Origin: Cladocopium goreaui
Lineage: Eukaryota > Sar > Dinophyceae > Suessiales > Symbiodiniaceae
Direction: 5' to 3'
Length of the DNA: 64,000 nucleotides
Assembly: GCA_947184155.2 (NCBI GenBank)
Contig: CAMXCT020001846.1
Span: 498,021-562,020 of the forward strand
The position numbers were made by a program, and so were the translations under genes. Shown here piece after piece: positions 1 through 64,000 of this stretch. Within the stretch, counting starts at the first letter, position 1. Every line of letters begins with the position of its first letter. The notes below the pieces were generated by a model that was not told the origin of the DNA, searched no databases, and saw only the letters and a program-made list of their open reading frames with translations.

Positions 1-566
1 CCACATCACTTTTTTTGGGGGAAACAAAAAACATCAAATGATTGTGCAAATGTCCTATTTTTGATTATATATATATAGTTGTGTATGTTGGAGAGGTGAT
101 AGTGTTATTTATCTAGATTATTGAGTTATTGTATCAGATAGTATGTATTATTATGTCAGATATATGGTACAATTTGAATATTTTTGTTTCACATATATAT
201 AATATTATATATATAGTTTGTGATGTTTGTATTGATGCGTGGTTTATTCTGGAACATGATCAGGGTCATATATTATATATATATATCATATATATTCAAT
301 GGTGGCCAGAAGTGGCACATGCTGTGCCATAAGCCCCAGGAACCATTCATTTGGGGACTATTGTAAATCATCCCAAGCAGGGGTACATCATTCAAAATCC
401 AAGAATAGACCACAAATTGTGACTTGTTGATTCTGGGATTTTCTCATAATTTGTATATTGTATATATGTACTCTATTAATACGCCCCCCCTGGGCTGTTT
501 GATGAGGGGTGACTTTATCAATGTGATCCCAACGATAGATGTCTTGAACACTGCAGGATTTCTCAG
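1..566. other. AT-rich non-coding DNA at the left edge
   Basis: This stretch is rich in AT and TA runs (for example positions 60-80, 190-215 and 270-295). I see no exon-like segment in it. The first supported exon starts at 567 inside a reading frame, so this is most likely an intron of the AP2-like gene whose upstream exons lie outside the window. Confidence 0.5.
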
Positions 567-824
567 AAGCCGAGCTGGAAAGAACCTTCCAGGAGGCGAC
601 AGATGAGAACTTGTGGGAAAAAAAACCTCTGCAGCCATGTGGATTTGTTTAAATGAAATTCAACAACATTTATTGAAACTTCTACTTCTAGTAGACATGT
701 TGCATGTCAAAGATTTGCCGTTTTTCTTCTCTAATTTCCAAAGGTTTCATGGAGTTTCCATAAGTTTTTTTCCCCGAAACGCCAGGTTGTCACCTGGCTC
801 AAGGAGCAGAAATCCAAAGCACAG
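567..824 (+). CDS. AP2-like unit 1, C-terminal helix (exons 567-601 and 786-824)
   Basis: Exon 567-601 reads EAELERTFQEAT in phase after an AG acceptor and ends at a GA donor. Exon 786-824 begins AG|G, reads VVTWLKEQKSKAQ and ends at a GC donor. The pair aligns with the helix of the later units (LEASFQRAE then VTWLQLQ at 5267-6002). The strands of this unit must lie upstream of the window. Boundaries rest on phase and on the parallel structure of the other units. Confidence 0.65.
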
Positions 825-3800
825 GCCGAGCAGTTTTTTCTGCGACATATTTCGAAGTTCTTTCTTTGTAGTTCAAACATGATTGAAACATTTGTATTGG
901 GATATTAAGATTATTAAGTAGGGAAATCGACGGTACTTTAAGACACCACAGATGCTTTATGTTATGGATCTAATATAGAAGTGTATAATATAAGTATGAT
1001 TGAAATGGGCACATTTGAGGCTGACCAGAAACTGACAATTTCAACTCGATCCGCAGGGGATGAGAAAATGGGGGCCTTTTGTATCTGGGTGGTTCAACCA
1101 AGGCAAGTGATGGTTCACAAAAATTCTTGGTGCGAATTTGTTTGAATAAGATCTGTATACAGTAAATCATATATAAATCATTTAGGATCTGTATAAATCA
1201 TTTATAAATCATTTATAAATCATTCAAACTTCACAATTTTGACAGCTTTGATGATTTCTTTGAAAATTTCGTCCCCACAAGGATCCCTGAAATGTATTGC
1301 CGCCGTATCCCATGTTGATCCGTCACCCAAAAAACCCTGAGGTGCAGGACCCTGCGCCAGAAAGGAAGCGGACGATCCTTGATTCAACTCATGGGAAATC
1401 TTCGGGCGCATGATGATGCTCAAAGCGTGGTGGTAGGTGAACAATTAGCGTCATTTTAATCCATGAAGATTCAGTTGAGTACAATATAGTACAATATCAG
1501 AACCAACAAATATATCACGCAAGAGTTCTTTGCTTAGCCAAGATTCACTATGATACAAGTGACAAACATGAGGATATTGGCCAACCATGCAGCTTTTGAG
1601 CAAAAATGGTTGACACTGAGAGGTTTGAACCACAAGTTACAGGATACCAAAGGGGTACTTTTATGGACAAAGCAAGGAGAGTGGGTTCTACAACACAACG
1701 GGTAGGGATCGAACATGATGGAAACATCTTCAAGACTGTCTTGCACTTGTCCGGCCATGTAGTGGATTGAAAGATAAGGAGAAAGAGGAAGCAGGAACCA
1801 AAGAGCGAAGAAGCACCAGCAGAAGGCCCAGTGACTGGTTGATTATTCCAAGCAAACATTGATATGTTCGGTTGGGATGGGCCCCAAACACATGACAATG
1901 ATCAACAGGCGATCCCAGTTACTTTGTATACTCGATGTATCACAGGCATCACCTACTTACAAATGATTCCTGGCCTTTGCACATGCTCGGCTGTATGTTG
2001 AGGGTTTTTAAGGAATCAAAATTGGTCTGTCTGAAAATGGGGGGATACCTCAAAATGGTTGAAGAGGGGATAGGGATACCCTCTGGTAATTTAACGTAGC
2101 TATTGAAAATGACCATTAATAGTGGATTTTCCCATTAAACATGGTGGATCTTTCCATTGTTATGTTAGTTTACCAGAGGGTACTCCATTCTTAGACACAC
2201 CCAAGTGGATTCCAAAGGAGACCGAACCCCTGCCCTGTAACAGCGTCTGCTGTAGGCGCAGAACACGGAGCTCCGTTGGCTCCGTTGCCCAACTTCAAGG
2301 CACCTGAAAATGTGCCGGGAATCCACTGGATGCGCAGCGAGCAGTGCTGGAAAGCAGAGCCTCTGGGACGTCCAGTGGTTGGTATTTTTTGGTCAAAAAA
2401 CCCTCACTTTGGCGGTTTTGGGCGGTTTTGGGCTGTGGCAATTATCGGAAAATGCTGGAAGAGAAGGGATTTCTTTCCAATGATGTCACCCACTGAGTTG
2501 TGTTGGCTATAGTTCCACTTTTTTCGTAGAGATACAGTGATTTGGTTCCCTGGGATTATTAAAGGAGAAGATGTGTCCATTACCATTTTTTCCCATATTT
2601 TCCAAGTTCAAACATGACCTGCTGCGCTCTTTGGTGCGACAATTGGTCAACAGTCCTGTGGTTAGGCACCGAAGCAAAACACTTCGATTGAAGATGAGAA
2701 GCAGGCCGCCCAAGCACCCTCGAGTTGCTGATTTTGGTTGACTCAGTGGTGTTTTTTTTAATCATTTTTATTTGAGAAAAATAGGTTATTGAACCAAGAT
2801 GAAGCCGATTTGAGGAATCTATAATATGGGGGTTTCCTAGGCGGTACCTGCAAATCGTCCATTTTTAATCATGTTTATAGGATTTTCCATTTGACACCAT
2901 CTATTTTGGGGTAATTACCCCCATTGATGGAACCCCCCATATACATCCATATACTAGATATTTTCGAAAGATGGAAAGATTCCTGCCTTCTTGAGGTCCT
3001 TTTCTAGAGAATGACCGCAGGGTGGGCTGGGCGATCAAAGCTTTGTGTTCTTTCGTCCCGATGTTGGACTTACTGTAGAATTGTTGGGTGGTTGGAATAC
3101 TTATGAAATCAGTTGGCTTTCCAACCGCCCAACATTTCCAAGTAAGTGGTTGATGTAATTGTTGGGTGGTTGATTCATGATCAACATTTAGCCGCTATGC
3201 ATCAGGAAGCACAATAACTGAATGGTGCTTTAGCCGCTAACCAAGATGCCAACTAAAATCGCACACAAGGAAAAACAACCGGGAATCTGAAAGCTTTAAG
3301 TCTACAGATGTTTTTTTGGTATATACTGCCTGGTCATTTAATTTAACATAGCTATGGAAAAGATAATGTATGATGGATTTAATGATTTACCTATTAAACA
3401 TGGTGATGTTCCATAGATTTACCTATGAAACATTGTGATATATGGTGATGTTCCATAGATTTACCTCTTCAGCATGGTGATGATCGATTCCTGAGGCCCA
3501 TGGACCACTCGAAAGAAGAGCTGGAACGAGCCTTCAACGCTTCTTAGCTGCGCCAGCTGCCCATGTTTTTTGAAAGCCTGGCTGACATGTTTCCCATGAC
3601 TGGGGGTTGGAACATGTTGGAACACCATCAAAATGATGACTTGGGGAATTATGATCGTAGTTTGACTTTCAGAGCTGTTGAATGCGCAAGATTGCAAGAT
3701 ATCAAGACACTTGAATCTCAAGTTTCTTGATGCAGCAGCACATTTCATTGTTTGACCGTCGAGTTGACCTCTGCCGAACCCAGGAAGCTCGCGAGTGGTT

Positions 3801-6800
3801 GGAACGACAGAAAGCAACTGACAGCTGCGCCGGCCGCGCCGCGCCCGTGGTCCCCGTAGCCACGGCTGAGGTGCAAAGATGCCAAGGCAAAAGTGGGGAA
3901 CCGAAGGTTCTGGGGATATGGTAATTGAATGTAATTGAATGATGTTTGGAATCTGGGGATTGAAGTGATTAAAAAGTTGGGACCTGCCAGGCTGCCAGAA
4001 GGAACCATGTTAGACTATATTAAATGACGTTAAAGTTACCACAATCTCACTGGACTATGTCACTGCTGGTGGCTTGGCCGTGTCCCAAACACCAGGGGAT
4101 TTTCCAGCGGCAGCAGGTGACATGAAGCGTGGTCACAAAGGAATCTGCTGGACTCAACGGGCGTCTTGGTTAGGGAAGATGGGATGTTAGGGATGGTGTG
4201 TAACAGCAGACCTGTTCCGAAGTCCGAATTTCTCCGAAAAAGATGAGGATCAGGATCTGAGGATCCCCATCCTCATCTATCCTCATCTATCCTGGCAGAG
4301 GAGTAACATCTCAACATGAATCCTGCCCTGGGAGCTGAGGAGCGATGCTGGAAGGCGCAGTGTCAGATCAATGGCTCCAATCGACAGTTCAAGGTGAAGC
4401 CCAAAAACTCGCGGCTCGGTCCGGCTCGGGAGACATGATGTTTTTTCTCGGGGTATGGGATATGTTGGGTGTTCCCGGCACATTTTGGGGTAAAGTTGCT
4501 ATAAGTTGCTGAGGGGAAGGCGTTAGAGCGAATTTCTGGCTAAACATGGAGGAGCTCTCAGTTGCTATGATTGATATCTGATATATCTGAGGGTGGCCAT
4601 GACAACCGAGCCCCATAGATGATGCTTGAGTTGATAATGTTGAGATTGGAGAAGCTGTTAGGGAGCTGCGATGAGTTGCGCATCACAGGCTTTGGGACAT
4701 GGGGAGTTGTTGCGTATGATCCACATCCGCACCTGCCCGCATGATGGATTCAACATCGCCCATATAAGATCAATGTGCATCCACATGGTTACGAGGTTAT
4801 GATATCTTATGGCCATTGATGTGGAGTGACCGAGGGGAATCTAAGGTACCGGATGCCCAAAGGATATAACCCTTCCCCACCATAGGTGCGCATTCAAGCC
4901 GGTTCAAAGAGCTTGTGGAACCCAGCTGTTGGTATTCTACCCCCGCGCTTCACAACAGTTCGACTGCATGTTTCGGCAAGTTGTGCTGCAATTTAATCCT
5001 TGATCAATGAAAGCACATGGGGTGGGATAACCCTACTTTTAAATTCTATAGTTCTATGATATTCTATATAATACGTGTGCATGAACATTGAGAAAATCAG
5101 ATGTCTTTTGAATCTGATTCTTTGATTATCACTAGTGCACTTGTGCTGATTCCAAGAATTGGATGACCCAAAATCCATTGAAAAATCCGGAAGATTCTAA
5201 TCTCAAGGACCATGAAAAGGCAGGTGCAGGTGTCCTGTGAGATTCCCAGCCCCGACATCGCTCCAGGTCAAACGAAGCTCTTGAGGCATCCTTCCAACGA
5301 GCCGAAGCTTGGCCGCGCTTGGGGATGAAAGGGTCGAAACCACGGCTGACTCCTTGATCATTGGAGGAAAAGGCCGGACAAAACCATAAAAATGGGTGCA
5401 AAGGATGCGCATTCTTAAAATGTGTTCAAAACATATCTGGTTGGTGGTTTGGAACATTTTTTATTTTTCCATATATTGGGAATCATAATCCCAACTGACT
5501 AATATTTTTCAGAGGGGTTGAAACCACCAACCAGCATATGTAAATCGATTGTTGCACAGCCTCAAGCATGTGCGCATGCTTCAGTTGACTATGTATACTC
5601 CTGAGACCACTAGTCTGAGACCACTAGAAATAGTGCTCGCGGTTTCATATTTTTTTCCATGGGCCGGATGAATTATTTTCAGGGGGGCACTCCATGTTTT
5701 TGGGTCACATTTTCCATGAAATAAACATTCATTGGATTGGTTTAAGGGAAACTCTTAACCGGAAACCATGGCAAATTTACCATTAAATATGGGAGGTTCC
5801 TGTAAAATTTACCTTAAACCAATCAGAACCAATCCAATGGACGAGGACTGGGGGTAGCCCCAATGAAACATAAATCAACCATCCATCCATCGGGAACCCC
5901 CTATGACTCAGCCCAGGTCACCTGGCTTCAGCTGCAACGCGCCGAACGCGCCGAACCAGCCGCGGCCGCGGAAGCGTCGAAGGCTGTGACGCGGCGGAAG
6001 GCGCGGAGGCAGCTGAGGAGCTTTGAATGCCCGGAGCCGGTGAAGCTTGGGTCAACATAGTCCTTACAAAAATTGGGAAATATGGCTTAGATATATAATG
6101 ATATCCACCATAGATATCCTGGTTTCTTGCAGATATTGGATCTAAGCTGGGATATTATCCAAAATGCATCAAGAAGTGGCGTCAACCAGCAAAATAATGG
6201 GTTTAAACATCAGCACACATGACATTTGCTCCAAGCCATTGCATTGCTTCTCACAAGGGGAGGGGCAGCGGTATTATTTGGGGTGGTGGTAGCAACCCTG
6301 ACAATGCTTGGATGTATATAAATTTAAGTCGAAGCCCCATTTTTACACTCAGAGGGGATTTCAGTACTGAATATTGCCATGATTTACCACCAAAAATGAT
6401 GTGTAACCAACAATTGTAGACGGGGATATACTGGGATACAGCAGGGCCAAAATCCTTGGTAATCAAACCTTTGGAAAGGATAGGAATTCAAGAATCGACA
6501 TGGAGGGGGGTGAACCAACAAAAAATGGAAGGAAACGTAACCGACTCGTGAGGAGAAGTTTAATTCGATCTTTGCCATTTTGATGGCGGCAAATGTTACT
6601 ATGTGTATACATATGCTAGCCAGCCACAGAAAAAAAACACATGATAACACATGGTATCTCAAATTGGCCATGTATCATCATGAATCATTGCTTTTTGATT
6701 GGGGTATAAGTCAACGATTCAAGCCTGTGGGACCGCAGATGGGCTGATATGTTCTTGTTTGCAAGTGTGAATCATGTGAATATTGACATCTAATTACTGG

Positions 6801-9800
6801 ACTGCCCAATCGAGCGATCCACACCCAATTGAGCGCTCAATTGGATATGATTTTGCTCAGAGCATATGTATATATATATACATATATGTATGTGATTTGA
6901 TTAGTCACAACGGGAAAAAAAAACGTGGCTGTTGAGAAACCATCATGATGATGTATGCAACACACCTGGGGCGGTTCACCACCAAGACTGTGGAGGTATC
7001 ATGTTCGTTGATGAATGGTGTAAGCGCCAAACATGTGGATATGTAGATGATGTAACCCGAAATGACTGTTGCCGAATGCTTGGTAGTTAGGATTAGGACT
7101 GGTCGGACTGGGGTCTGGCGGTTGATGGTCGGCATATGTATTTATGCCAGAAATCATGGCTGGCAGATGCTTAATGATAAACATGAGGTCACAATAATGA
7201 ACATGAACACTATTTGGTGTTGGCCATCAACAAGGGATATAACCCATAAATTACGGTTGGTTGTTGGAATGGGGGTATGCCAAATGGCTCAAAAGGGATC
7301 ATAGGTGTCCAACATGGAAACCTCGTAATGCTGGGAGACCCAGTCCAATGATCGTCCCAATATAAGAAGGCCGCTGAAAAACTGGTAGGACTAGTCCCAT
7401 AATTGCGCCATTTATTGTGGTCTCTAAAGATAGTTTTTTTCCCATTTGCACCCATCGTATTCTCACTTAACCTTGCCACAATGTCCATATCTTCAATGGC
7501 CCACCCAGATACCTCCACTGCATACGAGGAAAATGGACCTGGCCTTGGTCATGGCCAATTTGAAAAACGAGGCATCAAAAATGCATTTTCCCCATTAGGT
7601 GGCCATTAGGAAGGCATCCCTCAACCCAGGTACCTTTCCAAGGTCCCTTGATGTCCCTAGGAAGGGAGTCTGTTGGGCCCGGCCCCAGCAATGCTGGTTC
7701 GCCCGCATCACGGACGCTGCGGGACGGAAGAGGTTCTGTCGCGTAAGGCCCAAGGACTATTCGGACGCTGGGAAAAAACTCATGGCTACTATGCAATCTT
7801 TGGCTATCTTTGAGAAAAAGTACCTACCCTCTGGTAAATAAACATAGACCCTGAAAATCACCAATTTTTAATGGAAACTAGTCTTCCAACCCCTATCTGC
7901 CAGGGTCTATGTTAATTTACCAGAGGGTAATGATATTTAAAATTATGGATGGGTTTTGGTTTTACGACGTTGTTTTCAATGGATTTATGTTTGCTTTGCC
8001 AAGCGTCCTTTATTTTGGGAGACGCCTTTTTCAGACCCTGACCCTAAGCCGCCCCAGTGGTCAACCAGCAATCCCCCACATCGCTGGTTGGTGCAGTTTT
8101 CCCCATGTTGTGGGCATGCATTTGGTGAAAGCATTCCATTTTCACCAAAATAAAGGATGGTTTAAGTGCATCCACATGGATATTAAACCATTAACTGGAT
8201 CCATGGATCCATTAACAATTAATACAATTATATAATGGTTTAATATCCAGTTAGTAGTATTCACCAATATCCATGGATAAAGAATGGGCAATGATGTCAT
8301 ACTACCAACTGGATCCATGGCGATGTTCCCTTAGGCCTCGCTAACGCACCCGGCATTTGTTTCGTGGGTATGTGTCCCTTCAGTGCCTTTGAACAGTCGG
8401 TACCCTTTGGCATTGAACATGGCAAGGGAAAACACAATTATCACTGACAGGAAAACCACCTCAAACAGGGATGTAAACATGAGGTTCCATGGCCGGATTG
8501 GGATCCAAGGGGTAAATCAATATGTTTATCAGGTGTCTTTTTTAGTAGCTTTAATCCGCATTTATTGTTGAAAAACAGGGAGATTGTGGCTACTCCTTGC
8601 TCAGGCATATATTGCTACCAATCAATGATTGTTTTTTTGTTAATTAAACACCCAATCCATGAGCCCTTCTTAGTTGTTGCTAGTGGTTCCCAAGCTCATA
8701 TAATTAATTATTATATATAAATGTAATTGACCATAAAAGTTTAATACCCAAGACATCCCAAGATTGGATCATGATCCATCATGGAAAGCTAATGGATTCC
8801 CCCTACCAACTGGCCCAATAGAATCCGACCCAAGAATTGTTGCGTGGTCACCGTCAGCAACTTCCCCAAGTGGCCAAGGACGAGAAGGTGCGGGAAGCCT
8901 TCAAGGCATGTGCTGAGTGGCTCCGCTTGCAGCGGGAGAAGAAGCAGATGCTTGGAACGAGCCTGATATCACCATGGTGAGTTCTCCTCCATAGGTTGGG
9001 AGAGTTTGCCCCTATAATTATAGGATATTATAGGTCTATAATGGTATATAACCACTTATAACTGGGTCACTGCACCCACCCCTTCACCGTCCCTGGTGGT
9101 GTGTGTCACGCGTTCACAACTAGCTCTACGATCCAACAAATCTCATCCCACTGGCAATGTGGTGTTCCATTCTCAGCCGTAGAAACCACCAAGAAATGAA
9201 TTTAAAACAACCCTGGCTTGGTTACCCCTTGAAGTTGTAATTATCCAAAATGAAATATAGTGACCTTATTCAATGAACTTCATAATCCCTTGTTTTTTTC
9301 CGAAAGGAGATTGCCTTAAATTGCACAAAATAGCATCAAATTACAAGATTTCATGGTGTTTCTGAAGCAACCCCCAACTTCCCAAATAGGTAGAAGAAAG
9401 GGTTCCAAAAAGTTGTAAATGATCTTTACCCCAACTTTCCATGATTGCACCTTTTATTCGATGTGAATATTAAACTATGTTTTCTTTATTTTGATACGGA
9501 AAACGCCATCCAAAGGGTGTGAACATTACCTAAAATAACCAGAATTGGAGCACACATTGAGTTGCACCCTGGAGCAGCTTTTGGAGCTGGAATTCTACGT
9601 GGGTTCAGCCTCAAGGTGTGTGAATTGTAGCACCTACGTTCGGTGTTCCACGGTAAATCAGGGTAACTTTAAACCGAAGGGTCACCAGTTCCACCAGCAG
9701 TCCGCCTTTGCCGAGGAAGGATCGAGAGCTGACGCAGGCATCCAAGAAAGGTCCGAGAAGGATAGTGAGGTCCGATGTGCCAAGGAAAAAGAAAAAAAGA

Positions 9801-12572
9801 AGACAGAGGCGGATTTTCTGCAGTGTTTTTGGGGTGAAGTCAGACTATACTATCTACGAATCTACTCTTACCTTGGGAGGTGATGATAATCATGATAATA
9901 TTAATGATATCTATATATTCTATAGTCCCATCTTGTTTACGCATAATAAAAATGGTTACCCCGGCAAATGTTCGCATCCTTCCCAACTTGAGAATTCCTG
10001 TGCTCAGGATTGGCCACACACTTTGTCTAGTTTCGTGCGCGATGTACAGATGCATCAGATGCCGACCGGGACATGGGACCGCATCATTCCACTCGGCCGC
10101 GGAGAAGGATGGGCATAGAATCTGTCAAAACCTGTCTTGAACATCTGAATGTGTCCGAAAATAGGATAAAATAGGCATAGGCTACCGCCAATCTTGATGG
10201 ATGGTCATCAGTTTCTCATGAAAATTGCAATTTTGGGGGGTGAATTCATGTTAATTCGTGAAAATTTGCGGCAACCCGCAATAGATGCATCAGACTTCTC
10301 ACCATGGTTGTAAATAGCATGGCTTCCAGTAAATGTTTGCCCCCAAGCCAGTGGCAGTAGGATCATATGCGGATCATAGGTGATTGAGGTGCCAGTGGAA
10401 GTGGGAGGATGTGATTCGCCAGCCCGGGGGGTGTCCCATTTCGAAGCGCTCGACCGTGCTCCAATGGGGTGTCGCTCCGAGAAGCAACGAACCCGAACGA
10501 AACGCGACCAGATTCTCCGTTGAAGGTCAGGAGGCTCGGCGATACTGATTTGTACTGCAGGTGGTTTCAGACAAGCCGCGAAAACTTGGGAAAGCTTGGC
10601 TTCCCGGCTTCCCAAATACATACCAATTTGGGATTCATAACTTGAGAGCAAAACGGTTACGAACAGCTGTTGGATGGGGGGTGGTTTCGCATGGAATTGC
10701 CTTACAGCTGTAAGAACTGATACCTTTTAACATGCCATGTCAGGTAAAGGGGCCACAGTCGGCTAGCAACACGATACAAGAATGAATGTGTGTTTGCCTG
10801 AAAACAGAGCCCCCTTGACTGTGATGATCATCATCTTCCTTGTTTACATTGCAAAAAACTCAGGCATTCCCTTTTTGAAGGACAAACCCTTGAGTGAAGT
10901 CTGGCAGATTTTCAGAGACTGAACAGTGCCATTCTGGTGAGGACCATGGAAGACCCGTCGTACGACTGTCGTTTGATGTGTGTTTCCGTTTTTGGGCGGT
11001 GTTGTGCCATACAACATCTGATGCGCCTGCGGTGCATTTCTTAAGCGTTTTCTATATCTTGCATGAGTGCCAAACAACAGCTGTCACGCCATGGTGACAT
11101 GGTGGCTCTGGGCACTTTGGTTGTGAGGGGTTCCCTGATGGTAGTAGCTTCGCCATGGGTCGCTCGTCACGCGAATTGGTTCACAGTGGACTGTCCTTCC
11201 GCCGGGCCCGAAGGACCGTCCATGCTGCATGCCTTGGCTCCACCGGGCTCAAAAGATGGCAGTTTGAACTTCGGAAGCTGGTGGAACAAATCTGGGTCAA
11301 CCCACTGGTTAGATATGGTTAGAATATCTATAATTCTATATATAGATCTTAGTACTTTGATCTTTGCATATCTTTGCTATCAATGGTAAGATGTACTATG
11401 TACATCTATGTGCTAACATGTACTAACTTAATTAGTGACCTTGTACTAACCAGATACAACTTAGATTGTTTGACAGGTATCTAAGAACCATGAAAGTGGA
11501 ACACACCAAAACGGTCCAAAACGTATGAAAGCAACGGCAAAACGAGAATCAGAAAGCAACATTGAATGGTGCGGCCAGCATGCAAGATCACAAATGGTCC
11601 TGTTGAGGGGACGTACTTGTGCATTGAGTATGCCACACTTGCCGCCTACATATACAGCACACAAAGCTAGATCTTCTGTGTAATTGTTGATTGCCGATTG
11701 TAGATAGATGCTGTAATTAAGTAGACAGATGGATAGATGGATAGATGGATAGATGATGATAGATGGATAGATGGATAGATGGATAGATGGATAGATAGAT
11801 AGATGGATAGATAGATAGATAGATAGATAGGGGGAGAAGTGGAGAAAAGTCGTTATTTTTGCAGTAGAAACATAGAGAACAGAGATGCATACAGCTTTGC
11901 CTAGTGATGGTAGCTTCGCCCCAAAGATGCGTCCCTTGCTTGTGCCATCCGCTCCGAACAATGCCGGCCGCAAGACACGGTGTTGGTCCGGTTGTAAAGG
12001 GGGCAGCCTGCGCAGCCACAGATCCGCCAACTTGACCCATGCGAGAATCCTGAATGATTCCGACTCCCGTAACATTGGCAACAGAAACTCTTCTACTTTG
12101 AAAGGTATGTTATAAAATGTAATATAATATATATATATATGCGTGTTACCTATATATATATATGTATATGTGTGTGTGTTTGTTATATATATATACGTAT
12201 ATGTGATTATATATGTATGTGTGTATGTATGTGATGTAATGTAATGTTTTGTTATGTAATCTAATGTTATGTTATGTTATGGAATGTGTGTAATGTATGT
12301 AATGTATGTAGTGTATGCAATGTATGTAATGCATGTATATGTGTATGTAATGTAAAGTAATGTATGTAATGTTACGGTATGGTATGGTATGTTATGTATG
12401 TATGTACTGTATGCAATGTATATATATATATATATATAATGTATGTAATGCAATGCAATGCAACGCAATGCAGTGCAATGCAATGCAATGCAATGCAATG
12501 CAATGTATGTTAGGTTATGTTATCTTATGTTATGTTTATGTTTATGTTATGTTATGTTATGGTATGGTATGG

Positions 12573-12605
<33 letters not shown>

Positions 12606-13126
12606 TATGTATGTTATGTATGTTATGTATAATGTATGTAATGTATGTAATGTAATGTATGTATGTATGTATGTATGTAATGTATGTATGTATGTATGTA
12701 ATGTAATGTATGTAATGTATGTAATGTATGTAATGTATGTAATATGTATGTAATGTATGTAATGTATGTAATGTATGTAATATGTATGTATGTATGTATG
12801 TAATGTATGTAATGTATGTATGTATGTAATGTATGTATGTATGTATGTAATGTATGGTATGTATGTATGTATGGTATGTATGTATGTATATGTATGGTAT
12901 GTGTATGTATGTATGTATGTATGGTATGTATGTATGTATGTATGTATGTATGTATGTATGTATGTATGTATGGTATGTATGTATGTATATGTAATGTATG
13001 TATGTATGTATGTATGGATGTAATGTATGTATGGTATGTAATGTATGTAATGTATGTATGTAATGTATGTAATGTATGTATGTATGTATGTATGTATGTA
13101 TGTATGTATGTATGTATGTATGTATG

Positions 13127-13157
<31 letters not shown>

Positions 13158-13494
13158 TGTATGTATGTAATGTATGTATGTAATGTATGTATGTAATGTA
13201 TGTATGTTATGTATGTTATGTATGTTATGTTATGTATGTTATGTATGTTATGTTATGTATGTAATGTTATGTAATGTTATGTAATGTAATGTTATGTAAT
13301 GTAATGTAATGTAATGTAATGGAATGGAATGGAATGGAATGTAATGTAATGTAATGTACGTAATGTAATGTAATGTAATGCATTGGAATGCAATGCAATG
13401 CAATGCAATTTAATGCAATGCAATGGAATGTTATGTTATGTTGTGTTATGTTATGTATGTATGTATGTATGTGTGTGCGTGTGATTATATATAT

Positions 13495-13529
<35 letters not shown>

Positions 13530-13830
13530 TATATATACATATTTATATATATATTGATTAATTATATAATATACGTTTTTTCTACAGACTTCCTCGGCAA
13601 GACGGGTCTGTTGGTTTTCTGTGTTTCTGCGGATCTTCGGCTCGATTTTGATCCCGATGCCACGTCATCAACGGACGGCGCATCCTCAGCGCGCCACTGT
13701 CCGCAGCGTCACCAACCTCGGCAGAGACCGAAGGACGGGGCGCACCGCGACAGGCCGCGACTAGGAGAGCCGCACCCCCACCGCGCCCAAAAAGCGACGG
13801 CAGCCACCTGTGCCCGGATGTGCTGATGGA
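567..13830 (+). CDS. Multi-unit AP2-like DNA-binding protein gene, 5' partial, many exons
   Basis: The exons encode about six copies of a short unit: a G-(I/V/L)-x-(W/F) strand, a second strand with CW-K/F-A, a G-R/N-K-R-x-F-x-V strand, then an acidic/Ala helix ending in W-L-x-L-Q/E-R. This order (three strands then a helix) matches the AP2/ERF fold found in plant and apicomplexan transcription factors and abundant in dinoflagellates. Linkers are rich in Lys, Arg, Ala and Pro, and one around 9716-9824 looks like a nuclear localisation signal. Up to about 10.6 kb nearly all exons join in phase, with AG|G acceptors and GC, GA or GT donors. The start codon lies left of the window, and the stop is not resolved (after about 12 kb). 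A nuclear DNA-binding role is inferred from the family; no target is predictable. The large AT-repeat block at 12.1-13.6 kb makes the 3' end uncertain. Confidence 0.75.
1342..1825 (+). CDS. Linker exons of the AP2-like gene (1342-1394, 1779-1825)
   Basis: Exon 1342-1394 begins AG|G and reads VQDPAPERKRTILDSTH, ending at a GA donor. Exon 1779-1825 begins AG|G and reads RKRKQEPKSEEAPAE, ending at a GC donor. Both are charged, low-complexity linkers, and each joins its neighbour in phase. The 1342 exon is also open in another frame, so its reading frame is chosen by phase rather than by similarity. Confidence 0.5.
2077..2182. mobile_element. Family A MITE-like inverted repeat
   Basis: The element starts taccctctggtaa and ends ttaccagagggta, with inner arms that also pair (tagctattgaaaatg against tttccattg). 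It is about 106 bases, with no coding capacity. TA at both ends suggests a TA target site, as in Tc1/mariner-derived (Stowaway-like) MITEs. It lies in an intron of the AP2-like gene. Confidence 0.8.
2256..3892 (+). CDS. AP2-like unit 2 (exons 2256-2358, 2666-2692, 3496-3538, 3784-3892)
   Basis: Exon 2256-2358 reads a Pro/Ala lead-in and then VPGIHWMRSEQCWKAE (strands 1 and 2). The 27-base exon 2666-2692 gives HRSKTLRLK (strand 3). Exon 3496-3538 gives PMDHSKEELERAFN (first part of the helix). Exon 3784-3892 gives EAREWLERQKATDS and an Ala/Val-rich linker. Phases run 1, 2, 2, 0 without a break. Donors are GC, GA, GC and GT, and all four acceptors are AG|G. The strand-3 exon was found only because the phase and the fold required it, which supports the whole model. 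Confidence 0.7.
4096..6002 (+). CDS. AP2-like unit 3 (exons 4096-4160, 4340-4398, 5267-5306, 5917-6002)
   Basis: The four exons join in phase into a complete unit. 4096-4160 ends GHKGICWTQR. 4340-4398 reads ERCWKAQCQINGSNRQFKV. 5267-5306 reads SNEALEASFQRAE. 5917-6002 reads VTWLQLQRAERAE followed by an Ala-rich basic linker. The donors are all GC and all acceptors are AG|G. This is the clearest copy of the repeated unit in the gene and serves as the template for the others. Confidence 0.75.
5437..5534. mobile_element. Family B MITE-like element with 5-base target duplication
   Basis: Ends ctggttggtggttt and aaaccaccaaccag; core ggaacattttttattttt, ccatatattgggaat, ttttcagaggggt. It is flanked on both sides by catat (5432-5436 and 5535-5539), a likely target-site duplication. 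No coding capacity. It lies in an intron of the AP2-like gene. Confidence 0.85.
5732..5839. mobile_element. Family C inverted repeat
   Basis: Arms attggattggtttaaggg and the complement-like ccttaaaccaatcagaaccaatccaat, with an inner ggtaaatttgccatggtttccggt-type segment. A second copy is at 39016-39113. It is non-coding. Confidence 0.75.
7661..9824 (+). CDS. AP2-like unit 4 and basic tail (exons 7661-7754, 8879-8949, 9716-~9824)
   Basis: Exon 7661-7754 reads KGVCWARPQQCWFARITDA and then AGRKRFCRVRPK (all three strands), ending at a GA donor. Exon 8879-8949 begins AG|G and reads DEKVREAFKACAEWLRLQ and more, ending at a GC donor. Exon 9716 onward continues in phase with KDRELTQASKKGPRR and then a run of Lys/Arg (PRKKKKRRQRR) that resembles a nuclear localisation signal. 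The 3' boundary of the last exon is not fixed. Confidence 0.72.
7825..7929. mobile_element. Family A MITE-like inverted repeat, variant A2
   Basis: It has the same taccctctggtaa ends, but a different core (cttccaacccctatctgccaggg) shared in inverted orientation with the copy at 33442-33556. It lies about 70 bases after the AP2-like exon that ends at 7754. Confidence 0.8.
8170..8275. repeat. Imperfect palindrome
   Basis: atggatattaaaccatt at 8177-8193 pairs with aatggtttaatatcc at 8233-8247, around a loop with ggatccatggatcc. It lies in an intron of the AP2-like gene. No second copy was seen. Confidence 0.5.
10423..10598 (+). CDS. AP2-like unit 5 (exons 10423-10525, 10561-~10598)
   Basis: Exon 10423-10525 reads GCPISKRSTVLQWGVAPRS and ends with NATRFSVE (strand 3) at a GT donor. 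Only 35 bases later the next exon begins AG|G and reads GFRQAAKTWESL, a helix start. A 35-base intron is very short; dropping it breaks the frame (a TGA follows shortly), so the splice is needed. The first tryptophan position is not conserved in this copy. Confidence 0.6.
11151..11285 (+). CDS. Probable AP2-like unit 6 (approximate exon)
   Basis: One frame reads SGLSFRRARRTVHAACLGS and then TGLKRWQFELRKL, which matches the strand pattern of unit 3 (G-x-x-W/F, W/V-K/H-A-x-C, then x-F-x-V/L). Three frames are open here, so the choice rests on the pattern match. The boundaries are approximate. Confidence 0.45.
11725..11832. repeat. GATA/GATG simple repeat
   Basis: Tandem gatagatg and gata units on the plus strand, imperfect. 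Any open frames on the minus strand here (Ser-Ile-Tyr-Leu runs) come from the repeat. Confidence 0.9.
11885..12110 (+). CDS. Possible further exon of the AP2-like gene
   Basis: This segment is GC-rich compared with the flanking DNA. After an AG at about 11926 one frame reads DASLACAIRSEQCR, like the helix of the units above (compare SNEALEASFQRAE). Another frame is open across the whole segment. It is probably exonic, but neither frame nor limits can be fixed. Confidence 0.3.
12120..13570. repeat. 1.4-kb ATGT/ATGTA/ATGCA simple-sequence block
   Basis: Nearly the whole stretch is built of atgt, atgta, atgtt, atggt and atgca units, with sub-blocks: an aatgc run at 12445-12505, a long tgta run at 13070-13160, an aatgg/aatgt run at 13260-13400, and AT runs at both ends. 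Open frames of Met-Tyr-Val-Cys across it are repeat artefacts. Confidence 0.95.
13588..13830 (+). CDS. Possible exon, Ala/Pro/Ser-rich
   Basis: A GC-rich island follows the long AT-repeat block. One frame reads a linker-like stretch (SAPLSAASPTSAETEGRG, then RRAAPPPRPKSDG). Two other frames are also open, so the assignment is weak. It could be a 3' exon of the AP2-like gene or a 5' region of the next gene. Confidence 0.3.
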
Positions 13831-14788
13831 TGATTTTGAAGGACTGATCCATATTTTCAGCTATTTCCAGGTGTCCAACTGTTTTATTTGTTTGAAGGGC
13901 TAAAAACATCCAAAAATGATATTTTTGTCCCATCAATCCCCACTTCTAGGATCAGATGTAGTTTGAAAGGTGTGATTTCCCGGTGGAAGCCTTCATGACA
14001 TCCAGATGTTAGTTTGGCATATCCTGCAAGCAAACACACCCATTCACAGAATATCTATGTTTACATAACATAGCAAGCAAACTGATAGACCTCACATGAC
14101 CTCACCATAGTGATATTGGGGACAGCTTTGTGGAAATATCCATATGTTTTTGCTGCGGTTGGTGCCCCTGGATGGCCCTTTTTTGGGTGCGTTGGTTGTA
14201 TGTCTGCAACAGTGCGAAGGTTTCGGGCCATGCCCTCGGTAGGCACATGGGGTTTACTAAAAGATGTTGAAACCATGGGATTTGTGTTGCTTTCGGGGTG
14301 TTCACCTAATTTTTTAAACGCACCATACAAATTTAGCCTGACTTCTTGGAGTTTGTTCAGCAAAACTCAAACTGACTGGAACAGCGACTCTTGATGATTC
14401 TTGCATATTGACACCATAGGACAAGATAGAAGTGCATGATCACTCAGAAGCATCAGGCGTTTCTTGCCCTACGACCGGCACTTGTGTGCACAGACATGTT
14501 TACCAGGAGGAGCTTAACACCACTTGTTGGTGCTTAGATTTATGGTTGCCCCATGGAAATCTGGTGTTTCAGGCTGGAAATGCCACAAGAAATCCAATTT
14601 TCATGATTACAATAGGCATACCAGACAAAATCAGACATATCCCCAACCACAATGAACAAGTCAAAGAAGAACACACCCTTATAATACATAAAACAATACA
14701 CACACATGTATATATATATATATGTATTAAAAAAAGAAAACGAACATATCATAAGAATCTCAGCCAGGGGATCCACCGTTGTGGCGCC
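13831..14788. other. Spacer before the ALG8-like gene
   Basis: No exon with support was found. The long plus-strand frame that leads into the ALG8 start (from 14432) has AT-rich codon use and a microsatellite at 14700-14725, so it is likely untranslated leader or spacer. No TATA-like promoter or spliced-leader relic was recognised. Confidence 0.4.
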
Positions 14789-16542
14789 ATGGTATCCAAG
14801 TTCTGCGCCATCGTAGTGCCGCTTGGCATTTTGCTGCGGCTGCTCCTTTTAGCGGCTAAGCAGCTCTATCGGAGCACGGACTTTGAAGTTCACAGGTGCC
14901 GCTCTGGCGAGGATGGCGATGGCTCAGTGAATGGATGGGTTTAAGGAAGAATCGGACCATGGCGAAGCCTCGATATTTCCATGAATTTCCGGAAAAAGAC
15001 ATGGTTTCCTGTAAGATGTTCCCTTAAACCAATCCATTGTTTGTTGGACAACTTGAGGGTTGGATGGTTTAGGTTGTAGAGTTTGTGTGTTTCTAGATAC
15101 AGCCAAATATGAAGATGATTTGGTTGTCCCGTTTTTTCTCGTTGATGTTTTTGAATCAAGATTGCTTGGGTTTTGAATAGCTTACTTAACTACTCAATCG
15201 GCAAAAACCTAGGGGGACTATGTACCCTATAGAAGATCCGATACATGTATGTATTGTGCATATATGTAGATATTGCATGACATTGCACACATGGAAGTAT
15301 AATCTGTGGATATCTATGGATTCACTCTCAGTCTTTCACGTATCACGTCTCTATATGTATCCATGTCCGAGTTTCCTTTCATGACATCAGGATCAGAGGA
15401 TCCCGCACGGCCCAGCCATACCCAAAGATCACCAGTTTATTGCTTCGTCTTAAGTTACTCCTAGATGATCACTTCTACGCAAGGGTTTCTGGTCAAATTC
15501 CTATCTGACAAGTAATGTTATATACCTATTTGCTGCTTAAATCCCCTCTTTGCTAGTCTTTGCCGCGTGAAATTCAGTGCCGGGGGAGATCCCCACCTTG
15601 AAGTTTCGTAGGAATTGGCTTGCCATCACGCATCAGTTACCGATCTCGGCTGCTTGGTATCCAAGATGCGCAGCCGAATCCCATCGAATCCCTTTCCCCT
15701 GTGTAGCCCCCTTCCCCCATAGAAAAACCTCATATTGGGCCCGCAAAATATAGATCCAATATTAAACCACGGTTTCGGCTATAGGGGTTATTTAATACTT
15801 GGGCCAACTTGGGCACTAGGGGGGAAGTCTTGTTCCAGATTCAAAACAGGGTCACCTGCCATGGCATATTTCAGCGTCACTGCGGAGGAATGGTACTTCG
15901 AAGAAACGTCGCCTTGGACCCTGGACTACCCTCCAGCTTTTGCATATTTCGAGTGGCTTTTATCTCAGGCATCCACACAATTTCTCTAGCATGGGGCATG
16001 GGGAAATCCTGGGATGACAAGAGCATTATTCATTCTTCCTGTTTGGAAATTGCCAGCAATGTGCATACACACATATATTCAGATGCATTCATATATATAT
16101 GTTGTTTTAATGTATATGTACATGTTTTGGTGCCTGTAAATATATATATATACACCTATAATATATATATTTATATATTATGTGTATATATATATATATA
16201 CATATGCATATGCATATGCATACATATATGTGTGTATAATACACATAATATATATATATATATGTACATGTATATGTATATGTATACGTATACGTATATG
16301 TGTGTGTGTGAATTTAGATATGTTGGCCATAAATGGCTGTAGATTGTTTGTTTAGATGTTTAGATGAGTTGACTGAATTTAGATACATGTTGAATATATA
16401 TATACACATATATATATACATACATATACATGTTAATATGTGGGTTTTTAGGCGTTTATTTTATCTACACCGGTAGTGATTAATGCATGTCACGCCTCAC
16501 CGTGTGCAGGTGGCCGTCCTGCTTGATCCAGCCATGCTGCAG
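14789..16542 (+). CDS. ALG8: ALG8 exons 1-4 (14789-14895, 15612-15648, 15888-15968, 16510-16542)
   Basis: Exon 1 encodes the first membrane segment ([16 protein letters not shown]) and STDFEVH, with a GT donor. Exon 2 is 37 bases, [12 protein letters not shown], with a GC donor. Exon 3 encodes [16 protein letters not shown] and [11 protein letters not shown], with a GC donor. Exon 4 is 33 bases, [11 protein letters not shown], with a GC donor. All acceptors are AG|G. Each boundary gives an ungapped match to the animal ALG8 pattern as I know it. Confidence 0.9.
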
Positions 16543-18959
16543 GCATAGGGGACACGATTTTTTTCGGGATTAACTATGACAAAAACTATGGTGTTTAAGG
16601 GTACCGTAGATAAACCCCATTAAAAAAAATGCAAACGGGAGCTTCTGAGACAATTTATGTTGTATGTTGCCTTGTTTGCTTTTATGTTGATGTTCAATGT
16701 TTGAACCTTACCTTTGATGTTTTTCTGGGGGTTGTTTTCAGGGCATGTTTACTCAAAAGTGTTCATGCTTACCTTGTTGATATTTTTTTGATTGGTTTAT
16801 GTTTTAGTTAGGGTTTGTTTAGGTTGTTGGGGCTATATTCTGAAGCAGTCCTTCTTATGCTCTCTGGTTTCCTTGTCTTGGTTTCCCCAATCACCGACAC
16901 CTGTGTCAACGCCAAACACATGCATGGTGACTGGAGTTAAAAAAAACAAACAAACATTAAACTGGGGGGCACCATCTCACGTGGGGATTTTCCCAACAAC
17001 AAGTCACCGGGATCTCTTTGTGCAGAAATATTTTTTGGTTCAACCATCGTTTTCACCATGGATTTTGCTGTCCACCCCATTTACGGTTGTTTAAAAAAGG
17101 GATGGTACCATAAAAAAAAGTATTAGATGAAATGACACAAAAGGAGGAGTACCCCCCGGTACGTTTTTCATAAACCATGTTGGCATTAATTCTGGGTTGG
17201 CATTAATGACATAATGGGAGATATTTAATGGACATTAGTGGGTTATAGCCTTGACAATGTGAGTTTTGTCCTGGAATGGGGTACAGAAAAGGTGCCTCTT
17301 GTTCCAAGCTGTTGATGGTTTGATGTTGTGTTTTTCCCGCCAAAAGGGCTATGATCCTGGTTGACTTTTCCCGTTTGACTTTGATATGTTGCAGGATGGT
17401 TACAGTAAACTTAAACAACCAAGCAGCTATCCACCCTGGGTCTCTGTAGCCATCTCTAACGTAGCATGCTTGGGCCAACAGTTGTGGAACCAGCATGAAT
17501 GGAGCAAAAAGATGAGTTGTTCTATGTTGCACCATGTTGCACCCTACGATTACCTATCTTTGAGGGCAGGCTTTCCTGCAGTCTGGTGGCCTCCAGAATC
17601 AAGAAAGTCACATAAAGTCCACTTTTCTTAACATCAGTCCTCAGTTTATCCAGCATTCACATGGCTGCTTTCCATGATAGAAATCCTTTTTATTTTTCTG
17701 GCACTAGATCCCGATTGCCGAGGTCCAAAACCTGGACTATGCCAGCGAAGCAACGGAGCCTCGGACGCTGACTGGATGACAAAAACAATTGAGCAGTGAA
17801 GCCATGGTGGGTTGATCTTAAAATGCTGGATTTACTGTAAGCCTCCTTAAAATGGCCCATCCGCGGTTTTTATATATACCCTCTGGTTATTTAACATAGC
17901 CATGGAAAATTGCCCATTTATAGATGGTTTACCTATTAAAAATGGTGATTTTCCATGGCTATGTTAAATAACCGGAGGGTATATGCCAATGGGAATGAGT
18001 ATGATCAACTATAAAAAATGATCAATCATGCGCTGTTGGTGCTTCCTCTTGAACAAAGCCATATGGCTGATCCAGTTTTCCAGGCCCATGGCAAAAGGCA
18101 AAACGGAGGATTGGGGGACCTGGGGCCTCAGTGCTCTTCCTCTCAGGTCATGTTTCAACGCAACTTGGTTTCACATGGAGATCATTGTGGAAGGGTAGCA
18201 GGGCGTTTTCAGCTAGCAGCTGGAGTAGACTTTGGTCAACAGCGCCCATTCTAGAGCAAAGTAGTTTGCCAATCTCTACATCGGGCAGGATCTATCTTAG
18301 TTGGAAAGAGTTTAATATTGGGATCAAATGTGCCACTGTCACTGGGTAAATTGTCCATATCTTGGGATATCAGTCAATCCCTATCCAGCAATGGGAAATT
18401 ATACACCCATGATGAGGATTCCCATAATGGAACGGAGATCATGCCCAGGACACCATGTTTTGACCTTGGCTGTTGCTGTTAGCATCGCACAGCAGGCCAG
18501 TTATTTATGGTTAATTACGACGCATCAATATCGGTATGTTTCACTACCAACGGCACTCCACCCGGGAGCGCCACCGGCGCTTGCGTAAATCAATCTGTAA
18601 ATGACTGGCATCTATCGGCTTTAATTAGTGAAGTTCTAAGTGTGGTCATGCAGCCATGCAGTTCTGGGAGTACGAATGGGTGAGTAGCCGGCCATAATGG
18701 TGACTTTCTGTATGGTGTATAGGGATGTTGCATGAGTTTACGCGATTTTTGCAATTGTCTCTGGTTGCGGGGGTTTGTTTGTTTTTATGCTCCTTTCCAC
18801 TGCTGGATTACGGAAGTTAGCAGGTCTGCTGCTGGAACGATCCCTCAGACTAGTAGTTGCTGTAAAACATTTCAATAAAAATCAAGAAACGTGTTTGACA
18901 GTTGTTGGTGTCCACAGTTAGTGGCAGGGTATTGCAGTAGGCACCATCACCATCATCAC

Positions 18960-18992
<33 letters not shown>

Positions 18993-19441
18993 TTCGAATC
19001 CTATTTGTACATGATATAGCTCCTTTTCATGGTGAGTTTCATGTGTGAAGTATCATGAAATTCCAGATCAACTCTGCTTTTCATCCTTGCCATGGGCAGC
19101 TGGGCTATGGTTATCCCACCATGGGATATGGTCATCCCCTTTGAATTTGCGCATTTATATAATGTGGATGAGAAAATAGACTATGCTTTTGACCATGGAA
19201 CGCGCACACCACAGATATATATATATATATATGTGTGTGTGTATTGTTATATGTATTTATTATATAATTGATTCATTTATTGATTCACTTATCTATTATA
19301 TACAGTATGCAAGCAGCACAATGGCTCCCAAAGGGATGGAACTTCACTCCGAAAAAAACATGGATTTCGCTCGCAAATCCGAGCTTAACTTGACCACATA
19401 TGCTATCATATGCACATATACATATATATATATATATGCAC

Positions 19442-19477
<36 letters not shown>

Positions 19478-22400
19478 TGTAATGTAATGTATGTATGTAT
19501 GTATGCATGCATGCATGCATGCATGCATTTCGTACACCCCCTATATATGTTTGGCGGGTTCTTTTTCCCATCCGATGGGCTCAGGGGGTTCGGTGATCCT
19601 GGCTGATGTGCTCCTTGCATTGGGCGCCTTTAACTTGGGCGGTGCCAACGCGGTGGCACTGGTGCTGTGGAACTCTGGCCTGCTGCTGGTGGATCACGTG
19701 TAGCTGGGCAGATATCAAGATGGGGACATAATTGAAGATGTTCTTTGAATCAATAGAACTTGCAAGGATTTGGATTTCATTGACATTTCATTGACATTTA
19801 TGGCTGCATGCCCAAAAAGTGATGAGAAATGTGAGGGCACAGCCCACCAGACATGGCGGATCTTGAATGGCATAAGGTTAGACTTTGCTCGGCTAAAATC
19901 GGGGAGCCAAAATGCAGATATTAGCCCAAAAAGTTACCATTATGAATATCCAATGTATGGGAATGTGTGGGACCATTTTTGTGAACAAGTTCACAGGCTA
20001 GGTCGTATTCTTTGTTTTGGGCACCTGTTTCACAACAAATAACTTGTAAACGTGTCTTTTTGTTAACTGGCATTGTCTCTGAGATACTTCACCCATCTTC
20101 ACCCTATCCCACACTCTCACTTCTACCACAAGGATCTACGGGATGGTCGGCATTCCTCACAACAGTGCAGTGCTGATTGTTGCTATTTGCACGCCTTGGG
20201 TTTTTTTCAGTTTCTGGTATACAGATTATACAGGTCGCAGAATAACCGCCATTGCGTGATTGCCAAAATTGCCAATTAATGCATCCCACCAGGCAGCACT
20301 GCAACTGTTGGTGCTTCACCCCAGCATCACCTGCAGGCATTTTCAGTACAACGGTATGCTCTTGGGCATCTTATTGCTGTCTATCTCGTGCATGGAAACT
20401 GGACGGACCTATATTGGGGCACTACTCTTTTGCCTCCTCCTGTGCATGAAGTGCCTTGAGCGCAAGATTTTGGACATATCTTTGTAGTTGTAAGCACTGC
20501 AGCGTTTGTTTTTTTGCAGTTGGGCGTCTTAATCATTTTCTGGGCGCCCCGAGGGAGATTCCAGAATCCGAAAGTTTGCTCTTCAGATCAGGGTGGGTCA
20601 GGGTGGGTGACTTGGGGATCCGAGGCACATTTTCCTCTACGTCTCTCCGGTCTTCTTTGTGTATTTGCTGCGCTTCCACTGTGGTCTCACCTTCCAGCCC
20701 CTGCGCTTGCAGATCGGCGCAGCTTGCCTCGGTTGAGCGAAGCTGGGTGACAAAATATGGCAGAACCGACCAATGTTCGTTTAACCCATTGACTCATACT
20801 CATACCATCTCATACCCAGGGTTGGAGTACCATTATGTTCCATTGGTAGCCAGCAAACCAAGCCCAATCACCAGATGCTTCAGGCGTTGCTTCGCCTTGG
20901 CCTTGTGGTGCTTGGAACTTTTCTTGCACCCTGGCTGACAGATGGTGAAATGAAAGCTGACGGCGAGATCTACAAAAATGATAGCCTTATATATATATAG
21001 CTAATCTTACGCAATGTTATCGATTGGTTAGGAGAAGGGAGCGATTCGGAACTATAGGTGTTCATATTATATAATTATGTCATATTCCCTATCGCTGGTA
21101 TATAAATGAATGTAAATGATATTAAATGTTGAGCCAAGGAGCTACTAAGAGTTTCCTAACCACATGGCAGAATGAACCATCAAATTTTGGAATAGGAACT
21201 TGAACGCAGCGCCATTTCTTTGATTTAGGACATCCCAACCAGCGGTGCGAGGGTTTGCCGAACAACAAATTCGAAAAATGATCTTCGAACCTTCCAGGGC
21301 CATTTTGGACTGCCATGTCCAGATCAACCATTTCACCTGTCGAACTTTCCGACAAACCACAAAGTAAATATAGCTTTCACACATGGTATCGCACCCGAAG
21401 GATCATACTACATCATACTACATGATGTGCTTATTTAATTGTGCCCAGCATTTGCAGATCTCGTGGGCTTTCACTCGTGCGTTTCCAGAGATTTCCGGCT
21501 ATGTGGGTATGGGTGCCCAAAACCAATACTTGTAACTAAAAATGATCAGTTTAATTTGTAGGTTTTAGTGTCTTGAGTTTTTGACCCACACTCACATATC
21601 TTCATTTTGAATCTGCCATATTTTGGTTGCTAAAAATCACTGTTTTTTTTTAAAGATACTTAAGTATCAGTACTTAATTCCCCCAAAAATCCACGGCGAG
21701 CCGTGGCTCGAGGCGCTTCTGTTTCCGCTTCTGATCTCCGGACCCGTCGAGAGCCAACTACCGCAGCTGCTGCGGCGGCTCTTTCCCTTCGGGCGCGGCT
21801 TGACGCACGCCTACTGGGCACCGCCACTTGGCGCCCTACTGGTCTGGGTTTGGGGCGAAATGTGGGGCAGATTGATAGGAAACCCCTGTTACAGATGATA
21901 GATGATAGATAGTGCTAGTGGTTTTGGCAAGTTGAAGGCTATGTCAGAATAGTATGAGCAGAATTGGATGAACAATTCCCGGAAGACCCATGAAGACCCT
22001 GATTTTAGATGAGTATTCCTACCACGGGTTTCCTTGAAATTCAACCAAGTGGTTGGGAACTGGGGGGCTCAATCGGCAGATAGTCCTTGAAAGCCACAAG
22101 ATGGTACCCCATAATTAGCCAAGTTAGCTAAGTTAGCGTCCAGTTTACCAGTATGTTAACAAGAGTTGATGGTGATTCATGGTGATTAATTTCGATTGGT
22201 GATTCATGGTGATTACAATATCACACACGATTAAATCACCATTAAAAACAGCAATTTGCACTTCTTTAATCATCAATAGTATGTTGATTCAGAGCAACTT
22301 AAACAGTACTTAAATATCATTGAAATTCATCAAAAAATTGAAATACATCAAAACACCATAAAACACCTCTAATTCGTGAAATCCAAATACCATCAATGGC

Positions 22401-25400
22401 GCTATGCGCCGTCGCATCAAGGAATCTGTGGGCCTTGTACAACACCTTGGATCGGGTCTTGGCCAAGGCGTCGATGGGATATAATTGGCCGATTTGGAGA
22501 ATTTTTCATTGTGATCAGATTGTGAATCTATGGTGAATCTATGGTGAATCTATGGTGAATCTATGGTGAATCTATGGTTAATAATGGTTAATAATGGTGA
22601 ATCTATGGATAATATATGATATATCTGGGTAAATTTCATCACGACCTCACTGCGACCGAACCCTGGAATCATGGTTTATGTTAGGGAAATCATCCCAAAA
22701 TGGCCGAACTATTCAGGTTAGTGAATTATTATAATTTACCCAGATGATATGCGTTTATGTATGTTTATGTATGTTTATGTCAATCACGTTCAATCCTCAG
22801 CCGTTGATTTGTTGGTGTTGCGTGTTCTTTTCTCTAAGTGACTGGTTGAAGACCACTTAAAAGTATTAAAACTAGGTTTGGGGGTTGATTTTGGAGCAGC
22901 AATAGCCTGCATGGTTCTGGCTTCTAACGCACATGCATGGCATATCCAGAAACCCAGTCACCCTGGATTCGTCCAGATCTTGGGGTTGAGGCAAGTCTCC
23001 TCTTCTTTAAAAACATGTTGATCCATATTAGTTGGGCCTTTTTTCAAACAGAAGCATCATCTGGTTGGTGGTTTGGAACATTTGGATGATTTTTCCATAC
23101 TATATGGGATGTCATCCTTCCCATTGACGAACTCATATGTTTCAAGATGGTTATTGCACCACCAACCAGTCATTCACCCCGGGCTGTTATGGAAATCACT
23201 AGTTCAGGGCCCAATGTTTAATCCACCAAGGTAGACTTGAATTGCCGGGCTTTGCCCATCCCACAATCTGCACCATGATTTGATACAGTCAGCACTAGTC
23301 ACTTTTCTATCACATTAGAATCCCATCACATTCCCATGATAATCATGATATAATTCCCATTAAAACTCCATGAATCGAATCCATAGATCCATAATCATTT
23401 ATCCAAGCTATTGTTGATTTAATCACCTTCACAGTAATCACCATCAATCACCATGACAGTAATCACCAATAATCACCATTAATCCAGTAGAAATTATACT
23501 CCATTATCATCTATCATAATCCATTATAACCCATTATAATCATTTATAATCCAAAATAATCCATTGCTGGAGGGCATATGTCAGAATAAATCCCGTCATA
23601 TCCCCCATTGATAGTTAAGTTAAACCCCAATCATTCTCATCAATGCCATATCATATCCCATCATATTCCCGTTGAATACTATAATTATGGGATATACATC
23701 ATATTCCCACAATCATACTCCCATAGTCACATTCCCATCAATCAAAAGTCGAAAGTTAATACATCTAATGTGGTTGCCATAATTAGTCATTATATAATTA
23801 TTATTATTATATATATATATGTACATATTCCTGGTTGGTGGTTTGGAACATTTTTTATTTTCCATATATTGGGAATTTCATCCTCCCAACTGACGAACTC
23901 ATATTTTTCAGAGGGGTAGAAACATACCACCAACCAGATTATCATTAACCATCATTAATCACATATATATATATATTTATATTCCATATAAAATAACCAT
24001 TATTAACATTTATTAACCAGGTATATTAACCAGATTAAATCACCCAAAAAATCCTAAGACTTTGGGCACCTCAGTTTTCCCCATGAAATGGACCCATGAC
24101 ATTTGCAGGTCATGGGTGCCTCAACTTCGGGCGGCTCCACCTCCGGCTTCGCGGAGGCCGTTTTTCAGGGGACTTCGGGGCTTGACCAAAGGCAGCTGTG
24201 GGTTGACCAAGGTTTAGCAGGATTACCCTCTGGTAAACTAACATAGCTATTGAAAATGGCCATTTATAGTGGATTTACCTATTGAAAATGGTGATTTTCC
24301 ATAGTTATGTTAAATTACCAGAGGGTAAGTCTAATTGTAAGCTATTTTGGTGGTTTCGGAACCACTAAAAATATTGGGTGTTGATGAGGTTGAAGCATCA
24401 AAACCGTGGGGATAGCCCATTTTTATCAGTTTTTCACATAGCCATGTTATGCATGACCAATATTCGACGGCTGGTTTTGAAGCTTCCTCAAGTTCCAGCC
24501 AAATGGGATGATGTTCCCATCAACAGCGATCTGATTCCTACACAGCGACTGAGTCTATAAGGGACAAGCCAATCGTGATATGGCTATGGATCAATACCTA
24601 TAGATCCCAGCTATTTTGATGTGAACTACAGGGGTACAAGGTTTTGACACACTGCCATATTGAGAAAGAGAGACAGAGCATGAGATTCAACATCAAACAT
24701 CTGGAAAGGATACTGTATGTCAAGTGAAAGATGGTGCGATGTGCAGCCGCTTGCAGCCGCTTGCTGCCGAGAAACCGATGGATTTCCATGTAAATTTCAT
24801 TAAATTTGCTCAAATGGCAATCCATTGTTGATGATTATATAATCCTATTGTTGATCCCATTTTTCAATGAACTAAAATAGAAAACCTGGTTGGTGGTTTG
24901 GAACATTTTTTTTTCTCCATATATTGGGAATGTCATCATCCCAACTGACTAATATTTTTCAGAGGGGTAGGTCAACCACCAACCAGAAACCTTTTTATAA
25001 AGTTTATCCTGTTGATGAATCCAGCATGCTTCTGAAACGGTTGGTGAAACTGGCGCTTGTTCACCTCCAAGTCGGCCAGGTCTATGAGTCAGCAGTTTTG
25101 TGGACGGTGCCACCCAAGGTTTGGGGCGGTTGGGTGGTTGGGAATTTTTCGTTGGCTGAATGGGTATGGCTATATGACATGATATAACATAATATATAAC
25201 AATATATAACAATATATAACATATTAAAGCCATGACTTTTTTGCACTCAGATATAGTGATATATAGTGGTATCAGACGTGGTATATGAGTCGTATATTCT
25301 CATGCCATGGCATATCCGGTTTTTGAACATCATTCCCACTGAGACAAGGGGTCACCAGGCTCCAGGTGGAATCAGATGGGTCACCCCAATTACGGTTACG

Positions 25401-28400
25401 CTTATTCCACCTCTTGATTTTGCACAATACCTGGTAATTGCACCATATTTTTCACATAGCCATGGAAAAAATCATGGTCCACTTATAGATGATTGACCTG
25501 GAACTTATATACTATATACCTATGAAAATTGCCCATTCGTCCCCGAGGCAACTTTCGGCTTGACGCTGCTGGCCTATGGCCCTCTATTGTGGAAGATTTG
25601 GCAGGCTAGGGATGTTCCCAGGCAAACGGGCAACTTGAGTTCGAGCTTTCCCAGTTTGAGTTGCCACATATTCGGATGATAATTTGTGTTTTGCTTGCTT
25701 TGTCCACATGCATATGCGTGCACATGTGTATGTCTACACATATTCAATGTGTACAATATAATAATATGTAAAATGTAATATATAGAATCACGTGCCATTG
25801 TTTAAGAACGATGCGTGCATACAATACATACACTGTACATGTGGCATCGGGAAGCGACAGCGATGGGTAGTGTCAACCCCAGATCTGTGCTGGTTTTCGG
25901 GACAGCGCGGATTGATCTTCCTTCAGTGTGTTGAAAGATGTTGAAAGCTCAGGGCCCCGGGTGGAACTACAGCAACCTGGTTTCACACATATTGAACTAG
26001 GATGCAAGGAAAGGATGCTTGGCCCAGGCTTTTTGCGCATACTACTTTGCTGAATATGTGGTACAATGTGGTACATGTTTCCATTCCCCAACCGTATTTT
26101 GTTCCTACTCTTCATGATTCCTTTGGGCTAGCCCACTCTTATATTCCCATGTTCTTCCCAAAGTCTCACACTACTAACGTATAAAGTATGAAACCCATTT
26201 TCTTAGAGTACTTGCCAGTGCCATCCCATTCTTTCCATTCTTTTTCCCCTAGTTCCCAAAAAAGAACGAACGGTTCATATTCCTTCTTGCATCTTCTTGC
26301 CTAACATTTGTCATCTTTCAATATGTTTCATGGTTTATTCCCAGTTTTTATTCCCAGTTGTTTCATTGTTTTCTATAGTTTCTCCAGTTCGTTCACCAGT
26401 TTCCCCCTCGTTTTTCCCTGTTTTTTGTCGCCTGGTTGACTTCTCCGTGGTCGTCCAGGCGCCTGATCGACAGGGCCTGGCACTCTATGTGGCGCTGGGC
26501 TCGGCCATTGCCTTCACCTTCGGTTGGCACGTGCACGAGAAGGCCACGATGCGCCACAGCAGGGCGATAGCTGAGCTGGATTTTTGTCGATGGTACCACG
26601 AAGATGTAACCATCTGGAGGTAATTTTTGTAGTAACCATTCATAACCATGGGATTTGATGGATTTTGGCTATGCATCTAGGCAATAACCATGAAAATTGA
26701 TAACCTATCGAATCGTATCATATCCCATAGTTTACCCGTTTACCCTCCGGTGTCTTTTTTGCTCCGTGGCAAATCCTCTCTGTGTCTGGATCTTATGGCC
26801 TGATATCATTGGGGGATGTGGCTGCCAAGTTTGAAAATGACGAGGATGATGAACCAAAAAAAAGCGATCCTTGGGATATCTTGGGATGGGCGGAGAGGAT
26901 TTTCTACATGTTTAACCAGTTAAACCATGGTTTGTTTGCCATGGGGCCATGGGGGTTCGATTGTGACATTCCGTGGTTCGAAAGCTCCAGTGAAAACGCC
27001 AAGTTGTTCGAGGAGGTGAAGCATGAGAAACATCAGGGTCCGATGGAACATGCGATTCACGATAATTACTAGTTAAGAACTTCATGTTTGGTTTCTCTGT
27101 CATAGTGATAGATACGTGGTACATGTGTATATATATATATACATGTGTGTGTACACATAGTATGCATGTCATGGCCATTATAGGTAGATAGGCCCTCACA
27201 AAAAGACGGGCAAGTTCACCCAGGATCTTTGATCCCTGATTTTTGCAAACATCCAAAAATTGGAGACGTTCCAAATGTGTTGTTGGGCTTTTTGTGACCA
27301 TGGTTTGTTGGACAGCAATCGTTGATCTGTTGATTAATTAATGATTAATGATGTTGCTTTTGGTGAATTGGTGGGTGAGTGGTTCATGAGTGGAACATGC
27401 TACAGCACTTTCATCTAATAGAAAATTTCGAAAAAGCAGTAGTAGACATAGGGAAATGTTAATGAAGACAATTGATTGGAGGGAAGTTTTTCTATGAGTG
27501 ATGAGTTCACTATTGGAACAGGGGTTCAGTCACCAACGATACATAGGCAAGTGACCAACGAACATGGGGAGGTTGACCAGAGTGAAATGCAAATTTCAAT
27601 CAGTATGCCTGAGTAAACCTAGATGAAAGGTCAAATCATGCTCTAAAATCCTGGTGGAATGTGGTGCCTTCGTTCAATGTTGGGCCCTATGTGGCTAGAT
27701 GGTGAAACCAGTTTTGAACAAATCGATGGTTTCTAGTTTCCAGCGTCTAACCACATAGGTGTGTCTGAAAATGGGGTATACCCATGTATACCCTTCAAAT
27801 AGCCATGTTAATACGGATAATGGTGATTAACCATGATTAACCAATGGATTTAGAGGTACCCTATTTCAGACAAACCTCCATCGCTTTCCAGTTTCACACC
27901 ATGTCGAACCGAAGAAATCCCATGGGGAACCCCGGTAGGCCATTTTGATGGTCACCATTCCTTTGCTGGCAGCGTTGCCGGCAAAGGATAGAGGAGGCGC
28001 GGCCGGCGCGGCCACGTGGATGATGCTGTTCCTGTTTGGTCAGACATGCCCAAGAGGGTAATCAAACGTGGCAATTGAAAAGCCACTTGTGTTTGACCTC
28101 GTCATGAAGTGTCAAGCTTGCCATTTTGATGGGGGAATACCTACTACCCAGGTGCAGGTCAACTGCGGTGATGTACTCAAAAGCTTCAACCATGCCTGAT
28201 CATCTTTAAATCACCAATTTTTACAGATCAAAGCACGAATTGTCCCAAGTCATATCATGTTATGTTTTCCATTCCTCATATCATGTTATGTTTTCCATTC
28301 CTCATATTTGTTGATTGTTTGATTGGAATTTTGTTGGCGCAAAGTGGCGAAATTCCAATTTCATCATTTTTGCGGCTGAAAACCCACAGCTTTCACGGTG

Positions 28401-31400
28401 AAAACAGCATTTTTCATCATGAAATCACCCATTCGAATCCCACATCGCTTCCCTCCGCTGCAGAACTGCCAGACCTGCGCGACGCGGCCGTGCAGCTGTC
28501 AACCGTGGCCACGTTTTCGGTGATGCCTTTGCTGCCGCTGAAGCAACCAGAGACGGTGCAGAAATTGGGAAATCTTTGGTCAGAATACCACCGGGCAAAC
28601 TAACTTTGCTGGGGGAAATCACCATTTTAATGATTTGAATGGGAAAATCTTCTATAAATAGTAAAAATCTATTAGTAAACAACAAAACCAGTAATCTATA
28701 GTAAATAACAACCCTTTTTATACAGCCACAATCTACTAATGTGGGTACAACAATGCCATTTTCGCCACCCATTGTTTTTTTTTCCACCTTTTTTTGATGG
28801 GGTATCCTCTGGGTAAAACTGATGATTTTCCGTAGCTTTTTATTAGTTTACCAGAGTGTAATCGATGAGAAAAAATCACAGAAAATGTATGAAAATGTAA
28901 CATTTAACCACTTACAGTAATTACTACCAGTTATTACCGGAGAGTTATTTATGAACAAAAAATGTAACACTGGCAATTAATAACCGGCAATATCTTATAA
29001 GGGGTTTAACTTTGTGATTGCCAACTTTGTGTGTGTTTTTTTAAAGTAGCAACACTAGTAAGGTTGCCCGATTTTGTCATAAATAGTTGCTATATGCTAT
29101 CAGAATGCGGGCGGTTCTATTATTGCTTTACTAGCACTATATAATGTAAATTGGTAATTTGGTATTTTTGCCGGGGACTTACGATTTGGTGATGATCAAT
29201 TGATGTTTTTGTTCAGTCTTAAGTTGGTATTGGTATATAAGTAGTTCTGATTTATCGGTGTTATTTCGTCGTGTTGTGTCAGAAGTGTAATTTTTGCAAA
29301 TACTTGGTAAATGGATGTAAATGTTATTATTAGGTATAAACATGGCAATGTAACACGATAACAGTAAATGATGATACCCATTACATTGGGATAACTTGGT
29401 GGTTACACAGTTTCGCAACACTGGCAATGCTGTAATAAAATGTATTTTTATTGGGATGCAATCATATAATGTGAGAAGCATGTAATTATAATCTAGTAAT
29501 GAGATGGTAATTGTTGATTTGGACAATTGATGTGGTAAACCCAATGATAACCCCAACTCTAGCATAAATGGGTGGTATGCCCCAGATGAACATCAATGGG
29601 TGGCATAAACCATCCTCAATTCATAGGTTTATTGCTGGGTTTGCCACATTATTTCACGAAGCAAAATGTGTTGGGTAAGTAGCAAGATGGTGCACCGTGG
29701 CGTTTTTTTTTTATTACGACTTATTAAGTATATAAGCACTTAACTACCAACGAAGGGGTGCTGAACAAGCAACAACTTTATATATATATATATATATCAG
29801 CAAATAAGATATATATTGCAGCAAATAATTGGCAAACACTGGTGATTTGAGGTGGCTAAATGGACATTTCATGGCAAACATCGGTGAACATGGGTGATTT
29901 CATGAAAAAAAAAAGTGTATTGAACAAACCAGCAAAGATTGGCATTCTGAGTTAACGACTGGCCGGCAAAGATGTTCAAACATGCGCATTCAACTCGCAG
30001 GAATATTTAACTCGCAAAAATGGCCCTTGGAATTGATCCAGTCAAAATCAAAATGTGTAATATCCCATTAATCAACGGTTTACATCGTAACTTGATTTGC
30101 CACAACATTTTGGAGTGGGACCTGAGTCGCTATGCCATAAAGAAGCAAACCGGCTCCAGGCAGGGACGCAGTGTAGTTTATTAAGTGAGAGGGAAAATGT
30201 AGGGACACATGGATAGATGGATAAGCAGATAGATGGTGTGAGATAAGTTGTTTTTTAAGCTAAGTAGTGTGCATATATATATAATATACACATGTATATA
30301 TATATACATGGAGAGAGACAGACAGAGAGAGAGAGAGAGAAATGCATTGTCATACAGCATGTCACACTTAAAAAGCTAAGCTGCGCTTTACATTTTGTTT
30401 CTCAAAAAGCTGCAAGAGTCATGCTCATCACCCCAGGTGCTGAAATGGGCTCTGTTTGTCTTCGGCCTGGTAATGGAGCACCACTTGTTTTGTGACTTCA
30501 AGCTGGGCACAGGTCAGGAAGATGTCACCAAGCAACTCAAATGGGAAGATCTCACCTGGTTCGATTTTTTTGACATCCCCCCCAGGCGGTGGAAATTCAA
30601 AATTTGACACGCATGCCATGATATGTTTCAGGTGTCCCTCCATTTGTCTACACACAGCAACCAGAACACATTTCCCACTTCTAAATAGCCAGTTAAAATC
30701 ATCATCACCATGATCATTGGGTTGATCAAAAGGGACATTTGCAGGCAACTAGCAGATCCTGTTTCTTTTAATCATGACAGCCTTATTTGGATATTAATAT
30801 AATATATATATATATGTATATATATATAGGTACCATTACTAGTCCCCTCGATGGATAATCACTAAGAACCCCTAGACTAGTTAGATGTTGCAAGCATGCT
30901 TTGATCATATGGCTATAGATGAAAATCTATGAAATTGCCATCTGACTGGGGGAGGAACCATCCAGCTATACTTGCTATGACTAAGAGTACCATTAGTAGC
31001 TTTGATCCAGAACTCCAGAAGCATATGAAGGGACCAAGTTTCATCATGAAATCTATGGGAACTCAAAAATCCGAAGCCTTCCGAGGCTCCGACCCAGCAG
31101 TCGTTTCGGCTGGTTGCTGTTGGCCTTGGCTGGGCTGGGAGTCTACCGCGATGCAGGCGGTGGCGAAGGGCTTCCGGAACCTTGGGGGTTGGGGTAGATG
31201 ATGGTGCAATGCTGGTTCTTGTTCCCCACCTGCCAGGTGAGGGTTGTTAGATTTTATGTCAGTTGCCTCCTCCTGCCTCCTCCTGCCTCCTCCTGCCTCC
31301 TCCTGCCTCCTCCTGCCTCCTCCTGCCTCCTCCTGCCTCCTCCTGCCTCCTCCTGCCTCCTCCTCCTCGTCCTCCTTGTCATCCTTGTCGTCCTTGTCGT

Positions 31401-34400
31401 CCTCGTCGTCCTCGTCGTCCTCGTCGTCCTCGTCGTCCTCGTCCAACTGCGACCCGCGATCCACAGTGTTCCCTGCCGGACCTCAACCACGACCATCCAC
31501 GCCCAGTGTTCCCTGCCGGACCTCAACCGCGACCATCCCCGCCCAGTGTTCCCTGCCGGACCTCAACCACGACCATCCACGCCCAGTGTTCCCTGCCGGA
31601 CCTCAACCGCGAGTATCCATGCCAAGTGTTCCCTGCCGGACCTCAACCACGACCATCCACGCCCAGTGTTCCCTGCCGGACCTCAACCGCGAGTATCCAC
31701 GCCAAGTGTTCCCTGCCGGACCTCATGTAGGAAGATATGGGACAAAGAATGTGCAGAAGAAAAGTTAGAAAGAATGTCAGAAAGAATGTCAGAAGATATG
31801 CCAGAAGATATGCCAGAAGATATGCCAGATAGAATGCCAGATAATATGCCAGAAGATATGCCAGATAGAATGCCAGATAGAATGCCAGAAGATTTGCCAG
31901 ATAGAATGCCAGAAAATATGCCAGAAGATATGCCAGATAGATATGTCAGAAGATATGCCAGAAGATATGCCAGAAGATATGCCAGAAGATATGTCAGAAT
32001 ATATGCCAGAAGATATGTCAGATAGAATGCCAGAAGATATGTCAGAATATATGCCAGAAGATATGCCAGATAGAATGCCAGATTGCCAGATATGCCAGAT
32101 AGAATGCCAGAAGATTTGCCAGATCATATGCCAGAAGATATGCCAGATAGAATGCCAAATAGAATGTCAGAAGATATGTCAGATAGATTGCCAGAAGATG
32201 TGCCAGTAAGAAAATGTATAAATGTCATGGTGGGGATCACACGAAGTAAAGTAATTTTTTGAGTCACCCTTTCCTCCATGTCAAAGCATCAAGCATTCAG
32301 TCTGCCATGATTTGTGCAAAAAAATAGCCCTGGTATGCCCTGGCTAAGCGTGTCCCAATCGCTGTCCCAATCTGCCATGAAGTCGTGCTTTCGAGGTGGG
32401 CACGAGCTGCTGTTTCGTGGCATGGAATTTCTGCCGCTACTTTTGACCTCGGACTTTTGTGCTGTGCTCGTACTTTGGCCCCTCGGTGAGTCGTCAAGGA
32501 GTCAGACGGAGGGCTGGATGAAGTGCCATGACCGTGATGGAATATACTGGTTGGTGGTTTAGCTATTGGATGGTTATTAATATCTGGTTAATAGTGATGG
32601 TTAATAGATGTTAATAGTGGTTAATAGGGTATAAACCAACAACAATGGGAATATGATGATTATATACTGGTTGGTGGTTTGGAACATTAGGATTATTGTC
32701 CCATATATTGGGAATTTCATCATCCCAACTGACGAACTCCATCATTTTTCAGACGGGTAGGTCAACCACCAACCAGTATTATTATTAACCATCATTAACC
32801 ATATATATATATATCCATACATTAACCATTATTAACCAGGTATATTAACCAGATTAAATCACCAAACAATGAGATAGTGCTGTTTGATGAAATTTTTCAT
32901 GGAGCGACATGCCCGGAGCCACACATCTGATCATGACCGACCGTGATTTGGCAAGTGCTAACAATGGACAGTGGCAGACTATGATAGGCCAAAACCATCG
33001 AAAACCCTAACAGAATATATCAGTACATATATCAGGGATAATGACATATCAGGCATCATGGATATGTCATGGATATGTCATGGATAGTATTTGAGCATCA
33101 GGATGTGAATCGGCTGTTCAAAAAAGCCATCCCATCCGCTTGGATGGACTCCTGGCCGTGAGTGGCGACTCGATTCTTCAAGGAAAAAAACACAATAGTA
33201 TACCAGTACCCTCTGGTAAACTAACATAGCTATTGAAAATGGCCATTTATAGTGGATTTTCCCATTGAAAATGGTGATTTTCCATAGCTATGTTAAATTA
33301 CCAGAGGGTAATGGAAATGCAGTGTGCCCTCCGGTCATTTCACAGTTTGCTATTGAACATGGTGATTTAGTTCGTGGGTTTACCTACAAAAAATGGTGGT
33401 TTTCCATAGCTATGTTAGTTCACCAGAGGGTATGTATATTATACCCTCCAGGAAATTAACACCCTGCCAGATAGTCCAGATAGGGGTTGGAAGATTTGTT
33501 CCCACTACTGTAAACATTGGTTATTTTCGGGGGCTATGTTACTTTACCAGAGGGTAACAACAAAGCTTTCCCTCCCACCCCCCAAACAAATAAGAACTTG
33601 AACATTTTGAATGGAAGTATCGCATAGCACTTGGATATATCTCAACATGGTGCTAAGCGAAACACACCGAGTTGGGCCAAGCGAACAGGTATTTCTGGTC
33701 GATTTTTCGGCTTCTGCCTGAGAAGTCCGGGAAGCAAGAGTGACAGGTCGTGATTCAGTGATGCACCCACTTGGATCAAGTCTTTATCGTGAATCGCCAT
33801 GGCCAAAGACCGCCAGCGTCACGTAGCGTGAAAGAAATTGAGGTGAGAACCACGTGACTATGAGTGAGGGATATATATATATAAGGATTATATAATAATG
33901 ATTAATAGACAACTGATGTTTATTTGTTTATTTTTGTTTATTTATACTTGCCAGTATGCAGTTGTACTGATATATAATCATATATAATCTACATAATCAT
34001 ATACAGTGATCTGCATCAGATGTCCAGAATTCAGAACAGGCCAAAAAACAGCTTAACCTATTAGGTCACCCTTTGGCCACCTGGAAGAAACCTATATAAT
34101 TAATTATAATTATTAATACCTGGTCTTTTTGAATCGAAATGAAGCGTTTCATTCCGCTGTTGATTCACCAGGGAGACAGACACCACGCGAAACGGACGAA
34201 ACGGAAAATAACGGCGCAAAGTTGTTCACCCCGCAACTTGGCACCTAATATTGGCCCAAGCCTATGGGCTGTCAGAGCTTAAGGGGGGCAGATAGCTGGG
34301 CGCTCCCTGGCCTCCATGTTCCTTGGCAAAAAAGCTGGGGGATGTTCAAAAGCATGTGGGGCAGTGAGCTCCCCTTTTTTGTTTTGTTCAGTCTTGACTC

Positions 34401-34947
34401 ATCCTGACATGATGTGGTAGGTCAGAATATACAGGAATGTTATGGAATGTCTTGGAGCTGGCAGGGTTTCTGTGGGTACAGCTGTGGGGAATCACACAAA
34501 ATGACCCATTTCTAACCTATAACGACCGGATCTCGTTACATACGTCCATACATACATGTGTTCTTTTGCATGCATGCAAAATGTACATTAATGCACACCC
34601 TATGTATTATATATAATTATATATATATGCATATGTGTGCGCGCAATTCCTGGTCGGTGGTTTCTATATATGTTTATTCAACCTACCGAGGATGATGATC
34701 CCAATATTGAGTTTCCCATTGTTCAAATTAGATGGCCATGAGTAAATCCAATTGTAGCATGCAATTTTAAAATTACTTCTAAACAAACTGTCCATAGTCA
34801 CCCCATAAAATTCCAAATAGTGATCATCCGATAATTGTCCTTATTATCAAATAATCATCATCATCCCAACAGTAATATGAGAATATCTTCACCCTACACT
34901 CAGCCGCTGCGCAAGCGCAAGCTGAGGCCGAGCATTGCCGGCATTGA
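14789..34947 (+). CDS. ALG8: ALG8-type dolichyl-P-Glc alpha-1,3-glucosyltransferase, 22 exons
   Basis: The product would add the second glucose to the dolichol-linked oligosaccharide precursor of N-glycans in the ER lumen, using dolichyl-phosphate-glucose; it is a multi-spanning GT-C enzyme of the ALG6/ALG8 family. The joined exons give 1464 bases, 487 residues plus stop, close to the usual size of about 500-530. Diagnostic stretches appear in the right order: [98 protein letters not shown] and EFLPLLLTS. The Asp of STDFEVHR, the catalytic-base region of the family, is present. ALG8 fits better than ALG6 because of RLFPF(x)RGL(x)HAYWAPN(x)WALYN. The start is chosen at 14789, where a hydrophobic segment directly precedes STDFEVHR. 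Exons are listed in the five block entries. Only about 7% of the span codes. Confidence 0.92.
15990..16445. repeat. AT/TG microsatellites in ALG8 intron 3
   Basis: Runs of tata, catatg and tgtgtg at about 16070-16320 and 16395-16435. The long plus-strand frame across it (Ile-Tyr-Met-Tyr) is a repeat artefact. Confidence 0.85.
17723..20718 (+). CDS. ALG8: ALG8 exons 5-9 (17723-17755, 18147-18159, 19585-19699, 20337-20450, 20625-20718)
   Basis: Exon 5 is [11 protein letters not shown] with a GA donor. Exon 6 is a 13-base microexon (VMFQ plus one base) with a GC donor. Exon 7 is [15 protein letters not shown] to SGLLLVDH with a GT donor. Exon 8 is [17 protein letters not shown] to LLLCMK with a GT donor. 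Exon 9 is [19 protein letters not shown] with a GC donor; its end could be three bases later. Acceptors are all AG|G and phases agree throughout. Confidence 0.88.
17877..17981. mobile_element. Family A MITE-like inverted repeat
   Basis: Ends taccctctggttatttaaca and its complement (one mismatch, ccggaggg). It lies in ALG8 intron 5, about 120 bases after exon 5. Confidence 0.85.
18147..18159 (+). CDS. ALG8: ALG8 microexon 6, 13 bases
   Basis: Bases 18147-18159 read GTC ATG TTT CAA C, followed by gc. Exon 5 ends EAT and exon 7 begins GG GGT TCG GTG ATC. Only this 13-base piece restores [16 protein letters not shown], matching the conserved FQR-x-SVI motif with no gap. If the frame were extended to the nearest GT (18168) the phase to exon 7 would fail. 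Confidence 0.75.
18935..18992. repeat. CAT trinucleotide repeat
   Basis: About 18 cat/cac units in ALG8 intron 6. Similar arrays occur at 50031-50130 and 56384-56640. Confidence 0.95.
19200..19532. repeat. AT, TGTA and TGCA microsatellites in ALG8 intron 6
   Basis: A ta run at 19215-19235, ta/ca runs at 19415-19450, tgta units at 19449-19500 and atgc units at 19500-19530. Confidence 0.9.
20884..24156 (+). CDS. ALG8: ALG8 exons 10-13 (20884-20940, 21713-21822, 22422-22467, 24109-24156)
   Basis: Exon 10 is [19 protein letters not shown] with a GA donor. Exon 11 is [19 protein letters not shown] then [17 protein letters not shown] with a GC donor. Exon 12 is [15 protein letters not shown] with a GC donor. 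Exon 13 is [16 protein letters not shown] with a GC donor. All four acceptors are AG|G. The join of exons 11 and 12 recreates HAYWAPNLWALYN exactly, which fixes both boundaries. Confidence 0.88.
22520..22612. repeat. Short tandem repeat, ggtgaatctat unit
   Basis: An 11- to 13-base unit of the form ggtgaatctat is repeated about five times in ALG8 intron 12, then degenerates into ggttaataat. Confidence 0.8.
22625..22743. mobile_element. Family D inverted repeat
   Basis: Ends ctgggtaaattt and aatttacccag. The inner part cgacctcactgcgaccgaac and ctggaatcatggttt is shared with 44293-44407. It lies in ALG8 intron 12. Confidence 0.75.
23061..23169. mobile_element. Family B MITE-like element
   Basis: Same ends as the 5437 copy, with core variants gatgatttttccatactatat and gtttcaagatggtt. 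It is flanked by tcat on both sides. It lies in ALG8 intron 12. Confidence 0.85.
23831..23937. mobile_element. Family B MITE-like element
   Basis: Typical ends and core; the right arm carries a small insertion (aaacataccaccaaccag). It lies in the same ALG8 intron as the copy at 23061. Confidence 0.85.
24224..24327. mobile_element. Family A MITE-like inverted repeat
   Basis: Nearly perfect ends, taccctctggtaaactaaca and its complement. It lies in ALG8 intron 13, about 70 bases after exon 13. It is nearly identical to the copy at 33207-33310, which suggests recent spread. Confidence 0.9.
24886..24986. mobile_element. Family B MITE-like element
   Basis: Typical ends and core, flanked by aaac on both sides. 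It lies in ALG8 intron 13, close upstream of exon 14. Confidence 0.85.
25080..27990 (+). CDS. ALG8: ALG8 exons 14-17 (25080-25118, 25548-25604, 26459-26542, 27939-~27990)
   Basis: Exon 14 is [13 protein letters not shown] with a GT donor. Exon 15 is [19 protein letters not shown] with a GC donor. Exon 16 is [19 protein letters not shown] then TFGWHVHEK with a GC donor. Exon 17 is [17 protein letters not shown] with a probable GA donor. HVHEK-AIL is a strongly conserved ALG8 stretch and fixes the exon 16/17 join. The 3' end of exon 17 is the least certain boundary of the gene. Confidence 0.85.
27757..27877. mobile_element. Family F inverted repeat
   Basis: Ends aggtgtgtctgaaaatgggg and the complement-like ccctatttcagacaaacct. 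Partial matches to the end occur near 2022-2050 and 36035-36060. It lies in ALG8 intron 16. Confidence 0.65.
28473..34947 (+). CDS. ALG8: ALG8 exons 18-22 (28473-28555, 30437-30501, 31086-31147, 32396-32485, 34904-34947)
   Basis: Exon 18 is [20 protein letters not shown] to PLKQPET, with a GT donor and a non-G acceptor. Exon 19 is [20 protein letters not shown], with a GC donor chosen by phase; a GT donor at 30470 fits less well. Exon 20 is [20 protein letters not shown] with a GC donor. Exon 21 is [20 protein letters not shown] then CAVLVLWPL, with a GT donor (gtgag). Exon 22, after cag, reads an Ala/Gln/Glu tail and stops at TGA 34945-34947. The last exon is supported by phase only. Intron 20 carries the composite repeat. 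Confidence 0.8.
31263..32255 (+). repeat. Composite repeat, copy 1 (in ALG8 intron 20)
   Basis: It has four parts in order. 31263-31360 is a cctcctg tract. About 31361-31443 is a gtcctcgtc-type tract. About 31464-31725 is seven copies of an exact 40-base unit (cagtgttccctgccggacct then caaccncga...). 31740-32210 is a 12-base repeat alternating agaagatatgcc and agatagaatgcc. A unique-looking tail follows to about 32255 (gtataaatgtcatggtgggg, then atcacacgaagtaaagtaat). The same order, inverted, ends the window. Long frames across it exist on both strands. Confidence 0.9.
32667..32776. mobile_element. Family B MITE-like element, with a solo end nearby
   Basis: Typical ends and core (cccatatattgggaatttcatc). 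A solo left end, ctggttggtggttt, occurs at about 32549, suggesting a broken second copy. It lies in ALG8 intron 21. Confidence 0.85.
33207..33556. mobile_element. Cluster of three family A elements
   Basis: Three units lie almost end to end in ALG8 intron 21: 33207-33310 (intact, typical), 33325-33432 (left end tgccctccgg, diverged core) and 33442-33556 (A2-type core). Spacers are only about 10-15 bases. This suggests insertion next to or into earlier copies. Confidence 0.85.
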
Positions 34948-36219
34948 AATCGAACCACTCATTGGAGGCGATCGGAAGAGGCACGAATGCACCCATCTCA
35001 CTTCTTGTGCCGACCCTTGATTTTTATTCACCCCCAGATTGTTTAATTGAAAGGGGTACCCGGTACCATCAATGCAGGAAATCATCACTGTTTGAGGGTA
35101 ACCTCCGAATTTTATTAATTCGGGGTTGACATTAGATGGACCAATGGGCTTAGTCAGGTGGTTGGTAAGTGGATTGTGACATGTTATGACCCATTGTATA
35201 TCCAGTCAGTTTAATAATATGTATGTTATGTAAGAGTGTGTTTAAGCCAATCAGTGCCAAGTTAGCAAACTTCATGGCCCAAGCTCTTTGCTAAGCTGTG
35301 GCCATGTATGACCTGACAGGGGAACCCAACTAGTGTTCACATGTGCTTGTTTTGGGATCCCCGGATTGATGCTGGGATTTGAGATGTCGGATTCGTCCCA
35401 TACCTGGTGTGTTAGAGAAAGGCCTTCATCCAAGTGAGGGCACTGGAGGTTCATACTTTTTCACTGAGGACTAGAGGTTGCTGGGTGCTGGGGCTGAAGA
35501 TGGAATGGTAAATCAGCAGTAAACCAGAGGTGCATATAACCCTTGACCAGGTCGGACTAGGCAAAACATGGCAAAACGCATGCTTTTCGTCACGTCTTTC
35601 GAAGCTTTTCGTCACAACTGAGCTGATTGGGGCCGCAACTTTTGGATCATGCCGACGCAGTGACGCAGTTGTGGTGGCATCGCGATCCCATGGTCGGTTT
35701 GAGCCCCTGGAGGCCCCTGGCCATAAAACAAGTCCCCAGAACGAAGAAATGTGAGGCTATGTATACCATTTGGTTATTTAACATAGCCATAGAAAATCAC
35801 CATTTTTAATAGGTAAACCATCTATAAATGGGTCATTTTCCATGGCGATGTTAAATAACCAGATGGTAGATATGTATAGTTGATCTCGTATCCCCCCCAT
35901 CCGGTCCCCCTCTTAGATCCTGCCCTTTTCCCACGAGTTCGTTGATGTCACCTCCATTTTTCATACCAAATCCGTCACCTTTTTTTTTGAAAAGGATAGG
36001 TTACCCCATTGAAATGGCCAGTTGGGGCTCTACCCCATTTTCAGAGACACATAGACACACCCAAACAACATGATATAGTTTCTTTAAAATAAAGTATCCA
36101 AAAAATGAATGAACATATAACATCATAGAACTATCCCATATAAATCCCCATGATTCCCGACCAAACATCACTAGATTCACCAAATTTTGAATGATAAAAC
36201 GAAGCTTTGGCGAGTCGCC
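34948..36219. other. Spacer between ALG8 and the next gene
   Basis: It contains a family A element (35764-35868). A GC-richer piece at about 35600-35745 is open in two frames and could be an untranslated exon or a chance frame. No promoter motif was recognised. Confidence 0.4.
35764..35868. mobile_element. Family A element between ALG8 and the next gene
   Basis: Ends taccatttggttatttaaca and its complement, with a loop containing aataggtaaaccatctataa. It is closest in sequence to the copy at 43714-43818, so these two form a subfamily. Confidence 0.85.
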
Positions 36220-39200
36220 ATGGACGAGGAAGGACAGGAGTTGCTGGACTCTTCCGGCGCCGCGGTTCCGGTTCCGACACGTCGTCGACTTCGCTGCCGC
36301 GTCAACGGAGGGGCGCTGGCGTTGGCGGCTGGGCTGACCGGGGCTGAGCCATAGCTATAGCCGGTATGACAACAGTTTGCTAGGAAAACCAGGGCCCGCG
36401 AAAGTAGATAATTTACTGGGTTGTTAAAAAAAAACAGAAAACATTGTGTTTTTAAGGGTGCATAATCACTATAAAATTGGAACCCATGATGTCAAGAAAA
36501 CCCTAGGTTTAAGGTTTGTTAAGGAAATCCAGACATTTGGGGTGGTAAAGACGGGCTCGACGGAATGTTAGAGTACTTAATTTTATAGTGTTTGAAGGGT
36601 TTTGGGGTTAAACGATGGTTAAGTGATGGCCTCTACAAACTTGATATTTTTCATTTTATAGAGGTAAGCCCTCCCCAGGAGGGTCATGGGTTCCCATTTT
36701 ATAGAGGACCCTGTTGGGGGGATGTACCCCGGCGGTTTATCTCTATAAAACTGGGACCCATGACGTTCCCACACTCAAAACAAGGGGTTTTCATAACTAT
36801 GTACGATTACCAGAGGGTAATCTTACATGCAAAAATTGAGATGTGTGAGTGTCTATACCGACGTATGCCTATATAATTATGATTAATTATGTATGTACAT
36901 TTGAATTTGCGCATGCAGACAGGTGCATGCATGATATGATAAGCGTGCTATGATCTGGTATCATTTGATATACTATGACAATCTGACATGATATAAGATA
37001 TTTGAAGACAATGTGTGCATATACATCACATCTCTTCCTCCCCCCTCTCTCTCTCTGTAGACATGTGTGTACATCTGTGCCTTTTAAAGATAGGTAGGTC
37101 AATACTTGATGCTCCACAATGATTTGGCGTCAACTGAAACCACTCTTGGGGTGTCCATGAGTTAGACGAATGGAATTCAACTGGTTGAAGCTGTCAACTC
37201 AGATGGCAGTGGTGTCCAAATTTGCTGCTTACCCTCTGGACGCCCTAGCATCCCAAGCAAACAAAAAATGCTGATTGTTGAATATCACGTTCCCCCCTTG
37301 AAATGGCTACTGGTTGGTGGTTTGGAACATTTTTTAGTTTCCATAGTATGTGGGATAATCCTTCCCATTGACTAATATGTTTCAAGATGGTTAAAACCAC
37401 CAACCAGACAATATCTGCGGGGCCCCAGGGGCCACAAATTACTTCTGCGGCCCAAGGTTGGCTTAGTGACTTTGGCCTCAGCAGTGTTTGTCACCTATCG
37501 GGCATGGACAAGGCTGGGGCGAGCACGTGGCTGTTGGAAGAGGGTTTCAAATGATCTTGATGGATTCTGTATGATCCTGCACTTCAAGAATACTTTCTGT
37601 ACAAGTTATTTATCACACATTCCGTGGAATTCGTGTAGATATTTGTAGATCATCTTATTATCACGGATGTTGATGGTTTCTTAATTCCAAAATCTTCCAG
37701 CTTGCTTTGCAAGCTCAGTCTCTGTTTGCACCGGGTAGCTCCTACTGGCCGTAGGCGCAGCAGTGCGTTGACGGATGCAGTGGCGTGTTATTCAGCTAGC
37801 GAGCAACGCTTGAAGTTTGGCTTGTCGGAAATTCCTCCTGGGGCGTGTCCTCTGAAACCAGGCGCGGCTCTTGGACTTCGCTGGGGATATACGGTAAGCA
37901 AATACATAAGAATTATGGATATTCACAGGATGTTTTGGCGGAAAGCGTTTAGCCAATCAAACATGTTGAGTAAATCTGTTGAAAGCTGGGGATATACCGG
38001 AAACGTAAATATGACCAATAAAACAATACAGGGCCAACTTACTTGATGGATAGTTTACCACTATCATCCACGATCTAATCGTTTAGCATAAATGGGGATA
38101 TATTATACATATATCATATATTTACATAATTATTCATGTATAAAAGCCATTTTTTGTTTCTAGAGTATCTAAGATTTGCAATGTTAGGCAACCAGAGATG
38201 ATCATGATCAAAGACGGGGATTGAGTCAATCCCAGAAAAAGGGGCTCCTAGCTGTCCTAGCTGTCCTAGCTTCAATCAACAAAAGATGAGGATTTTACTT
38301 TTAACCAACCAAATGGAGAAGTTACCAACCGAAATGGGATTGGATTCAACGTATCTCCCATAAAACTATGAATTCACATGCTGAAAACATAGTGATCTCT
38401 ACAGATAAGGTGAAATTCTATAAGAATTTCTATGGTTGATGAGGGCTTTGCAGACCTCCTCCTTCACGGATTTTACTGTACATACGAGGCCGATCGATCC
38501 TAGGAATAGATTTTGTGAAGTGGTTTGCTTCACCCCCATGTCACAGCAGTGTCATCGCCTTGGTTTTCTGGTTCATCAAATTGCCTATGCACGATTTTCT
38601 CAACATGTTTTTCACATGTACGCATGTATGCGTATGTATACGACATGTGTGCATTTTGTATGCGACAAATGTTTACACATGTAAATATCTATGCTATATA
38701 TAAAATATATATTGATTTACATATCATATGTCCATAGATACATCCCAGGATTCATGGGAATTTCTGCCTAAGCCACGCTGAGCCGTTTGAGCCGCTCAGG
38801 CTTTTGCCGCGGTGCAGACGACAAGTTCTTTGGCCGGTGGACTCCATGGACAACGAGGATTTTTTTGTGGAGTTCACCATGGATGTTACCCTCTGGTTAT
38901 GTCAAAATAGCTATTGAAAATGGCCATTTATAGTGGATTTTCCCATTAAAAATGGTGATTTTCCATAGTTATGTGAAAGTTTACCAGAGGGTAGATCATT
39001 AAGCAATCTATGATCATTGGATTGGATTAAGGGAAAATCTTAACCGGAAACCATGGGAAATTTACCATTAAATATGGGGGGGGTCCTGTAAATTTTCCCT
39101 TAAACCAACCCAGTGATATGAAATTCTATGAAATTCTATGAAATTCTATGAATCTAGATAACCAAATTTATGTTTTGATGTTTGATTTACTGTATTACTA

Positions 39201-39968
39201 CTGTATTGATGTGGCTCTATAATAACTGGACTGTACCAAACAAAAAATACTTGATTTATAGATATTTTAGTTGATTTATCATAGTTGGTTGTTGATGAAT
39301 GTGGCAAACCCATCCATCACGAGCAAGAAAAAATGGGGATAGGTTATCAAACCCATCTCTGGTAGCATTGGCGATTGTTTATTATTGAGTTTACCATATT
39401 ATGGGGCTTTCTTATAATGCATTCAGGGAAAGCCCATCAACCAACAATGGTTTGGGTATCCCCACGTGCTATCTACCGCACGGATGGCTTTAGAGTTTTA
39501 GAGATTACAAGATCGTGTGAATGGCAAGATGGTTGATACTCTATATAATTATATATATACACACATAGAGATCCATATAGAAGCTCAGACATTTGCCCAG
39601 TGAATGGTTGAATACCAGACTTGTAGGTGTATTTGCCATGTTTGATCTCCGAAGAACTGGTGGCGACCGAATTCTCCAAGTGAACTGCCGATGGCGTCAC
39701 GGTCACACGCACCCTGATTCTTGATTGTAAAATTCTCGAAAAGGTAAATTGCCATCACAGCTTGTATCACAGGGAACAGGAGTTCCATCTCCAGAAGGTC
39801 CCGTACATCCGAATTGAGGGCCGCGTCCAAAGATTTCACGGCACAGGACACCTGGTAAACCTGCTTGATTTATCGGAGATTTACTGGTACATAGATACAT
39901 ACATTATATGCATATATACATACTGTAGGTATAGATAGATAGATAAATAGATAGATAGATAGACAGAC

Positions 39969-39999
<31 letters not shown>

Positions 40000-40613
40000 T
40001 AGATAATTCGATATGTAAAGAGATCGAGAGATCGATCGATACAAAAGATAATTATATGATCAATACAAAATTATCATATAACTATATGCAATTCTATATG
40101 AATATATGATAATTATGTAGATGGACAAAAGTTCCTAGAATGGCTAGCCCACTTCAACAAGGCAGGCAGGGGGTCAACATCCACCGGACGACTGCTTCGT
40201 TCGTTGAGGCTGGAATACCACGACTGCGATGGGGACGATGTTCTGGATCCCTACTGCGTGGCAGCAGACAAACTTTCCTTCGGCTACATTGGCCCCTTGC
40301 ACCCTCCAAGCCAAGTGGTTGTGTCAAATGGGATCGTTTGCTACTACTTATATTTGATTATATGTATCATAATTATCTATATAGTTATATATATATATAC
40401 ATACCTATATATATATATATATTGGTTATTTGATTGGGATGAACGCTTGATGGTCAGTTTCTGTTCATGATGAATGGCAGTTGGTGATAAAGTCGATAGT
40501 GGTGTGAGAATATGAAAATTCCATGACACTGCGAGGCTGCGTTTGCTTTGTCCTCAGTGACTATCGGGGAAATGGCCGCGCGTAACAATGCACCTGACAT
40601 GGGCGCTGAGTAG
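36220..40613 (+). CDS. Unrecognised 248-residue single-pass membrane protein, 8 exons
   Basis: Exons are 36220-36342, 37457-37518, 37755-37893, 38783-38884, 39627-39679, 39773-39854, 40162-40291 and 40558-40613 (TAG). All phases agree and the total is 747 bases. The start (cgccATGg) gives MDEEGQELLDSSGAAVP, a basic stretch (TRRRLRCRV), then a membrane segment of about 25 residues built across exons 1 and 2 (GGALALAAGLTG, VGLVTLASAVFVTY) and WTRLG: a signal-anchor layout. Later parts read SEQRLKFGLSEIPPGACPL, NEDFFVEFTMD, HLQKVPYIRIEGRVQRF and LEYHDCDGDDVLDPYCVAA. I do not recognise a family. Donors are 4 GT and 3 GC. Exon 4 has a competing open frame, and the last exon rests on phase alone. 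Confidence 0.6.
37310..37407. mobile_element. Family B MITE-like element
   Basis: Typical ends, with the gtttcaagatgg core shared with the 23061 copy. It ends about 50 bases before exon 2 of the 36.2-40.6 kb gene. Confidence 0.85.
38887..38993. mobile_element. Family A element abutting a splice donor
   Basis: Typical ends (taccctctggt and its complement) and core. The preceding exon of the 36.2-40.6 kb gene ends at 38884 and the donor GT is 38885-38886, so the element begins at intron base 3. Confidence 0.8.
39016..39113. mobile_element. Family C inverted repeat
   Basis: Shares attggattggattaaggg, aaccggaaaccatgg, aaatttaccattaaatatgg and the right arm cccttaaaccaa with the 5732-5839 copy. 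It lies just after the family A copy at 38887. Confidence 0.75.
39910..40005. repeat. GATA/GACA simple repeat
   Basis: Tandem gata and gaca units in the intron before exon 7 of the 36.2-40.6 kb gene. Confidence 0.9.
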
Positions 40614-40891
40614 AGTCGGGAGAAAGACAAACTATGCTGATTTGTTTGTTTAAGAAGTTCATGGCGACTGACCGGTGTCAAGGAATCAGGCCTCAATGGG
40701 CCCATTCAGCCCATTCAGCCCATTCAGCTGGATGCTTATGTTTTCTCAGTTCCAACCTGGATCATCCCACCCAAAACTGACTTCTAACATGTTACAATCC
40801 CACCTTGTATTCGTGGCATGATCCTCCTAAGGTCATGTATAGATCTTCGATTACGGTGTTTTTTTTGTCGTCGCGTCCCAAGGTTCGAAAG
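40614..40891. other. 278-base spacer between two same-strand genes
   Basis: Runs from the TAG at 40611-40613 to the ATG at 40892. It contains a three-fold cccattcag repeat at about 40700-40730 and no recognised promoter. A short same-strand spacer of this kind is typical of dinoflagellate gene arrays. Confidence 0.5.
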
Positions 40892-43800
40892 ATGAGTGCG
40901 AGAATAATTGGCCCAACGGCCTGTGCCTTGGCCGCCTTGGCCCTGGTGACCTTGATCTTTGTGGGTCAAAATTGCAAGCCATGGCATAAGACATGGATGG
41001 TTTATGATGGTTTGGTCTTTTCAGGCTAAGATCAGGCTAGGAGTTCACATGTTGGGAACATATGACATCGAATGTTATCTTTGGTCGGTTCAGAAAAATA
41101 TTTTCCGCCATGTTGAACAACCGTGTTATCCGGCTACCGGCGTTCAAAAATTGTGCGTCTCACCCCAAAAAAAAAGCTGGGAGGATGATCCCGGGCTCAA
41201 GTACACCCTCTAAATTTGATACAGAACCCCCAAAAAAATTGGGTTTGGAAGATGATGTTCCTATTGATCATAGCCAGCTTAAGGGATTCCTTGTGAAATT
41301 CAGGGGCTGCAACTCATATATTTTTCAGCAGAGGAGCCGTCGCCAGGTGCTTAAACCAAGATGAGCCCTCCATTGCCAACGACGACGAGATCGTCCCAGC
41401 ATTGGAGAATGAGTCGCTTGGAGAAGGATTTTGTTCTTTTTGGTGGGAAGAACTGAGATGACTTTGATGGGCACAAGCCAATTCAAACCCCCAAAAATGA
41501 CTACGTCACTACGTATATACATGTAATAAACTGATTATGATGATATATTATATGTGCGTGTGTAATGAAAGTGTCTAATTATATAAGTGGGGGCTGTCCT
41601 GGTGGTTTGGATGGTCGGAATAGAGTGCAATAGTTGTCATGTATTTGGTGGTCTCTGGTTGGGGTTGTGAGGGACATTTGTGGAAAACAAGAAATTCAGC
41701 GATTGAATTTGTGACTCCAGGCCATGGTTTTTTCCATTTTTTTGATTTTCCCTGTGGCTCATTACTGGTACAATGGTGGTCAGATTGTGCGTACAGCAGC
41801 GGTGGATTCACACCGTTTCTTTTTGCACGTTTTATCCAAGTGAATATGTCATACGTACATGTCTGCAGCCATCAGATGTTTATTACTCGACCCATTGGGG
41901 TACTCACGGGCACTCTCTTTTTCAGATTGGTTACATATCTTTGCATCATGCATGAGTCTGCACAGATTAAGCTGCTTGGACACCGGCGCTTGCGCCAGAT
42001 AAAGGCTGCCCCATCGGGCCCTGCCACCAGCCCCACTCCGTTCAGGCTGACGATCATTCACTTCAACGATGTTTATGAGATGGCCGGTGTGTTGGAGGCT
42101 GGATGGAGGAAAAACAGAATGCTCATACCCGCATCACAGGTTCCCATAGGGATTTTTTGACCAAGAAATGTTATATGTGCAACATATGCACATATATGTA
42201 CTGCGCATACATAGGACACAGACTAAGATAGAAGCTATTCCCAACCATTCTAGTTATGTGCCTTAAAGTTGATTTGTATGGTGACTTAGATATGCATCCA
42301 GGATTTTTTCAGTGACTACCAACATATCCTAACTATATGCATTTTATGTATATATATATTATAAATAGTTGGGGTCGTCCTGCGGCACCTGGGTCGTAAA
42401 TGTTGGCAAAGTCTACCGACAGCACATTTGCAGGTTGTTCTTTTGGTATTGGAGGTCATTCCTGATCTCCTCAAGGGCTTAAGCAACTATCCCAAAATGG
42501 CCGAGCATTTCACGTTTATGAGTTATTCATCATAAGTTAGCCTCTGGCAATTTACGCAGCTATGCACAATGGCACATCAAGTTCGATAATTTACATATCA
42601 AGAATAGTGAAAATGTCTATATAGGTACCAAAGGGCATTCAGATTTAGATCGATGATTTCCCCATGATATACCCAGTATTTCTTCCATCATCCCGTCAAA
42701 CCCCCACTTTTCAATGGAAATTTCAGGATCCTAAAATGGAGGTACTGTACCATCTAAGGGCATATGTTGTGGGGATATTCCCTTACATAGGCCTTATATA
42801 GGCCTTATATAGGCCTTATATTATATATGGTAGGTACCTCCATTTTAGGATCCTGAAATTCCCATTGAACTTTGTTTCACCATTTTTCCCATCAATTCAT
42901 CCAGGATGGCATGCGCAAGGGGGGTATGTCACGCGCCGCCTATGTCATTGAACGCACCTTGTCCATAGGACCAAGGGGAGGTCCAAGTGACACCTCTGTG
43001 GGGGACTGCTATGTTTGCTGGGTTGATGTGTTTGCATTGGGAACATGTATGTAATGTGGGTAAAACAATAATAAACCACCCATTTGGGAATGGTGTAATA
43101 CCACCTATTTATATCTATTTATGGTGATGACCGGGGGATGGTTTATTCTTGCTTTTCCCACATTATACATAAACTGTGTTTTATGTGTACATACATGTAC
43201 ATGTGTGTACATGGTGCGTGTTTTGTCAACTCTTTTGGAATCTCCGTGTGTCACCGCCAGCTGTCGGGACTGCAGATGGCCAGCACCTGACCCAACCCCA
43301 TGCGGAATCCGTTGAGGTGCACGAAAGCGGAATCCGGATCGAACCTTTGTGGTCTTCGCAGGTGGCTATCCCAAAACAGTTGGACACCTGGAATATCCTA
43401 TATGGAAATCCTTAGAGTAAAGGATGTGGTAAACACCAAACATTGTTTGAATCCTAAAGTAAAGGATGATAAGGATGTAGTATAGCCGCTAAACACCATT
43501 TAAATCCATTTAAAATGTCTCAAAAACACACACAAATGTCTGAGAAATCGGTGATACCATCTCCAATTGGGGGTGGACCCCCCATCGCGGAAACCCGACG
43601 GAAGCCCTATGAGTGATCGGGGAACCACGCGCCAAGGATTGGCCAATGATTTATCCATGTGTATCGTTAACACCTCTACTGCTCTACTTGAATTTGTCTA
43701 TAGCTTCTTGGATTACCATCTGGTTATTTAACCTAGCCATAGAAAATCACCATTTTTAATAGGTAAACCATCTATAAATGGTCCATTTTCCGTGGTTATG

Positions 43801-45216
43801 TTAAACAACCAGAGGGTAGTTGTTCAGTTCTTTCTTGACCCCCTCAATCAGGCCCATTCGCTGGTTGAGTCCAGAAAAGGGTAACTATGTCCCAGCATTG
43901 TCCTAAAAAGATCTAAAAAACACTTTTATAAAATGAAGGAAATGACGATAAACCAATCAGATGTGAGGGATACTCCATGCTTGATCCTCTTGGGCCCACT
44001 TTTTGCGTTGCTTCCAAGGTGATTTGCTGTCACCTTCAGTTCTAAGCGATCTCTTTCAAGGTCGACAGGTGCGGATCCGGTGATCCGCGACGTATGACGC
44101 ACATGTTCTGCCAATCAGTTTTTGTTTTTTTTTGTTTTCCCAGTTAGGTGTTCATTTTGGGGACCAACTCCCCTATCGGCACCTGGCATCACCTGGCGCC
44201 AAACATAGATGACTGGCGAAACATGAGGCCTCAATATCTTGGATTGGCTGGTGTGACACGAGGGCCAGTTTGAATACATTGAATATATCATTCTGGGTAA
44301 ATTATAACGACCTCACTGCGACCGAACCCTGGAATCATGGTTTTTATATGGGAAATCATCCCCAAATGGCATTAATTCAGGTTAGTGAAATATTATAGTT
44401 TACCCAGATCATTGAATACTTGCAATCGGAACCTCCACATAATTGGGGCAGTATGACCCGACAGCCAGTTATGACACGTCGCATCCAGCTATTTATAATG
44501 GTTGCCCTTACTATCTTTACATATCTTTACTATTATAAAATTTATAAACGAATGGTGCCAGACTCCGGAGGCTGTGGATGTTTTGAATTATTTGAATTTG
44601 ACGGCGGCATCTCTGGGCAATCACGAGCCCCTGGGCGTTGTTTCAACTACCTACCGGGGAGGTGTCCTTTGGGATGATCCAACTGGGCGTTTCGTGGGGG
44701 ATCGGTGTATTTTTTGGTCTATTTCAGTGGCCGTTGTTCGGGCAAATCCATGGCAAATCCATGGCAAATCCTGCAGCCTATCCACAGCCTCTGCATATTT
44801 CTGGTGTACGTACCCTCTTGTAAACGTTGACATAACTACTGGGTATGGAAAATCACCATTTTTCAGGGGAAAACTCACTATTTCTATGGCCACTGTCCTG
44901 TGCACTGGGGATCCCACGGGTTTTTTCGCAGGTTTGATCCCAAGGGCCTTTCATCTCTGAACCCAGAATTGCGGATAGTGTATGCATATGCACACAGACA
45001 CAAATATACAGTTACATATATATATATATAATATATATGTTATATATATATATGTAATATATATATATATATGTACGCACATTGTTTTAAACAAATATGT
45101 GTATATATGCATATATACATACATTGTGCTTCAGGTTGGGGAGCTAATGCTTGCTTACATGCTGTAGCAGCATGAGGTTTGACTTTGGCCTCGATGTCCT
45201 TCAGCAAAGGATGAAG
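40892..45216 (+). CDS. 5'-nucleotidase exons 1-8
   Basis: Exons: 40892-40964 (signal segment, GT donor), 41361-~41422 ([20 protein letters not shown]), 42005-42082 ([18 protein letters not shown] donor), 42905-42953 ([18 protein letters not shown]), 43317-43361 ([16 protein letters not shown]), 44019-44068 ([18 protein letters not shown]), 44571-44626 ([20 protein letters not shown]), 45177-45216 ([15 protein letters not shown]). Phases match at every join. HFNDVYE, GD(x)LSPS and GNHEFDFG carry the metal-binding Asp, His and Asn residues of the metallophosphoesterase fold. Confidence 0.87.
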
Positions 45217-48200
45217 GCACAGCACAGCCCCAGTTGGATGATTGTCATTACCGGTTCGCCCTGTTGGGAACTTTTTGAATCACAGAAATCCCCATGAAAA
45301 CCAATAATATGTATACTGATTTATGCTGATGTATACTGTATAGCTGTAATTTATATGCTGCTCACATTGCTGCGGCGGAAATTGACACCCGTCCGACCAA
45401 GACTTGGAGGCTCCATTCGGGGCGCCCCGGCGTACACTGCCAGGAGTCGAAATTTCCGTGGCTGAACATCAATCTGATGGATGAGCACGGCCAGCGGCGC
45501 GACATCGAAACGGATTCATGCGTCGGCATATCCAAGAAGATCTGCGGGTATATACCACAAGATTGCCGCCAATGGGAAAATGGGGAGTTAAGATTGTCCG
45601 AGTGTCCTATTTTAAGATAAGACTGTACTTTGGGGGTGAAGTGGCAATTGACCAACTGACATGCTGACGTGCTGTACTGATATTTGATGAATTCAATGAT
45701 TTTGAGGTACAGTTTTCCGTCTCTTCACGTGACCAATTGACCACCCCCTGGTAATTTAACATAATTTAACATATCTGTGGAAATTGACAATCATTACCAT
45801 ATTTAGATGATTTTCATTTGATTTTCCTATTCAAATCGGTGATTTGTGTCGGTATTGGTCGAACAACTCCAATCCGTGAAACATGGCAAAAAGCTCCAAT
45901 CTCCCTGGTGGAGGTATATAGAATAATTAGAATATAGATATGTATATATGTATTTGCACAAACACACACACACACATATATATATATATACACATATGCA
46001 TCTATGTATATATATATGTGTGTGATTATACATATGTGTATATATATACGTATATATATATACATATACACATATATGTGTTTGTGTTTGTGTGTGTGTG
46101 TCCATAGCTTTGTTAAATAACCACGGGATAGGAGGCAAAAAAAAACACCAGGGTGTTTTGGCACCGATTTCTCAAACTCCCGTGGAGCTTGCTGAGGCTT
46201 CTGGCTGGCACTCAGAAGCATAAGATCATAGAGACTCGGTTGAGGTGAAGCTATCAATGGAGAGGATGAATAGAGGGGTGGATAGAGGTGTTGATAGGAA
46301 ACTATTCACCAAGATGCCTACTAAGACGTTCTTTTCCCAGGTTTATGTTGAATAGATGTGTCACCTCCTAGCAAAAACAGATCGAACATGTGTCATTGAT
46401 GACAACTGGTATGCCATTTCCCGGGAGGGCATGACGGCCTGGATCTGCGTGCCCTGGTGCTTGCTACATAGCCAGGATTGCCACATGGCTGTTTCCTCGG
46501 GTCAGGTGGGATGGCACACCCATCGCTAAAAAGAGGTTCCAGGGGCGTGGCTTCGGGGTTGGGGGCAGGGACAACAAATGACAATAAGGAGTCCGACTGT
46601 AGAATATTTTTTGTATGATTTTGGGAGAGGACTCAACGCAGAATTTGCCAAAGGGGTGTTTAAAATCAGTCTGCATTATTTGCCCTTGCTGATTCCAGTT
46701 AAAGCAATATTTCAAGTCCTCCACGGCTTTTGAACATGTGTTTCCCCCTCATGAACTCCAAGCAACATCATAGGTGCGGGCAAGAAATCTGTCCAAAAAG
46801 TATCAAAAATTAGGGTGCTCCATTACTGCACATGGATTTTTTGTCATGGTCCTTGGCCCTTGGGCCAGGGGTATGTGATATCATATTGGTTCTATCTCCC
46901 CATTTCAGGAAACTTATGCTAAGTCAAAACAAAAAAATGATTCTTAAAGGTGATGGTTCCTATAGGTGGCGCTTGTTCACTTTACTTTGGATGCTTTAAC
47001 TTAAGGTTTAAGCAATGTTTAACCAATGGCCATCCATTCGTCCATCCATTCGTTTCTGGTCCCGCGCTGGCCCCGAGGATTTCCCTTTCGCACCGCGCTG
47101 GTCCCAAGAGCCCAACACCAAACAGTCACGGCTCTGTATATTTGGCGCAGCTGCTTGGTGGCTACTGATTTAGGGGACCCAGATGGACCCCGAGTTTTGA
47201 TGAGTTTTGCGGATCAAAAAGTTGTTCCCTTTTTAGAAGATAAAATAGATTAAGATAGGGCTGATATCTTTCTTTAGAAACCTGAAACATCCAAATTTGG
47301 GCCGACGAATTCTAGGCAGTTGAATGGGGTCTCTCGATAGCAGCTGTTTGACATGTTCGATTTACCTCCATCAGGGATCATTCAGAAGACCAGATGCAGA
47401 GCCTTCGCCACGTTTGAGCGGAGCCTAGAAGCCAAATTCCGCGACAGCCTGAGGCTTACAATCTGGTGGAGACACTTTACAAAGACAAGGAGACGCGATG
47501 GCAGGTGAGAACCCTTACAATTCAAGCCCAAAAGGGACTTGTTGATTGGTTTCACATGGCCATGGCTTCTGTAGACTCGTTGTGTTCCATATGTTCCAGG
47601 TTCTTTTCCATTGTTTTCTTTGCTTTCCATAGTATCAACCTTGAATGTTTGTTCACCCCTGGGCTGTTTCCACGCTTATATAGCTCCGTAAACATCATAG
47701 TAACCCCGTAACCTCCCAAAAAATAGAAAAAGAAACAATCCTATACCAAGAAGATGGGTATAGTAGCATCCTTCAAATTTTTACCTCCAAATAGTTGAAT
47801 TATGTTGAATTATTTCGTTGTGTTTTTTCACAAACCCGGGGTGAACATGCCCCAGCAGTTTTGATGACTTGGTTCCAGGACCGGGTGACCCATCGAGACC
47901 TTCAGGAGGCCGAGGATTTTCAGTTCGCCCTAGCAACTGCAGCAACTGTCCTTGTGAGGCATCCCTTGAAGAAGCCAGAGAATTGCGGGAGAAGCATCAC
48001 TGCCAAGTGGTCCCTGGGTAGAATGGAGGCGATCATGACATTGGTTCAAGAGAAGAAAATACCTTTGCATTGATTTCGCACAGACACTCCCCAAAAAAAC
48101 ATGATTTCCAGCATAGATGTCCTTTTCCCATTGGTTGGTTGATTAATAGAGGGGTTTGTTTATCCCTTTAACAACAGGTAAATGATGATAGATGGTATAC

Positions 48201-50079
48201 CAAACCGGCCCCTCACTTTTAAAAAAGGACATTATTGATTTCCAGTAGGTTTTCACATCAATGAGGTGATGCTTTGGCTAGAACACCTTGAGCATGTCAT
48301 GTGTTGCTGCATATCTCGCTGCTGGAGCCTATCATGACTTGTCATCCCAAGGCTCGCCCCAAGGCTCCATTTTGATTCACCGGGCTGTGGGGGTACCATT
48401 CCATTGAAGCAGCAATTCATGTCTAATGAACCAGGGCAGATCTTAATCCGCAGTTGACCTTAGTCCAATAAGAAAACCCCGCCATCCCCAGCCCCCTAGA
48501 GATTCTTAGAGTTTTTTTTGTCCCAGTAAAACTCATGTTTCCATTGTTGTCATGAGGTTTTATAGATGATTTTCCCATTAATACAGCTCCAGCCCAGGCC
48601 CCAGCCCCCAAGGTCCTGGCGTTGACGCATCAGTTCGCAAAGGACGACTGCGCGTTGGCCAAAGCCGCAAAAGAAGATGTGGATCTGATCCTGGGAGGCC
48701 AGGTTTGTGGGTTTCTTCGGGAAATCTTTGGGAAATACTTTGGGAAATTGCAATCAGTTTTCCCCAAAGAATTCTCCCATTATCCCGGCAAGAGTCTTGA
48801 GACCCCAAACAGTGTGGGGGAGTGGGAGGATAATGTATCATAATGTTGATGATGAGGATGATATGATGAGGATGATGATGATGAGGATCATGTTGCGGAC
48901 GATGATGTTGAGGATTATGATGTTGAGGATGAGGATGATGAGGTTGAGGAGGACGACCGATCCCAAGACCGGGGACGACACTTTTGCAAGCGTGTGCAGT
49001 CGAAATGCAGGCGGACATTTCATTCACAAGGGCCACTTCGTGCGAGAATTTACAGGTAAAATGCCGCAGACCAAGACCAGGGACCACACTTTGTGCGAGC
49101 CTGCGCAATCGAAATGCACGCGGACATTTCACAATCTGGTGGTTCCAAGTGATCCCCTTGCCATATACTCACGCCCACACACATGTATATATATATGCAA
49201 TATGCATAGTTTGTTTGTTCTTTGTTTTTATTTATGCATTTATTTTTAAAAAAATTAATTATTTGTTTGTTTTGATACATGCTTAAATGTGTGTGTGTAC
49301 GACAACCTAATTGATGGTGTGATGGGACATAATTATGCATTTATGACCAAAGGGGAGTTTGTTATAGTAACATGTGTTTATTGTAACACTTTCATGTTTT
49401 TACTCGTCTGTACAGGTCGTTTTTTTTGGTGTCAATCTGGTGCCAAGAAGCTTGCAACTTATGCACCAGGTCACGATCACTTCACGGACTTGCGCTCGGA
49501 TTGCGGACACGCAACCTATTTGAAGGAGTGGAACTGTTAGGAGTTCTTGGGTACCCCAGGCCTGGGAAATTTGGTTAAAATAACCCTATGAAGTGAAGTG
49601 CTCCCATTTCTTATGCATAATTCATAATATATATTTATAATTATATAAAAATATATATATATATATATTTATTTATAGTATTACACACAGACCCCGAGGT
49701 TTGCCCAAGCCCAGAATAGCGTAAATTACAAGGATTATTTGTTCACACTATACATCTAATATGAATTTCCCACCCCCGTTAAACTTCTACATTCATTGAA
49801 GATCTTCAATAAGGGTTTAATTCTCCCACCCCGGTAAACTCTTACATTCATTGAATTTCATTGAAGATCTTCAATAGGGGTTTTATTTTCCCAGCCCCGT
49901 TGAACTTTTTACATTCATTGAAGATCTTCAATAAGGGCTTAATTCTCCCACCCTCGTTTAACTTCTACATTCAATCAAGATCTTCAATAAGGGTTTTACT
50001 CATGTTGTTTATGTGGAGAATATCGGTGATCATCACCATCACCATCACCATCACCATCATCATCATCATCATCATCGCC

Positions 50080-50112
<33 letters not shown>

Positions 50113-53100
50113 GTCATCATCATCATCATACCTTGCGAGTCCGGGCAAACCTCAGGGTCTTGCCGTAATATGTTTATTAGTATTGATTGATTTGTTCTTG
50201 TATACTACCGTTACATATGTGGAATTTCCTTGGTTTAATGGGTTTATAGCCATTTACTAGTTGGGATGCAAATCCAAGTCGAATCCAGCCTGTGTACTTT
50301 CAGAGGGTCGGATGATGTCAAATGGACACCCAACACGTCGCTGGATCCTGCTACCAGCGACCTCTTTGGCCGACCTCACACGAATAGCCTTCAATCTGAT
50401 GTTTTGGTGCTGTGTTTGTTTGATATAAATATACCCCCTAGAGTTTCCTCTGCAAAATCCCAACCGGTAACGGCTGTACGGCTCTACAAAGGGATTTTGT
50501 AGTAGAACTATTTTAGGGAATATGGGCATGACTCTCATTGAATGGTATTGACAGGTGTGGTGCAATATGCTTTGGATTTTTGACTTTGTAATTAGTGGCC
50601 AGTCTGGTGCGCAAGCGCTAAAAACACTAGGCACAGATGAAAAAAAATGCGGAATGGGGTAGCAGCGGCGGTCAAAAAGGCTGCAGGCAAAAAGTAGGGT
50701 AGGAATTTATGAAGGCCATTCATGAATCCCGGCTGGTGGCATGTCATGCACAGATTTGGAACTATTTCGTTCAGTCTAAAAGAACTAAAAACACCGATTG
50801 GTGTAAATCACGTGACCAAAAAAGTTTGGTCAACATTCCTTCGTGAGTGTGTTTGAACGGTTTTGTATGGTTTTGCAAGAATTTGTTGTTTTTCCGACTT
50901 TTTAATTTCTGCAGGGTTTCTGATAGCCAGGGAAGGGCAACATCCCACCCGACACCACCCCTTGTTCGATTTGCAAGTGCCAGGAAAGGGTAACATCCCA
51001 CCCCGCCCCACCCTTTGTTCAACGTGTATATGTGCCAGTGTTTTTGTGCCATTCTTGCTTCGCAAGTGCCAGGGAAGGGTAACATCCCACCCCGCCCCAC
51101 CCTTTGTTCAACGTGTATGTGTACTAACCTTGGTTTGCAAGTACCCGGGAACGTTGACATCCCACCCCACCCCACCCCTTGTTCAACGTGTATGTGTGCT
51201 AGTGCTTTCTTGGTTTGCAAGTGCGATGGAGCGTTAACATCCCACCCCATCCCTTTTCTTGTCTGGATCCAAAAGGGGCTCGAGTCGCAAGTGATCGATT
51301 TTTCGAGTCGCAAGTGACATATATGAAATGTAAATGACGCGGGGTCGCAAGTGACAAATTTCGGAGCAGCCCCGCCGTTGAGGGCTTGGATTTTGTAATT
51401 GTAGAGAATGCAGGGTCTGATTTGGCCGATGTTTGTGATTTTGATATTTTGTAGAGGGCCTCCCCCACACTTTTTCATTTTGCATCTACAAAATCCCAGC
51501 TGCCAACCCCACCCGAATTGCAGAGGTGTCACATGAGTTATAATCCAAAAGAAATCAAAGGAGATTTGCCTGGATTTGTGGCAGGCGGATTCCGATCTCA
51601 AGACGCAGTGGGTCATGACTGTACTGTTGACAGATGAAGGGACCGCAGAGCCACTGGGCAAAAAGAAACAACTCCAGATGGAATGAATCCGGGGCAAACT
51701 GGATTTTTATCGCATGATAGCACGGTAATCTTAGTACGATTGATGATCGGTGATGGCACTACTAGTATCATAAGCTGTTAGTTTGAATGTGATGCCATAA
51801 TAATTGCCATCAATATGATCATGTTAATAATACGGGCAAACATCTCAGTTTGCACGAGGCATTATCCAAACACTGCAAATAGTCTGGCAGTCCTGAAAAG
51901 CTCAAGCAGGGGACTGGCGCACCCAAGTCTATATATATATATATATTTACATAATATACAGTATACCGTATACATACAATTCACTCGTATTAGTATTATT
52001 CTATTGCTCTAGTGACGATGCAAAGCCGAAAGTCAAATCCAATATCAAAATAGAGGTCAGTTATGTCTTTTTTGGGGGCGTTACTATGATACAAGTTTGA
52101 AAATGGATGTCTTTCAACTTTGGAAATTTCAAGACATTTGGACATGGATGTTGGATGATTTAAGAATTTAGTTCTCAACCGTTGAATTTTGCCCACCAGG
52201 TCCATTGAAGGAAAGTTGCTGTCCTTGACCCTTGGCTGTGCCTGGGAAGGACGGTGGATAGCCAGCAGATCAACGAAGTGGCCCAGCACGAGTCATGTAT
52301 GTTCCACACTGAAGCACCACATGATTATTTAATTGTGAAATCATATTTGATGCTCAATAAAAGTCCTAGACAAATGTTTGCCAAAATATATATATATGTA
52401 TATGTGTGTGTGTGTGGTAAGATTATGACTATATGTAACAGCCTCAAAGATCTTTGAAAGATATACACCCGTATCAATCCACAACAAATACGAATCCACC
52501 AGCCAGCGTGTTGTTTGTCTTTCAGATCACCATGGCATGGTGTCAAGATCTAAGGACCGACTCTGATCCCTTTTCACCGTCAGTTCATGACAAGGTGGTG
52601 CACTGGGAGGAGAGGGGCCAGCAGGAACTTGGTCACTTGGTGTGGATATTTTGAGGGGCATGGGCTGGCAGGAGGACGCTTGCTAAATAGAGTTCTCAGG
52701 TCGTTTGAGAATGTCACAGCAAGTATCATGCCGTTGTATATATACATATATACAATATATATATATATATTCATATAGTTGTATATGTATGTATTATAGT
52801 AACCCACAAGAAGATTTTGACTAAAGCTGTGGTAAATGACATTTCTGTCATTTTGGGTTGATGTTTATCATATGTACATACACGTTTAATTCTTATGCTA
52901 TACTACCAGTACCCGATGTCAGTTCAAAGATTGTCTTGGGACAGTTGAACAGGGCAGCCGGGTCTAATTTCAAGGAGAAACACATCAGAGCGTCTATGGA
53001 TTTATCAGATTGTGCGTTAACGAGGGTGGGGCACCAGCTAGCTGCACACCCAAAACTTAAAGTGGGACCCCAAAACAGTGGGACAACCATTTTGCCAAAT

Positions 53101-56100
53101 CTACTTTTTGTGGATTTCAGGATCCTAAACCTGTAAATTTTCAATACTTGGAGTATTCCCTCAGTTTTGGGTGCTGATCCAGCTGAGGCAAAACCATTGG
53201 CTGCACCAATGTGTCCCTGGACGCTCGGGAAAGCCAAGTTCGACAGAAAGAGAGCCGCGGCGCCAACAGAACATGGTTTTTCCGCAGAGAGGAAGGTCTC
53301 AGGAATCCCAAAAATAATTTGGAAACCATCAGGAAGAGAAGCGAACATCAAGATAATTTTCCAAATTCATTTTATTGAATATACTTGGCAATGTTCAATT
53401 ATTTACTACATTTTACGGTGTCTGAGCTCTGTAATAATCAATACAAGCAATGAAAACTATCCAGAGATGGCCAGAATGGACACTTCCATTGACTGTCAGG
53501 GGATCGCGTTTTATTCTCTGAATTTCTGACTGACTTTTTGCTGTCACAATTAGGACGGTCATTGGCAATTTCTTCACAGATGCGGTGATGGGTATGCACA
53601 AGACAGATGCTGGGACCCAAGGTAGCGATGCCTTGTGGAAAACACCTTTTTGTTCCTCCAACATGTGCACGGAATTGTTTTGAAAAGCGTACCCAAATCA
53701 TAAAAACTAGCCCAGATTGTTCGTTTTGAGAAATTTCACGAGCGTGGTCAATTTGACTTTTAATTGATCCCATGTAGAAAACAGTTTCAAAATCAAGGTC
53801 CAATTTGAAGGTTCTACCCCTTGATAAAGAAAACTTGTTAACCCTGGGGTGTTTTTAATTAGGTTCCGTTTTTAAAACCAAACATTTTTGAATTTTTAAA
53901 TAAGGTTCAGGTGTTAAAAGTAATGTTCAGGGAAAGCTTCGAAATCCAATGTTTGACAATACTTGAATCAGATTTTACAAAGGAATTTGGTCGATTTTAA
54001 AATCGAAACTTTTAGTTTTGTCAATTAAGATCTGAAATTTAGTATTGGGGAAAGCTTCGAAATCCAGTCTTTGACAATACACATTTTGATCAAATTCTAA
54101 CAAGGAGCTTGATCGATTTTGAAATCGAAAATGTTAGTTTTTTTAATTAAGATTTTTTGTTTAATCACGGAAGCTAGCGGTAGCTAGCTGAGTTACTCTT
54201 GCTTCAGCAAGGGGAGGGGCAGGCCTGAGTCCAACACAGTGATTTTTCACTTGAACCCCCCCCTCCCCCCCCCAAGCTCCCGGGGCATTTTGAAGCAGTC
54301 TCGGAAGCAGATGGTCACGGGCTCGAATCCTGCCAGGGCCGTCCCTTTGTAAATCTCTAGCTCAGGATTTGTTTTTTTTCCTGTCCATTTGATGTCCGCC
54401 GACACTGCCCAGATTTAAGCCACATTCAAATTATAATTGGGGATGGGGCCCGTCACCGTCTTCTTACGTTCAGATGTTTTGCGACTTGCAACGCGAGCTT
54501 AGATGTTGTTCGGGTGCGCAAGATGTCTCACCAGCACATTCGGCTCGCTATACTTCTTTCTGGCTCGGGTCACGACTGTGTCGATTTGAGCCCCATTGAA
54601 AATCATAATTTTCGATGGGGCCCAAACTTTATAGAGTCACCATCTTCTTTGGTTCACATGTTCCAAACTTTCTAGAGGCACCATCTTCTTTGGTTCTGCT
54701 GTTTTCCGTCTTGCAACGGACGCCTACATGTTGTTCGCATGCGCAAGATGCCTCACCAGAATTTGGGCTCCATAGCGTTCTTTCTACCTCAGGTCAACAC
54801 TGTGTCGATTTGAGACCCATGGAAAATTATAATTTTTGATGGGGCCCAGACTTTGTAGCGTCACCCTCTTCTTTGCTTCAGATGTTTTACGACTTGCAAC
54901 GGAAGCTTCCTGATGGTTCCGTTGCGCAAGATGCCTCACCAGAACATTAGGCTTCCAGACTGTGTCGATTTGATCCCCATCGAACATTCTGATTTTGAGT
55001 GCGCCCATGGAAATTTATACTTTTTGATGGGGCCCGAACTTTATGCTGTCACCATCTTCTTTGGTTAATACTGGCAATTACTTGGGGTTAGGGTGGAACT
55101 CTTCCACAAGATGCCTCACCAGAACATACGGCTCCATAAATTGTTTCTACCTCAGGTCAGCACTGAATAGTTTTGAGCCCCATCAAAATTATAATTTTGG
55201 ATGGAACCCAAAATTTCCCCGGTACCAGGAACTTCTAACAGTTTGGCAGTCCGCCCAATAGCATTCTTTGATCCTCGGTCCAATCAAAAACATTTCTTGA
55301 TAGGGGCCTAGGGGCCCTTTTTTTCCACTACCCATGTTCTTTGCGTCACATGTTATAGGACTGCAAGCTGAAAATTACACTTCTTCTGCGACACCCTCTT
55401 GAATCCTTCCATATGGATCACTGTCATATACCCTTCCCTGCATGTTTCCGAGTTCACCTCACCTAGTTCCACATTCATATAACCTTTAGCTTTCGTTCAC
55501 CCCCCCCTGGGCCTCAAGTATTACGGGAAAGCTTCGAAATCCAGTTTTTGACAATAAATATGTTAAGCAGTTGTTTAAAGGAATTTGATCGGTTTTGAAA
55601 TCGTAAATGATAGTTTCTCGAATGAATGTTTCTAATTCCATATTAGGGACCAGCTGCCCCCCCGAATATTAAATGACCTTAATTAAAAAAGAAAGGCCCC
55701 TAGGTTTTATTATTTAGGGAGGGGGGGCGTTTGATGTTAGGGCGACGGGATTACATACATAATCGTTTATGTAAATATATATATATGTGTGTGTGGTGTG
55801 ATATGGAATAGAATGTAATGGAATGGTATGGTATGGCATGCATGGATGCATGCATGCATGGATGTATGCATGCATGCATGCATGTATGCACTTACTTGTG
55901 TATTGTTATGTTATGTCGCGTTCTGTTTTGAAACCTAATGTAATGTAATGTATGTAGGTATGCATGCATGCATGCATGTATGTATGTGTCTTTGTATGTG
56001 AATATGTATGTAATGTAGGCAATAGTTGTTATTCTAATGCTCATGGCAACGGCAACAGTAACGGTAATGGTAGCCGTGATGGTAATGGTATCGGTAATGG

Positions 56101-56397
56101 TATGTATGTGTGTATGTATGTATACATATATAGAATCACATAGATACATATAGATGGATATAGCCCATCTATTCAAGTGTATACCACTCATATTGTGCAA
56201 TCATGGTGGGAGCTTCCCATCCGTAGACCTGGCCATTCGCCAAGGATGTGGTCTTAATTCCAGGCGGCACCATCCGAGGGGACAAGGCGGGGCTGAAAGA
56301 TTGAAGTTGGGAAACGATCCCACTAATCAAAGGAAGTTTAATTCGAAGACTTCCGGGTTACGTACGAATGTCCAAAGGCAGTCTTGTCATCATCATC

Positions 56398-56428
<31 letters not shown>

Positions 56429-59400
56429 CCATCACCATCATCACCATCATCACCATCATCATTTTCATCATCATCACCATCACCATCATCATCATCACCA
56501 TCACCATCACCATCCCCATCGTCATCATCACCATCATCATCATCATCATCATTTTCTTCTTCATCATTAGCACCATCACCATCATCATGCCATCATGCCA
56601 TCATGTCATCACATCATCATGCTATATCATATCAACAGGTTGTGATCAAGAGATATCAAGAGCAGCTCGCACGTGGGAACAGTAGAGGAGAGTAACAGTT
56701 CGGGAACGGGCGAATGAATTCACAGGTGAAAACACTCTCGGGCGTGAAACCTTTGTTTTTTCGGGTAATGAAGTTGTCGACAAAAAGTGCACGGCACTAT
56801 ATTTGCACTCCAAAACCGCAAAAGAATGGTGGGATCGGAGCAGTTTTGGAAGATGAGGTCGGCAAAATGTGCACCCGACTGTCGCGAGAGTTCGATTTTT
56901 TAAAAAAATGAAAAAATGCATATGCTCGGAGTAGTGCGGCATCGCATTGACAGCGCTGCGCGAAGGTTGCTTGATTTGGTGCAATACTCCTCCTCTGCGT
57001 CTTTGCAACCGGCTGCAACAAAACTTATTGGCACGGCTGCGCGCAGCAAAGCATTAGTGATGCTGCGACGCTCCTGCTATTCGGGATTGCAGCTGGGGGT
57101 CTCCAAAGGCATCGTAACAGCTGCGCGGAAGGTAGTTTCTGAGCACCATCCATTCTTGTGCTCGGCGGAATTACAGCTGAACGTGGCAGTTGCAAAGTGC
57201 ACTTTAACAGCTGCGTGAAGAGAAGAATTGGGTTGCCGACAGAAGAGGTAACTGAGGCAGCCTAGAGCAGGGTCAGAGAAGAAGTAGCCTAGATAAGAAG
57301 CTGCTGAAGTAGCTGAGAGAAGAGGTACTTCAGCAAAGCGGTCGCTCAGTGAAGACGTAGCTCAAAAAAGAAGTTTCATCACTGATTCATTGATTCATCG
57401 ACTCACTATTCATTGATTCGCTGAATCATTGGTTCATTGATTCGATTCACTGATGCACCGACTCACTAAATCACCCGTTCAATGATTCATTCGCTGAATC
57501 ATCGAATCATCGATTATTTCGGTTCGTTTGTTCGTTGATTCATTCATCGACTCACTCATTCACTGATTCATGGTTTCATTGATTCACCGAATCACTGATT
57601 CATTAACTCATGAGTTCACTCATTCTTTGATTCATTGGTTCATTATTGCTTCATTCGGTCAGTTGTGCATGGATTCTTTCACTTCAACAGTTCACTGCTT
57701 CCGCATCGCAAGAACCTTGATTTCTTATAGCCTTTTCACTTTTTCGAAGCTTCCGCCCCAGCACGGGCCGGGCACTACCTGGACCAGGTATAGGCATGAT
57801 TTACACCTTCTGTATCTTTTTGATGGCTACTGTGCATAATTACCCAATCAACAAGTGTCACAAGTGTCACAAGTGTCACGGCATGAGTGAGACATGATAG
57901 GCATGTAGATTATGCCAAGCATTTTCCAGCCGGTCATGGCAGGTTTTTCCTGCGGGAAAGCTTTCAAAGAAGTCCGTGACGGAGATGTCGCCAGGCTGCT
58001 ACAGTCAGGGCCCGGGCCTTTCAGCAGCCAAGATGCGGATTTGATCATAGACAACAGAGGTTTAATAAGGGAATAAGGGCATTGGCTTTGTTCAGGGATG
58101 GGGCATGCCCAAAGATCGCTACTTTTCAATTTATTAATGTGGACAATGGTGATAAAGCAGTGCCTCATTATTGGATGTACCAAATTGCGAGGCCTCATGG
58201 GGCTTGCAATATTTATCTGATATGTGGCCTTTACGTAGTTATTCAACTTCAGCATGTGGTTCCTCTTTTTCACATCTTGGCCTTGTGCTTTTTGAGTTAT
58301 GTTGTTTAGATGATGCTGTTTTTCTTTTAATAGCGATTCTTTTTCGTGAGACTTTTAGTAGTATCTTGTCAGTTGCTCGATCACTATATTAGACATACAT
58401 GGATGCAGCTGCAAAACCTCTGAAGCCTTCATGGGAGAGAGAGAGAGAGGGAGAGAGAAAGATAGATAGCTAGATAAATATATATATGTAGATATAGATA
58501 TTATCTTTGTAGATAGGTAGATAGATAGATAGAGATAGAGATAGGGAAAGAGAAAGAGAGAGAGAGAGAGAAAGAAAGATAGATAGGTAGGTAGGTAGGT
58601 AGATAGATGGAGAGCGAGAGAGAAAGAGAGATAGATAGCTAGATAGATAGATAGATAGAGAGAGAGAGACAAAGATAGATTGATTGATAGATTGATAGGG
58701 GGGAAGATAGATAAATAGATAGATAGATAGATAGATAGACAGGTAGATAGGTAGATAGGTAGATAGGTAGATGGATAGATAGATGTATTGTACACGCTAC
58801 TCTTTGACCTTTTCACCCTGCAGCGCTTTCAAGTTCTTCAATATCGTGCATTATTTCTTGAATGCATCGCAGGCCTAGGCTTGGCTTTGGTCCATCTTTT
58901 GTTTGATAGACAGCAACAATATTTCAACATGTAAGATTATCATCAATTATCTGTATGATGAGCTTGCGATTGGGTTGCGCACTGCCTTTCGGCCTTTCGG
59001 AGGATGCCTTGCCTTTGCATCTCACCTTGTGAAAACAAATTGGGGACTTCATCCAAAAAGCGGGTTAAATGGTTACAGGCCATCAAAACAATCCATTCCT
59101 ACAGCCCAAATCAGCCAATTATTGGTGGAAAATGTCATCTCCATCTCCAGCCACTGCGCAGTGACAGAGCAGTGCTGAGGCACCCATTTGGCAACTCAAT
59201 TGTGAAGCTGTGGGTGAGAGCGGGTGACATCAAGCTACTTGACTGGCACATGATCCAACAAGAACTGCGAGTTGTAGGTGTATATTTAATGGTGAGATGA
59301 GTGATCTTGATTTATGCTGTGAGGGAACTCTTGTTTGATCTATTTTCAGCATTTGCTGCGGACTCAGAGGCATGTCTGTTCAATCCCTTACCAAAATTGT

Positions 59401-60637
59401 GATTTTACAATTCAAACTGCAAGGTTAAGGCTGAACGGATGATTCTTCAAAGAGAAGGGCAGCACACCAAGCGACGCACAGACCCTATATATATATATAT
59501 ATAGTGTATTCTTTATGCGCCTTTCTTGTAGCTGACCTTCTACAGTCACCTTGAACTTGTGAGGCCAGAATTGCATTGTTCACCCGCATCCAAACCTAAC
59601 ACCTCACAGTTAACACTCTCAAGACTTGGATGGTAGATCCAGTATGTGCTGTGAATTATTTGGGATCCTGGGTAGCAAGTCCGCTCATTGTGACGATGCC
59701 ATGTGGTCCCATATGGTCCAATGGGTTTTGACTCATTCATGACCCCCATAAATCCCAAACCCCCATAAATCCCAAACCCCCATAAACCCCACAAATCCCC
59801 ATGATTGGATCCCCATGTCATGTCCTGCGTGAAATCATGACACCCCCATCTGCTTAAGTCCCCTTCGCTGATCCATCGATGCGCGTGCTTTTGAGGACAT
59901 ACATCGATGAAGAGCTGGAATGTTTTGAGTCCTCCTGCGGCCGGTTCCTACATGTGGCAGGTTACCTGGATGGAAAATGAAGGAAATTGGTGCCGCAACT
60001 TGGGAGGCCGGGATAGCAAGCTCATGGTTTCGTGGAAGGGTTGTTCAGAATATGTGTTGCATGACGTGTTGCGTGGACATTCCTGAAATCATTACCGTAC
60101 TCTAGATCATTTTGTTCTTCAGCGCTCAGAGGCTTGAAAGGCTTGAAAGGTATCTCTGACCTATGGTCGGCCTGCATCAAGCAGGAAACGGGCATCCTCC
60201 AGTGCCGGAACAGGTCATTTATTTGGGCTTCCATGCTCCCTAGCAGTATCACTTGATGGATGTCTCAGCACCTCCCAGTTTGGGAGGAGAGCCATTCAAA
60301 TTTGAAGTATTTCACAGAAGCAGTTTCTTCTTGAAGTTGGTTTAACTTTCGGGGTATATAGATTAAGGTGGCTGACATGTAGCCATTATGGAGCGAGAAG
60401 ATGCTCAGCCCGAAATTCTGTAGCCCCATTTTTGGGGTATCTAAGGTTATGGCTCATGAAATGATTTGTTCACAATTTCGTACCTCAACCCTGGCCATGC
60501 TTTGGGACCCAGGACTGCAATACACCTTCGACCCGAAGGCGTCAAAGGGTCATCGGGTGACGCGCTTGCGCTACGCTAACGGCACAGCGCTGAGGGAGGA
60601 CAAAGAACTCACCGTGGCCATGATCGATTACTTCTAT
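40892..60637 (+). CDS. 5'-nucleotidase (UshA/CD73-type metallophosphoesterase), at least 20 exons
   Basis: The product is a two-domain nucleotidase predicted to hydrolyse nucleotides in the secretory pathway, on the cell surface or outside. The N-terminus ([19 protein letters not shown] then TLIFV) is a signal peptide or anchor. Metal-site motifs of the family appear in order: [32 protein letters not shown] and GGHDH. The C-terminal nucleotide-binding domain follows: [54 protein letters not shown] and [10 protein letters not shown]. The pattern is nearer the eukaryotic/fungal GGHDH branch than animal CD73. About 20 kb holds under 1.7 kb of coding sequence. Some exons are missing from my model, and the stop codon is not found; a possible further exon starts at about 60750. 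Confidence 0.88.
42710..42869. mobile_element. Family E inverted repeat with 37-base arms
   Basis: The left arm begins ttcaatggaaatttcagga and the right arm ends tcctgaaattcccattgaa; the arms pair almost perfectly for about 37 bases. The loop holds three copies of ttatataggcc. It ends 35 bases before exon 4 of the 5'-nucleotidase gene. Confidence 0.8.
43714..43818. mobile_element. Family A element in a 5'-nucleotidase intron
   Basis: Ends taccatctggttatttaac and ccagagggta complement. It lies between exons 5 and 6 of the 5'-nucleotidase gene. It is a sister copy of 35764-35868. Confidence 0.85.
44293..44407. mobile_element. Family D inverted repeat
   Basis: Second copy of the 22625 element, about 85-90% alike by eye over its length. 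It lies in a 5'-nucleotidase intron between exons 6 and 7. Confidence 0.75.
45000..45125. repeat. AT microsatellite
   Basis: tata runs with short interruptions in a 5'-nucleotidase intron. A similar block lies at 45940-46105 with ca/tg runs. Confidence 0.85.
45444..49525 (+). CDS. 5'-nucleotidase exons of the metal-site half
   Basis: Exons: 45444-~45510 ([17 protein letters not shown]; 3' end open), 47078-47146 ([15 protein letters not shown] then [10 protein letters not shown] donor), 47454-47504 ([19 protein letters not shown]), 47879-47908 ([12 protein letters not shown]), 47959-48006 ([18 protein letters not shown]), 48613-48697 ([17 protein letters not shown] to VDLILGG, GC), 49470-49525 ([20 protein letters not shown]). 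The join at 48697/49470 recreates GGHDH across a split codon, the strongest check of this block. The 47078 exon is weaker. Confidence 0.8.
48840..48956. repeat. gatgatgag-type trinucleotide repeat
   Basis: Imperfect gat, gag and gtt units. Open frames on both strands (Met-Met-Arg, Ile-Leu-Ile) are artefacts. Confidence 0.9.
48957..49133. repeat. Diverged tandem duplication in a 5'-nucleotidase intron
   Basis: Bases at about 48960-49022 (cccaagaccggggacgacac ... gcaggcggacatttca) recur at about 49068-49131 (accaagaccagggaccacac ... gcacgcggacatttca). The two units are about 108 bases apart and alike over some 60 bases, with ttcacaagggccacttcgtg between them. Confidence 0.75.
49775..50000. repeat. 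Tandem repeat of about 62-65 bases, four units
   Basis: The unit is acattcattgaagatcttca, ataagggtttaattctccca, ccccggtaaacttct. Copies start near 49789, 49843, 49911 and 49965, with small changes. Non-coding. Confidence 0.85.
50031..50130. repeat. CAT/CAC trinucleotide repeat
   Basis: About 33 trinucleotide units, directly after the 62-65-base repeat. Confidence 0.95.
50925..51250. repeat. Tandem repeat of about 75-90 bases, five units
   Basis: Each unit holds caagtgccagggaagggtaa, catcccaccccgccccaccc, tttgttcaacgtgtatgtg. Units start near 50918, 50971, 51063, 51138 and 51219. The long minus-strand frame (50771-51697) reads through it, but its composition follows the repeat. Confidence 0.85.
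51585..53259 (+). CDS. 5'-nucleotidase linker exons (51585-51632, 52555-52631, 53188-53259)
   Basis: 51585-51632 reads [16 protein letters not shown], continuing YLK from the previous exon in the way KSGxDFR does in the family, with a GA donor. 52555-52631 reads [17 protein letters not shown] then EERGQQELG, a family linker of the form PDPxVxxxVxxW. 53188-53259 begins AG|G and reads [20 protein letters not shown] then ESR. The phase-1 join ELG-KTIG is exact. One short exon between 51632 and 52555 is probably missing. Confidence 0.75.
53930..54140. repeat. Repeat with gggaaagcttcgaaatcca, two units plus a distant third
   Basis: Units at about 53930-54050 and 54052-54160 share gggaaagcttcgaaatcca, tttgacaatac, and gatcgattttgaaatcgaaa. 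A third unit lies at about 55527-55610. Non-coding. Confidence 0.8.
54400..55215. repeat. Tandem repeat of about 200 bases, four diverged units
   Basis: Each unit has ttgagccccattgaaaatca, taatttttgatggggcccaa, accatcttctttggttcaca, tgttttgcgacttgcaacg and cgcaagatgcctcaccagaa. Units start near 54415, 54590, 54810 and 55000. Confidence 0.8.
55785..56115. repeat. ATGG, ATGC and GTAT simple repeats
   Basis: Short runs of atgg, gcat and tgta, plus a ggtaatgg-type run at 56045-56105. Confidence 0.85.
56384..56640. repeat. Long CAT/CAC trinucleotide array
   Basis: About 80 units with a few ttt and tct interruptions. It gives poly-His, poly-Ser and poly-Ile frames on the plus strand that should not be read as protein. 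Confidence 0.95.
57370..57660. repeat. gattcattgattcactgattca-type repeat
   Basis: Degenerate 8- to 12-base units (cattgatt, cactgatt, catcgact) fill the stretch. Confidence 0.9.
57762..60637 (+). CDS. 5'-nucleotidase C-terminal domain exons
   Basis: 57762-57787 reads RAGHYLDQ (GT donor) and follows ESR in phase, as in the family motif E-S/C-N-x-G-x-Y-L. A probable exon within about 57935-58055 reads [20 protein letters not shown] and ADLIIDN; its frame is clear but its ends are not. 59180-59213 reads [11 protein letters not shown]. About 59896-59960 reads [20 protein letters not shown] with a GT donor. 60513-~60637 reads [50 protein letters not shown] is rebuilt across a split codon. The domain should continue for some 30-60 residues. 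Confidence 0.75.
58425..58790. repeat. GAGA/GATA simple repeat
   Basis: gaga and gata units with short gtag and ggta interruptions, in a 5'-nucleotidase intron. Confidence 0.95.
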
Positions 60638-61077
60638 GCCAAATCGGATCCCCGGAGAAAGCACATTTTTTGGGTGGATGGGTTGGTGAATGGTGAGTGG
60701 TGTCATTCTGCTCTATTGTATATACTTTCCATCCAGCCTTGTAGGCGATGAACCCGAACCCAGGCAAAAGTGGCGATCTAGCTCCAGTGGATATCTGTCC
60801 AATCGCGCTACAGCTGGGTATAAACCTCTTGCATGCAACAGATGCATAGCTATTTGTAATCATAGGAAGCTTAGAAGTCCAACTTGTGGTGAGAACAGTC
60901 AGAGAAACAGAGAAGAGAAAGAGTCAGAAGAGAGAGAGGGTCAGTCGAAAGAATATCAAGGTGCGCAGAAAGGTAGGTAGAACAGTCGCGAAACATTGTG
61001 TTTTTTCCATTGTTTTGTGGCTCCGGAGGGTCGAAGAGTAGCTGCGGAGCCATCTGGTCGTATGAGAGATCGAAAAT

Positions 61078-61700
61078 TGCACGCCGCTGTGGCGCGAAGC
61101 ACCTTTTGAAGTCAATTTTTTTAATTTTCCTTTTTGAGCACTTTTGGAAACTGAGATAAATGCACGCCGCTGTGGCGCGAAGCAAATTTCGAAGTCAAAT
61201 GCCCAAAACACTGCATGTTTGGGGTACTTTTGGAATTGTGCTGCTCAAAAAGCGCACGCGGCTGTGGTGCGAAGTACATTTTGAAGTCAAAATGCTAAAA
61301 CTCCTCATGCTCGGAGCACGTTTGAAAGTTGAGATGTTCAAAAAATGCACGCTGTTGTGGCGCGAAGCACACTTCCAAGTCAAAATTTTAAACACCGCAT
61401 GCGGCTGTGGCGCAAAGCACATTTGGAAGTCAAAATGCTGAAACCACTGCGTGGTGAGACGTTGAAATAGTGCACACGGCTGTGGCGCGAAGCAAATTTG
61501 GAAGTCAAAAGGTTGATTGAAAACATTGCGGGTTTGGAGCGCCCTTGAGTTGAGATGTTGAAAAAATGCACGCTGTTGCACATTTCGACCACAAAAGTGT
61601 TAAACACTGACAGTCTCAGACCACTTTTGGACGTTGAGATGTCCAAAAAGTTCACGCGGTTGTGGGGCGAAGCACATCTCGAAGTCAAAATGGTCAAAAC
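61078..61700. repeat. Degenerate tandem repeat of about 75-100 bases, eight units
   Basis: Each unit carries gcacgcggctgtggcgcgaa, gcacatttcgaagtcaaaat and a variable part (gctgaaacac, tgcatgctcggagcac, tttggaagttgagatgttca). Starts are near 61078, 61160, 61253, 61345, 61397, 61470, 61566 and 61650. A related, more diverged set is at about 56780-57230. Confidence 0.85.
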
Positions 61701-61999
61701 ACACCACGTTCGGACCACTTTTGGACGTTCAAGCGTCGTTTTTCGTGGCAGGATCTGCAAACATGCAGTTCATGTGGCACGCGCAGTTCAAGAGACATAT
61801 GGGGCAGTCATTTTTTGGAGGTCCGGGAGCAGATTTCCTGAGGGGTGCCTTTTGGAGCATCAGATCATCAGGTTTGCTAAGATGATCTTGTGTCACAGGT
61901 GCGGCACCTCACTTTTTTGTGGCAGGCGCAGTACTTTAGAGAGATGGGACAGAAAAATCGAATACGCATTGCTATGAGGCCGTCAGCTCAGCATTGAGT

Positions 62000-62205
62000 T
62001 TTTGAAGGAAGTCTAGCAGAATTGCTTCGTTTTTGACGTTGTCAAGTGCAAAAATGGAGGAAGCCTTACACAACTTCATCGTTTTGGACCAAAAGTTTTG
62101 AAGCTGTGAACTTTCACTTTTTGGGGATGTCTCGCAGAATTGCTTCGGTTTGGAGCTGTGCACATCCATTTTTTGAGGAAGTCTCGCAGAATTGCTTCGT
62201 TTCAG
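62000..62205. repeat. agaattgcttcgtt repeat, three units
   Basis: gcagaattgcttcg occurs near 62016, 62131 and 62186, each preceded by an aagtct- or gtctcg-type stretch. Confidence 0.75.
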
Positions 62206-63395
62206 ATAGATAGATGGATAGAATAGAATTGAGGTGAACTGCATTGATATCAAATGACAAGAATTAATAGACTAGATAGACTAGATAGAAAAGAATAGGA
62301 TAGGAATAGAATAGAAATAAATACGGTGGAATAGAACAGAACAGGATAGGATATGATTGGTATCTAGGTCGACAGGTAGATAAACAGGCAGGTAGATAGA
62401 CAGATAGACAGATAGATAAGCAGGCAGATAGACAGACAGACAGATAGATAGATGATAGATTGGATGGATGGGTGGATGGATGGGTGGAGAAATGGATAGA
62501 TGGATAGATGCATAGATGGAATAGATGGGTTGGATAGATTAATAGATTAAATAGATTAGATAGGTTAAATAGATCCAGTAGACTGGTAGATAGATAGGAT
62601 AGCATAGGGTAGGGTAGGACGGGACAGAAAGAGAGAAAGAATATACTAGAATAGGATAGGACAGGATAGAATGCAATAGAACAGAAAAGAACAGAATAGA
62701 ATAGAGTAGATAGAATAGATAGGATAGATAGATAGACTGGATAGAATAAATAGAATAGGCACTATAGATAGACATGGTAGAAATAAATAGAAAAGATAGA
62801 AATGGAGAGAATCGATGGACTGGATAGAATAGATAGAATAGAATAGGGAAATAGAATAGATCGATAGATCGGTAGAGAGATACACAGATACACAGATCGA
62901 CAGGTAGACAGATAGACAGATAGGTAGATAGACACATAGATGGATAGTTGTATAGATAGATGGATAGGTGGATAGATGGTTAGATGGATAGGCAGAAAGA
63001 TGGAAAGAACAATTTCATCGATAGATAGACAGATAGATAGGTAGAATAGAATAGAATAGAATAGTATAGAAAAGAAAAGAATAGCTTAGAATACAACAGA
63101 ATAGAATAGACAAGAAACTGAATTGAATTAAGTTGAATAGAATTGAGTTGAACAGAATGGAATGGAATAGAATTGTACTGAATAGAATGGAATATAATAG
63201 AATAGGATAGGAATAGACTTGAAATAGAATAGAATAGAGTAGGATAGAATAGAATAGAATAGGACAAATAGATAGGTAGATAGGTAGGTAAACAGGCAGA
63301 TAGATAGACTGATAGATAGACAGATAGACATACAGACACCGAGAGAGAGAGAGAGATTCAGAGAGACGCAGGGAGACAGAGAGAGAGAGAGCAAG
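62205..63395. repeat. GATA/GAATA/GACA simple-sequence block, 1.2 kb
   Basis: gata, gaata, gaca and ggta units almost throughout, ending in gaga next to the composite repeat. All frames across it are artefacts. Confidence 0.95.
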
Positions 63396-64000
63396 AGAAA
63401 TTACTTTACTTCGTGTGATCCCCACCATGACATTTATACATTTTCTTACTGGCAAATCTTCTGGCATTCTATCTGACATATCTTCTGGCATTCTATCTGG
63501 CAAATCTTCTGGCATTCTATCTGGCATATCTTCTGGCATTCTATCTGGCAAATCTTCTGGCATATCTTCTGGCATTCTATCTGACATATCTTCCGGCATT
63601 CTATCTGGCATATCTTCTGGCATTCTATCTGACATATCTTCTGGCATTCTATCTGACATTCCATCTGGCATATCTTCTGGCATTCTATCTGGCCGTTGAA
63701 GTCTGGCAGTGCCCACTGGGATCTGGAGCTCGCGGTTGAGGTCCGGCAGTGCCCACTGGGATCTGGAGCTCGCGGTTGAGGTCCGGCAGTGCCCACTGCG
63801 ACCTGGAAGTCGCAGTTGAGGTCCGGCAGTGCCCACTGCGATCTGCAACTCGCGGTTGAGGTCCGGCAGTGCCCACTGGGATCTGGAGCTCGCGATGGAG
63901 GTCCGGCTGTGCCCACTGGGATCTGGACTGCGAGGAGGAGGCAGCGGGTGAGGCGGCGGGTGAGGAGGCGGAGGAGGCAGAGGAGGCGGAGGAGGCGGAG
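63396..64000 (-). repeat. Composite repeat, copy 2, inverted and cut by the window end
   Basis: Read on the minus strand it starts at the window end with a cctcctg-type tract, then six 40-base units (period positions 63701, 63741, 63781, 63821, 63861, 63901), then the 12-base MPED/MPDR repeat (63455-63695), then the tail. The tail and last repeat units (63396-63470) match 32180-32255 almost base for base. Similarity stops at a GA-rich tract. Confidence 0.9.

Follow-up and report, generated by a model that had tools for sequence, protein, structure and literature searches.

The window, a stretch of 64,000 nt of the Cladocopium goreaui genome within contig C1846, contains two copies of a composite repeat, here named copy 1 and copy 2. 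Copy 1 is located on the plus strand and extends from 31223 (if its first base is T) or 31224 (if it is C) to 32254, followed by a T-rich flank. At its left border lies TTGTT (31219-31223), a form of the motif TNNTT. The head of 39 bases (31224-31262), common to other copies, starts with the 5' inverted repeat (T)CCCCACC and contains the hairpin CCCCACCTGCCAGGTGAGGG (31224-31243), a fold of the minus strand. A microsatellite-like CCTCCTG / TCGTCC tract follows (31263-31449), in which Tandem Repeats Finder recognized 10-base CCTCCTG units at 31264-31373. Two arrays come next: 40-base units at 31464-31725 (6.6 copies with 91% matches in Tandem Repeats Finder, anchors exactly 40 apart) and 12-base units at 31731-32205, for which the program gave 12/24-base units at 31767-32212. 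In the tail (32206-32254) the inverted repeat recurs as its 3' copy, GGTGGGGA, at 32229-32236, which leaves 18 nt to the element end.

Copy 2 is located on the minus strand and covers 63401-64000 from tail to microsatellite. It crosses the window end by 56 bases, and its head, beyond the window, begins at position 562076 of the contig, which is 64056 in window numbering. According to Tandem Repeats Finder its 12-base-unit array (12/24-base units) lies at 63449-63693 and its 40-base-unit array (5.8 copies, 91%) at 63695-63927, the latter composed of a different kind of unit. The 25-nt tail GTGGGGATCACACGAAGTAAAGTAA was found without mismatch at 32230-32254 (plus strand) and 63401-63425 (minus strand), and shuffled windows gave 0 matches. 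The modules are arranged in the order inverted repeat TCCCCACC, 5' hairpin, CCTCCTG tract, 40-base units, 12-base units and fixed tail. An earlier note on this DNA had described four modules in the same order at both sites together with a nearly identical tail. Module order and tail were confirmed by our analysis; the borders had to be corrected, as the conserved 39-base head had been overlooked and copy 1 ends at 32254. Rfam gave 0 matches at gathering score in the 64-kb window.

The 8-bp inverted repeat TCCCCACC stands at nucleotide 1, and its second copy lies 18 nt short of the 3' end GTAA (20 nt with the two T's). Taken alone it is only modestly unlikely, 8 bp being reached in 72 of 5,000 letter-shuffled pairs. 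The 5' hairpin showed a minus-strand fold of -6.1 kcal/mol (z -2.56), equaled by one of 200 shuffles. A hairpin was not found at the 3' end, where the fold had a z of 0.81 and 159 of 200 shuffles folded equally well.

Both ends are members of a large family. In the 1.17-Gb genome of 6,202 contigs the tail (25 nt, up to 2 mismatches) was found 5,198 times and the head (33 nt, exact) 4,468 times, with 0 matches for either reversed pattern. Assuming approximately 1 kb per copy, the family would account for about 0.4% of the assembly. The view of the earlier note that the block is moved or copied as a whole is supported by these 5,198 tails and by fixed ends between unrelated flanks. The inverted pairing of the two copies at 31 kb, described there, carries no special meaning, since they are two among thousands of scattered copies. 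The dinoflagellate spliced leader motif had 176 exact matches in the genome and 0 in the reversed control, on which basis the host is regarded as a dinoflagellate.

In total, 58 loci and the window were sampled: the 8 loci with the closest similarity to the window tail, the 30 first exact tails in contig order and 20 chosen loci, namely the second window copy, 5 re-fetched headless tails and the 14 next in the list. Copies were retained if a head lay within 5 kb of the tail and both flanks comprised at least 60 bases. Removal of duplicates left 52 distinct copies; L022 was dropped because its flanks were identical to those of L017. The sample was picked by the element ends, so that their conservation is inflated and partly built in: the first 21 nt were identical in all 52 copies, 38 matched the majority of the 45-nt head and 26 that of the 60-nt tail. 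A length of 608-1,341 bp was found in 49 copies, the exceptions being L044 (1,623 bp), L040 (2,892 bp) and L043 (4,029 bp). Three tails were headless. One of them, at C21:225762 (L042), nevertheless retained both arrays and the tract; another was the first of the tails in L041; the third lies on the minus strand in L036, where the locus ends too soon for a head.

Judged by the highest count per copy, the 40-base units belonged to the kind CAGTGTTCCC in 42 of the 52 copies, to CAGTGCGCACC in 9 and to CAGTGGGCAC in 1, the second copy of the window. In copies of up to 1.7 kb, neighboring 12-base anchors were separated by a step of exactly 12 in 1,163 of 1,559 cases and of 24 or 36 in 241. Unit kinds and anchor steps indicate that the order of the blocks is inherited with the element, with unit numbers changing locally. 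A coding function of the 12-base array was considered as well; a stop-free 12-base unit stays open anyway, so that the frame is no evidence for a protein.

All 52 sampled copies are inserted at TNNT^T, 29 of them at TTTT^T. The left flanks carry T at -5, -2 and -1 throughout, at -4 in 40 and at -3 in 34 copies; the right flanks start with T in 52 and with TT in 51. Genome-wide, TNNTT precedes 4,347 heads, a count built on a 29-nt head pattern and therefore no strict fraction of the 4,468 heads of 33 nt. Among the first 100 listed 33-nt heads, 98 were also in the TNNTT-preceded list.

Target duplications, for which the earlier note had proposed to look, are no general feature of the family. Abutting direct repeats of at least 5 bases were present in 9 of 52 copies and in 10.0 +/- 1.8 of re-paired flanks, hence without excess. 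Mixed-letter words shared within 20 bases of the ends were in excess (mean 3.12 versus 1.95 +/- 0.28 after re-pairing). Words of at least 6 bases were shared across the ends in 7 of 52 copies, several within repetitive DNA, and 11-base direct repeats were found in two (L017 and L052). It is possible that a minority of copies carries target duplications, as described for the CRe elements of Chlamydomonas in passages of PMC3627910. A search for empty sites with the joined flanks of the 52 copies, run against the sequence collected for this analysis, gave junction-crossing matches for L011, L013, L033, L045, L046 and L051. In the inspected alignments of L011 and L013, related repeats, 74-86% alike, cross the site without the element; they are too diverged to count the T's, and no clean empty site was found among them.

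The long copy L040 holds an inverted gene piece with a weak match to DUF6570 (E 0.052, below the cut-off). This captured piece is 95-100% identical to at least 25 places, L040 and L064 included, a lower bound as 150 of 194 candidates were scored. Open frames of 1,119-1,879 aa were found at 15 of these 25 places; in two of those 15 the match contains a stop. L040 and L064 occupy separate sites and differ in their right flanks but share the same captured piece, the same break points and the same 158-bp gap relative to the partner; a head was not found in the L064 stretch. Shared break points and gap at different sites indicate that the piece was captured once and that the product then spread. 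Gene capture by such elements is described in passages of PMC4067079. An explanation of the 158-bp gap as a spliced intron was rejected, since by eye its borders are not GT-AG and the frame of the long element C580 is open there.

On the same strand of C580, one ORF matches the UCH protease (6.6e-6, over the cut-off), an ORF stretch matches Helitron_like_N (E 0.0036, below the cut-off) and a further ORF matches the AAA_19 helicase (9.5e-6, over the cut-off). HUH-, two-tyrosine- and Walker-like motifs are present as well. The C269 and C990 copies share the UCH-ORF stretch with C580 (approximately 98%). The four C580 stretches with ORFs gave no endonuclease match in Pfam, and the helicase ORF gave 0 matches against solved structures at E 0.01.

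The 3' end of the C580 element is formed by the tail, which agrees with that of the window in 34 of 35 nt and is followed by TTTT. Among 15 further partner copies, the tail was recognizable in 13, at the same offset as in C580 and on the expected strand, 11 with up to 2 mismatches of 25 and two with 4; in the stretches examined for L070 and L078 there was no tail. The alignment to C580 halts 2-7 bases beyond the tail in 11 of these 13 copies, the exceptions being L065 (5 bases before the tail) and L075 (18 past it). TT follows the tail in 12 of the 13, and in L065 the terminus is altered. Additionally, the palindrome ACCTGCCAGGT of the short-element head is present approximately 120 nt before the 3' end of C580. 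The 5' end of the partner was not found in the stretches examined, and the sharing is established for the 3' end alone. Some partner 3' ends are nearly identical (up to 99.9% over 831 bp), which suggests recent movement.

The short element is gene-less mobile DNA and represents a new family of a known element type in the dinoflagellate lineage. The earlier note knew of no named element with this structure; in fact, the layout matches Helitron2- and HINE-like elements. According to passages of PMC3627910, Helitron2 elements have asymmetric inverted repeats of 8-15 bp, placed 0-2 bp from the 5' and approximately 20-30 bp from the 3' end, a 5' hairpin involving the 5' repeat, a 3' hairpin after the 3' repeat, and an insertion following T-rich TTTT without target duplication. 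Compared with the elements described there, e.g. Helitron-1N1_CRe of Chlamydomonas, our family is alike in its asymmetric short repeats and 5' hairpin, the repeat of 8 bp at 0 and 18 nt from the ends agreeing in length and 5' position with a 3' spacing slightly under the range. It also resembles them in rarely duplicating its target, which is rich in T (29 of the 52 copies at TTTT^T). It differs from Helitron-1N1_CRe by the central tandem arrays, the end sequences and the 3' hairpin, which was not found at our 3' end; the short element is therefore not filed as a strict Helitron2. Helitron2-like here denotes an apparent likeness in ends, target, domain matches and motifs rather than a placement in a protein tree.

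Other relatives share different parts of this layout. In Fusarium, as described in passages of PMC5148889, FoHeli1/2 use the target TNAT^T with the spacing of TNNT^T, the 3' hairpin is absent from FoHeli3-5 too, and Rep/helicase occurs without endonuclease, none having been found in the C580 copy of our partner either; the end sequences differ, and those passages mention no tandem-repeat block. HINE/DINE-1 elements (passages of PMC4067079; oyster Cg_HINE, PMC7492417) have in common with our family a left repeat with its complement and a microsatellite, central tandem repeats, a right subterminal repeat and at least two T's on each side. In contrast to HINE, no 3' palindrome was found here and no endonuclease in the C580 copy of the partner, so that the family is no Helentron/HINE in the strict sense; the units are of 40 and 12 bases here and of approximately 140-180 in the oyster. 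The name used here is a non-autonomous, Helitron2-like family carrying central tandem repeats. A canonical Helitron (Helitron1; 5' TC, 3' CTRR, A/T insertion) was rejected, the 3' end being GTAA and the site T^T, although a 5' TC is possible. An introner was rejected as well: the head contains AG|GTGAGG, but by eye no clean acceptor was seen at the right end.

Based on these data, the repeated block is very probably a copy of a non-autonomous, Helitron2-like rolling-circle transposon, mobilized by the long Rep/helicase family that shares its tail. The nearest competing explanation keeps the rolling-circle mode and assigns the movement to another Helitron family, the C580 tail then reflecting old common descent or tail capture. 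The restriction of the sharing to the 3' end and at least 145 Helitron_like_N matches of varied kinds in the genome speak for it. We consider it improbable all the same, because 34 of 35 nt are common and the long elements terminate precisely with the tail, with TT behind it in 12 of 13.

The tail in common with Rep/helicase elements and the absence of general target duplication also speak against two explanations outside the rolling-circle transposons, both of which we regard as very improbable. An SVA-like retroposon on the opposite strand, copied from RNA by LINE machinery, would read the T's before CCCC as a poly(A) tail. T-runs of 5-8 ahead of the head in 29 of 52 copies and the composite repeat structure would suit it, but 23 copies have a run of 2-3 T's only, with T at -5 and any base between, and both ends were intact in 49 of 52 tails first resolved to short copies. 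A cut-and-paste DNA transposon (MITE) with short degenerate terminal repeats would likewise be short, non-coding and numerous, with an 8-bp inverted repeat and a T-rich target; the asymmetric position of the repeats, 0 and 18 nt from the ends, speaks against it. That an assembly error or an ordinary segmental duplication of one minisatellite block produced the pair has a negligible probability. It has nothing in its favor beyond the location of both copies on one contig, and is refuted by thousands of matches across many contigs and by unrelated flanks. Neither of the two objections named in the earlier note, a lack of further copies or an assembly error, was borne out.

Under the preferred reading of a non-autonomous Helitron2-like element, a larger rolling-circle transposon with the same terminal sequence probably copies the short one. 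The latter would carry just the DNA ends for recognition by Rep/helicase, on the left the inverted repeat and hairpin and on the right the subterminal copy of the repeat and the fixed 18-nt terminus. The enzyme would most likely come from the long Rep/helicase-coding family with nearly the same end sequence. It would nick at the element ends and peel off one strand, which would be joined to a TNNT^T site, usually without target duplication; this activity may be recent or even present. The tandem arrays between the ends would be passengers that travel within the copied strand, their unit number shifting by local slippage or recombination.

Alternatively, the order of 12- and 40-base units might be kept because it is useful to the element, which appears unlikely. 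Candidate uses are repeated binding sites drawing the partner Rep/helicase or a spacer for strand peeling. If the arrays did help the element, this would explain the thousands of array-bearing copies compared to about two dozen Rep/helicase loci, the latter a lower bound.

In the library searched, no paper contained dinoflagellate together with helentron or Helitron2, and the word 'helitron' has 0 occurrences in the main text of the dinoflagellate genomics review PMC11453091. The target TNNT^T, taken together with the lack of an endonuclease match in the C580 copy of the partner, opens target choice by Rep itself to testing. Our findings assign minisatellite blocks scattered by the thousands over a dinoflagellate genome to a single family of rolling-circle transposons and indicate its likely enzyme source.

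An interspersed repeat of ~110 bp with the inverted ends CTGGTTGGTGGTTT...AACCACCAACCAG was present in the window at 5430-5536, 23059-23169, 23831-23915, 24883-24989, 32667-32776 and 37310-37413, and was found in many of the fetched loci as well. The repeat is MITE-like. At L013, one of the sampled loci of the short element, the non-autonomous Helitron2-like family, the short element was inserted into a copy of this repeat. The 4,029-bp copy of the short element in locus L043 (contig C25:240000-249500 of the genome assembly G000) itself carried a nested insert, ~3 kb in size and bounded by long inverted ends (CACAGGGCCCACGACCCCCCCCAGCAAAACCCCCCC), by its looks another DNA transposon.

Additionally, a simple array of TATG/TATGTAATG with a length of more than 1.2 kb was located at 12208-13469 of the window. 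An exact match to the dinoflagellate spliced leader was found on the window's own contig (C1846:567586), ~5.6 kb beyond the window end.

The domain Helitron_like_N (PF14214) had at least 145 matches of varied kinds in the genome, and the open frames at these matches were up to 4,798 aa long as reported by the tool. Within the coding region of the partner, the family of long Rep/helicase-coding elements, a ~21-base tandem array (CTTGCTCCCTGGTGGAGCGGT) was present (L061:5726-6175 and L060:2500-2990). At locus L066 (G000 C990:386300-387900) a related short family adjoined the 3' end of the partner, directly past the partner tail; it starts with TTTTCCTACCTGCCAGGTGAGGGATCTC and ends with GTGGGAATCACACGCAACAAAGTAA, followed by TT.
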